Shown one piece after another: positions 1 through 64,000 of a stretch of 64,000 bases of DNA; within the stretch, counting starts at the first letter, position 1; each line of letters opens with the position of its first letter. Location of the stretch: positions 3,621,665 to 3,685,664 of the forward strand of contig NZ_CP021850.1 of NCBI RefSeq assembly GCF_002896855.1, given 5' to 3'. The position numbers were made by a program, and so were the translations under genes. Under the pieces are notes generated by a model, which saw only the letters and a list, made by a program, of their open reading frames with translations, did not search any database and was not told the origin of the DNA. The stretch is from Clostridium thermosuccinogenes (GTDB taxonomy: Bacteria; Bacillota; Clostridia; Acetivibrionales; DSM-5807).

Positions 1-274
1 TTGCCATGGTCACAGCTTCAATATCAATATCAGAACCAATGATTTTATTAATGGAATCCATGTTTAAAAGTCCCAGCACGGTAAGCATGTATCCGCTCCC
101 GCAGCAGGGGTCGTATATGCAGATGTCCTTTTCATTTTTCAGATAGCTTAAGCAACGCCCAAATATTTCCTGAGATAACCTTACCGGAAAATTAGGCATG
201 CCTGCTTTGTTATATATTACCCTGCCGCAGGCGAAATCTTCAAAGTTATCATTGCTGCAATATTTATACTCCAT
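1..274 (-). CDS. AviRa-like 23S rRNA methyltransferase, N-terminal part
   Basis: This is the first 91 codons of a minus-strand gene that runs off the left edge. It begins at ATG (272-274) behind an AAAGAGGATTGGGTT leader. The translation contains DFACGRVIYNKAGMPNFPVR, then YDPCCGSGYMLTVLGLL and IIGSDID. This order matches the N-terminal half of AviRa, the SAM-dependent rRNA guanine methyltransferase known from avilamycin resistance; CCGSGYLLT is the family's SAM-binding loop. The catalytic C-terminal half lies outside the window. AviRa-like proteins also occur outside antibiotic producers, so a housekeeping or intrinsic resistance role cannot be told apart here. The family call rests on remembered family sequence. 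Confidence 0.7.
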   Translation of the reverse strand, partial: MEYKYCSNDNFEDFACGRVIYNKAGMPNFPVRLSQEIFGRCLSYLKNEKDICIYDPCCGSGYMLTVLGLLNMDSINKIIGSDIDIEAVTMA

Positions 275-523
275 AACCCAATCCTCTTTGTGTATTGTTA
301 AAATGTACCGTTTAAATAACCCATATTATCATTATGCCGGCAGAAGGGCAATTGCTTTCTCCCTGTTGCCGGATTGTAAATTTTTTATTGCTGCTCTTTG
401 CTATTCAGGCATTAAGTTAAACTTTATTCGCCTTTTGCAATAATTCTACCAGCTTGCGGTACGGAAGTAAACAGACGTTTTCATATTTTATTCAATTAAT
501 TACATAATAAAAGTATTAATTGC
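275..523. other. intergenic, no supported gene
   Basis: This stretch holds the leader of the AviRa-like gene (its ribosome binding site is close to 275-290). The rest is AT-rich, and I see no credible coding frame or repeat. Confidence 0.5.
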
Positions 524-563
524 ATAATAAAAGGATTGAACCTCTTTTCCGGTGTTCAATCCT
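524..563 (-). terminator. rho-independent terminator of perR-rbr
   Basis: A ten-base stem, AGGATTGAAC (532-541) with GTTCAATCCT (554-563), has a 12-base loop. Read on the minus strand it is followed by TTTTATTATG. It lies about 60 bases past the rubrerythrin stop, so it most likely ends the perR-rbr transcript. Confidence 0.75.
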
Positions 564-623
564 CTATCGATGTAAATTGCCGACAAAGTTATATGTCCGC
601 TCTCTTTGCCGTGAGCAATGATT

Positions 624-1118
624 TTAATATTTAATAAACTTTGATCCTGGTACGCCGCAAATGCTGCATTTTTCAGGAACACTCTTCTCAATGTTTCCAC
701 ATACAGGGCAAAGATAGTAGAATACTTCTTCCGTTTCATCAATCTTTTCCAAAGCTTCTTTATAGAGCTTTGCATGTACTTTTTCTGCTTCCATGGCTAA
801 AGTGAAGGTTCTGATGGCATCTTTGTTTCCTTCCTCTTCAGCAAGCTTCAGGAATTCCGGATACATGCTGTCAAATTCATAGGTCTCGCCATTTACTGCA
901 TCCTGCAGATTTTCTGCGGTGGACAGTATTTTACCTGCTACCTCCAGGTGCTTTTGAGCATGCAATGCTTCTGCATCGGAAGCTGCTTTAAAAAGCTTAG
1001 CTGCGTTAATTTTTCCTTCCGCCTCAGCCTTCTTGGCATAAGCTGCGTACTTTCTGTTTGCCTGGGATTCACCGGCAAATGCGCTCAATAAATTCTTAAG
1101 AGTTTTGTTTTCTGACAT
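624..1118 (-). CDS. rbr: rubrerythrin
   Basis: This 164-residue non-heme iron protein reduces hydrogen peroxide in anaerobes. The N-terminal ferritin-like four-helix domain (about residues 1-125) carries diiron-type motifs such as AGESQANRKY and EALHAQKH. The C-terminal rubredoxin-like domain shows CPVCG and CSICG, the four iron ligands, which pass electrons from reduced rubredoxin or ferredoxin. I take the start at ATG 1118 (MSENKTL), because the upstream in-frame ATG would place GGAGGAG inside the coding region, whereas that motif is an ideal ribosome binding site for 1118. It lies 63 bases downstream of perR on the same strand, so it is probably cotranscribed with it and induced by peroxide. 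Confidence 0.93.
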   Translation of the reverse strand: MSENKTLKNLLSAFAGESQANRKYAAYAKKAEAEGKINAAKLFKAASDAEALHAQKHLEVAGKILSTAENLQDAVNGETYEFDSMYPEFLKLAEEEGNKDAIRTFTLAMEAEKVHAKLYKEALEKIDETEEVFYYLCPVCGNIEKSVPEKCSICGVPGSKFIKY

Positions 1119-1181
1119 GTTTATCTCCTCCATTTTTCAATTTTTTATAATTTCAGCAACCTGACGGCTGCAATATTTACA

Positions 1182-1607
1182 TCAATTATTAATGCAGTGC
1201 GGACAAATGCCTTTAAAATACACATCCTTGTCAAGGATTTTGAAATCCTTCAGATCCTGTGCCTCAAAGGAATCTATGTCTATCTTAAAATCATATATCC
1301 TTCCACAGTTCTGGCACTTAAAATGTCCGTGGTTTTCAGTAACTATGTCATAACGGGTTTCATTGTCTTCTATGGTTATGACTTTCACCAATCCGGCATC
1401 CATCAATGCGTTTAATGTATTGTACACTGTCGTTTTCGACAAGGTGGGAATCTCCCGGTGAAGATCGCTGTAAACCTGATCCACGGTAGGATGTGTCCTG
1501 TGCTCGGCTACATACTCCAACACCTTGAGCCTTTGATGGGAAAGGCGGATATTCTTGCTTTTCAGTTTCTCGGTTAATTCATTCAAATTTGCTTTCAATT
1601 GCTTCAC
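1182..1607 (-). CDS. perR: PerR-type peroxide-responsive repressor (Fur family)
   Basis: This 141-residue metalloregulator has an N-terminal winged helix (about 1-85) and a C-terminal dimerisation domain. Two CxxC pairs (C98/C101 and C135/C138) form the structural zinc site. The regulatory metal ligands line up with Bacillus PerR: H39, D87, H93, H95 and D106. The Asp at 106, rather than Glu, is the residue that marks PerR (peroxide sensing by histidine oxidation) rather than Fur. The start is GTG at 1607 behind AAAAGGAT; the ATG two bases upstream runs into a stop at once. Two palindromes matching Per boxes sit in the promoter, so autoregulation is likely. Rubrerythrin follows in the same operon. 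Confidence 0.9.
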   Translation of the reverse strand: MKQLKANLNELTEKLKSKNIRLSHQRLKVLEYVAEHRTHPTVDQVYSDLHREIPTLSKTTVYNTLNALMDAGLVKVITIEDNETRYDIVTENHGHFKCQNCGRIYDFKIDIDSFEAQDLKDFKILDKDVYFKGICPHCINN

Positions 1608-1651
1608 ATCCTTTTCAGGTTAACGTAGCAGAAACTTGCAGCGTCTCACTT

Positions 1652-1666
1652 CTGTAATCATTACTA
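1652..1666. promoter_or_regulatory. Per-box-like operator 2
   Basis: CTGTAATCATTACTA is an imperfect copy of the Per box TTATAATnATTATAA. Its centre is 34 bases, about three helical turns, from operator 1, on the transcribed side of the perR promoter. Confidence 0.65.
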
Positions 1667-1685
1667 TTTTATAATTATATCTAAG

Positions 1686-1700
1686 TTGTAATCATTACAA
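1686..1700. promoter_or_regulatory. Per-box operator 1
   Basis: TTGTAATCATTACAA is a perfect 15-base 7-1-7 palindrome that matches the Per box at all but one position per arm. It begins five bases past the -10 element of the perR promoter and should cover the transcription start. Confidence 0.8.
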
Positions 1701-1705
1701 TTTAT

Positions 1706-1733
1706 ATTATAACCATAAAAATACAGATGTCAA
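1706..1733 (-). promoter_or_regulatory. sigma-A promoter of perR-rbr
   Basis: On the minus strand TTGACA (1728-1733) and TATAAT (1706-1711) are both perfect consensus and 16 bases apart. The start site should fall inside the first Per box. Confidence 0.85.
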
Positions 1734-1814
1734 GTAAAATTTCAAATTTTATTTATCAAATTTTTAATGCATGGTTGAATGACGCATTGCTGCTCCATCA
1801 AAGGCGTGAATCGG

Positions 1815-1884
1815 CATAAAAACTTCCCCGGAGCCGCCTGCTATGTAAAAACTTCTGACCCGCCCAACGGCTCATCGGGGAAAA
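1815..1884 (-). terminator. probable terminator of the activase operon
   Basis: TTCCCCGGAGCCGC (1824-1837) pairs, with a small bulge, with CGGCTCATCGGGGAA (1868-1882). On the minus strand the hairpin is followed by GTTTTTATG. It lies just after the stop of the activase gene. The loop is long (about 30 bases), so the call is moderate. Confidence 0.5.
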
Positions 1885-1908
1885 AGCCGGATTTCTTCAT
1901 AATATCAT

Positions 1909-2895
1909 TCATGTTCCTGTGTTCATTGCCAGCTGGTTTGTCCATTTACCGCAGCGATCGCCCCATCGGGCAATGGTTTTCCCGTTTGAGGTGATTTCGA
2001 TAACCTCGCATATGTTGGAACATCCTTCACATTCGATGCTCCTTGCCTTATACTCGCTCTCCGCGGCTTTAAATCCATAAAACGCCGTCTTCTGCCCTGT
2101 GGATTTTATTTTTTCCTTTGCCAGCAGAGCTGCTCCGTAAGCTCCCATGACGTCATAATATTGCGGTATGGTGAGTTTTTTGCCCAAGGCCTTCTCAAAG
2201 GCAGCCACAATACCTACATTAGCAGCCACGCCGCCCTGAAAAACCACAGGCTCTTCTATTGTTTTACCTTTTGCCAGATTATTGAGATAGTTTCTTACCA
2301 AAGCTTCACAAAGCCCGCAGATTATATCCTCCACACTGTGCCCTGTCTGCTGTTTGTGGATCATGTCCGATTCGGCGAACACAGCGCAGCGTCCGGCAAT
2401 TCTTACCGGTGATCGGGAACGGAGGGCATATCCTCCAAACTCTTCTATAGGTATGTTCAGCCTGGATGCCTGCCTGTCCAAAAAAGAACCCGTGCCCGCA
2501 GCGCATACGGTGTTCATCGCGAAATCATGCACAATCCCATTTTTTAGGATGATTATCTTGGAATCCTGACCTCCTATCTCCAAAATCGTCTTTACTCCGG
2601 GTACCAGCTTCTGAGCTGCTACAGCATGGGATGTTATCTCATTTTTTACTATATCCGCGCCAATTATTACACTGGCCAGTTGCCTTCCACTGCCTGTTGT
2701 TCCAACACCCCTGATGTTCACCTTGTCTCCCAAATCCCTTGCCAGTGTCCTCATACCGTTTCCCAGCGCATTTATAGGCTGTCCTCCGGTCCTTAAGTAA
2801 AGCTTTTCAACAATATTCTCATCCTCATCTATTACAACCAAATTTGTGCTGACTGATCCCACATCAACTCCCAGATAATGCCCAGTCTTTTCCAA
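1909..2895 (-). CDS. acyl-CoA dehydratase activase (BadF/HgdC type ATPase)
   Basis: This 328-residue ASKHA-fold ATPase resembles the ATP-driven electron activators of 2-hydroxyacyl-CoA dehydratases. It opens with the phosphate loop GVDVGSVSTNLVV and later shows IGGQDSKI. Two conserved cysteine segments, NTVCAAGTGSFLDRQ and GRCAVFAESDM, normally hold a [4Fe-4S] cluster between subunits. A C-terminal extension with CEGCSNICEV and GDRCGKW is not part of the classical HgdC and suggests an extra metal site. The start is TTG at 2895, with GGGAGAG upstream; it overlaps the preceding gene by 32 bases, implying translational coupling. The substrate is unknown: no CoA-transferase or acyl-CoA enzyme lies nearby. 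Confidence 0.85.
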   Translation of the reverse strand: MEKTGHYLGVDVGSVSTNLVVIDEDENIVEKLYLRTGGQPINALGNGMRTLARDLGDKVNIRGVGTTGSGRQLASVIIGADIVKNEITSHAVAAQKLVPGVKTILEIGGQDSKIIILKNGIVHDFAMNTVCAAGTGSFLDRQASRLNIPIEEFGGYALRSRSPVRIAGRCAVFAESDMIHKQQTGHSVEDIICGLCEALVRNYLNNLAKGKTIEEPVVFQGGVAANVGIVAAFEKALGKKLTIPQYYDVMGAYGAALLAKEKIKSTGQKTAFYGFKAAESEYKARSIECEGCSNICEVIEITSNGKTIARWGDRCGKWTNQLAMNTGT

Positions 2896-3979
2896 TTGAT
2901 GGTCTCTCCCTTCTTCTTTTCAGCAGGTCTGCAAAAGCTTCGACTCTTGTAAGATATCCTGCTTCACCTGTCATTTCATCTATTATCAGCGTCAATATCG
3001 GTATTCCGTAGTCCCGCTCGATTGCCGGAAGTATGCTCTCCGCCACAATCTCAGGCATGCATGTGAGGGGATATATCTGTATTACCCCATCAAAGCCTTG
3101 TCTGGCATACAATACCGTGTTCCCTATGGTTTCCTGTGCATGTCCTCCTATCATTTTGCCCAGATAGGGCTTTGCTGCCTCTGCATACCGCATGTCCCTG
3201 GGGATATTCAATGCCTTTTTCAGCATATGCTCCACAATCCAGCCGCTCACCGTAACTGCGCGATGCACTTCTATCCCCATGTTTCCTAGCAGTGCTTCAA
3301 TCTCAAAATTGGTATGGGAATCTATCGTCGTGTATATTTCACCCACTATTCCAACCTTAAGCGGCTTTTTCTCCTCATCCAAAGCAATACTCGAGAGCTG
3401 CTTTGCAGTTTCCCTTATGACCTGTTTGATTTCCCGGGAGCCGCTAGCCTCCAAAACTTTTTTATGAAAAGCTTTATAAATCTTGTCGGTGGAGCCTTTC
3501 TCCATCTCCCTTGGCCTTGTTCTGAAGGTAAGCCTCTCCAGCTCATCTACCTGCAATGCAACCTGGGTGACATTCTTTATGACTTTTGCCAGCTTCAAAG
3601 GATTTATGCTTCCGGCCAGCTTTTTAATTCTCCGCAGAAATTCCGGGAGCCCTTTATCCGGCCATTCCAGCGTTATTATTTCCATATCACATCCCAGATC
3701 CTTAAGGATTTCCCGGTGCATTTCGCAGTAGTATCCAAAACGGCATGGACCGCATCCACCGGTTATTATTATCGTGTCAGCTCCCTGCTCATAGGCTTGC
3801 AGATAGTTGCCAATGTTGATTTTCAGGGGCAGGCATGCCAGCTCCGGAGCATATTTTGTTCCAAGCTCAAGGGTCATCCTGCTGTTGCTGGGAGGTATCA
3901 CATAATCCAGCCCCAGGTCATCCAGCATCGCTTTTGCAGTAATATATGTGTTACCCATATGCGGAAATGTTATTTTCAT
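2864..3979 (-). CDS. 2-hydroxyacyl-CoA dehydratase-superfamily protein (CoA protein activase)
   Basis: This 371-residue protein belongs to the HgdB/BcrBC-like superfamily of iron-sulfur subunits. Recognisable features are ELACLPLKINIGN near residue 50, GGCGPCRFGYYCEM near 80 and PLTCMPEIVAES near 305, each with cysteines that could bind a cluster. The start ATG 3979 has GGAGGCATAAGG in front. It overlaps the genes on both sides by about 30 bases, so the three are almost certainly one operon and one complex. Families with this triple layout are annotated only as activase-related. The reaction is unknown. Confidence 0.75.
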   Translation of the reverse strand: MKITFPHMGNTYITAKAMLDDLGLDYVIPPSNSRMTLELGTKYAPELACLPLKINIGNYLQAYEQGADTIIITGGCGPCRFGYYCEMHREILKDLGCDMEIITLEWPDKGLPEFLRRIKKLAGSINPLKLAKVIKNVTQVALQVDELERLTFRTRPREMEKGSTDKIYKAFHKKVLEASGSREIKQVIRETAKQLSSIALDEEKKPLKVGIVGEIYTTIDSHTNFEIEALLGNMGIEVHRAVTVSGWIVEHMLKKALNIPRDMRYAEAAKPYLGKMIGGHAQETIGNTVLYARQGFDGVIQIYPLTCMPEIVAESILPAIERDYGIPILTLIIDEMTGEAGYLTRVEAFADLLKRRRERPSIGKDWALSGS

Positions 3980-4949
3980 CCTTATGCCTCCATCTGATCA
4001 TATCTAAAAATGCCTCAATCCTGGTATTCATTCCGGCCTCCCCGGAGTGTTCATCAATCGTCAGTACTATGAAGGGAATGTTGCTTTCCCGTCTGACCTT
4101 CCTTTCGGCCAGATCACAAATAAAGGAGTCTATCCCGCAGCCAAAGGACATCAGGTAAATCACACCGTCGATATCATCCCTGTCCAGGATATGCATGACG
4201 CTTCCTATGGCTTTTCTTCCGAAATTCCAGAACATTCTTTTTGGAAGAGTGCTGCATTTTTCGTTTATGATTTCCTCATCTATCATGTCTATCGTAATGA
4301 TATTCACACCGTTGTTCCTCAGCTTATCAAGAAGCTCCATATTTATATAGCTGTCATAAAGATTGTATACATGCCCGATAACGGCTATATTTAGCATTCT
4401 ATTTCCGGCCTGTCTGACCAACGGTCTTTGCTTTTCCCTTCCGCAGAAATCTTCCGGAAGTTTGCCTTCTTTCAACATCTGCCTGAATCTGAGATAATCC
4501 TTTTGTGCCTTGTGGAAGGCTCGCTTTATGGCCATCCTGCTTCCTGTAAATCTGCTGCCTATGTCCAAAGCCGCTTCTAAAGCATTCTTGGCAGATTTTC
4601 TGAGATTTATTTCCGTGTCAATAATTTCAGGAAGCCCTTTAAATGTATGCCTTACCATGTCGGGCAGCCCTCCGAATTTAGGGCAGATATATTCATTTTT
4701 TGATACGCTGGTAAAACGTGGTATAAATAAATAATCCACTCGGTCTTTTAGATTGAGCACATGCCCATGAAAAAGCTTTATTGGAAGGCATGCCTCGTCA
4801 ACGCAGGATTTGACGCCATCGTCAAGGATACGTTTTGAGGTATAGTCCGATACTACTATTTCTGCTCCCAATTCTTCAAAAAAGGTTCTCCACAACGGTA
4901 TGTATTGGTAATAAAACAAAGCCTTAGGTATGCCTACTTTTTTTGACAT
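3951..4949 (-). CDS. 2-hydroxyglutaryl-CoA dehydratase D-component-like protein
   Basis: This 332-residue protein is the first gene of the three-gene operon and a second HgdB/BcrC-like subunit. It opens VGIPKALFYYQYIPLW and carries CVDEACLPIKLFHGH near residue 48 and MSFGCGIDSFICD near 280, again with conserved cysteines. The start ATG 4949 is preceded by GAGGTG. Together with the two downstream genes it looks like a paired iron-sulfur scaffold plus ATP-driven activator. The set may serve an ATP-dependent low-potential electron transfer, but nothing in the window gives its acceptor. Confidence 0.72.
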   Translation of the reverse strand: MSKKVGIPKALFYYQYIPLWRTFFEELGAEIVVSDYTSKRILDDGVKSCVDEACLPIKLFHGHVLNLKDRVDYLFIPRFTSVSKNEYICPKFGGLPDMVRHTFKGLPEIIDTEINLRKSAKNALEAALDIGSRFTGSRMAIKRAFHKAQKDYLRFRQMLKEGKLPEDFCGREKQRPLVRQAGNRMLNIAVIGHVYNLYDSYINMELLDKLRNNGVNIITIDMIDEEIINEKCSTLPKRMFWNFGRKAIGSVMHILDRDDIDGVIYLMSFGCGIDSFICDLAERKVRRESNIPFIVLTIDEHSGEAGMNTRIEAFLDMIRWRHKDENNISAYG

Positions 4950-5126
4950 TTAAAAACACCTCGCTTGATATTATTAACTTTCGGTGTTTGAATTATACCC
5001 TCGTGTAAATTGCATTCAAGACAGCAGTGGTGTTATCTGTGCTGCAATTACCACATGTTGGTAAAATTTTAGCTTAAACTGCTGCTTATCCAAAAGATAG
5101 ATTCCTTCGGTAAAAAGAAAAAATGA

Positions 5127-5132
5127 TATAAT
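5127..5132 (+). promoter_or_regulatory. -10 element upstream of the ECF sigma operon
   Basis: A perfect TATAAT lies 67 bases before the sigma factor start. No good -35 is visible at 16-18 bases, so this is a tentative promoter. Confidence 0.4.
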
Positions 5133-5198
5133 ATACAAAATTCTTTGTAGCTTTTTGCACACGTGCGGGGTATTGATAGTGAAAGGAGGCTTCACGTA

Positions 5199-5681
5199 AT
5201 GGAAACTCAGTCACAGTGCACAGTGGCGGATGCTGAAGCAATAGTCAAAAAATATGCCGACATGGTTTATAAGCTAGCATTTTCACAGGTACATAACAAA
5301 AATGATGCCGACGACATATTTCAGGAGGTCTTTTTACGCTATTTCAAAAATCCTCAGAAATTTGAAAGCGAGGAGCATCAAAAGGCCTGGCTTATCCGCG
5401 TGACCATCAACTGCTCAAAAAAGCACTGGTCATCGGCATGGAACAGGAAAACCACAGCCTTAAATGAAAGTTTTACTTTTTCCATGCCGGAGGAAAACAT
5501 ACTGGCTGATGCCTTAAGAAAGCTATCTCCCAAATATCGCGCAGTAATACATCTTTTTTACTATGAAGGCTATGCCGTAGAGCAAATAAGCCATATCCTG
5601 AAAGTCAAGCAATCTACGGTGAGAACGCAGCTTACAAGAGCAAGAGCTCAGATTGGCAAAATGCTGAAAGGAGAATTTTGA
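5199..5681 (+). CDS. RNA polymerase sigma factor, ECF (sigma-70) family
   Basis: This 160-residue protein has the two ECF domains. Region 2 (about 8-75) contains DADDIFQEVFLRYF for core binding and -10 melting. Region 4 (about 105-158) contains LSPKYRAVIHLFYYEGY and the helix-turn-helix AVEQISHILKVKQSTVRTQL. I choose ATG 5199 over the earlier in-frame start because AAAGGAGG sits just before it. The stop overlaps the next start (TGATG), as is usual for a sigma/anti-sigma pair. It probably directs its own operon and a stress or envelope regulon. Confidence 0.9.
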   Translation: METQSQCTVADAEAIVKKYADMVYKLAFSQVHNKNDADDIFQEVFLRYFKNPQKFESEEHQKAWLIRVTINCSKKHWSSAWNRKTTALNESFTFSMPEENILADALRKLSPKYRAVIHLFYYEGYAVEQISHILKVKQSTVRTQLTRARAQIGKMLKGEF

Positions 5682-6844
5682 TGTTTGAAGATAGATATAA
5701 ATCCATGTATGAGCAGATTGTGCCCGATGAATCCCTCATCAGCAAAACCATCGAAAGGATTAACCAACAGGCCGGAAGCAAAAAGTCCAAGGCCGAATTA
5801 TACGACACAAAATTAAATGGAAATGAACCATATAGAACCTGGCTGCCTAAAGCAAAGCAATCCAAAGGGATACGGTTGTTTTTCAAGTGTGCAACAGCAG
5901 CTGCAGTTATACTGGTATTCACCTTTGCAGTTATGCCTGCCATAGCAGCCAATGTACCGGTTATATATGAGCTTATGTATATGGTGTCGCCGTCAACAGC
6001 TCAATTTTTCATGCCTGTGCAAAAATCCTGCGAAGATAACGGGATACGGATGGAAGTAGTCTCTACCTATATACATGAGGATACGGCAGAGGTTTATATC
6101 ACACTTCAGGATCTGACAGGCAACCGAGTTGACGAAACCACCGATTTATATGACAGCTACTCTATACACCTCCCCTTCGACAGCAGTGCTACTTGTGATC
6201 TGGTAGGCTATGATGAGAAAACCAGAACCGCCACTTTTCTAATCAGGATAACCCAATGGGGAAACCGTCGTATTGAAGGAAGCAAGCTGACCTTTTCGGT
6301 TGGCTGCTTTATAAGCGGCAAGCGTGCCTATGAGGATGTGCCGATAAAGATTGACTTATCCTCTGTAGGGAAATCTCCAAAAACAAAAGAGACAAAAATA
6401 TACGGCGTAAGCGGACCAAATGTTGACAAATATTTGCCGATTGATAAATCCATAGTGGACAGAACGGCAACCGTCATTGTCCCGTCAGACACTATATATT
6501 CTCCCGCTGACGGCTTTGATATTACAGGTATTGGTTATGTCGACGGCATGCTCCATATTCAATTTGCGACTGCTGACCGTAGTAAAAACGATAGCCATGG
6601 ATATTTCTATCTGAAAGATAAAGACGGAAATAAAATATTGTATGATTACTCCGTCGGATTTGTTGAATACGGGGAGCCGGGAAACGAAGATACCAAGATA
6701 GTCTATGATGAATACATCTTCGACATACCGCAGGATGAGATATCCAACTATGCTCTATATGGCTCTTTCTACACCAGCGGTCTTTATACCGAAGGCAACT
6801 GGCAGGTGACCTTTCCATTGCAGTCAAAAGATGTAGAACAATAA
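5681..6844 (+). CDS. membrane anti-sigma factor-like protein (DUF4179 type)
   Basis: This 387-residue protein is coupled by a TGATG overlap to the upstream ECF sigma gene. Residues 1-60 are cytoplasmic and charged, one membrane helix spans about 66-88 (FKCATAAAVILVFTFAVMPA), and the remaining 300 residues should lie outside the cell. This matches DUF4179 proteins, which accompany ECF sigma factors. The inference is that the N-terminus holds the sigma factor and the outer domain senses a signal. ATG 5681 is preferred to TTG 5678 because GAAAGGAG is eight bases before it. Confidence 0.75.
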   Translation: MFEDRYKSMYEQIVPDESLISKTIERINQQAGSKKSKAELYDTKLNGNEPYRTWLPKAKQSKGIRLFFKCATAAAVILVFTFAVMPAIAANVPVIYELMYMVSPSTAQFFMPVQKSCEDNGIRMEVVSTYIHEDTAEVYITLQDLTGNRVDETTDLYDSYSIHLPFDSSATCDLVGYDEKTRTATFLIRITQWGNRRIEGSKLTFSVGCFISGKRAYEDVPIKIDLSSVGKSPKTKETKIYGVSGPNVDKYLPIDKSIVDRTATVIVPSDTIYSPADGFDITGIGYVDGMLHIQFATADRSKNDSHGYFYLKDKDGNKILYDYSVGFVEYGEPGNEDTKIVYDEYIFDIPQDEISNYALYGSFYTSGLYTEGNWQVTFPLQSKDVEQ

Positions 6845-6990
6845 CCGGTGGATATGCAAATTGCTGATCATTAAAAACTGGTTTGAATTCAGCTAATTGA
6901 GACGGATAATTGCTTTTACGAAAGGATTCAAAGCACATACGGCATTGCATAAACTACAGAAACGGAATTCTGAAAAGAGCAATAATTAAA

Positions 6991-7024
6991 AAGGTGCGGA
7001 ACTCATATCCATTCCGCACCCTTT
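6991..7024 (-). terminator. terminator of fba, possibly bidirectional
   Basis: GGTGCGGAA (6993-7001) pairs perfectly with TTCCGCACC (7012-7020). The minus strand continues TTTTTAATTATT, a good tail for fba transcripts. The plus strand tail (CTTTAAA) is weaker but could end the sigma/anti-sigma transcript. Confidence 0.8.
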
Positions 7025-7079
7025 AAATCCTTTAAACTATTAAAGATTTAACTTGTTGTCTCTTCTTTAATTAATCCTA

Positions 7080-8009
7080 TTAGGCTTTTCCGTCGCAGCC
7101 CAATACATTGACTATCTTCTTCTTAACAAGCTCTTTTATTGCCAATCTTGCAGGTCCGAGATACTGTCTTGGGTCAAAGTGGGACGGATTCTCAGCAAAA
7201 TACTTCCTGATAGTACCGGTCATTGCAAGCCTTAAGTCTGAGTCAATGTTTATCTTACATACTGCCATTGAAGCAGCTTTTCTCAACATATCCTCAGGAA
7301 CTCCTTTTGCACCGGGCATATCTCCGCCGTATTTGTTTATCATTTCAACAAATTCAGGAATAACCGATGATGCTCCGTGGAGAACTATCGGGAAACCAGG
7401 AAGTCTCTTCTGAACTTCTTCCAGGATATCAAATCTCAGCTTAGCCTCACCCTTGAATTTGTATGCGCCATGGCTGGTTCCTATAGCAATTGCCAGGGAG
7501 TCAACTCCTGTCTTTGCAACGAACTCCTCAACCTGATCCGGATCTGTGAATGCTGCATCTTTTTCGGACACATTTACAGCATCCTCGATACCTGCCAGTC
7601 TTCCAAGCTCACCCTCAACAACAACACCCTTTTCATGGGCATAGTCTACAACCTGCTTGGTTAATTTGATATTCTCTTCAAAAGGAAGATGGGAACCATC
7701 GATCATAACCGATGTAAAGCCACCGTCTATACATGATTTGCACAGTTCAAAACTATCACCGTGGTCGAGATGAACAGCTATCGGAAGGCCGGTTTCAATC
7801 TCAGCAGCCTCTATAAGTTTCATCAAGTATGTATGATTGGCATACTTTCTTGCTCCTGCAGATACCTGAAGAATCAGTGGGGCATTAACTTCTTTGGCAG
7901 CTTCTGTGATACCTTGGATTATTTCCATGTTGTTAACGTTGAATGCACCAATGGCATAGCCGCCTTCATAAGCCTTTTTGAACATTTCTTTTGTTGTAAC
8001 TATTGGCAT
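7080..8009 (-). CDS. fba: class II fructose-1,6-bisphosphate aldolase
   Basis: This 309-residue zinc-dependent aldolase cleaves fructose 1,6-bisphosphate to dihydroxyacetone phosphate and glyceraldehyde 3-phosphate. Class II signatures are visible: VHLDHGDSFE around residue 80 with the metal-binding histidine, GGFTSVMIDGSHLPFEEN, and VLHGASSV around 208. The final third carries CKINIDSDLRLA. ATG 8009 (MPIVTTK) is chosen because AAAGGAG lies eight bases upstream; the earlier GTG would overlap that site. It is divergent from the PPi-phosphofructokinase gene, so the two enzymes of upper glycolysis sit side by side. Confidence 0.95.
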   Translation of the reverse strand: MPIVTTKEMFKKAYEGGYAIGAFNVNNMEIIQGITEAAKEVNAPLILQVSAGARKYANHTYLMKLIEAAEIETGLPIAVHLDHGDSFELCKSCIDGGFTSVMIDGSHLPFEENIKLTKQVVDYAHEKGVVVEGELGRLAGIEDAVNVSEKDAAFTDPDQVEEFVAKTGVDSLAIAIGTSHGAYKFKGEAKLRFDILEEVQKRLPGFPIVLHGASSVIPEFVEMINKYGGDMPGAKGVPEDMLRKAASMAVCKINIDSDLRLAMTGTIRKYFAENPSHFDPRQYLGPARLAIKELVKKKIVNVLGCDGKA

Positions 8010-8426
8010 AATATCCACTCCTTTATAAATTTGTAGTTATAACCTCTATGGCACCATTCTTTCAGCATATGTATTTAACAACGTGATAGAATGTGAAAAA
8101 CAGCACCTTGTGAAGATTTTATCATTATAATTTTATCAGATTTAATTCTAAAATCAAGGTTTAAATTACCAGCACAATGCCATTATACTTCAAAAGTGCT
8201 ACCATATTTATATTTCCAGTCTCGGAATTTTTTATACGAAGCAGTGAAATACAGAATTGCTTTTTAGAATTCATTATGTTATATTTTATTGTGATTGTGT
8301 TGATAAAACACTTACATATTGCACAGTATATAATAAAGTCTTCTAAAAGGTCTGATGAAGGCTTTATTGATGTAAGGAGATATTATTTCCTACTATATAA
8401 TAAATTTTCTTAAGGAGGATTTAGAA
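8010..8426. other. intergenic between divergent fba and pfp
   Basis: This 417-base AT-rich region must hold both promoters. A TATAAT element (about 8330) lies before pfp without a convincing -35. The short frames inside it have no ribosome binding site and no recognisable protein. Confidence 0.5.
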
Positions 8427-9674
8427 ATGGCTGAATTAAAAGGCGCTTGTATTTTCGGTCAATCCGGAGGACCGACTTCCGTGATAAACGCCAGCGCTGC
8501 AGGTGTTATACAGGAAGCATTAAAGCAAGACTGCATCACTCATGTATACGGAGCCGCTCACGGAATAAGAGGTATTCTGGAAGAGAACTTTTATGATATG
8601 AGCAAGGAAGATCCCTATGAATTGGATTTGTTGAAAACAACTCCATCCTCTGCTCTGGGTTCTGTTCGTTATAAGCTTAAGAATGCCGACGAAGATGAAA
8701 CTGATTACAAGAGGCTTCTTGAAGTATTCAAGAAATACAACATCCGCTATTTCTTCTATAACGGCGGAAATGACTCAATGGATACCTGCAACAAGGTTAG
8801 CAAGTACATGCAGAAGGTTGGCTATGAATGCAGGGTAATGGGAGTTCCCAAGACCATAGATAACGACCTGTGGGGAACTGACCACTGCCCCGGCTATGGT
8901 AGCGCAGCCAAGTATGTAGCAACTTCTACAATGGAAGTATATCACGATGCCAGAGTTTATGATAAAGGCATGATAATAGTTCTTGAAATAATGGGAAGAA
9001 ACGCAGGATGGCTCACTGCCGCATCAGCAATAGCTGCATACAAGGGTGCAGGTCCTGACCTCATCTACCTGCCTGAAGTACCTTTTGATATGGACAAGTT
9101 TATCGAGGATGCTTCAGCCCTTTATAAGAAAAATGGCAATGTAATAGTTGCAGTTTCAGAGGGCATCAAGGATAAGAATGGCAAATACATATCCGAATAC
9201 GGTTCGGATCTGGCAAAAACAAAAGATGCTTTCGGTCATGCTCAGCTTGGCGGCCTGGCTTCAACACTGGCCAACATTCTGAAGGAAAAGACCGGTGCAA
9301 AGGTTCGTGCCATCGAATTCAGCCTTCTTCAGAGATGTGCTGCCCACCTCGGCTCACTGACCGACGTTAATGAAGCTTACCTGGCAGGTCAGATGGCAGT
9401 TAGGTATGCAGTAGAAGGCAAGACAGACTACATGGTAGCTTTTGAAAGAGCTGAAGGTCCTGAATACAAATGCAACATTAAGCTTGTAAACCTCACCGAT
9501 GTTGCAAATACAGAGAAGAAAGTGCCTCTGGAATGGATCAAAAAAGATGGAACCGGGCTTACAGAAGATTTTATCAAATACGCCCTGCCTCTGATCCAAG
9601 GCGAATCCAGACCTCCTATGGAGGATGGAGTGCCAAGGTTTGCTAAGCTTAAGAAAGTATTGGCAACTAAATAA
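8427..9674 (+). CDS. pfp: pyrophosphate-dependent 6-phosphofructokinase
   Basis: This 415-residue enzyme phosphorylates fructose 6-phosphate with pyrophosphate instead of ATP, a reversible glycolytic step. The phosphate-binding loop is FGQSGGPTSVINAS. The donor-specificity sites read GGNDSMDT (ATP enzymes have GGDGS) and PKTIDNDL (ATP enzymes have PGTIDND); the Asp and Lys in these places are diagnostic of the PPi-using group. ATG 8427 is preceded by AAGGAGGATTTAGAA. It ends at a 15-base-pair bidirectional terminator. A PPi-PFK at this locus fits the energy-saving glycolysis of cellulolytic clostridia. Confidence 0.95.
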   Translation: MAELKGACIFGQSGGPTSVINASAAGVIQEALKQDCITHVYGAAHGIRGILEENFYDMSKEDPYELDLLKTTPSSALGSVRYKLKNADEDETDYKRLLEVFKKYNIRYFFYNGGNDSMDTCNKVSKYMQKVGYECRVMGVPKTIDNDLWGTDHCPGYGSAAKYVATSTMEVYHDARVYDKGMIIVLEIMGRNAGWLTAASAIAAYKGAGPDLIYLPEVPFDMDKFIEDASALYKKNGNVIVAVSEGIKDKNGKYISEYGSDLAKTKDAFGHAQLGGLASTLANILKEKTGAKVRAIEFSLLQRCAAHLGSLTDVNEAYLAGQMAVRYAVEGKTDYMVAFERAEGPEYKCNIKLVNLTDVANTEKKVPLEWIKKDGTGLTEDFIKYALPLIQGESRPPMEDGVPRFAKLKKVLATK

Positions 9675-9691
9675 TACAAGGCAATCACATA

Positions 9692-9725
9692 AATAAAAGA
9701 GGAGTGGAATCACTCCTCTTTTATT
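9692..9725. terminator. bidirectional terminator between convergent genes
   Basis: AATAAAAGAGGAGTG (9692-9706), loop GAAT, then the exact complement to 9725 give a 15-base-pair stem whose A/T ends act as U-tracts in both directions. It serves pfp and the convergent zinc-ribbon gene, and overlaps the stop codon of the latter. Confidence 0.9.
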
Positions 9726-10197
9726 ATTCATCATCTTCTTCGGTATCGTTATCCATCTCATCCTCGGCATCATCTTCATCTTCATATTCCGATGCCGTTT
9801 CGGATTCTTCCTCTTCTTCATCCCTGTTGACTTTTTCAGTTTCCACTTTTTTACCGCATTTCGGGCAGTATGCGTAATCCTCGTCTATTTCTGCAGAACA
9901 GCCGCTGCATCTTTTCAGGTTTTTAATTTCCAGTATTTTCAGCTTCATGTCCTCAATATCCATCTCTGCCCGGGCTATCTCCTCGCACATTTCAGCCAGC
10001 TCTGCATCCACGGCTTCTCCCTGTTTGTAGCTTTCATAAACTTCCCTGCCCATTTCAAACATAAGGGATTTAATTTTCTGTTCTTCCGAATTTATTGCCA
10101 TGTTGATTTTTGAAATCTCAATGAGGTCACTGGATGCTTTTAATGCCGACAATGTGGCATCTCTGACTTTTTTTCGCATATTATCGATAATTTCCAT
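9724..10197 (-). CDS. zinc-ribbon protein with acidic tail
   Basis: This 157-residue protein has three parts. Residues 1-95 are helical and charged, probably a coiled coil. A zinc ribbon at about 98-120 reads CSGCSAEIDEDYAYCPKCGK. The last 35 residues are almost all Glu and Asp. ATG 10197 (MEIIDNM) follows GGAAGGAG; the longer frame upstream lacks a ribosome site. Similar small zinc-ribbon proteins are common in clostridia and have no assigned role. It stands alone between pfp and a lipoprotein gene. Confidence 0.75.
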   Translation of the reverse strand: MEIIDNMRKKVRDATLSALKASSDLIEISKINMAINSEEQKIKSLMFEMGREVYESYKQGEAVDAELAEMCEEIARAEMDIEDMKLKILEIKNLKRCSGCSAEIDEDYAYCPKCGKKVETEKVNRDEEEEESETASEYEDEDDAEDEMDNDTEEDDE

Positions 10198-10485
10198 ACA
10201 AACACTCCTTCCTATAATTTGCCTGTCCGACTCACATATATTATACGTCAAATTTCAACATAAGTTTCAAAAAATATAATGCCAAATTCAAAATATACAA
10301 TTGTGTTGTTCTGCTATTTCGCAATTTTTGAACAGGCCTGCAAATCAGGTAGAAAACTTTGGAATTGCATGCAAATCACTCTGAAATGATTTTTTATGAT
10401 AAAAATAAGTTTGAGCTATTCACAACTCCATATTTTTATCCCCTTTGAAATAAAACCTTACGTCCGATTACTGTTAAAACACGAT

Positions 10486-11157
10486 CTATTCGTCAAGACC
10501 CATAATATGCTCATAAGTAATGATATCCATTACATCCGGGTCCCATTGCAGGTCAGCAATTATCTTTGACATATCCGATAAAAAAACTTCTTCAGTTTTC
10601 CCCAAAGAGTTTATATCCATATTTAGGACCTGTTCCGCCTGTTCTCTGGTAATTGGAACCCCACCGTAACAGTAATCCGCCTGAACCAGATTAATCTCCA
10701 CGGCATTAAGATTATCCAACAGAGCAAAAAGTATCACAGCGTCTGCCATCTTTTTCGTGTGATTAACTTTATACTGCTGACCTGCTGTAAGATTCATTTG
10801 ATAATCAATCCTTAAGCTATCTTTATTTTCAGTTATAGACTCAATTCGGAATACTGGCAGTTCTTTAGCATATTGTAATTGACCAACCAACTCCTGCATT
10901 TTGTTCGAATCACTTAGAGAAGTATTCCTGTAAGTATAAAGTAAGCCAAAATCATAAGGAGTATTGATTTCTCCATCTTCTTCCTTTAGAGTAGTTTCTT
11001 CCTTTTGAGCAGTTTCTTCATTTTGAGTCACAGTAGAAACATTCTGATCTTTATCCAAAGTGACCTCGTCTGACCGTGAACAGGAAGTAACTAAAAAGGC
11101 AGTTGATATCATGAGTATCAGTATAGATATGATTGAATAACCTCTCTTTTTATGCAT
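10486..11157 (-). CDS. putative lipoprotein (DUF4825-like)
   Basis: This 223-residue protein is predicted to be exported and lipidated. Positive residues (HKKR) and a hydrophobic helix precede the lipobox VTSC near residue 26. A Ser/Thr/Glu-rich linker follows, then a globular domain with LLYTYRNTSLSD and LFALLDNLNAVEINLV, which recalls DUF4825 proteins of Bacillus. That assignment is tentative. ATG 11157 is chosen because AAGGGTG lies at the right distance. Another lipoprotein gene follows upstream on the same strand, after a gap of about 180 bases counted from its frameshifted end. Confidence 0.6.
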   Translation of the reverse strand: MHKKRGYSIISILILMISTAFLVTSCSRSDEVTLDKDQNVSTVTQNEETAQKEETTLKEEDGEINTPYDFGLLYTYRNTSLSDSNKMQELVGQLQYAKELPVFRIESITENKDSLRIDYQMNLTAGQQYKVNHTKKMADAVILFALLDNLNAVEINLVQADYCYGGVPITREQAEQVLNMDINSLGKTEEVFLSDMSKIIADLQWDPDVMDIITYEHIMGLDE

Positions 11158-11336
11158 CAGGCTCACCCTTAATCAATATTTTTAACTGATTATTTCCGAT
11201 TACTTCAGCGTTGAACCTCAATTTATAAATCACTTGTTTATGAGTATCAATCCTATGACGCAAAATATTGAGCCCAACACTATGCTTAATCCAAATCCTT
11301 CCTTAAAAATTTCAGCATAAGTTTCGGAAAAATAAG

Positions 11337-11902
11337 CTAAAAAAACATTATAATCCTGAACTCCGGTATGCTTTGAATATATTGGAAACTGCTTGAAATC
11401 ATTTTGGATACCACCGTATCAAATGTAAGAGTATCATCATTGGTCAGGATAAATACACCACTATCCTCCAATGGGCTTTCCAAGCTTCCTTCCAGTTTTA
11501 AGAGGTGTTCATAGGGTTTTTTTCCAAGCTTTCCGCACTGGACTCAAATATATAGTAGTAACCATCCCTATAGAACAAATCCGTAGAAAAATAGCTTAAC
11601 TCATCACTGGCATAGAATTTCACAATTCGTATCGATACATCGTTCCCCCGGGAAGAATCCGTTAAGAATTGATCCCATAAACTCTCGTTGGCAACAAAAT
11701 TATAATATCCCTTAACAAAATATCCGTCTTTTTGTGCCATTTCAGGCGTATAGTCCGACGGCATATCGTTAAAGCCTTCATAATTGCCTTCACTATCGAA
11801 AGAAAACTCCAAGGAAGAGTTTATATTTTCTTTTTTATTACACCCTGCAAAGAGAATCATAATGCAAATCAAACATGCTACCATCGAGGCCAATATTTTC
11901 AT
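11337..11902 (-). pseudogene. lipoprotein gene split by a -1 frameshift at an A7 run
   Basis: The zero frame runs 11902-11498 (134 residues) with a signal helix and lipobox LFAGC near residue 20, start ATG 11902 after GGGGAGGG. It ends in ESLEKNPMNTS. At the A7 run (11517-11523) the reading is gaA-AAA-AAC, a slippery heptamer. One step back opens a frame to TAG at 11337 that adds about 60 sensible residues, including YEHLLKLEGSLE and GVFILTNDDTLTFD. The extension is better protein than the zero-frame tail. It may be a frameshift mutation, a sequencing error or programmed frameshifting. The function of the family is unknown to me. Confidence 0.6.
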
Positions 11903-12491
11903 AATCAGCCCTCCCCTACCCCTTTCTTTATGTAAGGCATCCACTCCTTCATGTGTCTTCCCTGTTCAATCATTTATTATAATTGCAAGCCCGGCCAACT
12001 ACATGCTTGTTCCTGAGATGCCCGGAAATTTAAAATATGCATTCCAGCTTGCCTATCTTGTCTGTGCTGCTTCTCTACGCTGGAAAATCCTTGTATCATC
12101 TTGTATCATAATATACATTTTATAGCGCTATTGCCTTCCAATCAATATAACACATATACAAATGTTTACTTGATTTTTTATCAACTCTTTGTCCCGCCAG
12201 ACAATGTGAGCCGGCATGGACTGCTCCATTTTGCTCTACAGGCAAATGTCTTCTGAGTCCAGACGCTGTTTTCCTTGGGATTTTGATATAAACATCAACC
12301 GTTTCAGAGATAATTTTGAGGCTCAATCATCGTATCCTTCGGATTTTACCGCTTATATGAGCGCTCCATAGGAACCTTATCGAACTTATTTACATAATAT
12401 AAACTAAAGTCGTTGTCTCAGGATGGTCCTGTATTGGCACACTTAACAATTAATACTTATTGAAGAATGTATGATGAAGGAGTGCAAAAAT
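11903..12491. other. intergenic, no supported gene
   Basis: About 590 bases precede the glycan island. A minus-strand open frame at 12120-12326 has no ribosome binding site and no family resemblance. I see no strong promoter. Confidence 0.4.
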
Positions 12492-13565
12492 ATGCAAAAA
12501 TATGCAGTGCTCATGGCAGGTGGTTCGGGAACAAGGCTTTGGCCCCTTTCAAAGGAAGCCAGTCCGAAACAGTTTATTCTCGTAGAGGATGACAGTTCCA
12601 TGCTGGTTCAAACCATTAAACGGCTATGCAAGGTTGTTCAACCGGAGCAATGCTATATTGTAACAAGCCGGCTATTGGCGGATATTACAAAAAAGGCAGT
12701 GAGCGGATACATTCCGGAAGATAATGTCCTGTCGGAACCGGAGAGGAAAAACACTGCCGCATGCATTGCTTTTGCAACACTTTTGTTGCAGAAAAAGTGC
12801 AAGGAAGGGGTTCTATGCTTTGTACCGGCCGATGGATATGTAAAGGATACGGAAGGATATGCAGAAGCTTTGCAGTTAGCATTCGACACCGCCGAACGGA
12901 CCAACGGTCTTGTTGTAATCGGAGTCAAACCTGCCTATCCTGCAGACGGATATGGTTATATACATGTTGAACCCGTAACTGATGCCGGTGTCAAAACATC
13001 ACGAGTTCTGAATTTTATTGAGAAACCGCCCCTGGAAGTTGCCCAAGAGCTTGTTCGCTCCGAAGATTACTTATGGAACTGTGGGATTGTGGTGGGCACA
13101 ATGTATGCCATTATACGGAATATAAAGGAACACATTCCCGAGCATTACCATAAGCTCTCGGAAGCATTGGATAAAGATGAAAACCAAGCATCCGCCCTCT
13201 TTGAGAAAGCCTACCACGATATCCAAAGCATCTCCTTTGACAACGGAGTTCTTGAAAAATGTGCCCAATCCCTGTATGCCGTAAGGGCATCCTTTGATTG
13301 GGATGATATCGGCAGCATCGATGCTTTGGCAAAAACTCTGGAAGCGGATTCCGAAGGCAATCGGGTAAAGGGACGCCATATCGGAATTAATACAGCCAAC
13401 TCCATAATTTACGCGAAAGATATCGCCATTTGCACAATAGACATCGATAACTTGATTATTGCCGGCACAAAAGACGAAGTGCTGGTTTGCCCCAGGGATA
13501 AATCCCAGAAGATTAAAATTCTAGTGGATAAATTAAAGCAGCAGGGCCATGAGGATCTCCTCTGA
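12492..13565 (+). CDS. manC: mannose-1-phosphate guanylyltransferase
   Basis: This 357-residue enzyme makes GDP-mannose from mannose 1-phosphate and GTP. The nucleotidyltransferase signature MAGGSGTRLWPLSKEASPKQ opens the protein, with FVPADGYV near residue 110 and FIEKPP near 175. The length fits the single-domain form, without the phosphomannose isomerase half of long ManC. ATG 12492 is preferred because GAAGGAG lies nine bases before it. It is the first gene of a plus-strand glycan operon, and its product feeds gmd and fcl further on. No phosphomannomutase is in the window. Confidence 0.92.
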   Translation: MQKYAVLMAGGSGTRLWPLSKEASPKQFILVEDDSSMLVQTIKRLCKVVQPEQCYIVTSRLLADITKKAVSGYIPEDNVLSEPERKNTAACIAFATLLLQKKCKEGVLCFVPADGYVKDTEGYAEALQLAFDTAERTNGLVVIGVKPAYPADGYGYIHVEPVTDAGVKTSRVLNFIEKPPLEVAQELVRSEDYLWNCGIVVGTMYAIIRNIKEHIPEHYHKLSEALDKDENQASALFEKAYHDIQSISFDNGVLEKCAQSLYAVRASFDWDDIGSIDALAKTLEADSEGNRVKGRHIGINTANSIIYAKDIAICTIDIDNLIIAGTKDEVLVCPRDKSQKIKILVDKLKQQGHEDLL

Positions 13566-13593
13566 GGACCAAAGCATACATGGGGGAGATCGA

Positions 13594-14517
13594 ATGAGCA
13601 GAACAAAATTCTTATTAATAAGAGAAATCGGTGCAGGATTATGGAACGAGATGCACCATGTTCTAACCCAGCTGCTTGCTGCGGAAATCATGCAGAGGAT
13701 TCCTGTGGTTTACTGGGGTAAAGGCAGCTTATATGCCTCATCCGATGATTCTAACGCCTTTGAACAGTTTTTTGAGCCAATATCCAGCTATAGCGTGCAG
13801 GATCTGGCAAAGAAGGAGTTTTCTTTTCACCCGCAAAGGTGGAACAGTGGAAATATCCTCATGCCCGTATCGGGATTTTCCGAAAATGACGAACATTTGA
13901 CAATGAACCCTTTGGAGGAATGTGAAGCGGATGTCTGTGTCCGGGATATTTATATCGACATGGGAAAAATCATCCCTTTGATACCGGAATGGCATCCGCT
14001 CTTCGGGCTAAAGCGAAGGGATTTATTTTACCACCTGATATGCAAATACATCCGCCTAAAAGAAGAAGTCCAAGCATTTATCGATGATTTTTACAATGAG
14101 AATATGAAGGGTACCCCTTTGTTGGCAGTGCATATCAGAAGCAGCGATAAAATCGTGGAGGTACAGCATCTGCATGAGTTAAATGAGCAGTATCCAAAGG
14201 AAATAGATAAGGTCCTTCAGGCAAATCCGGGTATACGGATATTTTTGATGACCGACTGCATTGAAATACTGGAAGAGTACAAGAAAAGGTATGGACATCT
14301 CATAATCCATACCAATTGCAGAAGGGTCCCCAGGAACGGTCAGGGTGTGCACTTCCAGGAATATCCGGATAACAAGCTGAAGGGTTTTGAAATAATCAGG
14401 GACGCATGGCTTGCTGCAAAATGTGACTTCTTTATAGGCAACGGATATTCCAATGTGTCATTAGGCATTTATGAGTTAAAGAATTGGGAGAAGGAAAGGA
14501 TCAAGCTTTTATATTGA
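13594..14517 (+). CDS. NodZ/GT23-like fucosyltransferase-type protein, paralogue 1
   Basis: This 307-residue protein is the first of four related genes. It shares with them the opening RxFLLIR, a RIPVVYWG segment near 35-42 and NAFEQFFEPIS near 54. Motif LLAVHIRSSDK (H180, R182, D185, K186) matches the HxRxxDK donor-site motif of alpha-1,6-fucosyltransferases (GT23/NodZ, GT-B fold). Later segments FLMTDC and CDFFIGNGYSNVS match the superfamily's nucleotide-side motifs. There is no signal or membrane helix, so it is cytosolic. ATG 13594 follows GGGGGAG. GDP-fucose genes in the same island support a GDP-fucose donor, but the acceptor is unknown. Confidence 0.7.
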   Translation: MSRTKFLLIREIGAGLWNEMHHVLTQLLAAEIMQRIPVVYWGKGSLYASSDDSNAFEQFFEPISSYSVQDLAKKEFSFHPQRWNSGNILMPVSGFSENDEHLTMNPLEECEADVCVRDIYIDMGKIIPLIPEWHPLFGLKRRDLFYHLICKYIRLKEEVQAFIDDFYNENMKGTPLLAVHIRSSDKIVEVQHLHELNEQYPKEIDKVLQANPGIRIFLMTDCIEILEEYKKRYGHLIIHTNCRRVPRNGQGVHFQEYPDNKLKGFEIIRDAWLAAKCDFFIGNGYSNVSLGIYELKNWEKERIKLLY

Positions 14518-14536
14518 CTGAAAGGAGGAAGTATAT

Positions 14537-15502
14537 ATGGAAAAAAGTAAATTGATCGAAATGTACAGAACCATGCGGCTTATCCGCTTGATTGAACAGA
14601 GGATCAATGATGAATACAAGTATGATGAAATCAAAACGCCCATCCATCTATCCATAGGACAGGAAGCAGTCGCAGCGGGTGTTTGCATACACTTAAGAAA
14701 AGATGATTACATTTTCGGTACCCACAGAAGCCATTCCCAATATATCGCAAAAGGCGGAGATATCAAAAAAATGATCGCAGAATTATATCTGAGGAAAACA
14801 GGATGCGCTTATGGAAGAGGCGGGTCAATGCATCTTGTTGACCCGGATGTGGGTATACTCGGGTCTTCCGCTATTGTTGGCGGCAGTATTCCGTTGGGCA
14901 CCGGTACGGCTCTGGCATCCAAGCTTCTCAACAACGACAGGGTAACTGTTGTCTTTTTTGGTGACGGTGCCGTTGATGAAGGTACATTTCACGAAAGCCT
15001 GAACTTTGCTGCGCTGAAAAAGCTGCCTGTAGTATATGTGTGTGAAAACAATTTTTATGCCATCAACTCCCACCAGCTGGCACGGCAGGTCGGGGACAAT
15101 ATTTACAAATGGGCGCAAAATTATGGAATGCCTGGCTATCAGATTGACGGAAACGATGTATTGGAAGTTTCCGATTATGCTGAAAAAGCCATTTCCCGAT
15201 GCCGAAACGGTGAAGGTCCCACCCTGATTGAATGCCTGACCTACAGGTGGAAAGGGCATATCGGAACGGTGGACGATGTAGGAGAAGGCTACAGGCCGAA
15301 AGAGGAATACGACTACTGGATTTCCAAATGCCCGATAAAACGCTTCACGGAATACCTTAAAAATATGGGAGTTTTGACTGACGAGCTCATTAAAAACATC
15401 GATCAGGAAATATATGATTTGATAGAAGAAGCATTCTGTTTTGCGCAGAACTCTCCAAAGCCCTCCCCCGATGAACTGCTGAATTTCGTATATGCAGACT
15501 AG
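14537..15502 (+). CDS. thiamine-diphosphate dehydrogenase E1 alpha-like subunit
   Basis: This 321-residue protein matches the alpha subunit of pyruvate or acetoin dehydrogenase E1. The ThDP/Mg motif begins GDGAVDEGTFHES and closes 27 residues later with ENN. HRSHSQYIAKGGD and GRGGSMHL are further E1-alpha signatures. ATG 14537 follows AAAGGAGG. The beta subunit gene is 73 bases downstream. No E2 or E3 gene is present, and both neighbours are glycan genes, so a role in central metabolism is unlikely. AviB1/AviB2 of avilamycin, an E1-like pair that attaches a two-carbon branch to a sugar, are a plausible parallel. Confidence 0.82.
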   Translation: MEKSKLIEMYRTMRLIRLIEQRINDEYKYDEIKTPIHLSIGQEAVAAGVCIHLRKDDYIFGTHRSHSQYIAKGGDIKKMIAELYLRKTGCAYGRGGSMHLVDPDVGILGSSAIVGGSIPLGTGTALASKLLNNDRVTVVFFGDGAVDEGTFHESLNFAALKKLPVVYVCENNFYAINSHQLARQVGDNIYKWAQNYGMPGYQIDGNDVLEVSDYAEKAISRCRNGEGPTLIECLTYRWKGHIGTVDDVGEGYRPKEEYDYWISKCPIKRFTEYLKNMGVLTDELIKNIDQEIYDLIEEAFCFAQNSPKPSPDELLNFVYAD

Positions 15503-15575
15503 AAATGAGGAGTAAGAGCAGGATATCGAGGGATGAGAATAATGTGCACTGTCTATTGGAAAGGAGGAAATTTAT

Positions 15576-16619
15576 ATGCCGTGGACGACAGTTCAAGTAG
15601 AAAAACTGGATAACTTTTTCATAAAAGGCGATTCTACGGGTGATCGCGTGCTCACCTATAGGGAAGCGCTGCATGAGGCTTTTGACCAATCGCTGGCAAG
15701 GGATCCGAAAGTGTTCATCATGGGTGAAGGTGTGGACGATGTTGCCGGCGTTTTTGGAACCACCAAGGGGTTGAAGGAGAAGTATGGTGAAAACAGGGTA
15801 TTCGATACTCCTATATCGGAAAATTCATTGACAGGGATAGCTGCCGGTGCTGCCATGGCAGGCTTGAGGCCTATATTCATTCATGCGAGAATGGATTTCC
15901 TGCTGCTTTCCCTGGATCAATTGGTGAATCACGCATCCAAATGGTGTTATATGTTCGGAGGAAAGGTAAAGGTTCCCATGGTAGTAAGAACTATCAGCGC
16001 CAGGGGATGGGGATCCGGAGCACAGCATTCCCAGTGTATCCAAGGTATGCTCATGAATGTCCCCGGTTTGAAAATCGTTGCCCCTGCCACCCCCTACGAT
16101 GCCAAAGGACTGATGGTATCCTCCATTATCGACAACAGTCCGGTTCTGTTTGTGGAGCATCGATGGCTGCATAAAACAACGGGACATGTTCCCGAAGAGC
16201 TCTATTCCATTCCCATCGGCAAGGGTGTGATCCGTCGGAAGGGAGAAGATATCACCATTGTTGCCGTGTCCTATATGCTTGTGGAGGCATTGAAGGCTGC
16301 TGAAAAGCTCCAGGAATCAGGCATATCCGCTGAGGTTGTAGATCCCCGGACATTGAAGCCCCTTGATGAGGAGATTCTGTTGGAATCCGTTGCAAAAACC
16401 GGAAGGCTGCTGATTGCCGACACCGGATGCAAAACTGGCAGCGTAGCTTCGGAAATAGCTGCTGTTGCGGCTGAAAAAGCATTCCACCTGCTGAAAAAGC
16501 CTATCAAACGGGTATGCTGTCCGGATACTCCAACGCCCACCAGTGATGTGCTGGAAAAAGCTTATTATCCTACTGCAGAGGATATTTTCAACGAAGCAGT
16601 AAAATTAGTAAAAGAATGA
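15576..16619 (+). CDS. thiamine-diphosphate dehydrogenase E1 beta-like subunit (transketolase-like)
   Basis: This 347-residue beta subunit partners the gene just upstream. It shows VFIMGEGVDDVAGVFG, TPISENSLTGIAAGAAMAG and HSQCIQGMLMNVPGLK, all typical of E1-beta pyrimidine-binding and interface segments, and a transketolase C-terminal domain (about 205-345). ATG 15576 follows AAAGGAGG. A 25-residue N-terminal lead before the conserved TYREALHEA is longer than usual. Fourteen bases after its stop comes the SDR gene, so alpha, beta and SDR may act in one pathway on a sugar nucleotide. Confidence 0.82.
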   Translation: MPWTTVQVEKLDNFFIKGDSTGDRVLTYREALHEAFDQSLARDPKVFIMGEGVDDVAGVFGTTKGLKEKYGENRVFDTPISENSLTGIAAGAAMAGLRPIFIHARMDFLLLSLDQLVNHASKWCYMFGGKVKVPMVVRTISARGWGSGAQHSQCIQGMLMNVPGLKIVAPATPYDAKGLMVSSIIDNSPVLFVEHRWLHKTTGHVPEELYSIPIGKGVIRRKGEDITIVAVSYMLVEALKAAEKLQESGISAEVVDPRTLKPLDEEILLESVAKTGRLLIADTGCKTGSVASEIAAVAAEKAFHLLKKPIKRVCCPDTPTPTSDVLEKAYYPTAEDIFNEAVKLVKE

Positions 16620-16632
16620 AAAGAGGATGATT

Positions 16633-17682
16633 ATGGATAGGTTTATTGAGCAAGATTGCCTAGAGTACATTGAAAAAATCGATCTGACCCCGTTAAGGGG
16701 TAAAACTGTTTATATTACAGGAGCTAACGGGCTTATTGGTACGTATGTTATTTATATGCTTCATCTTGCCAATATCATCAAAAACGCCGGGATCAACATT
16801 GTCGCTGTCAGCAAGAGCCCTCCCGGCAGCCACCTTAAAGACATTTTCAAGGATCGTTATACATTTTATTCGGCGGACCTTATCCGCCCGGATTGCAATT
16901 GCTTCGAAGAGAAGGCTGATTATATCATTCATGGAGCCACCTATGCCCAGCCGAAAAAATTTATTCAAAACTACATGGAAACCATTCATCTGAATACAAC
17001 AGTAACCGAAAGGCTGCTGAAAAAAGCAAAGAACGATGGTGCCACCCTGTTGTTCTTAAGCTCTTCGGAAGTATATGGCAATCCCGATGAGGAGCATGTT
17101 CCCACCGGGGAGGATTACCCCGGCTTATGTTCTCCTGTGGATGTTCGGGCAATCTACTCCGAGTCGAAGCGCATGGGTGAAACCTTGTGCTTTGCCTATA
17201 GGAATTTTGAAGGGGTCAACGCAAAAATCGCCCGCATTTCTATGACCTATGGACCCGGTATCGGATTGAAGGATGAAAGGGTCCTTGCTCATTTTTTGCG
17301 GCAGGCCTTGTATGAAAAAAAGATTACCATGCTGGATGACGGAAGCAAGATCAGAACATTCTGCTACATCGCCGACTGTGTATTGATGCTGCTTTATATA
17401 ATGCTCTACGGGAAAGATTTTGTATATAACGTGGGAGGAAAAGACAGCATCAGCATTCGTTCCCTGGCGGAAGAAATATGTATGCTGACCGGAAGCACCC
17501 TGTCCCAGGAGATCGCATACAAGGAAAACCTGCAGAACGTCAAGGTTTCCCCTAAGCTGGTTAAGCTCGATATTACAAAAGTGATCACCGAATTTTCCCT
17601 ACCGCCCTTCAAGCCTTTCCGGGAAGGCTTGATCCGCACCATCGAATGGAACAAGGCAGTTAACGGGTTATCAGGCTTTTAA
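16633..17682 (+). CDS. NAD-dependent sugar-nucleotide epimerase/dehydratase (extended SDR)
   Basis: This 349-residue extended SDR has the NAD-binding loop TGANGLIG near residue 30, SSSEVYG near 138 and the catalytic YSESK near 175. The C-terminal half has RTFCYIADCV, the substrate-side segment seen in UDP-glucuronate decarboxylases and dTDP-glucose 4,6-dehydratases. ATG 16633 is preferred because AAGAGG has better spacing to it than to the ATG six bases earlier. The substrate is unknown. Placement directly behind the E1-like pair suggests it makes the keto sugar accepted by that pair or reduces its product. Confidence 0.78.
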   Translation: MDRFIEQDCLEYIEKIDLTPLRGKTVYITGANGLIGTYVIYMLHLANIIKNAGINIVAVSKSPPGSHLKDIFKDRYTFYSADLIRPDCNCFEEKADYIIHGATYAQPKKFIQNYMETIHLNTTVTERLLKKAKNDGATLLFLSSSEVYGNPDEEHVPTGEDYPGLCSPVDVRAIYSESKRMGETLCFAYRNFEGVNAKIARISMTYGPGIGLKDERVLAHFLRQALYEKKITMLDDGSKIRTFCYIADCVLMLLYIMLYGKDFVYNVGGKDSISIRSLAEEICMLTGSTLSQEIAYKENLQNVKVSPKLVKLDITKVITEFSLPPFKPFREGLIRTIEWNKAVNGLSGF

Positions 17683-17810
17683 TCTAAAGCCTGAAACCCC
17701 TCCCTACCCGGGACCTTTATCTTTCCATAACCTTGCACACAAAATAGAGGGTATACATAATATAAACTTGAAGAAAAGAATAAATGGAAAAATTGTGAGG
17801 TGAACCTTAC

Positions 17811-18992
17811 ATGGCAGGTGACAGATTCCTTTTAATTAAGCCTTGGAGTTACAGGTTATGGTCTGATGTGGAACATGTCCTGGGTCAGCTTTTAATAGCC
17901 GAGATCACCAACCGTATTCCTGTTATCTATTGGCCGACCCACTGTCTGCATAATGGATTTATTCATACAAACGGATTTGAACTGTATTTTGAACCTGTAT
18001 CCAACTATAGCATTTTTGATTTAACCAAGCCCGAATACACCTTCTATCCACCCGTCTGGGATGCAGACAATCTGCTGGTGGAAGATACTTGTAAGGATAC
18101 CTGGATGTACAGAAGCATCGGCGATCTTATAAGCAGTGACGCTAATGTGGTCATCGGGGATGTATATTTTTCGATATCAGAAATCATTCCTTTCGTCAAG
18201 AAGGATAATGCAGCATACGGAATGACAGCCACAGAGATTTATCGTTACCTTTACAATAAATATATAAGACTCAAAAGGGACATTCTTATGGAGGTGCAGG
18301 GATTTTACCAGTCATGGCTCAAGGACGGGCATCCCCTGCTGGCAGTACATGTTCGTAGGGAAGAAGACGACAAGATCATCGACGTAAGAAAAGACATAGT
18401 AGATGAGCACTACTGGAGGAGAAACAGCAGAAAATATGGTACAAAGAATGCAAAGAAACAGAAAATAAAATACCGGTTTAGAGGAAAGGCGAAAATATTG
18501 AAAGCCAATACCCAATATCATTCTGAAATCCAAAAGCTGATAAACAAGTATGCGATTAAGAAGATATTCCTTCTCACCGACAGTGAGGAAGCGGTGGAAG
18601 AATACCGGAACATGTATGGTGATATGGTTGTGTATACAGACTGCAAGCGATTATCCGGCAGCGACCCGTCATACTACATGGAAAATCCCATGGTGAAAAG
18701 AAGACGAGGCATAGAGTCGATTAAGGACGCATATCTGGCCGCTCAGTGCGACTTTTTTATAGGAAACGATTTTTCAAGCCTGTCCCGGGCAATATCCCGG
18801 ATAAAAGACTGGCCGGATGGAAATGTCAAGCTTCTTTTCCGACAAAGGGAAAAACGCAAATACCCCGTCAATGTAAAAATGATTGTGTCAAATGAAAAGA
18901 AAATGTTCCAGTCCTTTGTGAAGTTTATGGAAAAGCTCTACAACAAAATAAAGAAAAAACTGCACATTGGGGGTGACGAAAATGACAGCTGA
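17811..18992 (+). CDS. NodZ/GT23-like fucosyltransferase-type protein, paralogue 2
   Basis: This 393-residue protein is the longest of the four. The core aligns with paralogue 1: DRFLLIK, TNRIPVIYW, FELYFEPVSNYS, then AVHVRREEDDK (H180, R182, R183) with an extra residue in the donor motif. An inserted Lys/Arg-rich stretch lies at about 200-230. A 60-residue basic, amphipathic C-terminal tail (KLYNKIKKKLHIG) is absent from the others and might bind membrane. ATG 17811 follows GAGGTG. A 128-base gap before it could hold a promoter. It overlaps the next paralogue by 11 bases. Confidence 0.68.
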   Translation: MAGDRFLLIKPWSYRLWSDVEHVLGQLLIAEITNRIPVIYWPTHCLHNGFIHTNGFELYFEPVSNYSIFDLTKPEYTFYPPVWDADNLLVEDTCKDTWMYRSIGDLISSDANVVIGDVYFSISEIIPFVKKDNAAYGMTATEIYRYLYNKYIRLKRDILMEVQGFYQSWLKDGHPLLAVHVRREEDDKIIDVRKDIVDEHYWRRNSRKYGTKNAKKQKIKYRFRGKAKILKANTQYHSEIQKLINKYAIKKIFLLTDSEEAVEEYRNMYGDMVVYTDCKRLSGSDPSYYMENPMVKRRRGIESIKDAYLAAQCDFFIGNDFSSLSRAISRIKDWPDGNVKLLFRQREKRKYPVNVKMIVSNEKKMFQSFVKFMEKLYNKIKKKLHIGGDENDS

Positions 18993-20073
18993 TCGATTTC
19001 TGCTTATAAAAAGCTGGGGTTGCGGTTTCTGGTCAGACGTAGACCATGTGATGGGACAGCTGCTGGCTGCTGAACTGACCAACCGGATTCCTGTCGTTTA
19101 TTGGGGAACAAACAGCTTGTATTCCGAATCATTTAAAGGTAATGCTTTTGAGTTATATTTTGAGCCAGTATCCAATTACACAGTGGAAGAATTGATCCAG
19201 CCTGGTTTTACTTATTATCCGCCTATCTGGAATGAAAAAAACCTCAAGGTAGAGGATTTGGATAAAGTAGCCTGGGCTTACCGGAACCTGGGCGATATGA
19301 TGAATAGCAATGCCAATGTGGTGGTCAGTGATACCCACTATTTCATCCGCCCAATTATCCATTACATTCCTAAGAGCCACTGGGCTTACGGAATGACTGC
19401 CCACCAGATATACCGATGCCTGTTTGATAAATATATCAGGCTGAAGCCTGATATCCAGGAAGAAATACAGGAGTTTTATGATGAACACATGAAAGAGTTC
19501 CATCCGCTGCTAGGGGTCCACATCCGTGGCGGCGACAAGGTAAAAGAAGTAGAAAACTTGTCGCACTTGAACAAAAAGTATCATCAAACAATACAAAACT
19601 TTATTAATAAGTATGATATCAAGAAAATCCTATTGTTGACAGACTGCGAGGATATTCTCACCGACTTTCAAAAGAGGTATGGTCAGATGGTGGTCTTTAC
19701 CGATTGTAAAAGGGGACAGCTCAATGACACGAAAAACGCTCCCCATCTTACCAGCTATTCTGAAAGAAGGCGTAAAGGGATAGAGATCATCAAGGATACC
19801 TACCTGGCATCCATGTGTGACTTTTTTATTGGCAATGGGTATTCCAACGTATCATACACAGTAAAACGCCTGAAGGATTGGCCGGACACCAATATTGTCC
19901 TTTTTTACAGAGATCTGAAGCATGAAATGAAGTTGGCTAAAAAGCGTGTGAAAGCAGACCGGAAGAGAAGAAAATCGGAAAGAATTCGCCACAGATCAGA
20001 ATATCCTGAATTATACGGAGGTGTGAATACGTATGCAGACGAACCGATATCTATTGATAAAATCATTGGGTAA
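18982..20073 (+). CDS. NodZ/GT23-like fucosyltransferase-type protein, paralogue 3
   Basis: This 363-residue protein keeps the family motifs in best form: TNRIPVVYWGTNSLYSES, NAFELYFEPVSNYT, LLGVHIRGGDKVKEV (H180, R182, D185, K186), LLLTDCEDIL and CDFFIGNGYSNVS. A basic tail of about 50 residues follows the core. ATG 18982 has GGGGGTG before it and lies inside the end of paralogue 2, so translation is coupled. Its own end overlaps paralogue 4 by 41 bases. The core is expected to be a GT-B fucosyltransferase-type enzyme. Confidence 0.7.
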   Translation: MTADRFLLIKSWGCGFWSDVDHVMGQLLAAELTNRIPVVYWGTNSLYSESFKGNAFELYFEPVSNYTVEELIQPGFTYYPPIWNEKNLKVEDLDKVAWAYRNLGDMMNSNANVVVSDTHYFIRPIIHYIPKSHWAYGMTAHQIYRCLFDKYIRLKPDIQEEIQEFYDEHMKEFHPLLGVHIRGGDKVKEVENLSHLNKKYHQTIQNFINKYDIKKILLLTDCEDILTDFQKRYGQMVVFTDCKRGQLNDTKNAPHLTSYSERRRKGIEIIKDTYLASMCDFFIGNGYSNVSYTVKRLKDWPDTNIVLFYRDLKHEMKLAKKRVKADRKRRKSERIRHRSEYPELYGGVNTYADEPISIDKIIG

Positions 20074-20992
20074 AAGCATTTGGGCCGATGTGGATCATGT
20101 TATGTGCCAACTTCTTGCAGCAGAATTGACCAACCGGATTCCGGTCGTGTACTGGGGTATGGAAAGCCTGTATAGTGAGTCCATAGCTACAAATGCATTC
20201 GAGTTTTTTTTCGAACCGGTTTCCGCACTTACGGTCAATGATATTGTCCGTCCGGGATATTCTTTTTATCCGCCTACATGGAATATAGAGAAAATTCTTG
20301 CAGAAGACAGTGACAGGTTTAAAATGGAATACCGGGATTTGAAAAGCCTGATGAAAAGTGACGCCAATATCGTTGTCAGTGACATTTATTATCCCTTAAG
20401 CTCCATATTGGCATGGACCAACAGGTCGCATTGGTCTTACGGAAAAACTCCTTATCAGGTTTACCGGTGTCTTTTTGATAAATATCTGAAGCCAAAGCCT
20501 GAAGTGAAACGGGAAATCAAAAAATATATCAATACGACCCCCGATTTCAGGGATGAAAAGCCGATACTCGGAATTCACTGCCGTTCCAATGCTATTGTGA
20601 ATGAAGTAGCACAGCTTTATGATTTGAATGAGCTGTATAAGCCTTATATCTGGCACTATATTGTACGGTACAACGTCAGACATATATTTTTGATAACCGA
20701 CTCCAATAAAATACTGAAAGAATACAAAAAGCTGTACGGCGTGAATGGAATGCTTTTATATAGCGACAGCAAAAAACGTCCCCTAAAAGAGCGGATACCC
20801 ACTTACCTTCAGGACTACCCGAACAAAAGGCACAAAGGCGTAGAACTCATCAAGGATACCATTGAGGTCATAAAGGATACGTACCTGGCTGCACAATGCG
20901 ACTTTTTCATAGGAAACGGTTATTCAAACCTGTCCAATACGGTGATGAGGCTTAAGGATTGGCCTGAAACCAATATAAAACTATTATATTAA
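20033..20992 (+). CDS. NodZ/GT23-like protein, paralogue 4, altered donor motif
   Basis: This 319-residue protein is clearly homologous to its neighbours (NRYLLIK, TNRIPVVYWGMESLYSES, CDFFIGNGYSNLS). The donor motif reads GIHCRSNAIVNEV: H182 and R184 stay, but the Asp and Lys are replaced by A187 and I188. A short duplication, KGVELIKDTIEVIKDTYL, lies near residue 283. ATG 20033 follows GGAGGTG within the end of paralogue 3. Either it uses another donor or it is a non-catalytic partner. No frameshift is present, so it appears to be under selection. Confidence 0.66.
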   Translation: MQTNRYLLIKSLGKSIWADVDHVMCQLLAAELTNRIPVVYWGMESLYSESIATNAFEFFFEPVSALTVNDIVRPGYSFYPPTWNIEKILAEDSDRFKMEYRDLKSLMKSDANIVVSDIYYPLSSILAWTNRSHWSYGKTPYQVYRCLFDKYLKPKPEVKREIKKYINTTPDFRDEKPILGIHCRSNAIVNEVAQLYDLNELYKPYIWHYIVRYNVRHIFLITDSNKILKEYKKLYGVNGMLLYSDSKKRPLKERIPTYLQDYPNKRHKGVELIKDTIEVIKDTYLAAQCDFFIGNGYSNLSNTVMRLKDWPETNIKLLY

Positions 20993-21025
20993 AAGGTTAT
21001 TTCCAATGGAGAGGAGGAATAATTT

Positions 21026-21958
21026 TTGAATTCCAATGAACTCAAATACATGGAATTGATAAAGAGCAGATACCCCCAGCTGGATCTGTCAAAAATTGAA
21101 TTTAATAAAACCGATGGCAGTTATAGCGATGTCGCTATTGTAAATAATGAGGCGGTGTTTAAATTTGCAAGGTATGACTGGAGCGCTACCTACCTGAGAA
21201 ACGAAGCGGACGTGATCCGCTTCATCCAGGATTTTGTTGATTTGCCTTTACCGGATGTGGAGCTTGTTGATCAAAACGTAACCAAGCGTCGTTTTATCAA
21301 GGGTTCGCCTTTATATAGAAACCTTTTGTTGAAATCGGATTATCAGACACAGGATGCCATTGCCAAGCAGATTGCGACTTTTTTACATCAATTGCATACC
21401 ATCCCGGTAAAAAAAGCACAACATGCAAACATCGGCTATTCTCAAATGAACCGTACACAGGAAGAATGGCTGGCCGAACTGGAAACCATGCAAAGAAAGA
21501 TATTACATTACTGCACAGACTATGTAAAAGAGTATTTGCGGCAGATTATACAGCCTGTCATTGACAACGAAAAATTTTTTGATTTCCAGTCCGTGCTTAT
21601 TCACGGAGATTTAACGCCTAACCATATACTGTTTGACAAATCGTCCCGAAAAGTCAGCGGCATTATAGGCTTCAGCAATGCAGGATTTGGCGATCCTGCC
21701 TATGATATAGGAATGCTTATAGATCATCTGGGAGAGAATTTTGTCAAACGGATGAGCAGATACTATCCAATTTCTCCTGCATGCTTGGATAGAGCCAGAT
21801 TTTATGCTTATATCAGCAATTTTATGTGGTTCAGGGATGTATGCGACATGATTTCAACACGGGATTTTTCGCGTTTTCAAATTCCAGCAAAGGATCGGGA
21901 CATTTTCCCTTTGGGGACATTAACCACGGCATTCGAAATTAAAGCGTCAAAAAAATGA
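21026..21958 (+). CDS. aminoglycoside phosphotransferase-fold kinase-like protein
   Basis: This 310-residue protein has the APH/choline kinase fold. The Brenner loop IHGDLTPNHILFD (about 192-204) holds the catalytic Asp and Asn. The following metal-binding segment, usually IIDFxxAxxGDPAxD, reads GIIGFSNAGFGDPAYDIG, so the first Asp is Gly at 215. Without that residue ordinary phosphotransfer would be weak. The start is TTG 21026 after GGAGAGGAGG. It closes the glycosyltransferase run, so a role on a sugar or lipid carrier is possible, but antibiotic resistance is not implied. Confidence 0.72.
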   Translation: MNSNELKYMELIKSRYPQLDLSKIEFNKTDGSYSDVAIVNNEAVFKFARYDWSATYLRNEADVIRFIQDFVDLPLPDVELVDQNVTKRRFIKGSPLYRNLLLKSDYQTQDAIAKQIATFLHQLHTIPVKKAQHANIGYSQMNRTQEEWLAELETMQRKILHYCTDYVKEYLRQIIQPVIDNEKFFDFQSVLIHGDLTPNHILFDKSSRKVSGIIGFSNAGFGDPAYDIGMLIDHLGENFVKRMSRYYPISPACLDRARFYAYISNFMWFRDVCDMISTRDFSRFQIPAKDRDIFPLGTLTTAFEIKASKK

Positions 21959-22023
21959 ATTGTGATATCCCGCTCAGTTCCTGAATAAAATTGTTACAGG
22001 AATATGTGTTGGGAGATGGTCGT

Positions 22024-22476
22024 GTGAATTACACCTCTACTGATTTAAGCCGCCTCACATTCAAGAAAGCACTTTTTGATGGGTACAACAAAAAGCAGGT
22101 AGACAGCCTGCTTGCAAAAGTCATTGAAGACTATACGGAAATGAGCAACAGCATTCATGATCTGAAAAGCCAGATATCCGCTCTGAATGAGACAGTGCAG
22201 CATTACAAGGTACTTGAAGAATCCCTGCAGCATTCCATCCTGGTTGCACAACATACTGCCGAGCAAATCAAGGCAAATGCATGCGACAAGGCAAAAAACA
22301 TCGTGGAAGAAGCAGAGGTAAAAGCACAAAAAATCATCGAAAATGCTACCAATGAGGCCCGTAAACTTCAAGCAAAATATGAAGGGCTTAAAAATGAAGT
22401 ATATACATTCAAAACAAAATCGGAGGCATTGCTCCAGGCTCAGATGGATGTTCTCAAGCAATTGTTTGCCGAATAA
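22024..22476 (+). CDS. DivIVA-like coiled-coil protein
   Basis: This 150-residue protein starts with the DivIVA lipid-binding signature, LTFKKALFDGYNKKQVDSL (about residues 9-27), followed by a heptad-rich coiled coil through to residue 145. DivIVA proteins bind curved membrane at poles and septa and recruit partners. GTG 22024 follows GGGAGAT; the longer frame has no good site. The genome's main divIVA normally lies by the division cluster, so this is likely a second, pathway-specific copy that could place the glycan machinery at a pole or septum. Confidence 0.75.
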   Translation: MNYTSTDLSRLTFKKALFDGYNKKQVDSLLAKVIEDYTEMSNSIHDLKSQISALNETVQHYKVLEESLQHSILVAQHTAEQIKANACDKAKNIVEEAEVKAQKIIENATNEARKLQAKYEGLKNEVYTFKTKSEALLQAQMDVLKQLFAE

Positions 22477-22653
22477 AAGAGTATTAAAAAAAGAAACAGG
22501 GGGACGGATTTTTTATATGTTCCACTTGCATTATACAGTAGAAACATGAAAACTGTTTATTGCAAGAAGGAACATATTTTTATGGCATGGAAATTAAATG
22601 CCGTTTGATATCCCCCTGTACTGACTGTGCCAAAGCTACTTCCCTTTTCCTTC

Positions 22654-23598
22654 CTATACCTGGGAGTTATTCTTCAGCATGTTTACGTAATATTCGTATT
22701 CCCTCTTGATTCCTTCCCTTATATCCATTTTTGGCTTCCAACCGGTGGCTGAAATCTTGGAATTGTCCAAAACTCTCCGAGGCGTTCCATCGGGTTTTGT
22801 GGTATCAAATACAATTTCACCCTGAAAACCTACAACATCCCGAATAATCTCAGCAAGCTCCCTTATGCTGATTTCCCTTCCGGAACCGATATTTATAAGC
22901 TCACTGCTTTCATAGTTCTGCATCAGATAAAGACATGCTTCGGCCATGTCATCCACATATAGAAATTCTCTAAGAGGCTTGCCCGTACCCCACAATTCAA
23001 CGAAAGGCCGGTTTTCAAGCTTCGCTTTGTGGAATTTTATCATCATGGACGGGATAACATGGGAGTTGTATTCATCAAACCTGTCATTGATGCCGTATAG
23101 GTTGGCAGGCATTACCGAAATATAACGGGTGCCATATTGCTTGTTGTAAGACTGGCACATTTTGATACCCGATATTTTAGCCAGGGCGTAAGCTTCATTG
23201 GTAGGTTCCAGCGGGCCGGTAAGCAGGTATTCTTCTTTAATCGGTTGTGGGCATAATTTCGGATAAATGCATGCACTTCCAAGGAACATCAGCTTTTTCA
23301 CTTTATTCTTAAAAGCGCTGCGAATCACATTGCATTCAATGAGCATGTTCTCCATGATGAAATCCGCAGGGTAAGTATCGTTTGCATGAATTCCTCCTAC
23401 TTTTGCGGCAGCCAGAAACACATATTCCGGTTTTTCCTCTTCAAAGAATTTTTCGCATTCTGCCTGATTGGTTAAATCCAGTTCCTTATGTGTCCTCCGG
23501 ATAATGTTCTCATATCCGTTTTGCTGAAGGCATCTGACAATGGCTGAACCAACCATTCCGGTATGTCCAGCCACATATATCCTACTGTTTTTTTCCAT
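22654..23598 (-). CDS. fcl: GDP-L-fucose synthase
   Basis: This 314-residue SDR performs the epimerisation and reduction of GDP-4-keto-6-deoxymannose to GDP-L-fucose with NADPH. It shows GHTGMVGSAIVR at the N-terminus, LGSACIYPK near 106 and YALAK (catalytic Tyr and Lys) near 136. MMIKFHKAK and REFLYVDDMAEACLYLM are further family signatures. ATG 23598 follows AAGGAGGGGG. Before an IS insertion this gene began 16 bases after the gmd stop. It is now 1.93 kb from gmd, with the transposase gene facing the other way. Confidence 0.94.
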   Translation of the reverse strand: MEKNSRIYVAGHTGMVGSAIVRCLQQNGYENIIRRTHKELDLTNQAECEKFFEEEKPEYVFLAAAKVGGIHANDTYPADFIMENMLIECNVIRSAFKNKVKKLMFLGSACIYPKLCPQPIKEEYLLTGPLEPTNEAYALAKISGIKMCQSYNKQYGTRYISVMPANLYGINDRFDEYNSHVIPSMMIKFHKAKLENRPFVELWGTGKPLREFLYVDDMAEACLYLMQNYESSELINIGSGREISIRELAEIIRDVVGFQGEIVFDTTKPDGTPRRVLDNSKISATGWKPKMDIREGIKREYEYYVNMLKNNSQV

Positions 23599-23614
23599 AT
23601 AACCCCCTCCTTAA

Positions 23615-23622
23615 TCCAATTG
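23615..23622. repeat. target site duplication, left copy
   Basis: ATCCAATT directly abuts the left inverted repeat of the IS and is repeated at 25555-25562. Eight bases is the duplication length of IS6-like elements. Confidence 0.9.
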
Positions 23623-23735
23623 GTAGTGTCAAAAGTTTTGATATGCTTTTGACCTCTAACCCTTGGTTTTACTTGCTTTTATATTATTAAGGGTTTTACC
23701 CTCATTTAACTGGAAATTAAGAATGTATAGAAAGG

Positions 23736-23809
23736 CAAAGGTACTTGCCCTTTTTTTGGTATAATGTTGTTGCTGGACAACCCCCAAAGAAAGGAGTTAA
23801 GTACCTTTG
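23736..23809 (+). promoter_or_regulatory. IS promoter and start-codon-sequestering inverted repeat
   Basis: CAAAGGTACTT (23736-23746) is the exact complement of AAGTACCTTTG (23799-23809), which covers the TTG start of the transposase. Between them lies an extended -10, TGGTATAAT (23757-23765). Transcripts from that promoter lack the first arm and are translatable. Transcripts entering from outside would carry both arms and mask the start. Confidence 0.6.
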
Positions 23810-25237
23810 AACAACATTATAACAGTTTTACTACTATACATTCAAATACAAGCTAAAATTATCATTTACCTCATGTGTGCACTCTTTAGTAAAGGATCCG
23901 TCCGCAAGTACTACGATGAGCCTGTTAGGAAGCCTTACCGCAAGCTTGTGGTGGATACCATGCCGATTATTGAGACACTTGAGAAGCTTGATTATAAGCA
24001 GCTTATTTCAAATCATCTCAAGGAAACCGGTAAGCTTATAACCCCTATTACAAGGAGAAAAGCTTCTACAGTCCCTGATACTATGGCCTGCCCAAGATGT
24101 GGAGCTCCTCATGAATACCTTTACGACAATACCGGTGGTAAAGGCCAGTACTTATGCAAAGTCTGCAAGTGCACTTTCAACAAGAAAAACCGTTACCTAA
24201 AAAATCTCATCTTCCTCTGCCCCCACTGTGGAAGGACACTGGAACTTAAGAAAGAGCGTAAGGACTTCAACGTACATAAGTGCACCAACTCCAAGTGCCC
24301 CTATTACCTTGACAGGCTCAATTCCATGTCCGAGGAAGACAAGCAGCGCTACAAGTCTTCTCCACATGATTTCAAGCTCCATTACATCTACAGGGAGTTT
24401 GATATTGACTTTGAGCCTTTGGTAAGAAAGCCTTCCCAGCCTCCGAGTGTAGATATATCAAGGCTTTATGTCTCTCCTCACGTCCTGGGGCTGATACTTA
24501 CATACCATGTCAATTTTGGCCTTTCTACCCGGATGACAGCTGCCCTTATGCGTGAAGTACATGGTGTAAGTGTTTCTCATCAGTCGGTATCAAATTATGC
24601 CGATGCTGTTGCCACAAACATTAAACCCTTCATTGACAACTACAAGTATGATCTCTCAGATTCCATCTGCGGGGATGAGACGTACATAAAGGTTCTGGGC
24701 AAATGGCATTACGTATTCTTTATATTCGACGCAGTAAAGAAGATTATCCTCTCATACCCCGTCTCTGCCAACCGTGATGTTAAAGCTGCAATTTATGCTC
24801 TTGACGAAGCATTGTCCAAGTTCGATAAGCTTCCTGAGGATCTTACCCTGATCTTTGACGGGAACCCTATTTACATGCTTGCTCAACACTATTTCGCCCA
24901 GTACGGCATCCACTTTGACATAAAGCAGGTAATCGGTCTTACCAACGACGACCCTATCTCCGAAGAATACAGGCCTTTAAAGCAGATCATCGAAAGGTTA
25001 AACCGCACCTTCAAGGGAAACTACAGACCCACCAACGGTTTTAACAACTATGCAGGTTCAGTATCCTTCCTTACACTGTTTGTAGCCTACTTCAACTTCC
25101 TAAGGCCTCATTCCTCTCTGGAAGGCAGGGTGCCGGTGGTCTTAGAAGAGCTCAAAGACCGGCCTAATATGCCTGCCAGGTGGGTTACACTCATTAAAAT
25201 GTCCCAAGAATACATCAAAGCCCAACAATCTGCTTAA
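23807..25237 (+). CDS. IS6-like DDE transposase with N-terminal zinc ribbons
   Basis: This 476-residue transposase has three parts. A hydrophobic N-terminus is followed by two zinc ribbons (about 95-165, with CPRCG, CKVCKC, CPHCG and CTNSKCPYY). A helix-turn-helix-like segment, REVHGVSVSHQSVSNYA, lies near 249-265. The rve/DDE core has D290 (CGDETYIKVLGKW), D351 (LIFDGNPIYM) and E396 (IIERLNRTFKGNY). All three catalytic residues are present, so the element may be active. The start is TTG 23807 after AAAGGAG. It is antisense to gmd and fcl. Confidence 0.88.
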   Translation: MNNIITVLLLYIQIQAKIIIYLMCALFSKGSVRKYYDEPVRKPYRKLVVDTMPIIETLEKLDYKQLISNHLKETGKLITPITRRKASTVPDTMACPRCGAPHEYLYDNTGGKGQYLCKVCKCTFNKKNRYLKNLIFLCPHCGRTLELKKERKDFNVHKCTNSKCPYYLDRLNSMSEEDKQRYKSSPHDFKLHYIYREFDIDFEPLVRKPSQPPSVDISRLYVSPHVLGLILTYHVNFGLSTRMTAALMREVHGVSVSHQSVSNYADAVATNIKPFIDNYKYDLSDSICGDETYIKVLGKWHYVFFIFDAVKKIILSYPVSANRDVKAAIYALDEALSKFDKLPEDLTLIFDGNPIYMLAQHYFAQYGIHFDIKQVIGLTNDDPISEEYRPLKQIIERLNRTFKGNYRPTNGFNNYAGSVSFLTLFVAYFNFLRPHSSLEGRVPVVLEELKDRPNMPARWVTLIKMSQEYIKAQQSA

Positions 25238-25331
25238 GGAACGAAATTCATCCTCTTATTTTTGTAGCATAGCATAGCAAAACAGTCGCCGCCGAACCTG
25301 TGGAGTTTGTGGGTAACCCGCTGATTTGAGG

Positions 25332-25416
25332 GGTGTGGGTAACTTGTGTGATAAAGTGTTGGCAACACGCTTTTCGTTGCCAATGCTTTATCCACTTGTT
25401 ATCCATGCCTCGGGCG
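25332..25416. repeat. long imperfect inverted repeat in the IS tail
   Basis: A 35-base arm ending GTGTTGGCAAC pairs, with about seven mismatches and one gap, with the arm starting GTTGCCAATGCTTTATCC across a nine-base loop. The same stretch carries repeated TTATCCA / TGGGTAAC words that look like degenerate DnaA boxes. It may be a transcription terminator or a host-factor site. Confidence 0.5.
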
Positions 25417-25524
25417 GGTTATCCATCAAATCCACAGGTATTATATTCCCATGGTTTTTCTTGTTGCTTATTTGGTTTCCAATGTGCATATTTGGTAAAT
25501 ACTCTCATTTCTGGCGTCAAAATT

Positions 25525-26580
25525 TTATTCTTTCATAGAACTTTTGACACTACCATCCAATTTTACTCCCGCAGCCTCAAGATCGCTTTTCACCATCATA
25601 GCAACCAATTCTTCAAAGGACACCCTGGGTTTCCAGCCCAGCTTGTTTTTTGCCTTCGTGGGATCTCCCAAAAGCAAATCTACTTCTGCTGGCCTGAAAA
25701 ACTCACTGCTCACCCTGACCAGTTCCCTACCGGTATCCTTATCAACACCCTTTTCATCCAGACCTTTTCCTGTCCAGATCAGGTTGATCCCGACATTCCT
25801 GAATGCCAGTTCGCAGAATTCCCTTACTGTATGTGTTTCTCCGGTTGCAACCACATAGTCGTCGGGTCTGTCTTGCTGGAGTATCATCCACATGGCTTCT
25901 ACGTAATCTCCTGCATATCCCCAATCCCTTTTTGCATCCAGATTGCCGAGGTACAAACACTCGGAGTTTCCCTTCAGAATGTCGGCAATTCCGGTGGTAA
26001 TTTTCCTGGTAACAAAATTTTTCCCTCTTCTGGGGGATTCGTGATTAAAGAGAATTCCGTTGCAAGCAAATAAATTATAAGATTCTCTATAGTTTACCGT
26101 TATCCAGTATGCATACAGCTTACTTACTGCGTAAGGGCTTCTCGGGTAAAAAGGTGTGTTTTCATTCTGCGGTATCTCCCTTACCTTCCCAAACAGTTCG
26201 CTGGAGGAAGCCTGGTAAAATTTAATGTCCGGGTTCACGTCCCGGATGGCATCTAACAACATGACTGTTCCGATAGCATTTACATCTGCAGTAAATTTCG
26301 GCATATCAAAAGAAACTTTCACATGGCTTTGTGCTGCCAGATTATACACCTCGGTGGGTTCAATCTTATACAGCAATCTACTCAGGCTGCCTGCATCGGT
26401 CATATCACCATAATGCAAAGTCACCCTTTTCGGCTCATCGAGCAGGTGGCGGATCCTTTCTGTATTATCTGTACTGTTTCTTCTGATAAGTCCATGAACT
26501 TCATATCCTTTTTCCAATAAAAATTCCGCCAGATAAGAACCATCCTGTCCGGTGATTCCTGTAATTAACGCTTTGCTCAT
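25525..26580 (-). CDS. gmd: GDP-mannose 4,6-dehydratase, C-terminus altered by IS
   Basis: This SDR converts GDP-mannose to GDP-4-keto-6-deoxymannose, the first step to GDP-fucose. It shows [19 protein letters not shown] at the N-terminus, the catalytic YAVSK near residue 148, and [15 protein letters not shown] near 177, all typical of Gmd. ATG 26580 follows AGGAGGG at eight bases. The IS entered right after the codon for the last native residue (GVKLD): the uninterrupted sequence would read GAT-TAA. The present frame adds nine residues (GSVKSSMKE) from the IS end. All catalytic parts are intact, so the enzyme should still work. Confidence 0.93.
25555..25562. repeat. target site duplication, right copy
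   Basis: ATCCAATT directly abuts the right inverted repeat and matches 23615-23622. Confidence 0.9.
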
Positions 26581-26936
26581 TCGCATACCCTCCTATGGTA
26601 TAAATGATTCTCTTTTTTTGCTTCCGTTCCATTTCTAAATGCTCTGCTACAAGCCTGGGCATGTAAGATAGTTTAAAACTGGCCTTGATACAATAATATG
26701 CAAACAGATTATGTAATGTTACATTCACATAACTCAAAGGAAGTGATAGCAAATCAGAACCCGTTAAGAATGATAACAGAGTATGCAACATTCTATGAAA
26801 CAGTGAATATGATTTATATATATGGTAAAACGGAAGTATGGCCTGATTCGGCAGAAAAGGCCTACTCCCCTTTACCGTTGCATTTTTATAAAAGATGAAA
26901 TATCTACTCTAAGAAAAAGAAAGGATGTGACTATTT
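26581..26936. other. intergenic, promoter region of gmd and the surface protein
   Basis: Divergent promoters must lie here. GATACAAT near 26687-26694 resembles the -10 of mother-cell sigma-E promoters (CATACAnT), with AGATA about 16 bases upstream, on the plus strand facing the surface protein gene. The match is weak and the distance to the start is 240 bases. No gene is supported. Confidence 0.3.
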
Positions 26937-28805
26937 ATGCCGACAGTATCGGTTGGTATTCCCGATACAACGTTTGTATCTTCTTCTCAACCGACACAGA
27001 ATTTTTCGTTTTACCCACTGATGTATGTGGGTAATGAGCCATCTTTTTCAGATTCTATCGGCCTAATGGAAATCGATTTGTCATCTATACCGGTAACCAA
27101 TGTCGATAGTGCTGTGCTGCAACTGGCCGTAATTGTGAAAACCGGTACAGAGTCAAGCCCTATCGTTGTAAACAGAGTGACCAGTCCGTTTGATGCCAGC
27201 ACTGTAACTTATAATACTCTGCCATCCTTTACGCCCACAGCTTCACAAATAAATGTGGAAACATCGGATCTGTATACGATTGTGGAAATTGATATCACAG
27301 AGCTTGTGAACCAATGGCTCAACGGAACTTATCCCAATTTCGGAATAGCATTGACCAATCCTGATGGGGTAACCTTAGTTCAGTTTGCTACAAATAATAT
27401 AGTATATGAACCATATTTCCCGAGGCTGGTGATCACCTATTCGGATACTCCGACTCCTCCTTCGGATAACCCCTATGGGTATATCTATAACACCGGCAAT
27501 CAGACGGTTGCAGTAAATGATTCCATTGCTTTTAGCAACAATGGTGCTTTGCTTGGGATCAGCCATGATACGAACACTGCTCCTATTATCATTGAGACTC
27601 CTGGAGTCTATGCAGTCTGGTATACTGTAACCGGAGCAGAGGCTAATCAATTTACTCTGTACCAGAACAACAATCCTGTACCAGGAAGCACTTATGGAAC
27701 CAGCACGACTAATAACGGTTATACCGGAATGGTTATAATTAATGCAGCCGCTGGCGATCAAATAACCCTGAGGAATCATACCAGCGCTGGCCCGGTTACC
27801 CTTGATAATGCAGCAGGAGGAACAGAAACCGGAGTTAGTGCTTCCATCATGATTTTAAGAATTGGTGCACCTGTATCTACTGATCCACAGCTTGATGCTG
27901 TAAACAATGCCCAGGATATCACGCAAATGCGGGCAGCAATTACCGATCCTGCCCTTGGTTTGAATCTTGATGGCTTTAATTCCCTGAGTACGGCAGCCCA
28001 GGATATAGTGCTGCAATCCTTGTTGACAAACCGTCCTGATTTGGGATATCCATCGGTGTCCAGCTTGCAGGAAGCCCTGGACATGGCGGTAAATGAAGTG
28101 GTGGATCCCGAAAACATCCGTGTAAGAGCTGGTAGTGTGGGAGGAAACGGAAGCATCGCACACCCCTTTGGAACCATTACCGAAGGTATTAATGCGGTAG
28201 TCCCCGGTGGAACAGTTCATATAGAAGCCGGAACTTATCCCATTACAACCCAGATCAACCTGAACAAAGCAGGAGTAACCCTGCTCGGCGAACCGGGTGC
28301 GGAGCTAATCCTGCAGGGAGACTTCATTGCCATGTTGATTACGGGCAGCGGCGCAACCGTTCAGGGATTAACCATGACCAGCGATGTTCCTTATCCTAAA
28401 GAATTTATCCAAATAGGCGCACCTAATGTAAGGCTTATCGGAAATACCATTTTCGGACCTACGCAGCCACCGCCAATGGATAACTGGGTTGTGAACAGGG
28501 CTGTTGTATCGCAGGTAAATACCGTAAACGTTCTTTTAGAAGAAAATACCTTCTACTCCCTGAGAACCGGAATGTATATCAATCCAGGTACAACCGGCGC
28601 CATCAATAACAACGTTGTTTATAACACGAAAGGCGGATTCCTTGTGGATGGAGCACTTACTACATTCTTCGGGAACTCCTGGGGAACGCCTCCCAATGAA
28701 TTCGATATTGTTCTCCTAGCCGGAACTACAATGGGACCGCCGTATGATAACCTTGCACAATTATCTCAGGATAATGACAATGCAACCATCTCAGACCAGA
28801 GATAA
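26937..28805 (+). CDS. DNRLRE / BclA_C / beta-helix surface protein
   Basis: This 622-residue protein has no signal peptide, lipobox, membrane helix or LPxTG. Residues 1-170 look like a DNRLRE domain (VTYNTLP, ITELVNQWLNG, FGIALTNP, PRLVITYSD). Residues 180-310 match the C-terminal TNF-like domain of the exosporium protein BclA (GYIYNTGNQTVAVNDSIAFS, GVYAVWYTVTGAEANQF, SASIMILRI). Residues 395-620 look like a DUF1565/right-handed beta-helix domain (GTITEGINAVVPGGTVHIEA, VTLLGEPGAELIL). Start ATG 26937 follows AAAGGATGTGAC. Lack of a signal fits a spore-surface protein made in the mother cell. It abuts the GDP-fucose genes, so it could be the glycosylated target; that is inference. Confidence 0.7.
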   Translation: MPTVSVGIPDTTFVSSSQPTQNFSFYPLMYVGNEPSFSDSIGLMEIDLSSIPVTNVDSAVLQLAVIVKTGTESSPIVVNRVTSPFDASTVTYNTLPSFTPTASQINVETSDLYTIVEIDITELVNQWLNGTYPNFGIALTNPDGVTLVQFATNNIVYEPYFPRLVITYSDTPTPPSDNPYGYIYNTGNQTVAVNDSIAFSNNGALLGISHDTNTAPIIIETPGVYAVWYTVTGAEANQFTLYQNNNPVPGSTYGTSTTNNGYTGMVIINAAAGDQITLRNHTSAGPVTLDNAAGGTETGVSASIMILRIGAPVSTDPQLDAVNNAQDITQMRAAITDPALGLNLDGFNSLSTAAQDIVLQSLLTNRPDLGYPSVSSLQEALDMAVNEVVDPENIRVRAGSVGGNGSIAHPFGTITEGINAVVPGGTVHIEAGTYPITTQINLNKAGVTLLGEPGAELILQGDFIAMLITGSGATVQGLTMTSDVPYPKEFIQIGAPNVRLIGNTIFGPTQPPPMDNWVVNRAVVSQVNTVNVLLEENTFYSLRTGMYINPGTTGAINNNVVYNTKGGFLVDGALTTFFGNSWGTPPNEFDIVLLAGTTMGPPYDNLAQLSQDNDNATISDQR

Positions 28806-28812
28806 TCGATAT

Positions 28813-28848
28813 CGGGTTGCCCTATCCACTAGGGCAACCCGCTTTTTT
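28813..28848 (+). terminator. terminator of the surface protein gene
   Basis: CGGGTTGCCCTA (28813-28824), loop TCCAC, its exact complement to 28841, then CTTTTTT. It starts seven bases after the stop codon. Confidence 0.92.
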
Positions 28849-28892
28849 GCTCTTTAGCACATATTTTGCCGGAATTATTCAAGAACAGAAGG

Positions 28893-29606
28893 TTAAATTT
28901 TTACTCTATTGCAGAATTCCAGCGGCAAACCATCAGCATACAGGTGTGATGTATCGGAAAGCGTCAAACAATATGGTGCAGTTATACCGTTCTCCGTGTT
29001 CATAAATTCAAGAATAGTAACCGATGAATGATTTAAACCAAAAGAAGACCAGAATATAATGGGATGAATGGCAAGAAGATATGAAATCCATACACTGCCA
29101 AAACCGCTATGACAAAATACCGCTACTCTCTCATCACTAGGACGAAGAATTCTATACAGAGTTCCTTCCCGTTTGTATCCCAGCATTTCTGTAAATTTAT
29201 CGGACTCTCGTTGTATTCTTGCATACCCTTCACGGGCTTTTGTACGGCAAAAAGGATCTGCCTCATACCAACGCTCACCCAAAGCAAGAACCTCCGGAGC
29301 TTTGTATCTTACCTTTGGCACATTAAAACTCCATTCAATCTTGTCACCGAAGCTTTCATCGTTACATGCAAATTCTTGCCATGCCAAAGATTCACTGGTC
29401 CACTCAGCTACTTCCGGCTTTATTTTCAGCAAATCACATGTGGGCTGTGCCGTTTGTCTGGCACGTATCATAGGTGAAACAAAAATTCTGTCAAGGCCAT
29501 GTACCGCCAATCTTTTGGCCAGCGCCTTTGCTTGTAAAATCCCCTTTTCAGTTAGTGAATCGGGATTGTATATGGGATCGCCGTGGCGTATTATATATAA
29601 GAGCAT
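28893..29606 (-). CDS. histidine phosphatase family protein
   Basis: This 237-residue protein is a phosphoglycerate-mutase-like phosphatase. The phosphorylated histidine lies in LLYIIRHGDP at the N-terminus, the second arginine in FVSPMIRARQT near 47, and the second catalytic histidine in VAVFCHSGFG near 170. Members act on small phosphorylated metabolites; the substrate cannot be read from sequence. ATG 29606 follows AAAAGGAG. It stands alone on the minus strand. Confidence 0.85.
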   Translation of the reverse strand: MLLYIIRHGDPIYNPDSLTEKGILQAKALAKRLAVHGLDRIFVSPMIRARQTAQPTCDLLKIKPEVAEWTSESLAWQEFACNDESFGDKIEWSFNVPKVRYKAPEVLALGERWYEADPFCRTKAREGYARIQRESDKFTEMLGYKREGTLYRILRPSDERVAVFCHSGFGSVWISYLLAIHPIIFWSSFGLNHSSVTILEFMNTENGITAPYCLTLSDTSHLYADGLPLEFCNRVKI

Positions 29607-29791
29607 TCAGCTTACTCCTTTTCTAAAGATGGATAAATATTTTGTTCTAGTTAATTTTGCTTTCATAAATTCAAAGAGTTTTTGAACGGTAGTCTTACCT
29701 AAGTTTGATTGTATCAGCTTTTACGAAATATGACAACCTTAATGGCTAAATACTGCTTTCTCCATGATACTTAATGATTGCAGTTATTAAT

Positions 29792-30637
29792 TTAAGTGTT
29801 ACCCGGTGATATTTCCGCTCTGACGGAACTGCAAATTTTTTTCATTCCGGCTCTTTCATAGAATCTTTGTGCTCTTTTATTCTTATCTCCCGAGCATAAA
29901 GATGGTGGATTTTCAGAATCATGAAGTATTGAATGAAAAGCCTTTAAAAGCATTACATTTCCAAATCCACGATTTTGATATTCTTTTTTTACTGCCACAT
30001 ACTCGATACTGCCATCGTTATGGCTATACAACCCCACTGCCTTATCTCCATTGAAAAAAACTTCACAGCGCGCTTTATCTCTTGATTGTAATGATTTATT
30101 TATCCAGTCTTTTTCTCTTGCAAAAGAACCGGGAGCATCCAAAAAAGGGGTGAATGCTGATTCCAATATATCAATACAGTCATCCAGCATTTCAACAGAA
30201 TATAACTTACTGGATAAGCCTTTTAAGTCAAGTTCTTTATTTATTGCATTGCGTGGCATGATGTATTCTGAAAAATAATAAGGCTCCCCTGCAATAGGCA
30301 ATAGCTTAAATAGCTCATCACATTGCACGTTGCCATGTATTTGAGAGTACCAAAGCATAATCCTGTTCTTTTTATTTGCTTCACAAATTTGATTTATCAT
30401 TTTCGCCAAAGCTTGAAATTCTGTATTTTCAGGAGCATTTTCAAAAATCAGCTTGAAGCGCAATGAATTACCGTATACAAACGCTTTTATGATACCATGA
30501 TTTCCAGTTTGCCCTTCCAAAGCTAATTTGTAAAGCGTAGCGTAATTGCTTGCATTATATAGATGTGTATCTCGTTCAATTAATTCTAGTAAGATATTAT
30601 CATGATCCGAATCATCTGTAATATCAGTTATTTTCAT
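29792..30637 (-). CDS. GNAT family N-acetyltransferase
   Basis: This 281-residue protein has a C-terminal GNAT domain. The acetyl-CoA loop reads KKEYQNRGFGNVMLLKA near residue 223, and NKRAQRFYERAGMKKI gives the usual C-terminal helix and strand. The N-terminal 150 residues form a less conserved domain. ATG 30637 follows AGGGGG. The substrate is unknown. Confidence 0.78.
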   Translation of the reverse strand: MKITDITDDSDHDNILLELIERDTHLYNASNYATLYKLALEGQTGNHGIIKAFVYGNSLRFKLIFENAPENTEFQALAKMINQICEANKKNRIMLWYSQIHGNVQCDELFKLLPIAGEPYYFSEYIMPRNAINKELDLKGLSSKLYSVEMLDDCIDILESAFTPFLDAPGSFAREKDWINKSLQSRDKARCEVFFNGDKAVGLYSHNDGSIEYVAVKKEYQNRGFGNVMLLKAFHSILHDSENPPSLCSGDKNKRAQRFYERAGMKKICSSVRAEISPGNT

Positions 30638-30865
30638 CGATATCCCCCTACAGTACTTATAGCTGGCTCATGTTGCAAAAAGGCCCATAAGCTTGCAAAA
30701 CAATAAAGCGATCTTACCGGAACAGCCTCCATCAAACGAGTTTTGTCCCTTTAAAAACTAATTATTAGAATGATTATATCACAAATTTTCCCGGATAGTC
30801 CGGCTTGCATTTACAATAAAAGGGAGAAATTCGTATAACCGACCACATCTGCGACGCCTTTGGCA

Positions 30866-30979
30866 TCAAAATAAACCTGTATACTTTGCAAAGCAAAATT
30901 GCTCGGACATACTTAATGAATATTTGCATTTTCTTAAGAAAAGTATTTGAAGTATTTGCTCTGATCGGTTATTGGACAT
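30866..30979 (-). CDS. possible 37-residue small protein or gene remnant
   Basis: The frame MSNNRSEQILQILFLRK... is short but has an ideal ribosome site, AGGAGG, seven bases before its ATG. The first 17 residues recall the start of small DNA-binding regulators. It sits between the GNAT and AraC genes and may be a decayed regulator. Part of its leader overlaps an inverted repeat, so the AGGAGG could instead be terminator sequence. Confidence 0.3.
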   Translation of the reverse strand: MSNNRSEQILQILFLRKCKYSLSMSEQFCFAKYTGLF

Positions 30980-30983
30980 AAAA

Positions 30984-31036
30984 ATACCTCCTAAGCAGAT
31001 TTTTCTCATTTCCCTTGTCTACTTAAGAGGTATCAT
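30984..31036 (-). terminator. possible terminator of the AraC-type gene
   Basis: ATACCTCCTAAGCAG (30984-30998) pairs with CTACTTAAGAGGTAT (31020-31034) over 15 positions, two of them G-T. On the minus strand TTTTTATG follows. The loop is about 21 bases. Confidence 0.45.
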
Positions 31037-31071
31037 ATCCCCTTCACATTAGGTAAGTAGCTTTTTATTGA

Positions 31072-32040
31072 TCATACCTTCCTCACCGGCCTGATATACT
31101 TCCAAAACTGCTCTGGATCATGATAAAAGTAAATCATTCTACCGGGGGAAGTGTCCAGGCAATATCCGGTGCCTGTGAAATCAAAAGCTGCCATTGCCTT
31201 TTCCATCTTTTCTTCCACACTGCGGTTTTCCTGCTCATAATCGAAAGGCCCATGTTCAAAGACAATATACTCGGCTTCGGGCACATCCATCATAATCATT
31301 TGTGGCGGTACTTCACCGTTATAATCAATTGGAAGACGTACACCATAACACTCTATACGTGGAATACCCCAATCACAGAGTCTACCGCTCGGGTCAATTA
31401 TGTACGCCATAATCTGACCGCTGCCGCTGTTAGGTTCGCTCCCTCCGTAGTCATCCAATTTGCCTTTGATACTGTCAAGTAAGCCGCAAATTGTTTCGCA
31501 GTCCTGCCCCGGGATAAGGCTTTGCTTTTGCCAAAAATCCCAATACCCATTACTCTCATAGTTTCTAATGTGCAAAAATTTGTGTGCGGGAATGGTAACA
31601 AAATAGATTTTAATATCATCTGCAGATTTCACCATACCAATCTCTCCCAATCCGAAAAAATAGCGGTCGAAAGGGTTTATTTTTGTACGAAGGACGACAG
31701 GCATAGGGTTTTTTCGATATTCACTCGGAGCCACACCATATATTCCCTTAAAAGCTCTGGTGAAGGCTTCATGGGATGAAAAACCGTAATCAAAAGCAAT
31801 ATCCAGAATACTTTTTTCACTATCCCGAACTTCTTTCAGCGCAAAGGCTAATTTTCTATTCCGCAGATAATCCTTAAATTGCATGCCCGTTATTTCCTTA
31901 AATTTTCTCGTAGTATGAAATTCGGAATAACCCAGGTTGCGTGAAAGAAAGCGCAGCGTTATTGCTTCACAGTTGCGGTTTTTAATACACTCGTCAATTT
32001 CATCAACAATCACTTTGATTTGCTTATGCCACTCGTACAT
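31072..32040 (-). CDS. AraC-family regulator with GyrI-like effector domain
   Basis: This 322-residue protein carries two N-terminal helix-turn-helix motifs (about 20-115), with LSRNLGYSEFHTTRKFKEIT and ILDIAFDYGFSSHEAFTRAF. Residues 150-320 match the GyrI-like (SOUL/BmrR-type) small-molecule binding domain, with the closing MIYFYHDPEQFWKYIRPVR. This arrangement is seen in Rob/SoxS-like multidrug or stress regulators. ATG 32040 follows GAGGTG. No clear target operon is adjacent. Confidence 0.85.
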   Translation of the reverse strand: MYEWHKQIKVIVDEIDECIKNRNCEAITLRFLSRNLGYSEFHTTRKFKEITGMQFKDYLRNRKLAFALKEVRDSEKSILDIAFDYGFSSHEAFTRAFKGIYGVAPSEYRKNPMPVVLRTKINPFDRYFFGLGEIGMVKSADDIKIYFVTIPAHKFLHIRNYESNGYWDFWQKQSLIPGQDCETICGLLDSIKGKLDDYGGSEPNSGSGQIMAYIIDPSGRLCDWGIPRIECYGVRLPIDYNGEVPPQMIMMDVPEAEYIVFEHGPFDYEQENRSVEEKMEKAMAAFDFTGTGYCLDTSPGRMIYFYHDPEQFWKYIRPVRKV

Positions 32041-32543
32041 TCATCTTTTCACCTCATTTCAACCACTCTATAGTCATTATAAGATAAAGGAAATGGCATT
32101 GCTTGATTTTACTTGCGGAAAATAGAGGATATGCTTTAGCTTTTGACTCGCCCAATATAAATCTCAACGCTTACACAACATCAAGCATTAAGTGCAAATA
32201 AGGAAATTGCTCTGCCTTATATAATATCTACATCAACATAAATGACAATTCAAGCGCTTTGGCTCTAATCAAACACCAGCCTTATCCTATCGTAATAACG
32301 GAGGATTCAACCAGAAATATTGGACTTAATAACCACTTCTCCAGCTTTTTTGAATGTCACTCTTCCAGCTACCCCATCTTCATTTCTGCAAATTGCTTAT
32401 AAACTCTTTGCTTATCCGTCAGCAACTCAGCCGCAAACGCTCTCTCTTAGCTTTTTTAACAATAAGGCTTCCCCCGCAAAGAATAATATTCTAGCGAAAA
32501 GAAACTCAAGTATTTCCCTAGCTTATAACAACTTATGAAGACA
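32041..32543. other. intergenic, about 500 bases, no supported gene
   Basis: The minus strand around 32340-32540 shows broken coding-like pieces (such as LLTDKQRVYKQFAEMK) interrupted by stops in every frame. It may be a worn-out gene, but I cannot name it. Confidence 0.3.
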
Positions 32544-33098
32544 CTATGTATTTATGCCGCTTAATATCCGATGGACAGCTTCCAATACATTTTCAGCGGT
32601 GAAATATGGCTCTACGTCTTTCCATGTATGCCTGTATTCATTAAGGCTTCCTTTTCCCACACCAGTCAAGACAAGAATACCTTTTGCGCCAATATTTTTT
32701 GCCAGTATCATGTCGGACATGCCCATATCTCCAATAACATATGAGCCTTTGACATCAATTTCAAACTCTTTGCATGCAGCGTCTATCATACCTGTAAGAG
32801 GTTTTTTACAGTTGCAGTTATCGGAACTAGTATGGGGACAGCAATAGACCGCATCAAAATAAGCATTATGATTTTTTAGTTCCTCTTTCAATGAGTTAAG
32901 TTTTTCGTTGTATTGGTCCCATGTGAGTTCACCTTTTGATATGTGCGACTGATTGGTTATACCTATCACAAGTATATCGTTGTCGTTTAATTTTTTAATT
33001 GCTTCGATGGAAAAAGGATAGAAGTCCAATGACCTTATGTCGTCAGTTCCCTTACCGCCGAGCGTACCTTGAAAATCAATAAAAGCAGCTTTTTTCAT
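32544..33098 (-). CDS. HAD-IIIA phosphatase-like protein (GmhB/HisB-like)
   Basis: This 184-residue HAD protein resembles heptose-bisphosphate and histidinol phosphatases. The zinc loop CCPHTSSDNCNCKKP near residue 90 and motif IV GDMGMSD near 123 are present. Motif I reads FIDFQGTLGG: the nucleophile D8 is kept, but the second Asp that acts as acid/base is Gln at position 10. Activity may therefore be low or changed. ATG 33098 follows TGGAGG; the longer frame upstream has no site. It stands alone. Confidence 0.78.
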   Translation of the reverse strand: MKKAAFIDFQGTLGGKGTDDIRSLDFYPFSIEAIKKLNDNDILVIGITNQSHISKGELTWDQYNEKLNSLKEELKNHNAYFDAVYCCPHTSSDNCNCKKPLTGMIDAACKEFEIDVKGSYVIGDMGMSDMILAKNIGAKGILVLTGVGKGSLNEYRHTWKDVEPYFTAENVLEAVHRILSGINT

Positions 33099-33254
33099 GG
33101 CCATCCTCCAAAATTTTTCAATGGACCTCAATAATTCATACGCAGAGCATACATTTTTCACCCGTCGGACGATGTCTTAAGTTATTATTTTATATGTCAT
33201 TCCATGTTCCCGATGCCCTTTACCCTGCAGGCAACTGCACATTCCAGAGTACCT

Positions 33255-33740
33255 TTAATCATCAAATAATTTATATAAACTTTTATCCCTATGTTTTCTG
33301 ATCAATTCATTCACTGACTGCTTTAATGGAGGACTAATATTCTCTGGAACATTGTCTATATCAAAAAACCTGACGTCTTTACATTCACTTTCATCAATTT
33401 TGATACAACCCCTATAATTTTTTGAAACAAATACTATATCAACAATATAAACTTCGTCTCCGTTAGGATAGATATAATGTAAATCCTCCCCTGAAAATAC
33501 TCCAAACAATTTTAAATCAGAAACTATTAATCCTGTCTCTTCGAAAACCTCTCTTATTGCTGCATCTGCAACTTTCTCACCCAACTCAACTACTCCTCCA
33601 GGAAACCCCCAGCAATTATTATCCTTTCTTAGTTGCATTAACACCCTATTATCACCATCAAGTACAATAGTACTAGCTCCACATACAAGAAGAGGTTTGT
33701 TTCCGATAAGGCTACGCATATTCTTTATATAATTATTCAC
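33255..33740 (-). CDS. NUDIX hydrolase
   Basis: This 161-residue protein has a complete Nudix box (GX5EX7REUXEEXGU) starting at GGVVELGEK and containing REVFEETGL, around residues 48-70. It hydrolyses some nucleoside diphosphate linked to another group. The start is GTG 33740, preceded by AGGGGGAAAT. The substrate is not evident. Confidence 0.88.
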   Translation of the reverse strand: MNNYIKNMRSLIGNKPLLVCGASTIVLDGDNRVLMQLRKDNNCWGFPGGVVELGEKVADAAIREVFEETGLIVSDLKLFGVFSGEDLHYIYPNGDEVYIVDIVFVSKNYRGCIKIDESECKDVRFFDIDNVPENISPPLKQSVNELIRKHRDKSLYKLFDD

Positions 33741-34362
33741 TGTATTTCCCCCTGTTTTTTATTATTCATCGTGATTAGCATTTTAAGATTTCGTAGAACT
33801 AAATCATTCCCGTACATGTTCACATTAACACTTAGATCTCAATCTTTATGCGAACATGTTCATAAAATCACTTATCTAATTACAGTTTCCGTATTTCATA
33901 TCCCATCAAATAATCCAACAGGTTCTTTATAGCAGAAATATCATCGCTGATAACATGTGGATATATCTCTGTTGACTTAGAGTTTGAGCTTTCAGTCATG
34001 TTTGAATATCGAAGATCCATATCTGCTTCCGGAAAGTGTAAAAAGTGAATGAACTATCAATTATAACTATTCTATTTTAGATTATTCGACGAAAGCTTGG
34101 AAATTCCTTCAAAAAAAGTGCCTGCATCTAAAACTTTCAATACAACGATATGAATTATATAGCTAATGTAACTAGATTATAACCAATAAAATCTGAAAAT
34201 ATCAGATACCGATAGCATACATCAAAAGTCAGCAAATTTCCCATCCTTACAAACTAGGTTTTGAAGCATCCAACTAAATGAGTAATTATTCCGATAGAAT
34301 CTATGCACATACCAGATTGCCTATATAAACAGGAGTTTAGCTACAAACTTTGAAGTGCTGCA
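33741..34362. other. gene-poor AT-rich stretch
   Basis: Apart from the short frame at 33880-34020 I see no gene, repeat array or RNA. The Nudix promoter should be near 33745-33800. Confidence 0.4.
33880..34020 (-). CDS. small ORF, 46 residues, unrecognised
   Basis: The frame MDLRYSNMTESSNS... ends ...NLLDYLMGYEIRKL. Its composition is protein-like, and GGAAG lies about five bases before the ATG. The open frame extends 11 codons further upstream without a start. It may be the last part of a lost gene. No family recognised. Confidence 0.3.
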   Translation of the reverse strand: MDLRYSNMTESSNSKSTEIYPHVISDDISAIKNLLDYLMGYEIRKL

Positions 34363-34485
34363 TTATATGTCATCTAAGTCGTATATCCTGAATGCCTCGA
34401 AGCTTGGAATCCCTGCTCCGCAATTAATACATCTATTATGAGTAAGCTTTGCAACAACAGAAGCAATTGCAAACAACCCTCCCAT
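34363..34485 (-). CDS. small ORF, 40 residues, one membrane-like segment
   Basis: The frame MGGLFAIASVVAKLTHNRC... contains CINCGAGIPSFEAF and ends IYDLDDI. It lies just after the terminator of the neighbouring acetyltransferase. There is no clear ribosome site, so it may be a remnant. Confidence 0.2.
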   Translation of the reverse strand: MGGLFAIASVVAKLTHNRCINCGAGIPSFEAFRIYDLDDI

Positions 34486-34511
34486 TGCTATACCCAACAA
34501 ACAACAATAGC

Positions 34512-34543
34512 TAAAACAAAAAGTCACACAAACTGTGTGACCT
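34512..34543 (-). terminator. terminator of the PAT-like acetyltransferase
   Basis: GTCACACA (34523-34530) and TGTGTGAC (34534-34541) form a perfect eight-base stem with a three-base loop. The minus strand continues TTTTTGTTTT. Confidence 0.85.
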
Positions 34544-34551
34544 TCTGCTAC

Positions 34552-35046
34552 CTAAATAATCTTTTCATAATAAACCACGTCCAGCATCCTGCCGAACTTC
34601 ATACCTACTTCCCTGAGATGCCCGCATTTCTCATATCCGTTTTTCTCAAACAGCCGTATGCTGGCAGTATTCTCACCACATATTACAGCGATAAGTGAAT
34701 GTATTCCATTTTTAGCCGCCAGGTTTTCCAAATGCCGGAGCGCTGCGCTTCCAATCCCCAGGCCCGCATGGTCGTGCCTGATATATATGGTAACCTCGGC
34801 CGTGATATCATAAGCCTCCCGCTTTTTAAACGGGCAGAGGATGCAATATCCGCATATGTCCCTGTCATCAATTATGGCATATGCCTTATATTTGGGATTA
34901 TCAAAAAATACGATATCTTTCATCTCATCCAGGCCTATCGGCTCTATATGGAAAGTAGCCGTGCTGTTGGAGACGTAGTAATTGTATATCTCCAACAGTG
35001 CCGGCAGATGCTCTTCTTTTACTTCTTCAAACCTTATATCATGCAT
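34552..35046 (-). CDS. GNAT acetyltransferase, phosphinothricin acetyltransferase-like
   Basis: This 164-residue protein resembles the PAT/YwnH group. It shows LLEIYNYYVSNSTATFHIEP at the N-terminus, the acetyl-CoA loop RHDHAGLGIGSAALRHLE near 90, and SIRLFEKNGYEKCGHLREVG near 128. PAT-like proteins acetylate methionine sulfone, phosphinothricin or related amino acids, so resistance cannot be assumed. ATG 35046 has GGAG ten bases upstream. A terminator follows directly. Confidence 0.82.
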   Translation of the reverse strand: MHDIRFEEVKEEHLPALLEIYNYYVSNSTATFHIEPIGLDEMKDIVFFDNPKYKAYAIIDDRDICGYCILCPFKKREAYDITAEVTIYIRHDHAGLGIGSAALRHLENLAAKNGIHSLIAVICGENTASIRLFEKNGYEKCGHLREVGMKFGRMLDVVYYEKII

Positions 35047-35091
35047 TTCGGATTAACTCCAGATTGTTATATATTTTCGATTTATACTCAG

Positions 35092-35679
35092 TTATTTTTG
35101 ATTCCTTTTAAGATTCTTCCTCTTAGCCACGGAGTAGCCAAAAAATCCCAGAGACTTCTCCAAGCTCCAGTACTCACCATGGGAGTAGCAGACCAGATCC
35201 GCCTTCTCCAGGCATAACTTGCCCTTTTCGTCCAGCAGGCTGTCCTCCACATCCACAGCAACAATCTCAGCTATAAACATATCATGGGTACCCAATTCAA
35301 TCCTGTCTTTTACCACACACTCAAGATTGACGGGACTTTCCTTGATCAGAGGTACGTCCACCTTTGATGCTTTTTCCGCGGTAAGTTTGGTTTCCTCAAA
35401 TTTATCTATGTCCCTGCCTGATTTCACCCCGCAGTAATCGGTCGCTCTTACAAGCTTTCTTGTCACGAGATTTATGACGAATTGTCCTTTATCCTTTATA
35501 AGATTATAGGAATAGCGCTCTTTGCGCACGGATATGGACACCATCGGAGGATCCGAATTGATGGTTCCAGCCCACGCAAGGGTTATAATATTGGGTTTGC
35601 CGTTTTCATCGGCACATGTCACCATTACCACCGGCACCGGATTAAGCAAGGTTGATGGTTTCCATTGTTGTTTAGCCAT
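35092..35679 (-). CDS. flavin reductase-like FMN-binding protein
   Basis: This 195-residue protein has the flavin reductase split-barrel fold: NPVPVVMVTCADENGKPNII near the N-terminus, WAGTINSDPPMVSISVRKER near 36 and FVINLVT near 68. Such proteins bind FMN and pass electrons to partner enzymes. ATG 35679 (MAKQQW) follows GGAAGG; the seven extra upstream residues are not needed. No partner oxygenase lies nearby, as expected in an anaerobe. Confidence 0.83.
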   Translation of the reverse strand: MAKQQWKPSTLLNPVPVVMVTCADENGKPNIITLAWAGTINSDPPMVSISVRKERYSYNLIKDKGQFVINLVTRKLVRATDYCGVKSGRDIDKFEETKLTAEKASKVDVPLIKESPVNLECVVKDRIELGTHDMFIAEIVAVDVEDSLLDEKGKLCLEKADLVCYSHGEYWSLEKSLGFFGYSVAKRKNLKRNQK

Positions 35680-35761
35680 TTGCAGACACCTTCCTAACAA
35701 TTACTATAAAATTATGACCTTACATATGAAAGAGTATGCATGCTTATATATTTTCACAGCC

Positions 35762-37444
35762 TTATGCTTCAATATGAGGATATTTGTATTCTGCTACCGC
35801 AAAGAGTCCAATTGACAAAGCCACTGCGAAAATAATCATCAATATGCCCAAAAGCAAGTATATCAGCCAATGGGGCAAATTAAGCAGCACCATGCCAACA
35901 GCTGCCGCGCTGAGAACTCCGAGTATAGCAAACGTAGCCAGCATGCCCAGAAAACCATTCATATTTGATTTCACAGCCTCTTGAGGATTTTTCCAATCCA
36001 GCTTGGGGCGTAATACATCAATCAAAAGGTTGATCGCTACCAATCCGACTGTCCCGATTACTCCCAGCAGCAATAATGCCAGCAAATGCAGGAACGAAAT
36101 CCTGGTTACAAATGCAAACACAGCACCAGTCACAAGCACCCCTATAGTTTGGATAGCTATACCATGAATCAGCTTGGCTGTAACCTGCTCCTTCGGATGC
36201 ACAGGTATCATCTTGGATATCCAGAACATCTGCCCTTCCCTCGATACCGATGTTGACGCGACAATGTTCATGCTGCTGGTAAAAAGCATTATCGCCAGCC
36301 CTACAAGGGATATGGGAAGTATGTAATCAGGATTTTGTATAAAGCTGAGCATTTTATCCTTATCTATTTCTTTATTTGCAAGAATGGGTATCAGCATGGC
36401 AAAAGGTGCAATAACCATTCCGGCTATGCCGTTCATAGCGTACACAGGAGTCCTGAGAAAGAGCTTCCATTCCCTCCAAAACAATGCAGAGACTGCACTT
36501 GAAGTCTTGACGTATTTTTTCCCTATCTCTTCCTTTGACAAAGCCTTGTGCTTCCTTGAAACTTCCTGTCCGGACAGCACGCTCTTGTAGAAAATCTGGT
36601 TGCCTAACCACATCAATGCTGCAAACAAGATTACAGACATACCTAAAAAGAGTGCAAGGTATCCGAGCCCTTCCAAGCCAGGCTTGGATAAAGCATAAGT
36701 GGCCCATATGCTGGGAGGAAACCTTTGTCCTATCATCTCAATTAAGTTGAACTGGCCGCTTAACAGGTTGTTGACTATCTCTTCCTCATTTACTTTTGGG
36801 AAGCTCTGCATAAAATAATTAACGCTCAGAGAAATAATTACACCGAATATTCCACCGATAACAGCCAGCAAATCCTTGCTCTTCCTGAAATTAATAAAGC
36901 GCATCAATATCATAATCAATAAGGAACCTATGATCAGCGGGATTACCGGAGCTGCAAGAAAAATCAACAATCCTTTGACCCAATACAAAAATCCCATTCT
37001 CATGCCGGCCCCATAGATCACTATTGCAGGAAGAAGCATGGGTAAAAGCGTCAGATACTCATTTATCATAATGACAGCAAACTTGCTTCCAAGCACCTGT
37101 GAAGGCTTCAGAGGCAAAGGTATCAATATGTTCAGGTCCGGCGAGAAATAAAAGGAACTCATTACATAAAGTATACCGAAAAACAGTATCAGAAACTGTC
37201 CAGCCAATACCGCCAAAGTTAACACCATTTCCGGTTTATTGACCTGTTTGCCTGCCAGAAATATTGCAAACATCAAAAATGAAATCGTCACTGTCATGAA
37301 ACCCAAGCCGAGTATTACACATAAGCCTATAAGTATTGGCTCCCACAAACGCTTTTTTTCCTTTGTGAAGCGGTACTTCAGGGCGGAAATACCAAAATTA
37401 AGATTTAGGTTGATTTTTAACAAGTTAAAAAACGTTCTCATCAC
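35762..37444 (-). CDS. ABC transporter permease, large exporter type
   Basis: This 560-residue membrane protein has about twelve hydrophobic segments in two halves, with a long loop near 280-320. It has no periplasmic-type EAA loop, as in ABC-2-like exporters. It overlaps the ATPase gene by four bases (ATGA), so the two form one transporter. The substrate is unknown; peptide, lipid or drug export are all possible. Confidence 0.82.
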   Translation of the reverse strand: MMRTFFNLLKINLNLNFGISALKYRFTKEKKRLWEPILIGLCVILGLGFMTVTISFLMFAIFLAGKQVNKPEMVLTLAVLAGQFLILFFGILYVMSSFYFSPDLNILIPLPLKPSQVLGSKFAVIMINEYLTLLPMLLPAIVIYGAGMRMGFLYWVKGLLIFLAAPVIPLIIGSLLIMILMRFINFRKSKDLLAVIGGIFGVIISLSVNYFMQSFPKVNEEEIVNNLLSGQFNLIEMIGQRFPPSIWATYALSKPGLEGLGYLALFLGMSVILFAALMWLGNQIFYKSVLSGQEVSRKHKALSKEEIGKKYVKTSSAVSALFWREWKLFLRTPVYAMNGIAGMVIAPFAMLIPILANKEIDKDKMLSFIQNPDYILPISLVGLAIMLFTSSMNIVASTSVSREGQMFWISKMIPVHPKEQVTAKLIHGIAIQTIGVLVTGAVFAFVTRISFLHLLALLLLGVIGTVGLVAINLLIDVLRPKLDWKNPQEAVKSNMNGFLGMLATFAILGVLSAAAVGMVLLNLPHWLIYLLLGILMIIFAVALSIGLFAVAEYKYPHIEA

Positions 37445-38166
37445 TCTGTCAACTCCAGAAAAATATTTTCCAGGGAATCTGCCTGATCTCCTTTTCTAAG
37501 TTCATCCATCGTACCTATCGCCACAAGTTTTCCTTTGTTGATGATAGCTAGCCGGTCGCAAAGTCTCTCCGCCACCTCGAGCACATGGGTGGAAAAAAAC
37601 ACGGTATTTCCTTTGTCACAGTGCTGGCGCATCAATTCTTTCAATTGATGGGCCGATTTGGGGTCAAGCCCTACCATAGGTTCATCCAAAATCCATAACG
37701 CAGGATCATGTATTATGGCCCCTATGAGGACTATCTTTTGCTTCATACCATGGGAATAGCTTTTTATCAAATCCGAAGCGGCATTTGTCAGGCCGAACAT
37801 GTCGAGAAAGTATTCAATCCTCTCCTTGCGTACCTTCGAAGGAACCCGGTACACATCGGCCATAAATTTCAGATACTCCATACCGGTAAGTTTTTCATAA
37901 ACATCCGGGTTATCAGGAACATAGCCTATGCTCCTTTTGACATCCAGCGGCTGTCTGCTGATGTCATATCCGTTTATAGATATGCTGCCGCTGTCAGGGT
38001 TTATAAGGCCAACCATCATCTTTATTGTTGTAGTTTTCCCTGCTCCGTTGGGTCCAAGAAATCCGAATATCTCCCCCGGACGCACATGCAGGTTCAGGTT
38101 GTCTACCGCCTTCACCGACCCTTTATTATAACCCTTTGAAAGGTTCTCTATTTTGACCACAGTCAT
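37441..38166 (-). CDS. ABC transporter ATP-binding protein
   Basis: This 241-residue ATPase has Walker A GPNGAGKTT near residue 39, signature SHGMKQK near 137, Walker B LWILDEPMVGLD near 157 and the switch STHVLE near 192. It drives the downstream permease. AGGAGG abuts the ATG at 38166, so translation may instead begin at the GTG six bases later, which has proper spacing. Confidence 0.9.
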   Translation of the reverse strand: MTVVKIENLSKGYNKGSVKAVDNLNLHVRPGEIFGFLGPNGAGKTTTIKMMVGLINPDSGSISINGYDISRQPLDVKRSIGYVPDNPDVYEKLTGMEYLKFMADVYRVPSKVRKERIEYFLDMFGLTNAASDLIKSYSHGMKQKIVLIGAIIHDPALWILDEPMVGLDPKSAHQLKELMRQHCDKGNTVFFSTHVLEVAERLCDRLAIINKGKLVAIGTMDELRKGDQADSLENIFLELTE

Positions 38167-38368
38167 CCTCCTGTTCCTATTGTTACTATACTAACGCTTA
38201 AGGTGATATTAACATTTTTATACATGTTCTGCAACAATCAGTGCAACATTTTGGCAATACCAGATAAAAATTTCCCATCGAGCAAGCAGATGCCCCATTA
38301 TCCCCAATGTATAATATATACAAAACGAGGCCAGGTTTTAACACCTGACCTCCATGTTTTGAACAATC

Positions 38369-40117
38369 TTATTCTACAGGGTACTTCTCCCTCTTGACAT
38401 AATGAGTATGCAAAAGCTCATGAGCTTTATGGCTTCCCGGTTTTTCAAAGTACTCTGTATAGAGCATTTGAACCTTCGGGTTTTCATGGGATTTCCTTAT
38501 TGGCAGATCCCTGTCTTCTTCATATATAGCCTTTGCCCTTTCAGCTCTCAAGTCTATCCAGCTTCTGACTTCAGATGGCTGTATAGGTTGTCCTCCTCCG
38601 TTTACGCAGCCTCCCGGGCAAGCCATGATCTCAACAAAATGGTACTCTGCCTCTCCGGCTTTAATTCTATCCAGGAGGGTTCTTGCATTTTTAAGGCCAT
38701 GGGCTACAGCCGCTTTTAGCTTCACACCGCCGGCTACTACCTCTGCTTCTTTTATGCCTTCAACACCCCTGACCTGAGTATACTCAATATTGTCAATGGA
38801 TTTGCCTTCGAGGATTTCAGCCACTGTCCTTAAAGCTGCTTCCATAACACCACCGGTAGCTCCGAAAATTACACCGGCACCGCTGGCATCTCCCATCGGA
38901 TCATCAAACTGCTCGTCAGCGGTATTGACAAAGTCTATACCAGCTTCCTTAATCATCCTTGCCAATTCCCTTGTGGTCAGAACTACGTCTACATCAGGAT
39001 AGCCGCTGGAAGACAGCTCCGGTCTCTGAGCTTCATATTTCTTAGCTGTACAAGGCATTATGGATACAACAAATATCTTTGAAGGATCAATGCCCATTTT
39101 TTCAGCATAGTAGGATTTCAGCACAGCACCGAACATTTCATGGGGAGATTTACAGGATGAAAGATTATCCAGGAACTCCGGATAGAAATGTTCGCAGAAC
39201 TTGATCCAACCAGGGCTGCAAGATGTTATCAGAGGGAGTTTTCCTCCGTTCTTTATCCTTTCAAGAAGCTCTGTTCCTTCTTCCATTATAGTCAAATCTG
39301 CTGCTGTGTCAGTATCAAACACTTTTTCAAAGCCCAATCTTTTGAGGGCTGCAACCATTTTTCCGGTAACCCTTGTTCCTATGGGCATTCCGAACTCTTC
39401 ACCGAGGGCTACTCTAACGGCTGGCGCTGTTTGCGCAATCACATGCAAGTCCTTATTTGCAAGAGCATCCCATACCTTGTCCGTATCATCCTTTTCCCTC
39501 AATGCTCCAACAGGGCACACGTTGATGCACTGACCGCACATTGCGCAAGGTACGTCATTTAATGACTTGTTGAATACAGGTGAAACAATGGTTTTAAAAC
39601 CTCTCTCATTGGTTTCAACTGCAGCAATACCCTGCACATTTTTACACATGCTGACGCAACGTCTGCAAAGAACACATTTGTTTGGATCCCTTACAACCGA
39701 TGGTGAGAAATCATCCAGAGGACGGATTACGTTTTCACCTTCGAACCTCATATCCTTTACATTGAGCTTCTTAGCCAGACTCTGCAGCTCACAGTTTTCG
39801 CTTCGTACGCAAGTGAGGCATTTCTTATCATGGTTTGACAGTATAAGCTCCAGGGTTACCTTTCTTGCTTCTCTTACCGCCGGAGACTGAGTATTTACTA
39901 CCAGTCCTTCGGATACAGGATATACGCATGCAGCCTGAAGGCTCCTTGCGCCTTTTATCTCCACAACACACATCCTACAGGCGCCTATTTCGTTTATATC
40001 CTTAAGGAAGCAAAGTGTAGGTATTTCTATATTGGCTTCTCTGGCTGCCTCCAATACGGTATAATGACTGGGAACCTGAATCTGCTTGTTATCTATCGTG
40101 ATATTTACCATTTCCAT
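38369..40117 (-). CDS. hydA: NADH-linked [FeFe] hydrogenase catalytic subunit
   Basis: This 582-residue M3-type [FeFe] hydrogenase is the catalytic subunit of an electron-bifurcating HydABC complex, which makes H2 from NADH and reduced ferredoxin together. From the N-terminus: [2Fe-2S] site (C36, C47, C50, C64), His-Cys [4Fe-4S] site (H96, C100, C103, C109), two [4Fe-4S] sites (C148-C158 and C191-C201), then the H-cluster domain with TSCSPGW near 298, MPCTAKK near 355 and EIMACPGGCVNGGGQP near 497. The short C-terminal small-subunit domain follows. ATG 40117 follows GGGAGAG. It is last in the hyd operon. Confidence 0.95.
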   Translation of the reverse strand: MEMVNITIDNKQIQVPSHYTVLEAAREANIEIPTLCFLKDINEIGACRMCVVEIKGARSLQAACVYPVSEGLVVNTQSPAVREARKVTLELILSNHDKKCLTCVRSENCELQSLAKKLNVKDMRFEGENVIRPLDDFSPSVVRDPNKCVLCRRCVSMCKNVQGIAAVETNERGFKTIVSPVFNKSLNDVPCAMCGQCINVCPVGALREKDDTDKVWDALANKDLHVIAQTAPAVRVALGEEFGMPIGTRVTGKMVAALKRLGFEKVFDTDTAADLTIMEEGTELLERIKNGGKLPLITSCSPGWIKFCEHFYPEFLDNLSSCKSPHEMFGAVLKSYYAEKMGIDPSKIFVVSIMPCTAKKYEAQRPELSSSGYPDVDVVLTTRELARMIKEAGIDFVNTADEQFDDPMGDASGAGVIFGATGGVMEAALRTVAEILEGKSIDNIEYTQVRGVEGIKEAEVVAGGVKLKAAVAHGLKNARTLLDRIKAGEAEYHFVEIMACPGGCVNGGGQPIQPSEVRSWIDLRAERAKAIYEEDRDLPIRKSHENPKVQMLYTEYFEKPGSHKAHELLHTHYVKREKYPVE

Positions 40118-40136
40118 CTCTTACACTCTCCCTCCA

Positions 40137-41933
40137 TCAGTTAGCTTTGGCAATAGCCTTGAATGGGCATTTTTGCTCGCAAACTCCGCATTTTATGCAT
40201 TTATCCTTATTGATCTTATAGGGTACTCCCTTTTGTCCACTGATAGCTCCCACAGGACACTGCTTAGCGCATATTCCGCAGCTTCTGCACTTGTCCTCAA
40301 AGACTGTATAGCTCATCAACGCTTTGCAAACTCCGGCAGGACATTTTTTATCCTTAACATGAGCGATATACTCATCCCTGAAATATCTCAGAGTACTCAA
40401 AACAGGATTGGGAGCTGTCTGTCCCAGACCGCAGAGTGCAGCAGCCTTAATGTTCTTGGCTAAGAGCTCCAGCTTTTCAATATCTCCCTCTTCGCCCTTA
40501 CCGCTGGTTATCCTCTCCAGGATCTCCAGCATCCTCTTGGTACCTATACGGCACGGAGGACATTTACCACAGGATTCATCGACGGTGAACTCCAGGAAGA
40601 ACTTAGCTATGTCAACCATACAGCTGTCCTCATCCATTACTATCAAACCGCCGGAACCCATCATAGCGCCAAGCTGAATCAGGGAGTCATAATCTATAGG
40701 TGTATCCAGGTGCTCTGCCGGAATACATCCGCCTGAAGGTCCACCCATCTGGGCAGCCTTGAATTTCTTGCCGTTAGGTATGCCACCACCGATGTCATAA
40801 ATAACTTCTCTCAAGGTGGTTCCCATTTCTACTTCCACCAAACCGGTATGATTGATCTTTCCACCAACCGCAAAAACCTTTGTACCCTTGCTCTTCTCCG
40901 TACCTATGCTGGAGAACCATTCAGGTCCTTTCAATATGATCTGCGGTATGTTGGCATAGGTCTCAACATTGTTCAGAATTGTAGGCTTCTGCCACAAACC
41001 TTTTACAGCAGGGAACGGCGGTCTTGGCCTCGGCTCTCCTCTTTTTCCTTCTATTGATGTCATGAGAGCAGTCTCTTCACCGCAAACAAAAGCTCCTGCG
41101 CCAAGTCTGAGTTCCAGATCAAAATCGAAGCCTGTTCCTAAGATGTTTTTGCCCAGAAGTCCGTATTCCTTAGCCTGAGCAATGGCAATGTTAAGTCTCT
41201 TTACCGCTATCGGATATTCCGCTCTTACATAAATATAACCCTGGTTTGCACCAATAGCATATCCTGCGATAGCCATCGCTTCAATTACTGAGTGGGGATC
41301 TCCTTCAAGAACGCTTCTGTCCATGAATGCCCCCGGGTCTCCTTCGTCGGCATTACAGCAAACATATTTTTGCTCGTTTTGTGACTTGGAAGCAAACTCC
41401 CATTTCAAGCCGGTGGGGAAACCTGCTCCACCTCTTCCCCTGATGCCTGACCTTTTGACGATATCAATTACTTCCGCAGGGGTCATCTCCGTCAGAACTT
41501 TTTCCAGAGCCTTATATCCGTCATATGCTATATACTCGTCTATGTTTTCCGGGTTGATAACACCACAGTTTCTCAGGGCGATTCTCTTCTGCCTCTTAAA
41601 GAAATCAACGTTCTCCAGGGACTTGGTAACATCCTCAACATCTATGTCCCCTATGAGTAAGCGCTTAACCAGCCTTCCCTTCAACAGGTGCTCTTCTACT
41701 ATCTCCTGGACATCCTCGACCTTGACCTGAGTATACATGCTTCCTTCAGGATATACTATAACTATAGGTCCCTGGGCGCAAAGTCCAAAACATCCTGTTC
41801 TTATCACTTTGACTTCGTTTTCCAGATTAGTTTCTTTCAGACGCGTTTCGAATTCTTTGATTATTTTTTCAGAGTTTGATGATGTACATCCGGTACCTCC
41901 ACAAACCAAAACATGCGCTCTGTATATTTGCAT
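40137..41933 (-). CDS. hydB: hydrogenase NADH/flavin subunit (NuoF-like)
   Basis: This 598-residue subunit carries FMN and binds NADH in the bifurcating hydrogenase. An N-terminal thioredoxin-like [2Fe-2S] domain shows CGGTGCTSSN and GCFGLCAQGP. The NuoF core has GRGGAGFPTGLKWEFA near 165 and an SLBB domain. SCGKCPPCRIGTKRM near 465 binds a [4Fe-4S] cluster. Two more [4Fe-4S] sites at the C-terminus read CRSCGICAKQCP and CIKCGVCEQKCP. ATG 41933 follows GGAGG at seven bases; the GTG six bases earlier overlaps that site. Confidence 0.94.
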   Translation of the reverse strand: MQIYRAHVLVCGGTGCTSSNSEKIIKEFETRLKETNLENEVKVIRTGCFGLCAQGPIVIVYPEGSMYTQVKVEDVQEIVEEHLLKGRLVKRLLIGDIDVEDVTKSLENVDFFKRQKRIALRNCGVINPENIDEYIAYDGYKALEKVLTEMTPAEVIDIVKRSGIRGRGGAGFPTGLKWEFASKSQNEQKYVCCNADEGDPGAFMDRSVLEGDPHSVIEAMAIAGYAIGANQGYIYVRAEYPIAVKRLNIAIAQAKEYGLLGKNILGTGFDFDLELRLGAGAFVCGEETALMTSIEGKRGEPRPRPPFPAVKGLWQKPTILNNVETYANIPQIILKGPEWFSSIGTEKSKGTKVFAVGGKINHTGLVEVEMGTTLREVIYDIGGGIPNGKKFKAAQMGGPSGGCIPAEHLDTPIDYDSLIQLGAMMGSGGLIVMDEDSCMVDIAKFFLEFTVDESCGKCPPCRIGTKRMLEILERITSGKGEEGDIEKLELLAKNIKAAALCGLGQTAPNPVLSTLRYFRDEYIAHVKDKKCPAGVCKALMSYTVFEDKCRSCGICAKQCPVGAISGQKGVPYKINKDKCIKCGVCEQKCPFKAIAKAN

Positions 41934-41948
41934 TTCCACCCCTCCAAA

Positions 41949-42317
41949 CTATTTTTCAGCTGCTCCTATGGTATACTCGGTGCATACTCTTCCGTTAACT
42001 ATATGTTCGGCTACAATCCTGACGGCCTTCTCAGGAGTCATTTTAACGTATGTCACTTTTTCACCGTCCGGATTGATAACCTCAACTATCGGTTCAAGGC
42101 GGCAGACTCCTATGCAGCCAGTCATCACAACATTAACATTATTGATATTCCTCTTTTTGAGTTCTTCAAGGAAAGCATTCATCACAGGCCTTGCTCCGGC
42201 GGCGATACCGCATGTAGCCATACCCACAACTATTCTTATTCCGTCCTTGTTTTTTCTCATATTGATTTCATCCAGAGTCTTCCTTCTTATCTCTTCCAAC
42301 TCAGCAATAGATTTCAT
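41949..42317 (-). CDS. thioredoxin-like [2Fe-2S] ferredoxin of the hyd operon
   Basis: This 122-residue protein has a thioredoxin-fold ferredoxin domain with four cysteines (VGMATCGIAAGARP, then MTGCIGVCRLEP). It is homologous to the N-terminus of HydB and lies between hydB and the ATPase gene. It may be a free electron carrier or an accessory subunit. ATG 42317 follows GGAGGTG, inside the end of the ATPase gene, so translation is coupled. Confidence 0.85.
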   Translation of the reverse strand: MKSIAELEEIRRKTLDEINMRKNKDGIRIVVGMATCGIAAGARPVMNAFLEELKKRNINNVNVVMTGCIGVCRLEPIVEVINPDGEKVTYVKMTPEKAVRIVAEHIVNGRVCTEYTIGAAEK

Positions 42318-42867
42318 CCAATACACCTCCAAACGTTATCTTAACGCCTTCATTTAAATACTCTTTAATCCATGCCAAAACCTCATAATGAGTTATGGGA
42401 ACTTCACCAAGCTTTTGCTTTATCTCCTCTGTGCTGAACTCAAAACTGCCATTGGGGCTGGTGAGCTTAAATTCCACCTCTACCTCGGGGTTTGATGAGA
42501 CCACGGTCGCGATGGTTTCTGAAATATCTCCCAGAGGAGGCCTGTCTATATGGGATAGCTTAAAACTTGCCATTAATACAGTGCCATTCCCTTTAGCGGA
42601 ATCAATGCTCAAGCTTCCCGACGATCTCTCACAGGAAGCTGCCAGAAGCGGAATTCCCAGACCTACTTTTCTTGTATCTCTCGAAGTGACAAAGGGATCC
42701 ATAACCCTTTTTACCAGCTCCTCGTCCATTCCTGTCCCATTATCGGCTACAGTCATTTTCAATATATCCATGCTTTTGTCAGCATCGAATGTAATATAGA
42801 TACGGCTGGCTTTAGCAGTTATGGAGTTCTGAATTATATCCATAAGATGCAGCGATAAATCCCTCAT
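42301..42867 (-). CDS. GHKL ATPase-domain protein of the hyd operon
   Basis: This 188-residue protein has a histidine-kinase-type ATP-binding domain: MDIIQNSITAKAS (N box), VADNGTGMDEEL (G1 box) and KVGLGIPLLAASCER (G2 box). It has no dimerisation/phosphoacceptor domain and no sensor. Genes of this kind recur in clostridial hyd operons. It could be a serine kinase or a regulator of hydrogenase, but the role is unknown. Confidence 0.8.
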   Translation of the reverse strand: MRDLSLHLMDIIQNSITAKASRIYITFDADKSMDILKMTVADNGTGMDEELVKRVMDPFVTSRDTRKVGLGIPLLAASCERSSGSLSIDSAKGNGTVLMASFKLSHIDRPPLGDISETIATVVSSNPEVEVEFKLTSPNGSFEFSTEEIKQKLGEVPITHYEVLAWIKEYLNEGVKITFGGVLDEIYC

Positions 42868-43043
42868 TTTAACCCTCGATTAAAGCAAACTTAAGTCCGT
42901 AAATTGTGTATAATCTCATGGCATTGTTCAGCAAAATTCTGATTTTATAATGTACTGTTGCTTTTTATAATCTGCTTAAAATTTATTGTAAAAAAGATAA
43001 TATAGATATGGTTTTTTATATTAGATCAATTTGTGCGATTAAA

Positions 43044-43538
43044 CTACATATTCTTGTACTTTTCAATTATACCTTTGATATCATCCGGAACCAATTTTCC
43101 GTAAACATCATCATTAATCATCATAACTGGTGCCAAACCACAAGCGCCAATGCATCTGCATGCTTCCAGAGAGAACTTGCCGTCCTCGGTGCACTCTCCT
43201 ACATCTATGCCAAGCATCTCCTTGAGCTTTTCAAGAATCAGGTTTGAACCTTTAACATAGCAGGCTGTGCCCATGCAAAGTTGAATCTTGTATTTTCCCT
43301 TGGGATTTAATGAAAACTGTGTGTAGAATGTTATGACTCCATATACTTCGCTGAGTGGTATATCTAAACCTTCAGAAATCTTTTTCTGGACGCTTAACGG
43401 CAAATAACCGTATACTTCCTGAGCTTCATGCAGAACCGGAATAAGCGCACCCTTGGTGTTCTTATACTTATCAATGATTTCCTGCAGCTTCAGCTCTCTT
43501 TCGTCAACTTGCCCACAGCAGCATTTGGTAGTACTCAT
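43044..43538 (-). CDS. hydC: hydrogenase [2Fe-2S] subunit (NuoE-like)
   Basis: This 164-residue NuoE homologue carries one [2Fe-2S] cluster with ligands in CMGTACYVKGS and CRCIGACGLAPV. It joins HydB to form the NADH module. It is first in the hyd operon, behind a consensus promoter and a Rex-type operator. A 176-base gap separates it from the ATPase gene. ATG 43538 follows AGGGGGG. Confidence 0.93.
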   Translation of the reverse strand: MSTTKCCCGQVDERELKLQEIIDKYKNTKGALIPVLHEAQEVYGYLPLSVQKKISEGLDIPLSEVYGVITFYTQFSLNPKGKYKIQLCMGTACYVKGSNLILEKLKEMLGIDVGECTEDGKFSLEACRCIGACGLAPVMMINDDVYGKLVPDDIKGIIEKYKNM

Positions 43539-43595
43539 TCGTTATACCCCCCTAATAATTTGGTTGTTGATAGTTTGTCAAGAAATTTGCATCAG

Positions 43596-43613
43596 TTGTT
43601 AAATACTTCACAA
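43596..43613. promoter_or_regulatory. Rex-type operator of the hyd operon
   Basis: TTGTTAAATACTTCACAA differs from the Rex palindrome TTGTTAAnnnnTTAACAA at one position. It lies just downstream of the -10, over the expected start site. Rex would repress when NADH is low and release when NADH is high, a fitting control for an NADH-oxidising hydrogenase. Confidence 0.8.
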
Positions 43614-43624
43614 TCACCGTTCAT

Positions 43625-43653
43625 ATTATATCAAATTTAATAGTAAAATACAA
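43625..43653 (-). promoter_or_regulatory. sigma-A promoter of the hyd operon
   Basis: On the minus strand TTGTAT (43648-43653) and TATAAT (43625-43630) are separated by exactly 17 bases. The Rex-type site begins 11 bases past the -10. Confidence 0.8.
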
Positions 43654-43855
43654 CAGAATTTAATAATTCTGCGGATTAATATTTTCCTGAAAGCAACAAA
43701 TGTATCAGCATTTCGAGCAACCACAAACGTTTATTGTATACAGAAATGCCCTATTATCTAGGGTCGGCGTATATACTTAATGAGCGCAACATAATTGTAT
43801 ATATTTTCCACTTGCGATTTTTTAAAGCTGTACCAGCCTTTTAGCCTCTAGGGCA

Positions 43856-43883
43856 TATAAAAAATGCAGCTTATGCTGCATTT
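43856..43883 (-). terminator. terminator of metA
   Basis: AAATGCAGC (43862-43870), loop TTAT, GCTGCATTT (43875-43883), overlapping the metA stop. The minus strand continues TTTTTTATA. Confidence 0.88.
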
Positions 43884-44799
43884 ACTCTATTTTACTCAGA
43901 TCGTAAGGTGTCTCCTGATATACATAATAGTTCAGCCAGTTGGCAAACAGCAGGTTTGCATGGGACCGCCATGAAACTATCGGGGCCTTTGAAGGATCAT
44001 CACCGGGAAAATAATTCTTAGGAGGCTCTATTTCCAAGCCCTTGGCTACATCCCTGTCATACTCTGACTTCAAAGTTAGGGGATCATATTCTGAATGTCC
44101 CGTAACAAATATCTGCCTTCCCTGACGGGCGACAACTATGTATACTCCCGCTTCACTGGATTCCGACAGGATTTCCAGCCCCGGCACCCGTTCAATGTCG
44201 GCCTTCTTAACCTCGGTATGCCGTGAATGGGGAGCTTTAAAGACATCGTCAAAACCCCTCAGCAGCTTCACATTCTTTTTGCTTACCGTATGGTCAAATA
44301 CACCAAACATCTTCTTGTCAAGCCGGTACTTGGGGATGCGATAGTGGTGATAAAGCCCTGCCTGAGCTCCCCAGCAGATATGGAAGGTGGAATACACATT
44401 GTGCACACTCCAGTCCATTATCTCCTTTAGCTCTTCCCAGTAATCCACCTGTTCGAAATCCATCAGCTCCACAGGGGCTCCTGTTATTATCATTCCGTCA
44501 AACTTCTGGTCCTTTATGTCGTCAAAGGTATTATAGAATTTAATTAAATACTCCTGGGGAGTATTTTTAGACACATGGGTTCTAGGATGAAGCAACACAA
44601 TATCCACCTGCAGCGGTGAATTGCCAAGCAATCTGAGAATCTGAGTCTCAGTTTCTATTTTTTTCGGCATCAGATTTAGTATTGCGATTCTAAGAGGTCT
44701 AATGTCCTGGTGATAAGCCCTGAACTCGTCCATTACAAAAATGTTCTCATTATTTAGCACTTCCACAGCCGGAAGATCATTTGGTACTTTTATAGGCAT
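43882..44799 (-). CDS. metA: homoserine O-acyltransferase
   Basis: This 305-residue enzyme acylates homoserine in methionine synthesis. It shows [18 protein letters not shown] near residue 37, [17 protein letters not shown] near 108 and the catalytic cysteine in [10 protein letters not shown] near 142. The Glu in GAPVE is, in studied members, linked to acetyl-CoA rather than succinyl-CoA use, so it may be an O-acetyltransferase. ATG 44799 follows GGGGGAGG. I see no SAM riboswitch or T-box in the 87-base leader. Confidence 0.93.
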
Positions 44800-44886
44800 T
44801 AATGCTGCCTCCCCCTTAAAAAAAATACAAAGTATTTTTAATTTTATATTTCTTGCAGAGATTTGTCAATGAAACCCTAAAGCCTT

Positions 44887-45606
44887 TTATAATCTTCTTT
44901 TCTTCAGCGTTTCAATCAGGCAAGGGGCACTTATCTCCTCCAGCTCCAGAAAGCTTGACCTCTCCAATATATCTCCCAGGCGGTGGGCATCTGAAGACTT
45001 GATGAAATTATGTTCCCTAAGGTGAGAATGCCTGTTCAAGAAGACCTGCAAATCGCATTCATTGGATATTTCCAGAGTTTTTATTCCAAGATAATCGGGA
45101 ATAATGCCGAGGTTTGACAAAATACTGTAGGATTCCCTGTCTACATGGGCTGGGATAACCGTTCCCCCAAGCAAATCCACCTTTTCAAAAACATCGTCCA
45201 CACTGAGGTCTGCGGCGGTTATCAGCAGCTTTTGAAAACATCCGGCTATGCCGTCATCCCTATCCATTATCAACTGCCTGCCAAAGACATCCTCCCTGTT
45301 ATCAATATCCGGCAGGGCGGCATGAACCAGTTCCTGCATCTTAAGTGCTGATTCTACGGATGGAAACAAGCATACCAGATGCACTTCCTCTCTGGTCTCC
45401 ACTTCCATGCCGGGAATCACAAGGATGCCTCTTTCCTTTGCACACATCGATACCGCCGCGCAGTTCATGGATGCATTGTGGTCTGTTACCGCAATGATGT
45501 CCAGCCCTTTCAGCCAGGCCATACCAGCTATATTATTAGGAGTCATGTCATCCTCCGCGCACGGCGACAGTGCAGTGTGAATATGCAGGTCTACGGCTGC
45601 CTTCAT
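44887..45606 (-). CDS. PHP-domain phosphoesterase
   Basis: This 239-residue protein has the PHP metal motifs DLHIHTALSPCAEDD at the N-terminus, DIIAVTDHNAS near 36 and SSDAHRLGD near 203. Related proteins include histidinol phosphatases and 5'-3' nucleases (TrpH/RNase AM type). It is last in a group with DRTGG and [FeFe]-domain proteins on the same strand, 190 bases after the second DRTGG gene. ATG 45606 follows AGGGGGC. Confidence 0.82.
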   Translation of the reverse strand: MKAAVDLHIHTALSPCAEDDMTPNNIAGMAWLKGLDIIAVTDHNASMNCAAVSMCAKERGILVIPGMEVETREEVHLVCLFPSVESALKMQELVHAALPDIDNREDVFGRQLIMDRDDGIAGCFQKLLITAADLSVDDVFEKVDLLGGTVIPAHVDRESYSILSNLGIIPDYLGIKTLEISNECDLQVFLNRHSHLREHNFIKSSDAHRLGDILERSSFLELEEISAPCLIETLKKRRL

Positions 45607-45764
45607 ATTTGCCCCCTGTTTTAATATTGATTCCTGGGTTCAAACCCGTTTTGCAATAGCCTTAATGAATTTATATCCAGCGCAAAAGCGGCTTTTTACA
45701 TCATCATTGATTTGCATCGTCATTGACCTTCATTTTATAAGAATCGCTCAATTAATAAAGCCAA

Positions 45765-45792
45765 GAAGCCCATCCCTTATAGAGATGGGGAG
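45765..45792 (-). terminator. weak terminator after the second DRTGG gene
   Basis: CCCATC (45769-45774) pairs with GATGGG (45784-45789). The minus strand continues CTTCTTGGCTTTATT. The stem is short and the tail imperfect. Confidence 0.35.
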
Positions 45793-45796
45793 AAAT

Positions 45797-46135
45797 TCAC
45801 TTTCCGGCCAAAAGCTCTCTGCTCCTGAAGCACACTTCATAGGCAGTCATTTCGGTGCCCAATATCGCTATTCCTTCCTGCTTTGCCTTGTTTATGGTCG
45901 CTTCATCGGCACAAACTCCTTCCGGCAGTATAATGCAGCTTATCCCTGTAAGCAGGGCAACTGCGACTATATTGATGTGGGATTGTACAGTTATCCATGC
46001 ATCTCCCGACGAAGCGTGGGACATAACCCAGCTTAGAAGGTCACAGGTATATATGCCGGATACATCCTTATCCATGCCGGCATCCTCCGTGAGAATCCTC
46101 ATTCCCATTTGTACTGCGAAATCCCGTACTTTCAT
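45797..46135 (-). CDS. DRTGG-domain-like protein 2
   Basis: This 112-residue protein has the small alpha/beta fold seen in DRTGG domains: CDLLSWVMSHASSGDAWITV near residue 30 and INIVAVALLTGISCIILPEG near 54. It is related to the DRTGG protein at 48083-48436. ATG 46135 follows AAAGGAG; the 12 extra residues of the longer frame cover that site. The role may be sensing of an adenine nucleotide, but this is not shown. Confidence 0.72.
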   Translation of the reverse strand: MKVRDFAVQMGMRILTEDAGMDKDVSGIYTCDLLSWVMSHASSGDAWITVQSHINIVAVALLTGISCIILPEGVCADEATINKAKQEGIAILGTEMTAYEVCFRSRELLAGK

Positions 46136-46209
46136 ATCATCAATCTCCTTTTGTTTATTGGATTTTAGCACCTGGTCTTCAAATTCTTATTTTTGCTTTA
46201 AAATTTATG

Positions 46210-47535
46210 TTATCTGTTTTTCTTTCTTACCCTGTCCATCACTGGAGGCATCTTGTCTTCAAGCTCTATCATCTGTGCAGCAAGGTTCCTGACTTTTTCC
46301 CTGAGCTTGAATATGCAATCCGTTTCATCCGCATTTCCCCTTACGATATCCTCCGCCAGAGCCTTGCAGCTGGGTGCTCCGCATGCTCCACAATCCAGGC
46401 CAGGAAGCTCAGCATAGATATTTTTCATATTCGCCATCATCTCCATGGCTTTCTGAATATCATCATCCAGCTTCATCACAGGCCTGTGTTCAATAACCCC
46501 CAGTACGTCCACTTCATCCTTGTATTTTTCGGGGCTGTCCTTCACCACGGCATCGGCTTTCATCTCATCCAGAATCCTTTTAAACCTGTTCTTTGCCACA
46601 TACAGATTTTCTACCGTCAACGGTCCTCCCAGGCAGCCTCCCGTACATGCCAAAGCTTCTATAAACTCCACATCCTCCAGCCTGTCGTCTTCAACATCGT
46701 CAAGAATTGCTATGACATTATGAATTCCATCTACTGCAAGAAATTTATCGGTTCCCAAAGCGAGGCTTTCTCCTCCCGAATTAGCCCATCGTACTCCGTC
46801 ATACCCGGCCAGGTCGAAATCTTCGGCTTTTCCGGCGGCTTTATCCAGTTTGCTGAGGACTTTCAGATAAATATCCTTTATGGAAATCGCTCCATTGACA
46901 TAAGAACTGGTTTTGCCATAGGGAGCCTTAATGCTGGTGACCTTTGCAGCGCACGGAGTTATAAAGAAAACTCCTATATCTTCTCCGCGAATCCCTTTAT
47001 CCCTGCTGATCTTTTCCTTGGCCATTTTGGCTGTAACCTCCATAGGGGAGTCCAATCTCAATATGTTATTGATAAGGTTCGGAAACCTCACCTGTATAAG
47101 CCTGACCACCGCAGGACATGCTGAAGAAATTAGGGGTTTTTTGACATCAGTTTTCTCAAGAAGCTCCCTTGTAGCAGCGGATACAATCTCTGCCCCTTTT
47201 GCTACTTCATAAACTTCATCGAAACCGATCATTTTTAAGGCCGTAAGCAATTGCCTTCTGGTGATATTAGCTTTAAACTGCCCATACAAGGTAGGAGCCG
47301 GTATTGCAACCCTGTACTTATACGCATAAATCAGGCCGAAAGGATCACTTATCGCTTTTTTTGCATGATAAGGGCATATGCGGATGCATTCTCCGCAATC
47401 TATGCAGCGTTCGTTGATAATCCTCGCCTTGCCTTTTCTTACCCTTATCGCCTCGGTGGGGCAACGCTTTATACAGTTGGTACAACCCCTGCAACTCTCC
47501 TCATCCAGCGTTACAGAGTGAAAATATGTTCCCAT
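46210..47535 (-). CDS. [FeFe]-hydrogenase-domain iron-sulfur protein (HydS/HfsB-like)
   Basis: This 441-residue protein starts with two [4Fe-4S] sites (C15-C25 and C44-C54). A hydrogenase large-subunit-like domain follows with changed H-cluster loops: SSACPAVV (C140), ITPCAAKV (C195) and ALACTGGCLGGP (C297, C301). Four H-cluster cysteines are thus present, but the loops differ from HydA. A Fe-S domain, LDCGACGAPSCKAL ... DC (C382-C407), ends the protein. It has no PAS domain. Such proteins are often called sensory hydrogenases; redox or H2 sensing is plausible. ATG 47535 follows GGGGGTG, and a Rex-type site lies 30 bases upstream. Confidence 0.82.
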   Translation of the reverse strand: MGTYFHSVTLDEESCRGCTNCIKRCPTEAIRVRKGKARIINERCIDCGECIRICPYHAKKAISDPFGLIYAYKYRVAIPAPTLYGQFKANITRRQLLTALKMIGFDEVYEVAKGAEIVSAATRELLEKTDVKKPLISSACPAVVRLIQVRFPNLINNILRLDSPMEVTAKMAKEKISRDKGIRGEDIGVFFITPCAAKVTSIKAPYGKTSSYVNGAISIKDIYLKVLSKLDKAAGKAEDFDLAGYDGVRWANSGGESLALGTDKFLAVDGIHNVIAILDDVEDDRLEDVEFIEALACTGGCLGGPLTVENLYVAKNRFKRILDEMKADAVVKDSPEKYKDEVDVLGVIEHRPVMKLDDDIQKAMEMMANMKNIYAELPGLDCGACGAPSCKALAEDIVRGNADETDCIFKLREKVRNLAAQMIELEDKMPPVMDRVRKKNR

Positions 47536-47564
47536 GGAATCACCCCCGGGTTATAGTTGATCGG

Positions 47565-47582
47565 TTGTTAATTTATTAACAT
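47565..47582. promoter_or_regulatory. Rex-type operator upstream of the [FeFe]-domain gene
   Basis: TTGTTAATTTATTAACAT matches the Rex palindrome TTGTTAAnnnnTTAACAA in all but the last base. It lies between the RsbW-like gene and the [FeFe]-domain gene. No clear -10/-35 pair accompanies it. Confidence 0.72.
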
Positions 47583-47657
47583 TCCATCCGACATTTCCCG
47601 CATATGCAAATCAACATGCATTAATCATCGAGCATTTAAGTGCCTCTATAGTCCCAT

Positions 47658-48092
47658 CTATTTTAAATACACTATCATTGTAACTTTAGTTCCTTTTCCG
47701 ACTTCTGTATCTATGATCATTTCATCCGAGTAGCGTTTCATGTTGGGAAGTCCCATTCCGGCGCCAAAACCCAGTTCCCTTACGCTGTCAGGAGCGGTAG
47801 AGTAGCCTTCCTGCATTGCCAGTTCAACGTCTTCTATCCCTGGTCCATGATCTGTTATTTCTACTACAATTTTTTCCGGGCTAATATCTATATCGGCAGT
47901 CCCGCCGCCGGCATGAATTACAGCATTTATTTCCGCTTCATACATGGATACCGTAGTCTTCTTTATCAGCGCGGGACTAATACCCAGCTGGCTGAGGACT
48001 TTCTTTACATTGCTGGAAGCCTCTCCTGCAAGGGAAAAGTCGTCTGCAGGTATGTCATAATGAAGTTTTAGTGAAGCTCCGCTCAATCCCAT
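47658..48092 (-). CDS. RsbW-like anti-sigma/serine kinase ATPase
   Basis: This 144-residue protein has a GHKL ATP-binding fold of the RsbW/SpoIIAB type: VSMYEAEINAVIHAGGGTAD (N box) near 49, EITDHGPGIEDVELAM (G1) near 77 and LGFGAGMGLPNMKRYSDEM (G2) near 106. It overlaps the upstream DRTGG gene by ten bases. Such proteins phosphorylate anti-anti-sigma factors or act alone as switches. No STAS partner is present here. Confidence 0.8.
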   Translation of the reverse strand: MGLSGASLKLHYDIPADDFSLAGEASSNVKKVLSQLGISPALIKKTTVSMYEAEINAVIHAGGGTADIDISPEKIVVEITDHGPGIEDVELAMQEGYSTAPDSVRELGFGAGMGLPNMKRYSDEMIIDTEVGKGTKVTMIVYLK

Positions 48093-48436
48093 GCACCTCT
48101 TCCTGTAAGACCTGCACTGTAGAGCTTTCCGCAGGCAATAAACATGGGCAGCTTCGTTGTCAAAACCGAAATCCCTTTTTCTTTGGCAAGGTCTATGATG
48201 TTCTCTCCGGGATTCTTACCTCTTACAAACACAACCACCTTTATGTCCATCATCTCAGCAGTGCGTATTACCTGAGGATTTACCAGGCCTGTCAGCAGGA
48301 GGACGCTGTCCTTCACATAAGCCATGACATCACTCATCAAATCCGAGCCGCAGGCTGACTTGATGTCTATATCGAGATTTTCTTCGCATGATAGAATTTC
48401 TGCATCAAGAATGCCGATTACTTCCCTGAGCTTCAT
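48083..48436 (-). CDS. DRTGG-domain-like protein 1
   Basis: This 117-residue protein is the first gene of the redox-linked group. It shows KSACGSDLMSDVMAYVKDSV near residue 30, LLTGLVNPQVIRTAEMMDI near 51 and VFVRGKNPGENIIDLAKEKG near 74, as in DRTGG domains. ATG 48436 follows GAGGTG. Its end overlaps the RsbW-like gene, so the products are likely made in step and may interact. Confidence 0.75.
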   Translation of the reverse strand: MKLREVIGILDAEILSCEENLDIDIKSACGSDLMSDVMAYVKDSVLLLTGLVNPQVIRTAEMMDIKVVVFVRGKNPGENIIDLAKEKGISVLTTKLPMFIACGKLYSAGLTGRGAWD

Positions 48437-48711
48437 AGAACACCTCAACTTTATTCCGGAATGCTGTGAAAAGTTTCATGCCTATATCTTCCAGATGTGA
48501 AAAAATAAAATATATTTAATTTTCATTATATAGCATTTATAAGCAGTACACAACAACATAAATTACCGGTCTTTTGAAAAAATCATCATCCAATTATTCC
48601 TCATGTCGTTTACCGCACCAATTCCAAGTACTTTTGCTAAACATACTGCCGAATAATTTATGAGCCTGAGAAAATAATAATAAAGAAATAATATTCAAGG
48701 AGGGAAACTGA

Positions 48712-48882
48712 ATGCGGGTTAAAAAGATGGACCATCCCAACCATTCTATTAAATGTGTGGTTAACACTTGCCATTACTATACCAGCGGTGATTACTGCGC
48801 AGCTGAGCAAATAGAAGTACAGCCAAGGAATGCGGCTGACTCACAGGATACCGACTGCGCTACTTTCTTACCGGAAAAATAA
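48712..48882 (+). CDS. DUF1540 small cysteine-rich protein
   Basis: This 56-residue protein begins at ATG 48712 after AGGAGGG. It holds CVVNTCHYYTSGDYCAAEQI, the DUF1540 pattern with cysteines that may bind metal, and a final Cys in DTDCATF. DUF1540 proteins are widespread in spore formers with no settled function. A terminator follows. Its length puts it below common gene-calling cut-offs. Confidence 0.88.
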   Translation: MRVKKMDHPNHSIKCVVNTCHYYTSGDYCAAEQIEVQPRNAADSQDTDCATFLPEK

Positions 48883-48905
48883 TGCAATAGATATAAGATA
48901 TTTAC

Positions 48906-48930
48906 AAAGGGGTGGTTAGCCACCCCTTTT
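48906..48930. terminator. terminator, probably bidirectional
   Basis: AAAGGGGTGG (48906-48915), loop TTAG, CCACCCCTTT (48920-48929), then TATG. It lies between the convergent DUF1540 and nucleoside kinase genes. Confidence 0.82.
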
Positions 48931-48967
48931 ATGCCAGATTGAACCCGCCGGCACAAAAGCCAATGCC

Positions 48968-50629
48968 TCACATGCCGTAAAAAACACTGCCACCGATGAA
49001 TTCCCGTATTATCGAATTATTGGGTATCTCCTTATGGTCAATGGGCAGGAAATTCCCCAAAAATTCCAGAAGCCTTTTTGCCTCCGAATACTCCCTGCAG
49101 GATCTGTCGATTTTGCTGAGCAGGGGCTCGGCAAAGACCTTTAGCACACCCAACTCATAAATCAGCGATGAGTTGAACATTACATCCGCTTCCTCCTGGA
49201 AGGGGAATATGTTCCTGGTTTCACCCCTTCTTACCGAAGGCCACCGTTTGATAGTGTCCTCGGCAGAACTGGCTCTGAACTGGTAATCCCTTACGATCCT
49301 TCTTATAAACCTCGCATCCGTCGTAGGTATCCTGTTATGATCGTCAATATTCATGGAGGTTAATGCGCTCACATATATTTTGAATTTGTCCTCCCTTTTT
49401 ATCGTGGATGTGAGCTTCTCATTGAGGCCATGGATACCTTCTATAATCAATATCTGATCTTCTTCGATTTTCAATTTTCTCCCGACGTTCCCTCTTCTCC
49501 CAGTGGGAAAATCAAAGATGGGGACTTCCACCTCCAGACCGCTTATAAGGCTGGCCAGGTGCAGATTGAACAGCTCCACGTCAATGGATTCCAAGGCTTC
49601 AAAATCCAATTCTCCTTTCTCGTCCCTGGGAGTATGCTCCCTGTCCACAAAATAATCGTCCAGGGATATGGTAACCGGTCTTACACCATTGACCCTCAGC
49701 TGGATTGACAGCCTCTGGGCGAAGGTTGTCTTACCTGATGAGGACGGACCGGAAATCAGCACGACTCGTTTTTTATGGCTGCTCCCGGTAATCATGTCGG
49801 CAATCTGAGCTATCTTCTTTTCATGTATGGCCTCGGAGACTCTGATAAGGTCGCCAATCCGGCCTGACGCCACAATATTGTTTAGCTCTCCCACCGTATC
49901 AACGCCCAGAATGCGGCCCCACCTTGTATATTCCGAGAACACATTAAACAACTTCTTCTGCTCTTCAAACTCAGGAAGAACATCCGGATTCGACTTTTCA
50001 GGGAAAAGCATTATAAGGCCCGGAGGATAGTACTTGAGGGAGAATACCTTCAAATACCCTGTATCGGGAACCATGTATCCGTAAAAATAATCATCCAGGT
50101 CATCGCACCTGTACATGGTGACATAGGGCTTCTTTCTGTGCTCTATAATCTGGAAGCGGTCCATCCTGTTATTTTTAATAAAAATTTCTCTGGCTTCATC
50201 TATGGGAACTTCCCGTTTGATAAAAGGAATTTTTGCTTCCACCAGCTCTGCCATACGCTGCTCCAGCCTTTTCACCTCATCGGAAGTCAGTTCTTTTTTT
50301 CCGATTATCTCACAATATATCCCTTTACTAATGGAATGGTCGATTATTACTTTTCTGTCGGGAAAAAGGTCATGAGCAGCCTTTATCAATAAAAAGTGCA
50401 GGCTTCTCCTGTAAATGCGCATTCCGTCTTCGTCGGTCAAATCGATGAATTCGACGCTGCAGGGTTCTTCCAGCCTATATGTCAGTTCCTTTATATCATT
50501 ATCCACTTTTGCCGCCACAATGAGCGCTCTGTATTCATTTGCAAAATCCTTGCTCAGATCAAGCAGCATGGTTCCTTCAGGAACATCTATTTTCCTTCCG
50601 TCTGCTAAGGTTATCTTTATCAATTTCAA
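48968..50629 (-). CDS. TGS-domain nucleoside (uridine) kinase-like protein
   Basis: This protein of about 553 residues joins an N-terminal TGS domain and a threonyl-tRNA-synthetase-like second domain (about 1-240) to a C-terminal P-loop kinase. The Walker A loop GPSSSGKTTF lies near 293, followed by ISLDDYFVDR and IFDFPTGRRG, as in uridine kinase and phosphoribulokinase. The fusion is common in Firmicutes; the substrate is unproven. The usual start GTG 50644 lacks a ribosome site, whereas TTG 50629 has GAGGGCG in front, so I choose the latter. Confidence 0.83.
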   Translation of the reverse strand: MKLIKITLADGRKIDVPEGTMLLDLSKDFANEYRALIVAAKVDNDIKELTYRLEEPCSVEFIDLTDEDGMRIYRRSLHFLLIKAAHDLFPDRKVIIDHSISKGIYCEIIGKKELTSDEVKRLEQRMAELVEAKIPFIKREVPIDEAREIFIKNNRMDRFQIIEHRKKPYVTMYRCDDLDDYFYGYMVPDTGYLKVFSLKYYPPGLIMLFPEKSNPDVLPEFEEQKKLFNVFSEYTRWGRILGVDTVGELNNIVASGRIGDLIRVSEAIHEKKIAQIADMITGSSHKKRVVLISGPSSSGKTTFAQRLSIQLRVNGVRPVTISLDDYFVDREHTPRDEKGELDFEALESIDVELFNLHLASLISGLEVEVPIFDFPTGRRGNVGRKLKIEEDQILIIEGIHGLNEKLTSTIKREDKFKIYVSALTSMNIDDHNRIPTTDARFIRRIVRDYQFRASSAEDTIKRWPSVRRGETRNIFPFQEEADVMFNSSLIYELGVLKVFAEPLLSKIDRSCREYSEAKRLLEFLGNFLPIDHKEIPNNSIIREFIGGSVFYGM

Positions 50630-51132
50630 ATCGCCCTCTTTCACAATCTATGCGTCCATGCAAATCGGAATTTGCGGTAGTTATAGTTATTGCTTCTCTT
50701 ATTTTATTCTATGCATGAAACACAAATTCCTTCATACCCAACTCAGTACGCTTTTAATCAAAGCCACTGTTAATTGACAGAACCCATGGCTATAATATAA
50801 AATGTTTAAGTGCCTTAAGAATCATTAAAATGCAAAACAAGTTGGATTCATGCAAAGGATGATGGCCATGCCGTCCCTTTTTGCACAATCTATACGTCCA
50901 TTGCCGGTTGATTTACTCCACAAGCAAAACAGTTTATTAACGACGCAGCGGAACTCTGACAGATATCCGTCATGCAGTCATAACTAAGAAGCAAAAAACC
51001 GGTATTTATATATTATAGCATAAAGTTTCAAATTGCTTATGACATAAAACAGGCACCGAATAATCGATAGGGTATAAAAAATAATATTTAGCAGATAGAC
51101 TATATGAAATAGCCATGGAAAGAGGATTAGAA
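50630..51132. other. divergent intergenic region, no supported gene
   Basis: It must hold promoters for the nucleoside kinase and prfC. No repeats or convincing frames were seen. Confidence 0.4.
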
Positions 51133-52740
51133 ATGCAGGATTTAAAAGAAAAGATATCCAACGAAGTAGCAAGAAGAAGAACATTCGCCATAATATCCCA
51201 TCCCGACGCCGGTAAAACCACCATGACGGAAAAGCTTCTTCTGTATGGGGGAGCAATAAGGCTGGCAGGCTCGGTCAAGGCAAGAAAAGCCGCCAAACAT
51301 GCCGTATCCGACTGGATGGAAATCGAAAAGCAAAGAGGTATATCCGTTACCTCCAGTGTTCTTCAGTTCGAATATAACAATTTTTGTATAAACATTCTTG
51401 ACACCCCGGGACACCAGGATTTCAGCGAAGATACCTACCGGACGCTCATAGCGGCCGACAGTGCCGTCATGCTTATTGACGGGGCAAAGGGCGTTGAGGA
51501 ACAGACAATAAAGCTCTTTCATGTATGTAAAATGAGGGGAATTCCCATATTTACCTTCATCAACAAGATGGACAGGGCGAGCAAGGACCCTTTTGAATTG
51601 ATGGAAGAAATAGAAAGAGTGCTGGGCATACGCTCATATCCTATGAACTGGCCGATTGGAACAGACGGCGATTTCAAAGGCGTCTACAACAGAAAGCTGT
51701 CCCAGATTGAGCTTTTTAACGGCGGAAATCACGGTCAGACCGCGGTATCTTCCTTAAAGGGACAAGTGGACGACCCGGTATTTGCTGATCTGCTGGGCAA
51801 GCATTATCATGACCGGCTCTGTGAGGAAATCGAGCTTCTCGACATGGCCGGAGATGAATTTGACAGGGAAAAGGTCATGCATGGGGAGTTGACTCCGATA
51901 TTTTTCGGAAGCGCCATGACCAATTTTGGGGTACAGCCGTTCCTTGAAGAGTTTCTCAATCTCGCTCCGCCTCCGGGAATAAGGACATGCGCCAAAGGTG
52001 AAATCGACCCCGAAAGCGAGAAGTTTTTCGGTTTCGTGTTCAAGATCCAGGCTAATATGAATCCCACCCACAGGGACAGGATAGCTTTCATCAGGATATG
52101 CTCAGGCCGTTTCACCCGCGGTATGGAGGTTTTCCATGTGCAGGCCGGAAAAAAAGTAAGGCTGTCACAGCCGCAGCAGTTCATGGCCCAGGAACGAACC
52201 ATAGTAGAGGAAGCCTATCCCGGAGATATCATAGGAGTTTTTGATCCCGGCATATTCAGCCTGGGCGATACTCTGACCGAAGGCGACCCCAATATCAAAT
52301 TCGACGGTATACCCATATTCCCGGCAGAAAATTTCGCCAGGGTTACACCGGCGGACTCCATGAAGCGAAAACAGTTTGTCAAGGGAATAGAGCAGCTTTC
52401 CCAGGAAGGCGCAGTGCAGGTGTTCAAGCAGGTGGATATCGGCATAGAATCCTTGATCGTAGGAGTTGTTGGAGCCCTCCAGCTGGAAGTTTTGGAGCAC
52501 CGGCTGAAGCATGAGTACGGAGTTGACCTTCGCATTCAGCATCTTTCCTACAGATTCGCCCGCTGGATAGAAGGAAATGTTGACCCGAAAACCCTTAATT
52601 TGACCAGTTCCACCATGATAGTCCGCGACAAGCATGAAAGGTATGTGCTGCTGTTTGAAAACGAATGGTCCATCAACTGGGCTCTGGAAAAAAACAAGAA
52701 TTTAAATCTCACAGACATAGCAAACGCCGGAAACTCATAA
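51133..52740 (+). CDS. prfC: peptide chain release factor 3
   Basis: This 535-residue GTPase recycles RF1 and RF2 after termination. G1 is ISHPDAGKTTMTEKLL, followed by KQRGISVTSSV (switch), DTPGHQDFSEDTYR (G3) and INKMDR (G4). The C-terminal part has QLEVLEHRLKHEYGVDLR, typical of RF3. ATG 51133 follows AAAGAGG; the ATG six codons earlier has no site. The stop lies inside a terminator hairpin. Confidence 0.93.
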   Translation: MQDLKEKISNEVARRRTFAIISHPDAGKTTMTEKLLLYGGAIRLAGSVKARKAAKHAVSDWMEIEKQRGISVTSSVLQFEYNNFCINILDTPGHQDFSEDTYRTLIAADSAVMLIDGAKGVEEQTIKLFHVCKMRGIPIFTFINKMDRASKDPFELMEEIERVLGIRSYPMNWPIGTDGDFKGVYNRKLSQIELFNGGNHGQTAVSSLKGQVDDPVFADLLGKHYHDRLCEEIELLDMAGDEFDREKVMHGELTPIFFGSAMTNFGVQPFLEEFLNLAPPPGIRTCAKGEIDPESEKFFGFVFKIQANMNPTHRDRIAFIRICSGRFTRGMEVFHVQAGKKVRLSQPQQFMAQERTIVEEAYPGDIIGVFDPGIFSLGDTLTEGDPNIKFDGIPIFPAENFARVTPADSMKRKQFVKGIEQLSQEGAVQVFKQVDIGIESLIVGVVGALQLEVLEHRLKHEYGVDLRIQHLSYRFARWIEGNVDPKTLNLTSSTMIVRDKHERYVLLFENEWSINWALEKNKNLNLTDIANAGNS

Positions 52741-52757
52741 TTTCCGGCGTTTTAAAA
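52723..52757. terminator. terminator between convergent prfC and glpK
   Basis: AACGCCGGAAA (52723-52733) pairs with TTTCCGGCGTT (52741-52751); TTAAAATTT follows. The loop holds the prfC stop codon. Confidence 0.85.
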
Positions 52758-52758
52758 T

Positions 52759-54255
52759 TTATTCTGCAACCCAGTTCCTTGACCTTTCCACAGCTCTTTT
52801 CCACCTGGCATACTTGTCTTCCCTGGTCTTTTCATCCATTGCAGGCATAAAGGTCTTGCCTTCGGCGAACTCCTTTCGGATATCCAGCTTATCCTTCCAT
52901 ATTCCCACAGCAAGACCGGCAAGGTGGGCCGCACCCAGGGCGGTGGTTTCCGTCACGGCGGGTCGGTTTACCGGGATACCTAAAATATCAGCCTGGAACT
53001 GCATGCAAAACGGACTTACGCTCACTCCCCCGTCCACCTGCAGCACCTTCACCTCCGTGCCGGCATCGGCTTTCATGGCTTCAAACACATCCCTGCTTTG
53101 AAAAGCTATGGATTCCAGCGTCGCCCGTATTATGTGCTCCCTCCTTGTTCCCCTGGTTATGCCTATGATGATTCCCCGGGCATATGGGTCCCAGTAAGGA
53201 GCGCCCAATCCGGTATATGCCGGAACCACATAAACTCCACCGGTATCATCAACCTTTTCGGCATCAATATCCGCCTGGCGGGCAGTTTCGATTATTTTCA
53301 GCTCATCCCTCAGCCACTGTATGGAAGAGCCTGCGTTGAATACGCTTCCTTCCAGGGCATATTCTATTTCTTCCCCTATGCCCCAGGCTATGGTGGTCAG
53401 AAGGTTATTATTGGATTTTACCGGGATTTTTCCTACGTTCATCAATATAAAGCATCCCGTTCCGTATGTATTCTTGGCACATTCTTTTTCAAAGCAGCCC
53501 TGCCCGAAAAGTGCGGACTGCTGGTCACCGGCAATGCCGCTTATGGGTATTCTGACCCCCAATATCTCCTCGACGGTCTCTCCCACTATGCCGGAAGACG
53601 GTATTACTTTCGGAAGCATGCTTTCCGGTATGCCAAATGTCTCAAGAAGTTCTCTGTCCCATTCCAGAGTGTTTATATTGAACAGCATGGTGCGGGATGC
53701 GTTGGTGTAATCCGTGACATGAAGCTGTCCTCCCGTAAGGTTCCACACCAGCCATGTGTCTACTGTTCCTGCCAGAAGCTCTCCTGCTAAAGCTCTTTCC
53801 CTGACCCCTTCCACGTTGTCAAGAATCCATTGGATTTTTGTCGCGGAAAAGTAAGCATCCACCACTAGGCCGGTCTTATCCCGTATCATAGTGTCAAGGC
53901 CTCGGGCTTTGATTTCGTCGCATTTTGCGGCTGTTCTCCTGCACTGCCACACAATCCCATTGTACACAGGCCTGCCGGTATTCTTATCCCATACAATAAC
54001 CGTTTCCCTCTGGTTTGTTATCCCTATGCATGCAATTTCTTCAGGAGAAATACCCGTGTCCTCGATCACTCCTCGAAGAGCCTCCAACTGGCCTTTCCAT
54101 ATTTCCTCCGGGTCATGCTCCACCCATCCCGGTTCAGGATAAATCTGTCTCAGAGGCACGCTCTTAATGCCCAGTATTTCACTTCTCCTGTTGAAAATTA
54201 CAGCTCTCGAGCTGGTGGTACCCTGATCCAGCGCAAGGATATACTTTTTCTGCAT
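52759..54255 (-). CDS. glpK: glycerol kinase
   Basis: This 498-residue FGGY kinase converts glycerol to glycerol 3-phosphate. It shows [17 protein letters not shown] at the N-terminus, the FGGY signature region [13 protein letters not shown] near 135 and [18 protein letters not shown] near 405. ATG 54255 follows GGGGGG. It ends the glycerol operon, 97 bases after the DUF1667 gene. No glycerol facilitator gene is in the window. Confidence 0.95.
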
Positions 54256-54352
54256 CGCCCAACCCCCCGCTTTGATTTATGAAATTACAACCGTCAAAAT
54301 ACCGTCCCAATAAGTCGCTTTATATTAATTCTAACATATAGGCCTTGATATT

Positions 54353-54724
54353 TTAACAGGCCGTATCAACTTTTTTAGTAACTATTATATTCACCCCTGT
54401 ATCAAGTATGTTTTCCACCACTATATCACCTACAGCCACCGGTGCAGTTAATCTAACCTGGTTCAGGTACTTCATGCAGTCCATGATTTTGCCTTTTGGC
54501 AAAGGCTTATCTGTCTTTACCGAGGTTAAGGGCGCTTCTCCGCCATAAACCCTGACTGTAGTGGTAAGGATTCTTCTGGGGTCCATGCATTCCATCCGGG
54601 CATATTCAGCGCCTCGTTTGCATTTATTCCCCTTAATCTCCTTTATCTGGCCATTTTCTATTAGAGCTTCGATACTGCAGCCTTTTGGACATACAATACA
54701 GGTCAGGTGTCTCGCCTCACCCAT
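54353..54724 (-). CDS. DUF1667 iron-sulfur protein
   Basis: This 123-residue protein opens with LTCIVCPKGCSIEA and GNKCKRGAEYA, four cysteines that probably hold an Fe-S cluster. DUF1667 proteins follow the two flavoprotein subunits of anaerobic glycerol-3-phosphate dehydrogenase in clostridia and may replace GlpC as electron outlet. ATG 54724 follows AAAGGGGAG; the 38-residue upstream extension has no site. Confidence 0.85.
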   Translation of the reverse strand: MGEARHLTCIVCPKGCSIEALIENGQIKEIKGNKCKRGAEYARMECMDPRRILTTTVRVYGGEAPLTSVKTDKPLPKGKIMDCMKYLNQVRLTAPVAVGDIVVENILDTGVNIIVTKKVDTAC

Positions 54725-54863
54725 GAAAAAACTCCCCTTTCTACCGCGCAATATCCGTATCCATGTTGATCCCATGCCCGGATACCCGCTATGATGATCA
54801 GTCCAAAACCTTAATATTCCCGTTGAAATCCGGTGCATACCATCATCTCTCGCACCGGAATCA

Positions 54864-55847
54864 TCATCCCTTCTTTATTCCAAGGACATATTCCGCTGCT
54901 GCCCTTCCTGCGATATAGCTTTCCGTCGTCACATTATCCACCAGATCATGCACATGCACCACATTACCGCAAGCAAATATGCCTTCTACCGAAGTCTCCA
55001 TATTCTTGCTGACATATGGCCCGCCGGTGGACGGATCAATTGCTATTCCAGCTTCTCTGGAAAGCTCATTTTCAGGGATCAGACCCACTGAAAGCAGCAA
55101 GGTGTCACATTCCACATATTCCATGGTTTCGGGAATGGGTTTCCTGTCTTCATCCACATAAGCCACAGTTACCCCCTCAAGCCTGTCCTTTCCGTGTATT
55201 CTAACCACGGTGCATCTCAGCCGGAGAGGTATGCCAAAGTCATCCAGACATTGCACTTTGTTTCTAATCAGCCCTTTTGACTGGGGCATGATCTCACAAA
55301 CCATTTTGACTTGTGCACCTTCCAGAGTCAGCCTGCGTGCCATTATCATGCCTATATCCCCGGAACCCAGTATCACGATTTTTTTGCCGGGCAAGTACCC
55401 TTCCATATTGACAAACCGCTGTGCCGCACCGGCCGTCAGTATGCCGGCTGGTCTCGTACCGGGTATGTTAAGGGCTCCCCGGGTTCTTTCCCTGCAACCC
55501 ATGCATAGCACGACAGCTCCGGCTTTTATGTGTACAAGTCCATCTGTGCTGTTGACAGCGGTCACCACCCTGCCGGGAGTTACTTCCAGTACCATGGTGT
55601 TCAGCATATATTCAATGCCTTCGCTCTTTACCTGCTGTTCAAATCTCCATGCGTATTCCGGGCCTGTCAGCTCCTCCCCAAATACATGCAGACCGAACCC
55701 ATTGTGAATACACTGCTGAAGTATGCCTCCCAGCTCTTTATCCCTTTCAATAATCAGCACATTTTTGACGCCGCATCTACGGGCTTCCAGTGCTGCCGCC
55801 ATTCCGGCAGGACCTCCTCCTATAACAACAATATCCACATGCTTCAT
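54864..55847 (-). CDS. FAD/NAD-binding oxidoreductase subunit of glycerol-3-phosphate dehydrogenase
   Basis: This 327-residue flavoprotein has an N-terminal FAD loop VIGGGPAGMAAALEA and a second nucleotide loop VILGSGDIGMIMARRL near 160, as in pyridine nucleotide-disulfide oxidoreductases. It overlaps the GlpA-like gene by four bases (ATGA). It likely forms the second subunit of the dehydrogenase and hands electrons on to NAD or to the DUF1667 protein. Confidence 0.84.
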   Translation of the reverse strand: MKHVDIVVIGGGPAGMAAALEARRCGVKNVLIIERDKELGGILQQCIHNGFGLHVFGEELTGPEYAWRFEQQVKSEGIEYMLNTMVLEVTPGRVVTAVNSTDGLVHIKAGAVVLCMGCRERTRGALNIPGTRPAGILTAGAAQRFVNMEGYLPGKKIVILGSGDIGMIMARRLTLEGAQVKMVCEIMPQSKGLIRNKVQCLDDFGIPLRLRCTVVRIHGKDRLEGVTVAYVDEDRKPIPETMEYVECDTLLLSVGLIPENELSREAGIAIDPSTGGPYVSKNMETSVEGIFACGNVVHVHDLVDNVTTESYIAGRAAAEYVLGIKKG

Positions 55848-57313
55848 TTATCATCGCCCCCATCGGAAAAATCCTGCTCCTTTATTCTGCCTGTCAGGAT
55901 TCTGGAATTGCCTCCGCTTTTTGTAACTTCCTCCATGGGAATTCCCAGCTCCCTCGATAAAATCTCCGCCACCCTCGGTGCGCAAAAACCACCCTGGCAT
56001 CGTCCCATTCCGGCTCTAACCCTTCTTTTGACCCCGTCCAGAGACCTGGCGCCTACAGTTCTTCTTATGGAATCTATTATCTCGCCTTCACTCACCTTTT
56101 CGCAGCGGCATATTATCCTGCCATAGGCGGGGTTTATCCTTATCGCTTCATTTAGTTCACTATCATCCATCTCTGTAAATTTCCGGGTACGCTTCCGCAA
56201 GGGATTGAAATCCTCTTTTTCTTTCATCATGACTCCCTGTGATTTCATAACGCCCACAACATACTCTGCTATGGCCGGAGCCGATGTAAGCCCTGGTGAA
56301 TCAATGCCTGCCACATTGATAAACCGGCTGTTTTCAGCAGACGGCTTTATTATGAAGTCATCTTCGTCAACAAGCTTTGCCCTCAGTCCTGCAAAGGATG
56401 TGATGACTTCATGCATATCAATGGTGGGTACGGATTTTAAAGCACCCTGCTTAACCTGGCTCAATCCTTCCGGTGTGGTGGAGGTATCCTCCTTATCCTG
56501 TATATCCTGAGCGTTTGGCCCTATGAGAAGATTTCCGTCTACCGTGGGGGTCACCAGAATGCCTTTTCCCATGGCGGAAGGCGGCTGGAATATCACCCTT
56601 TTTACCAAGCTTCCCTGGCTTTTATCCATAAGAAGGTATTCGCCTCTTCTCGGGATAATAAAAAAGCTGTTGTCCCCCACCATGGATGATATTTTGTCAG
56701 CGTACAACCCTGCGGCATTGATTATATATCTGCTCTCAATCTGGCCGCTGCTGCACTGCAGCTTGAAAATCCCATCCTCGAATGCAATGCTTTTAACTTC
56801 ACTGCCGAGTTTCAGTTCCACTCCGTTTTCCACCGCATTTTCAACAGCCCCAAGGGTGAGCTCATAGGGACAAACAATTCCGGCTGTAGGAGCATATAGA
56901 GCACCTACCACATTTTCGGCAACAGCCGGTTCCATTTCTTTTATCTGAGCTTCGCTCCATATTTCAAGCCCCGGCACCCCGTTTGCTACACCCCTTCGAC
57001 GTATATCCTCCAGCTTTCTCATGTCCTCATCGTTAAAAGCCAGCACTAAAGATCCTGTCCTTTTAAAAGGCACCTCCAGCTCCCTGCATACATCCTCCAT
57101 CAGCCTGTTTCCCCGAACATTCATCAAAGCTTTCAGGCTTCCCGGTACAGGATCATAACCTGCATGCACAATTCCGCTGTTTGCCTTGCTGGCGCCCATT
57201 GCCACATCTTCTTCTTTTTCCACAACGCAGACATCCAGCTTGTATCTCGATAACTTCCTAGCAATGAATGCACCGGTTACTCCGGCACCTATGATTACTG
57301 CATCGTAAATCAT
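55844..57313 (-). CDS. glpA: glycerol-3-phosphate dehydrogenase, GlpA-like, with BFD domain
   Basis: This 489-residue flavoprotein oxidises glycerol 3-phosphate to dihydroxyacetone phosphate. The FAD loop VIIGAGVTGAFIARKLSRY opens the DAO domain (1-365). A C-terminal BFD-like [2Fe-2S] domain shows IICRCEKVSEGEI and GRCQGGFC near 405-450. ATG 57313 follows GAGGGGG. The leader carries a hairpin with a T-rich tail, likely controlled by the GlpP antiterminator encoded just upstream. Confidence 0.88.
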   Translation of the reverse strand: MIYDAVIIGAGVTGAFIARKLSRYKLDVCVVEKEEDVAMGASKANSGIVHAGYDPVPGSLKALMNVRGNRLMEDVCRELEVPFKRTGSLVLAFNDEDMRKLEDIRRRGVANGVPGLEIWSEAQIKEMEPAVAENVVGALYAPTAGIVCPYELTLGAVENAVENGVELKLGSEVKSIAFEDGIFKLQCSSGQIESRYIINAAGLYADKISSMVGDNSFFIIPRRGEYLLMDKSQGSLVKRVIFQPPSAMGKGILVTPTVDGNLLIGPNAQDIQDKEDTSTTPEGLSQVKQGALKSVPTIDMHEVITSFAGLRAKLVDEDDFIIKPSAENSRFINVAGIDSPGLTSAPAIAEYVVGVMKSQGVMMKEKEDFNPLRKRTRKFTEMDDSELNEAIRINPAYGRIICRCEKVSEGEIIDSIRRTVGARSLDGVKRRVRAGMGRCQGGFCAPRVAEILSRELGIPMEEVTKSGGNSRILTGRIKEQDFSDGGDDK

Positions 57314-57342
57314 TTGATCCCCCTCTCTCCGCAAAAAAATAA

Positions 57343-57374
57343 AGCCACAACAAAACAGAAGCGGTCAAGCTTCT
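57343..57374 (-). terminator. leader terminator of the glp operon, likely GlpP target
   Basis: On the minus strand AGAAGC, loop TTGACC, GCTTCT (57374-57357) is followed by GTTTTGTTGTGG. It lies between glpP and the GlpA-like gene, where Bacillus glp leaders hold a GlpP-controlled terminator. Confidence 0.55.
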
Positions 57375-57591
57375 ATCTTATGTGACTCCATTTCTCCACA
57401 CATCATATTCAATTCTGCTTGCCAAACCGCCATTTAAAGCAAGCTGGCAACTTTTTAACCCCGTTCTGAGATATTTGATCCTCTGTTATACATTATATGG
57501 AATATCCCAAACAGGTTTGCCTGTCTTAAGCAACTTTCCACAACAGGCATCCTAACAATTTCGAATAAATTATATCAAAAGGTGATGGCAA

Positions 57592-58155
57592 TTACAACCC
57601 CCAGAGCTCTTTTTTACCTACCGATACACCGATGGCTCCCGCACTGAGCACCGAAATTATATCCTCCTTGTTGTCGATAAGCCCTCCGGCAATCAGCGGC
57701 ATGGGAATCTGAGCCGTTATCCGTTTTACCACCGAAGGCATCACTCCCGGAAGAATCTCTATCATATCCGGCCGTACAGAATGGATTGACTTTACTGCCG
57801 TATCGTAGGACATGCTATCCACGATGAAAAATCTCTGAATGGTAAATATCCCTCTGTCTTTGGCGTGCTTTATGTGAGCACTCCTCGTGCTTATTATCCC
57901 ATCAGGTTTTACGGTTTCAACTATATAATCCAGGGCCTTGCTGTCCCTTCCTAAACCCTCCAGAAAATCAATATGTATAAGGACACATTTCCCTGCCGCC
58001 TTAATGCTGCTCACCAACCTGTTAATATTAAAGATATCGGCATGTAAAACAAAAATCACATTCACATTGGAATTTAACGCATCTTCCAATTCTTCTTCAC
58101 TCTTTAGCGCTGCTATCACCGGATTGTCATAGATTCTGCCGATTATGCCGTTCAT
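57592..58155 (-). CDS. glpP: glycerol-3-phosphate responsive antiterminator
   Basis: This 187-residue protein has the GlpP TIM-barrel-like pattern: NPVIAALKSEEELEDAL near 10, VLIHIDFLEGLGRD near 55 and DMIEILPGVMPSVVKRI near 125, ending GGLIDNKEDIISVLSAGA. GlpP binds glycerol 3-phosphate and lets RNA polymerase pass leader terminators. ATG 58155 follows GGGGAG; a 38-residue longer frame has no site. It heads the glp operon. Confidence 0.9.
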   Translation of the reverse strand: MNGIIGRIYDNPVIAALKSEEELEDALNSNVNVIFVLHADIFNINRLVSSIKAAGKCVLIHIDFLEGLGRDSKALDYIVETVKPDGIISTRSAHIKHAKDRGIFTIQRFFIVDSMSYDTAVKSIHSVRPDMIEILPGVMPSVVKRITAQIPMPLIAGGLIDNKEDIISVLSAGAIGVSVGKKELWGL

Positions 58156-58600
58156 CGCTGCTTCTCCCCTTCTGCCTGCACAAAATATTGAATTCTCTTG
58201 GAAAATTCTTTGGCGGAACACCTGCCGGTACCAGCGGCGCTTAAGTTCTGTAATTTTTATACCTGGCAATTAAGCCTTCATAGGATGCTTGAACTGACTT
58301 TCCGCCATTTTACCCCTAAATTTTGATTCATTTAAGCGGTGGTAATTTTAAGTTTCCGCCAAAGTCAATATGCTAATCAAAAACTGACCTTAAAACCCTA
58401 TTGGTAATTCACTAGTTAGCCGGCATGATTTCTCATGCCATATTCAAATTATACCATAAAACAGTGCCGCCATTGCTCTAATTAGTCAAAATCGTCAAAA
58501 AGCAATATACAGGTGCCGTACAAATCCGGTATAAAATATCTGAAGGCATAGGATACTGCATTGATGCAAAAGCTGTTTACATACAAATGCCCAGACATAT
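58156..58600. other. intergenic before glpP, no supported gene
   Basis: About 445 bases, presumably with the glp promoter. I see no further conserved element. Confidence 0.4.
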
Positions 58601-58647
58601 AAAAAGACTGTAGGATTCCCGCATCTTCTCCGCTTCGCTTCCTACAG
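58601..58647 (-). terminator. terminator of the CotF-like gene
   Basis: CTGTAGGA (58608-58615) pairs with TCCTACAG (58640-58647). The minus strand continues TCTTTTTATATG. The 24-base loop is long but contains its own small hairpin (GCGAAGC type). Confidence 0.65.
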
Positions 58648-58665
58648 CCTACGAACTAAAACAGG

Positions 58666-59148
58666 TTATTGCTGCACATTATACATACCATGGCTCTTCA
58701 TGTAATTAAAGATACCTTCTCCGTGCTGCTGTTCTTCCTTCTGTATGTGGTTCAGCGCCTGCCGTACATTTGCATCGGCAAATTCAAAAATCGATATGTT
58801 GTACACTCCGGAAACATATTTTTCCGTCATAAGCATATCTTCGCAAAGGGCTGCATCATTCTGGTTTTTCATGCCTACCTGCCCTGCTGTTTGAGCCTGG
58901 CTCATGGCACTGGCTTGCTGACCCTGCTGACTTTGCTGCTGATTCGTGTTCGGAACCTGTCCGGCGAGGATCTGGTTGATCGTGTTCAAGTGTTGCTGTT
59001 CCTGTCCCGCATAAGTACTGAATAACCTTTTTAATTCAGGATCTTGTGCTTGACTTGCATAATTATTGTATTTTTGGATACAAATTTGCTCATGGCTTTT
59101 CTGATCGTTTAGCAGCATTCTCTCTTTTTGACTTAAATTTAAAGACAT
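58666..59148 (-). CDS. CotF-family spore coat protein
   Basis: This 160-residue protein has a ferritin-like helical fold as in the CotF family: MLLNDQKSHEQICIQKYNNY near residue 11, a Gln/Ser linker at about 77-100, then LCEDMLMTEKYVSGVYNISI near 108 and LNHIQKEEQQHGEGIFNYM near 135. Such proteins coat the spore. ATG 59148 follows GGAGGTG; the 29-residue upstream frame would cover that site. The ribosome site lies in one arm of a perfect 13-base inverted repeat, so translation may be gated. Confidence 0.85.
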   Translation of the reverse strand: MSLNLSQKERMLLNDQKSHEQICIQKYNNYASQAQDPELKRLFSTYAGQEQQHLNTINQILAGQVPNTNQQQSQQGQQASAMSQAQTAGQVGMKNQNDAALCEDMLMTEKYVSGVYNISIFEFADANVRQALNHIQKEEQQHGEGIFNYMKSHGMYNVQQ

Positions 59149-59149
59149 A

Positions 59150-59196
59150 ATAAAACACCTCCAGATACTAGTTTTGCAAAGTAGGAGGTGTTTTAT
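59150..59196 (-). promoter_or_regulatory. Shine-Dalgarno-sequestering inverted repeat
   Basis: ATAAAACACCTCC (59150-59162) and GGAGGTGTTTTAT (59184-59196) are perfect complements separated by 21 bases. In the minus-strand mRNA the downstream arm is the ribosome site of the CotF-like gene, so the upstream arm can pair with it. Confidence 0.7.
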
Positions 59197-59222
59197 GCAA
59201 GCATATTTTTTGAATGTAACCA

Positions 59223-59390
59223 TCAGCACCTGCAAGGTTTGATCATGGACATTACCGCATCCATCTCAAGTTCGGCATAGGCCATGAAAGTATCTGAGGT
59301 TCCATAGTAAAGCTTTATAATGCCGTTATCTGGTAACTTGCGCATGAAAGCAACTTGCAGATTTTCATGCCAATCCTTTTCTTCTGGATA
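59223..59390 (-). pseudogene. fragment resembling a GH130 glycosidase C-terminus
   Basis: A 55-codon open frame reads ...PDNGIIKLYYGTSDTFMAYA ELEMDAV... and ends at TGA 59223. The YYGxxDT piece followed by an A-rich strand is typical of the last blades of GH130 beta-mannoside phosphorylases. It has no start and a stop at its upstream end, so it looks like a leftover of a deleted gene. Confidence 0.4.
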
Positions 59391-59497
59391 TTAACAAGCT
59401 TCGCTTTATTGATCTTTCAACAATACGTAATAAGAATTTATGCTGCTATCTTTTCTTTATGGTTGATGAGGGAATCGTTAATCTCAAGCCTCTTTGC

Positions 59498-60163
59498 TTA
59501 TATATTGGTAAAAGATCGTATTATGAAGAAAGCATAAGTAAAGATACTCATTCCTACAGTTGCCGGATATCCTTTGAATTTCTCCTTCTTATGGAAAAGC
59601 CAGATTAATGCGACATCCAATGCTGTTCCGCACAATATTAGAAGATTGCCGTAAAGTAAATAGATTTTGTTTAAATTATACAACGATGTCAGTATTACAG
59701 ATAAAAAATATACATCTCCTATGCCGAAAACAGGCAGATAGAAATGGTACTTCTTTACATCAGCAAAAATCAGCAGTTTAGCCAGAATTGGTTTGTTATT
59801 AAGTGCAACGCTGTTCAGGGTGTATTTCGAAAATCTAAGATTGGAAAAGCTGATTACATCAATTACCACCATAACCGTAACAAAAGTTAAAAGCCCTGGA
59901 ACCTCTTTTATAGTTCTTTGTCCAACATTTATTGCAATAAGAATTACCGCAATGACAAAAATATAGTTAAACAGCAGATAAATATCCGGCTTTATTTGAG
60001 CCTTTATATACCAAATTATATACAGTACTGCAGCTACCATCAGCACATTTAATATTGCTGTACCTTGCAGCAGGATAATTAACAAGCAGCAACAGATCAT
60101 AAAGAGGATTTTACCTATAAACATAGGAACAAACGTATCCTTAACAATCTGTGAAAAGTCCAT
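59498..60163 (-). CDS. presenilin-like intramembrane aspartyl protease
   Basis: This 221-residue protein has about seven membrane helices. One Asp lies in VVIDVISFSN (D102) and a GxGD motif in VFGIGDVYFLSVI (D150); YPAT at 199-202 sits where presenilins have PAL. The order and spacing recall presenilin and signal peptide peptidase (family A22) more than prepilin peptidases (A24), which have a cysteine-rich N-terminus and GxGDxK. The substrate is unknown. ATG 60163 has no strong ribosome site, only GGGGTGATCT. It stands alone. Confidence 0.6.
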   Translation of the reverse strand: MDFSQIVKDTFVPMFIGKILFMICCCLLIILLQGTAILNVLMVAAVLYIIWYIKAQIKPDIYLLFNYIFVIAVILIAINVGQRTIKEVPGLLTFVTVMVVIDVISFSNLRFSKYTLNSVALNNKPILAKLLIFADVKKYHFYLPVFGIGDVYFLSVILTSLYNLNKIYLLYGNLLILCGTALDVALIWLFHKKEKFKGYPATVGMSIFTYAFFIIRSFTNI

Positions 60164-60833
60164 TAGATCACCCCGATAATTATAAAATAAAAAAGCTATG
60201 TTGCTTCAGCACATTATATTGGCTGTAAAAATGTCCTTTTCAGTCAGAAATCCCAGGCTCTTTAAGAACTATCGACATTAATTGGCAGATCTTTTTCCAA
60301 TGTTTCCTTTAAAAATGCCGATATAACTATTTTCTTATTAGTCTGAGTTTTTATTGAGTTTCTATATTGCATAAATAAAATTATAAATTACCATCCAATT
60401 GGTGTCAACTTTGTGCATATTTATCTCCATTGACACATTTTATATGATTAAACATTCAAAATTTTATATATTCTACCAGCACAAGCCGTTTTTGCCGCCA
60501 CATGTGTATTGTCTATGGATAGAACTTGTGAAATGCCGCTTCTTCATAAGGCCACCAGTCATGAGATATAATAAATGCTATCGCACAAATAAACAGAAAA
60601 CTATGCCCTGGCATTGGCGATACATACCATGTGAGATGCCAATGGGACAAGCTTCCCATGCTTCCACCTGCAGTATGGGCATAGCCATGCTAAAGGTGAG
60701 AAGCAAAGAGAAAAATCAACATTTTATGCGCATTTTAGCCGGTAGCTTCCACAGGTAATCAACACTAATACCGAGCATCCTGGTGGTGCGCGGAATAAAA
60801 AGGATTAAAGAATGAGGAGAATATCCAAATCCC
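60164..60833. other. gene-poor stretch before the tRNA cluster
   Basis: About 670 bases. Minus-strand frames around 60540-60760 contain hydrophobic, Trp/His-rich pieces broken by stops. I cannot support a gene. Confidence 0.35.
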
Positions 60834-60877
60834 GCAAAAAGAAAAATCAGTTGCTTCAAACATTGAAACAACTGATC
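60834..60877 (-). terminator. terminator of the tRNA cluster
   Basis: AATCAGTTG-c-TTCAA pairs with TTGAA-a-CAACTGAT around a four-base loop (60845-60876). The minus strand continues TTTTTCTTTTTG. Confidence 0.85.
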
Positions 60878-60888
60878 CTCATTGCCAC

Positions 60889-60964
60889 TGGTGAGCCATC
60901 CGCGATTCGAACGCGGGACACCTTGATTAAAAGTCAAGTGCTCTGCCTACTGAGCTAATGGCCC
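60889..60964 (-). tRNA. tRNA-Lys (TTT)
   Basis: The minus strand folds as a full cloverleaf: acceptor GGGCCAT/ATGGCTC, anticodon arm CTTGA-CTTTTAA-TCAAG with anticodon TTT, T arm CCGCG-TTCGAAT-CGCGG, and encoded CCA. Confidence 0.97.
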
Positions 60965-60968
60965 ATAT

Positions 60969-61045
60969 TGGCTGGGATGGCAGGACTCGAACCTACGAAA
61001 TGCCAGAGTCAAAGTCTGGTGCCTTACCGACTTGGCTACATCCCA
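60969..61045 (-). tRNA. tRNA-Gln (TTG)
   Basis: Acceptor TGGGATG/CATCCCA with the U1-A72 pair usual for tRNA-Gln, anticodon arm CCAGA-CTTTGAC-TCTGG with anticodon TTG, T loop TTCGAGT, encoded CCA. Confidence 0.97.
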
Positions 61046-61098
61046 ATATATAAGAAGTGCGAAATCGGATATTAATCACAACTTCCCACCTCTTTTTG

Positions 61099-61176
<78 letters not shown>

Positions 61177-61311
61177 ATATTTGCTTTCCGTCAAAGGAAC
61201 ATATAAGATTTTAAAACAGAATTAGATAAAAGTCAAGGGAATTTTATAAAATCTTTAATAATTTTATGGTAACTTGGACGGGAAAAGTACATCCAAGTTA
61301 CCATTATCCTT

Positions 61312-63246
61312 TTAATTCCTGATATTCTCCAATTCTTCCAGCCATAAGCTTGCCTGGGCATCGCTCGGCATGCGCCAATCTCCCCTGGGCGACAAGCTTA
61401 TCGTACCCACCTTCGGCCCATCAGGAAGGCATGAACGTTTGAACTGCTGGCTGAAAAACCTTCGGTAGAACACTTTTAGCCATCCTTTTATGGTTTCTCT
61501 GGAATAACTGCCGTCAAAAGCCTGCTCTGCCAGGAACAATATCTTGGACGGCGAAGCGCCGTACCTTATCATATGATAAAGGAAGAAATCATGCAGTTCA
61601 TACGGCCCGATGATGTCCTCGGTTTTCTGCTGTATTTCTCCTTTGGCATCCGGCGGAAGCAGTTCCGGGCTTATCGGAGTGTCAAGGATGCTGTAAAGCA
61701 CTTTTCTTGAAGCTTCATCCACCATGTTATCCGCCACCCATTTGACAAGGAACTTAACCAGGGTCTTGGGAATACTGCAGTTCACTGAATAATTGGACAT
61801 GTGGTCGCCATTATAGGTGCACCATCCCAGGGCCAGTTCGGATAAATCCCCCGTACCTATTACCAGTCCGCCGATTTTGTTTGCAATGTCGAATAATATC
61901 TGGAACCTCTCCCTGGCCTGCACATTTTCGTAGGTTATATCAAAATCGTTAACATCATGGCCTATATCCTTGAAATGCTGCAGGCATGCAGGGCGGATAT
62001 CTATCTCACTAATATGCACGCCCATGGACTTCATAAACTGCATTGCATTATTATAAGTGGTACTGGTAGTGCCAAATCCAGGCATGGTGATGGCCCTTAT
62101 ATTCTCCCTGGGAAGACCCAGCATGTCAAAGGTTCTGACCGTAACCAACAGCGCAAGGGTGGAATCCAACCCACCGGAAATAGCTATGACCGCATGCTTT
62201 GCTCCCGTATGCCTCATCCTTTTTCCCAGTCCGCATGTCTGTATGGAAAAAATCTCCCTGCATCTTTCATCCCTTACGCCAACATCCGACGGCACAAAGG
62301 GATGCCGCTCAAATTGCCTGTAAAGCTTTCCAAACTCCATCTTCGGCAGTTCAAAGGGTATTTTTCTATATTTCTTCTGGGGGAGCATTTCCATGAAGCT
62401 GGTATTCCTGCGCCGGTCATTACCAAGCCTCTGAATATCAATCTCACTGCAAATCAGCTGTTCATCCTGGCTGAACCTCTGCGATTCTGCCAGCAGGCCT
62501 CCGTTTTCGGCAATTATCGCATGTCCTCCGAAAACCACATCGGTAGTGGACTCGTCTATTCCTGAAGATGCAAAAACATATCCGGCTATACACCTTCCTG
62601 ATTGCTGTTTAACGAGGTTTTTCCTGTATTCGTATTTTCCGATCACCTCATTGCTGGCGGAGAGATTAAAAATAAGGTTGGCGCCGGCTAAAGCCTGAAA
62701 GGAGCTGGGAGGTACCGGAACCCACAGGTCCTCGCATATTTCCATCCCAAAGCAAACCCGGTAGTCGTCATGAGCTTCGAACAATATATCGGTACCAAAG
62801 GGCACCGTCTGGCCACATAACACCACATTATCACTGAGGTTGTTGGTACCGGGGGCAAACCAGCGCTCTTCATAAAATTCACTGTAGCCGGGTATATATA
62901 TTTTAGGCACCACGCCGAGGATTTTCCCCCCCTGCACCGCTACACCGCAGTTAAAAAGCTGATTGTCTGCACGGACCGGCATGCCTATGAGAGCTACAAT
63001 TCCGGTATCCCTGGTATTTTCAAGTATGTTTGCCAGCTGCTTTTCCGATTCCACCAGAATCGCTTCCTGGTGAAACAGGTCACCGCAGGTATATGCTGTT
63101 ATTGAAAGCTCCGGAAAGACAACAAATTGCGCCTTCATGCTTTCCGCTTCATGAATGAGCTTGATTAAGTTTTTCGTATTATATGCACAGTCAGCCACTT
63201 TCAGGCGTGGCACAGCTGCAGCTACCCTGACAAATCCATGAGTCAT
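61312..63246 (-). CDS. nadE: glutamine-dependent NAD+ synthetase
   Basis: This 644-residue enzyme makes NAD+ from deamido-NAD with ammonia drawn from glutamine. The N-terminal nitrilase-type glutaminase has its Glu in FPELSITAYTCGD, Lys in VPKIYIPGYSEFYEERWF and Cys in CFGMEICEDLWVP. The C-terminal synthetase has the ATP loop AISGGLDSTLALLV near 360. ATG 63246 (MTHGFV) follows GGGTGATAGG; the TTG four codons earlier has no site. Confidence 0.94.
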   Translation of the reverse strand: MTHGFVRVAAAVPRLKVADCAYNTKNLIKLIHEAESMKAQFVVFPELSITAYTCGDLFHQEAILVESEKQLANILENTRDTGIVALIGMPVRADNQLFNCGVAVQGGKILGVVPKIYIPGYSEFYEERWFAPGTNNLSDNVVLCGQTVPFGTDILFEAHDDYRVCFGMEICEDLWVPVPPSSFQALAGANLIFNLSASNEVIGKYEYRKNLVKQQSGRCIAGYVFASSGIDESTTDVVFGGHAIIAENGGLLAESQRFSQDEQLICSEIDIQRLGNDRRRNTSFMEMLPQKKYRKIPFELPKMEFGKLYRQFERHPFVPSDVGVRDERCREIFSIQTCGLGKRMRHTGAKHAVIAISGGLDSTLALLVTVRTFDMLGLPRENIRAITMPGFGTTSTTYNNAMQFMKSMGVHISEIDIRPACLQHFKDIGHDVNDFDITYENVQARERFQILFDIANKIGGLVIGTGDLSELALGWCTYNGDHMSNYSVNCSIPKTLVKFLVKWVADNMVDEASRKVLYSILDTPISPELLPPDAKGEIQQKTEDIIGPYELHDFFLYHMIRYGASPSKILFLAEQAFDGSYSRETIKGWLKVFYRRFFSQQFKRSCLPDGPKVGTISLSPRGDWRMPSDAQASLWLEELENIRN

Positions 63247-63514
63247 CCTATCACCCAATCTTTTTTAATTCTTTTGCTTTGATGTTGCACTTCTATCTTT
63301 TTTCTTTAAGCTTCATACATCTGTCATTATACTTTTGACTCTGATCTCTGAGCCTTATACTTTTGCCTTAACCTTTAAAGCATCTTTTGAGCTTTATGCT
63401 TTGGATTTAACTTTTAAAAGCATCCTTGAGAATTATGCTTTAGTCCCTATCCTTTAAACCATATCCTTTACTTTATTATCCCATTATATCACTGCAAATT
63501 GCTGTAGAAAAGAA
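63247..63514. other. nadE-valS gap with degenerate repeats
   Basis: AT-rich non-coding DNA. Its main feature is the 39-base tandem repeat described separately. Confidence 0.5.
63327..63472. repeat. degenerate tandem repeat, 39-40 base period
   Basis: Units start with TTATACTTTTG or TTATGCTTT at 63327 (short), 63355, 63394 and 63433. Full units share a middle block AACYTTTAAAAGCATC and are 39, 39 and 40 bases long. They are diverged, so the array is old. Confidence 0.6.
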
Positions 63515-63546
63515 GAAAAGCAGCCAGAAATTCTGAACTGCTTTTC
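63515..63546 (-). terminator. terminator of valS
   Basis: GAAAAGCAG (63515-63523) pairs with CTGCTTTTC (63538-63546), with CAGAA/TTCTG as an inner stem. The minus strand continues TTCTTTTC. Confidence 0.7.
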
Positions 63547-63628
63547 GATATTGCCTCGGCCACGCGGTCTGCCGCTCCAAGGGTAAGTTTAAAAACCCCC
63601 TCCCTATTGAGCCTTAGCTCATAACTTG

Positions 63629-64000
63629 TCAAGAGCGCGAGTGCTGGCTTTTCAATGCGTTAAGGCGCTCTACCACCTTGTCGTACATTTCCTGATATTT
63701 GACCTTCTTGGCTCTCTCCTCTTCTACAACCTTGGCAGGAGCTTTTGCGATAAACCCTTCATTGCTCAGCTTGCCGTTAACCCTTTCCAGCTCCTTCTCC
63801 AAGCCGGCCTTTTCTTTTTCCAGCCTCTCTATTTCCTTTTCTATGTCGATAAGGTCATCCAGAGGAATATAAATTTCAGCCCCTTCAATGATCGATGTAA
63901 CGGCATCCGCCGGGATACCCTCCTTGCTGGTCTGCACTGAAATCTCCGATACTCCTGCAAGCCTTTCAAAGAAGCTCCTGCCTTCAGCCAGTATGCTTCT
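63629..64000 (-). CDS. valS: valyl-tRNA synthetase, C-terminal end
   Basis: The last 123 codons of a minus-strand gene that runs off the right edge. The reading contains SFFERLAG, IPLDDLIDIEKEIERLEKEK, LSNEGFIAKAPAKVVEEERA and a heptad-rich tail, which is the C-terminal coiled-coil arm of ValS that contacts tRNA. The catalytic HIGH and KMSKS domains lie outside the window. Confidence 0.9.
   Translation of the reverse strand, partial: RSILAEGRSFFERLAGVSEISVQTSKEGIPADAVTSIIEGAEIYIPLDDLIDIEKEIERLEKEKAGLEKELERVNGKLSNEGFIAKAPAKVVEEERAKKVKYQEMYDKVVERLNALKSQHSRS

Follow-up and report, generated by a model that had tools for sequence, protein, structure and literature searches.

The window analysed here is a stretch of 64,000 nt from Clostridium thermosuccinogenes (GCF_002896855.1, NZ_CP021850.1, positions 3,621,665-3,685,664, forward strand). 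Between 44887 and 48436 it carries five ORFs on the minus strand in the order DRT1, RsbW-type GHKL kinase, HydS, DRT2 and PHP, followed by a hyd operon (Table 1). An initial annotation had placed five same-strand genes here and a further ATPase and a ferredoxin in the adjacent hyd operon; the minus-strand ORFs and their domain matches bore out the five genes, and the ATPase and ferredoxin are both present. In C. thermosuccinogenes a homoserine O-succinyltransferase gene (43882-44799) lies between the module and the hyd operon.

Table 1. Features of the five-gene module and of the adjacent hyd operon (positions in the window).
Feature	Position	Strand	Basis
DRT1, stand-alone DRTGG-fold protein, first module gene	48083..48436	-	Pfam DRTGG and AF2 fold
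RsbW/SpoIIAB-type GHKL kinase, complete ATP site	47658..48092	-	HATPase_c_2, SpoIIAB match, conserved catalytic residues
Rex-operator-like palindrome TTGTTAATTTATTAACAT, between RsbW and HydS	47565..47582	.	one mismatch to TTGTTAANNNNTTAACAA
HydS, group D (M2e) putative sensory [FeFe]-hydrogenase, 441 aa	46210..47535	-	Fe_hyd_lg_C, FeS, two Fer4 motifs, group D residues
DRT2, second DRTGG-fold protein	45797..46135	-	profile match to DRT1, AF2 fold
PHP-family metal-dependent phosphoesterase	44887..45606	-	Pfam PHP, conserved metal-site residues
Rex-operator-like palindrome TTGTTAAATACTTCACAA, upstream of hyd operon	43596..43613	.	operator scan of 64-kb window
HydC/NuoE-type [2Fe-2S] subunit, adjacent hyd operon	43044..43538	-	2Fe-2S_thioredx 8e-57
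HATP2, second GHKL ATPase without HisKA	42301..42867	-	HATPase_c 5.5e-14; PHP fusions in three relatives
Small thioredoxin-like [2Fe-2S] ferredoxin	41949..42332	-	domain matches; place between HATP2 and NuoF conserved
HydB/NuoF-type flavoprotein subunit	40137..41939	-	profile match
HydA, NADH-dependent [FeFe]-hydrogenase group A6	38369..40117	-	NF040763 943 bits, cut-off 765

The domain search of HydS returned Fe_hyd_lg_C (7e-37) with two [4Fe-4S] motifs at the N-terminus and an FeS domain at the C-terminus, but no PAS domain, which separates it from group C (M2f). The H-cluster cysteines (C140, C195, C297, C301) and eight N-terminal ones are kept in all 80 of the 80 complete sequences, and the C-terminal cluster follows the pattern Cx2Cx4Cx16C (C382-C385-C390-C407), such that all 16 cysteines are conserved across relatives and the loops are changed, as the initial annotation had read. 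The equivalent of the proton-transfer Cys299 is A139, a position never occupied by Cys among the relatives aligned, and that of Met353 is T193, with Ser or Thr in 79 of 81 sequences. HydS was compared with TamHydS of Thermoanaerobacter mathranii through published residue numbers, and the group D criteria were taken from PMC8163306, PMC10407848 and PMC13104023. The group-D-specific pathway E252-E289-S249-D265 of TamHydS (PMC10407848) corresponds to E256, E293, S253 and D269, each shifted by +4, and an H-domain tree built without TamHydS splits HydS from groups A, B and C with a support of 0.998. By sequence, HydS is a group D (M2e) putative sensory hydrogenase; as it passes every one of these tests, the sensor itself is already known. 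The catalytic Glu is missing from three of the relatives sampled (L122, L138, L144), so H2 turnover cannot be a general requirement. HydG is encoded in the same genome as the module (920 bits, profile search); the HydG model, applied to 36 module-bearing genomes, also missed genomes with a full HydA, and its absences are thus unreliable.

RsbW matches HATPase_c_2 (1.3e-13) and the SpoIIAB structure 1til (E 8e-9). Its ATP site is complete, with the catalytic Glu E52, the Mg-binding Asn N56, D81-x-GPGI and the lid GFGAGMGLPN, and the catalytic residues are at least 90% conserved; fold and catalytic residues as read from the sequence make it a SpoIIAB-type GHKL kinase. The last gene product scores above the cut-off of Pfam PHP (9.2e-9, 36.3 bits), and residues H8, H10, D42, H43, E68, H76, H154, D206 and H208 (HxH, DH, E, H, H, DxH) are at least 90% conserved; the Asp that normally follows the first motif is missing, the stretch reading LSPC. 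Elsewhere in the genome a group C-like sensor adjoins a SpoIIE-type phosphatase, the opposite half of the same chemistry.

DRT1 exceeds the Pfam DRTGG cut-off of 25.2 bits (30.4 bits) and DRT2 falls under it (20.9 bits), and the two match each other at 99.3% in profile comparison. Their AF2 models (pLDDT 86.7 and 93.7) both match 2ioj, the best PDB match of DRT1 (TM 0.79; 0.76 for DRT2), and 3l2b. Judged by profile and predicted structure, DRT2 is a DRTGG relative despite its sub-threshold Pfam score. Fold searches with both models returned no STAS match, which discards a STAS-like identity for these proteins. The letters DRTGG appear in neither sequence of the window; DRT1, kept in nearly all of the 160 loci described below, has instead the conserved stretches DLxSD, LLTGL and FVRGKxP. 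The start of DRT2 is most likely the conserved ATG at 46135.

The palindromes TTGTTAATTTATTAACAT and TTGTTAAATACTTCACAA are the two Rex-operator-like sites found in the 64 kb, where 0.04 were expected, and they appear as putative operators before HydS and the hyd operon. Of some 1,280 starts examined in relatives, only those of DRT1 and NuoE had Rex-like sites before them, with 15 of the 112 NuoE starts carrying the site at the same position. In C. bescii, Rex is reported to bind upstream of the hyd operon.

We then compared 160 related loci, sampled from about 52 GTDB families. All five genes occur in identical order in 136 of them, and so the arrangement is not unique to one genome. The median gap is -4 bp for DRT1-RsbW, HydS-DRT2 and DRT2-PHP and 20 bp for RsbW-HydS, with a median of 132 bp between the module and NuoE; the place of the ferredoxin between HATP2 and NuoF is likewise conserved. 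HydS and RsbW are found in exactly the same 48 of the 58 genomes of the order, 47 of these 48 also having PHP, and HydS lacks RsbW in two loci (L107 and L114), which are second copies within their genomes. Natural fusions join DRT1 to RsbW (eight cases), HydS to DRT2 (two) and RsbW to HydS (one), and PHP is fused to HATP2 in three loci (L124, L128, L129). The absence of a physical link among the products had been set as grounds for rejecting the module, and the fusions argue for such a link; because of them, RsbW and DRT2 rank as the likeliest direct contacts of HydS. Shared order and the co-retention of HydS, RsbW and PHP led us to reject the passenger-gene and single-genome explanations, and that the five genes form one system is well supported by these sequence comparisons. 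In eight loci a selenocysteine formate dehydrogenase takes the place of the hydrogenase subunit, and in two the module runs into rnf genes. Six genomes keep an A6 HydA (79-80% identity) without the module, which is therefore accessory to the hydrogenase.

We propose, with a probability of roughly 55%, that the five genes encode one H2/redox-responsive kinase-phosphoesterase switch acting on NADH-linked H2, formate or ferredoxin enzymes. Through its H-cluster, HydS would sense H2 or a low-potential redox state and alter the activity of the RsbW-type kinase, its near-constant partner. Of the DRTGG-fold proteins, DRT1 may serve the kinase and DRT2 HydS, each as an adaptor or by accepting phosphate; conserved Ser/Thr residues that could take it up are S39 and T53 in DRT1 and S47 and T61 in DRT2. 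The PHP protein would take the phosphate off. The target of the output would be the NADH-linked redox enzyme encoded next to the module (HydABC in most cases, formate dehydrogenase or Rnf in some lineages), whose activity or expression would be tuned in parallel to the control by NADH through Rex. The parts, their order, co-loss and fusions, the intact kinase and PHP sites and the Rex-like sites are established by sequence; we infer H2 as the signal, phosphorylation as the currency, the roles of the DRTGG proteins, and the identity of the target and the direction of its control. Several points weigh against this proposal: RsbW has no STAS or sigma-factor gene beside it to indicate a substrate, HydS lacks RsbW in L107 and L114, the catalytic Glu is lost in three relatives, the substrates of PHP families are mostly small molecules or nucleic acids, and the C-terminal cluster of TamHydS was not reduced by H2 (PMC13104023). 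A bolder form is possible but tentative, in which a metalloenzyme gas sensor would directly drive an RsbW-type kinase, with DRTGG-fold proteins in place of STAS and PHP in place of PP2C, to tune hydrogenase, formate dehydrogenase or Rnf; it would act as a pure redox sensor in hydrogenase-free lineages and constitute a new switch class.

A redox or H2 signalling module, as the initial annotation had called it, is the best reading, since the unit is conserved and its [FeFe] member belongs to putative sensory group D; a specifically nucleotide-based output finds no support. The DRTGG fold alone does not demonstrate nucleotide binding, and the pairing of an RsbW-type kinase with a phosphoesterase is no less suggestive of protein phosphorylation. 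That the DRTGG proteins bind a nucleotide hydrolysed by PHP, with HydS gating by redox state, is unlikely: both DRT models do resemble the DRTGG portion of the region known from CBS-DRTGG pyrophosphatase, and the profiles nearest to PHP are those of the nucleoside-bisphosphate phosphatase, RNase RNM and TrlF families, all far under their cut-offs, but the DRTGG motif is missing, the RsbW kinase is left without a role, and the five-gene set holds no cyclase or nucleotide synthetase. In the pyrophosphatase, moreover, nucleotides bind the CBS domains.

The close association with hyd, fdh and rnf operons, and the place of HATP2 inside the hyd operon together with its fusion to PHP in three genomes, would also suit a dedicated system that assembles, repairs or switches HydABC-type complexes on and off; the GHKL ATPases would then be chaperones, and HydS would donate electrons or provide a scaffold. 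We find this improbable, since the A6 HydA persists without the module and HydG already serves H-cluster maturation. Less probable again is a classical anti-sigma partner switch, in which RsbW under HydS control would sequester a sigma factor encoded elsewhere with hyd in its regulon. The RsbW/SpoIIAB homology and active site speak for it, as do group C relatives fused to, or beside, transcription regulators; yet the gene maps of module loci have no STAS or sigma-factor gene beside RsbW, whereas the sigB-type locus of this genome includes both kinds, the score against the spIIAB equivalog is 61.7 (cut-off 135), and the Rex-like sites already provide a means of controlling transcription. In vitro, TamHydS catalyses H+/H2 interconversion (PMC8163306), and HydS might be only a slow catalytic hydrogenase with unrelated passengers as neighbours; strict order, co-loss and fusions make this very unlikely.

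Part of the arrangement is in print. A group D sensor located upstream of hydABC, with a kinase-like gene next to it, is described in PMC3561251 and PMC8163306. The former proposes a regulatory link via kinases for the M2e/hyd pairs Cthe_0335/0340-0342, Athe_1292/1297-1299, Csac_1857/1862-1864, Cphy_3798/3803-3805 and Teth39_1463/1456-1458, whose locus-tag spacing fits HydS followed by DRT2, PHP, NuoE, HATP2 and the hyd genes; DRTGG, RsbW, PHP and the fusions do not enter its discussion of these pairs. In Acetivibrio thermocellus the module probably corresponds to Cthe_0333-0337. The initial claim of an undescribed mechanism thus holds for the whole set, for which our literature search found no description, and it gives way for these published elements; a search for RsbW or DRTGG with [FeFe] hydrogenase returned nothing relevant. 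In 2026 the identification of partners of group D sensory hydrogenases was called critical and still unresolved (PMC13104023), and the module supplies four conserved candidate signalling partners. The same sensor is found alongside formate dehydrogenase and Rnf as well, and the module bears on the balance of NADH, ferredoxin and H2 in fermenting and syntrophic bacteria, biofuel strains included.

TamHydS (PMC8163306, PMC10407848, PMC13104023), of low turnover and responsive to H2 (PMC8163306, PMC13104023), resembles HydS in domain layout, 16 Cys, the lack of PAS and of the proton-transfer Cys, the Glu-Glu-Ser-Asp pathway, and a location ahead of a trimeric group A hydrogenase and close to a GHKL ATPase. 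The only signalling partners named in those papers are an AraC regulator and a kinase-like gene at the flank, whereas here DRT1, RsbW, DRT2 and PHP form a conserved and partly fused set, also with formate dehydrogenase and Rnf. The DRTGG fold is common to DRT1, DRT2, AF1212 (2ioj) and the regulatory region of the CBS-DRTGG pyrophosphatase (3l2b/3l31), but DRT1 and DRT2 are stand-alone domains without CBS that have lost the DRTGG motif. SpoIIAB/RsbW anti-sigma kinases share kinase fold and catalytic residues with the module RsbW; their partner switching has STAS and sigma, and the module locus has DRTGG proteins and PHP instead. The group C (M2f) sensory hydrogenases (R. albus HydS, hfsB-hfsC; PMC6776011, PMC11837493) share the H-domain and C-terminal FeS layout, but they come with PAS, a Ser/Thr phosphatase and SpoIIE-type machinery, whereas group D is without PAS and keeps company with an RsbW-type kinase, DRTGG proteins and PHP.

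The five-gene group that the initial annotation had described on one strand is present as such on the minus strand and encodes two stand-alone DRTGG-fold proteins (DRT1 and DRT2), an RsbW-type ATPase, the [FeFe]-domain protein HydS and a PHP protein; in the window, the reading frames of DRT1 and RsbW overlap. A homoserine O-succinyltransferase gene intervenes before the hyd operon, which runs NuoE, HATP2 (a second GHKL ATPase), a small [2Fe-2S] protein, NuoF and HydA, and thus contains the further ATPase and the ferredoxin also proposed for it; in relatives, module and hyd operon are usually adjacent. By profile score (943 bits; cut-off, 765), HydA is assigned to the NADH-dependent hydrogenases of group A6. 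In its L1 motif, TSCSPGW, Ser occupies the usual second Cys position, likewise in 6/6 aligned relatives. Just upstream of DRT1, the window encodes a 558-aa protein whose C-terminal domain is of the uridine kinase/PRK type; at or near this position, ORFs of 555-558 aa recur in several genomes of the order (L068, L073, L074, L077).

Coordinates of the module, its surroundings and related sensors (window positions unless a locus or genome is named)
Feature	Position	Strand	Remark
DRT1	48083-48436	minus	first in transcription order
RsbW-type ATPase	47658-48092	minus	second
HydS, [FeFe]-domain protein	46210-47535	minus	third
DRT2	45797-46135	minus	fourth
PHP protein	44887-45606	minus	fifth
Homoserine O-succinyltransferase	43882-44799	same as module and hyd operon	between the two
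HydA	38369-40117		hyd operon
558-aa protein	48968-50644		upstream of DRT1
Group C-like [FeFe] protein and SpoIIE-type phosphatase	L227:5560-8450; G000:C1 ~3225059-3227949	minus	own genome
741-aa sensor-activator	L135:11753-13978	minus	
637-aa MCP protein	L085:6034-7947	minus	
637-aa MCP protein	L093:5934-7847	minus	
767-aa hybrid	L089:12469-14772	minus	
NtrC-type response regulator	L089:11088-12455		accompanies the hybrid

All five genes belong to a single system. Within the order, 48 of 58 genomes carry HydS; across the phylum, 119 of 299 sampled genomes do. RsbW occurs in exactly the same 48 genomes of the order. PHP accompanies the pair in 47, and the single exception is a 55%-complete assembly with its HydS at a contig end; the remaining 10 genomes lack all three. 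Such agreement would arise by chance about once in 5e10 by our own arithmetic, which ignores kinship; kinship weakens the figure, but the losses are nonetheless spread over several families. Six of the 10 module-less genomes retain a close A6 HydA (79-80% identity), which makes the module an accessory of the hydrogenase. Gene order, whose conservation had been proposed as a check, is kept together with strand for the complete set in 136 of 160 loci (80 from each of two samples, with some genomes in both, such as G033, which is also L147), many of the other 24 being broken by contig ends; L077, in genome G014, has exactly the module-hyd order of the window. The median gap is -4 bp for DRT1-RsbW, HydS-DRT2 and DRT2-PHP, about 20 bp for RsbW-HydS and 132 bp before NuoE, which reads as one coupled unit with a second unit after it.

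Single reading frames join DRT1 to RsbW (8 loci), RsbW to HydS (L137), HydS to DRT2 (L089, L096) and PHP to HATP2 (L124, L128, L129), such that four of the five members are linked in operon order and the fifth, PHP, is tied to the ATPase encoded in the hyd operon. To judge from the sequences, these fusions speak, by an indirect but established argument, for physical contact among the members. RsbW-HydS is the apparent core pair, since seven loci retain just these two; HydS occurs without RsbW at two second-copy loci (L107, L114).

By its sequence, the [FeFe] protein falls among the sensor-type hydrogenases of group D (M2e). Two N-terminal [4Fe-4S] motifs accompany its H-domain and its C-terminal Cx2Cx4Cx16C cluster; the domain search found no PAS domain in the HydS of the window. 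At the positions of Cys299 and Met353 used as references for group D and its Thermoanaerobacter mathranii member TamHydS (PMC8163306), HydS carries Ala139 and Thr193; among 81 aligned sequences, position 139 is Cys in none and position 193 is Thr or Ser in 79. The E252-E289-S249-D265 pathway of TamHydS, called exclusive to group D (PMC10407848), is present as E256-E293-S253-D269, and the conserved R30, R32, K35, K58, D378, E392, D393 and D403 (PMC13104023) are all matched at a constant local offset. In the H-domain tree, the split between the HydS proteins and those of groups A, B and C has a support of 0.998. Cysteines kept but loops altered, as first read, is a correct description (16/16 cysteines in every complete HydS of the alignment); because HydS matches the published group D positions and forms a separate tree group, the altered loops are group D signatures, not damage. 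Three complete HydS copies unlinked to a hydrogenase, L122 (stand-alone), L138 (Rnf locus) and L144 (FDH locus), have lost the catalytic Glu256 with all 16 cysteines retained, a pattern suggesting a redox-only sensor; the loss fits a sensor without H2 turnover at these few loci (n=3).

In RsbW, the N-box Glu and Asn, DxGPGI and the GFGAGMGLPN lid are conserved at >=90%. Its closest PDB relative is the anti-sigma F kinase SpoIIAB; however, because the score lies below the SpoIIAB equivalog cut-off and there is no STAS or sigma gene beside it, unlike in the genome's own sigB-type locus, we name it RsbW-type and not anti-sigma factor. PHP retains HxH, DH, E, H, H and DxH and reads LSPC at the site of an Asp that many PHP proteins have. 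DRT2 falls under the Pfam cut-off, yet its profile matches that of DRT1 with 99.3% probability, and the AlphaFold2 models (pLDDT 93.7 for DRT2 and 86.7 for DRT1) both match AF1212 (2ioj, Pfam DRTGG; TM 0.76 and 0.79, respectively) and also the DRTGG portion of the regulatory region in a pyrophosphatase. The nearly invariant Ser and Thr common to both (S39/T53 in DRT1, S47/T61 in DRT2) are possible phospho-acceptors.

Only two sites in the window resemble a Rex operator with no more than one mismatch, one ahead of HydS and one ahead of NuoE, against 0.04 expected; in relatives, such sites precede DRT1 in 7/141 cases, NuoE in 15/112 and other starts in 0/~1,030. A rex gene is located immediately ahead of the module in at least six loci, and in C. 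bescii, Rex is reported to bind in front of the hyd genes at Athe_1295, the first of five (PMC6391272). In eight loci (L124, L125, L128, L129, L140, L141, L142, L144), a gene for a formate dehydrogenase takes the place of the HydA gene; it has an in-frame TGA within DHCARL-U-H and so encodes a selenoprotein (selenocysteine). In two loci the module continues into rnfC-rnfD.

We observe the parts and their order, their joint inheritance and fusions, active sites that are intact, Rex-like sites and the exchange of the output enzyme; we infer a mechanism in which H2 or a low-potential redox state would change the conformation of HydS, and this in turn the activity of RsbW. An H2-induced secondary-structure change has been reported for TamHydS, as cited in PMC13104023. 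Phosphate may then be carried or relayed by DRT1 and DRT2 and taken off by PHP, the putative target being the neighbouring NADH-linked enzyme or its expression.

Other H-domain sensors occur near or apart from the module. At L135, with a group D module nearby, the [4Fe-4S]/H-domain/FeS sensor is joined to a sigma-54 activator that carries a Fis-type HTH, from its domains a one-protein H-cluster transcription activator. The 637-aa proteins of L085 and L093 (H-domain, FeS and MCP chemotaxis signalling domain) directly follow RsbW-HydS at loci without DRTGG and PHP genes, and the H-domain-FeS-PAS-HisKA-HATPase hybrid of L089 is just upstream of DRT1-RsbW-(HydS-DRT2 fusion). In the window's own genome, a SpoIIE-type phosphatase (390 aa) comes next after a group C-like [FeFe] protein (573 aa); work on R. 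albus implicates group C sensors that pair with Ser/Thr phosphatases in H2-dependent regulation (PMC6776011). By analogy, the two pairings, group D sensor plus kinase and group C sensor plus phosphatase, would complement each other as halves of a familiar chemistry.

The initial annotation held the mechanism to be undescribed, which goes too far for the sensor: publications of 2012 (PMC3561251) and 2020 (PMC8163306) already record group D sensors ahead of trimeric hydrogenases and with kinases in the vicinity. A literature search, with Calusinska 2010 outside its reach, found no description of the DRTGG, RsbW and PHP members as a set, and the interaction partners of group D sensors are stated as unidentified (PMC13104023). 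The published locus tags Cthe_0335 and Cthe_0340-0342, and those of four other organisms (PMC3561251), fit the module-hyd order. The module is thus a known kind of sensor set in a signalling architecture that seems not to have been described before and lends itself to direct testing.
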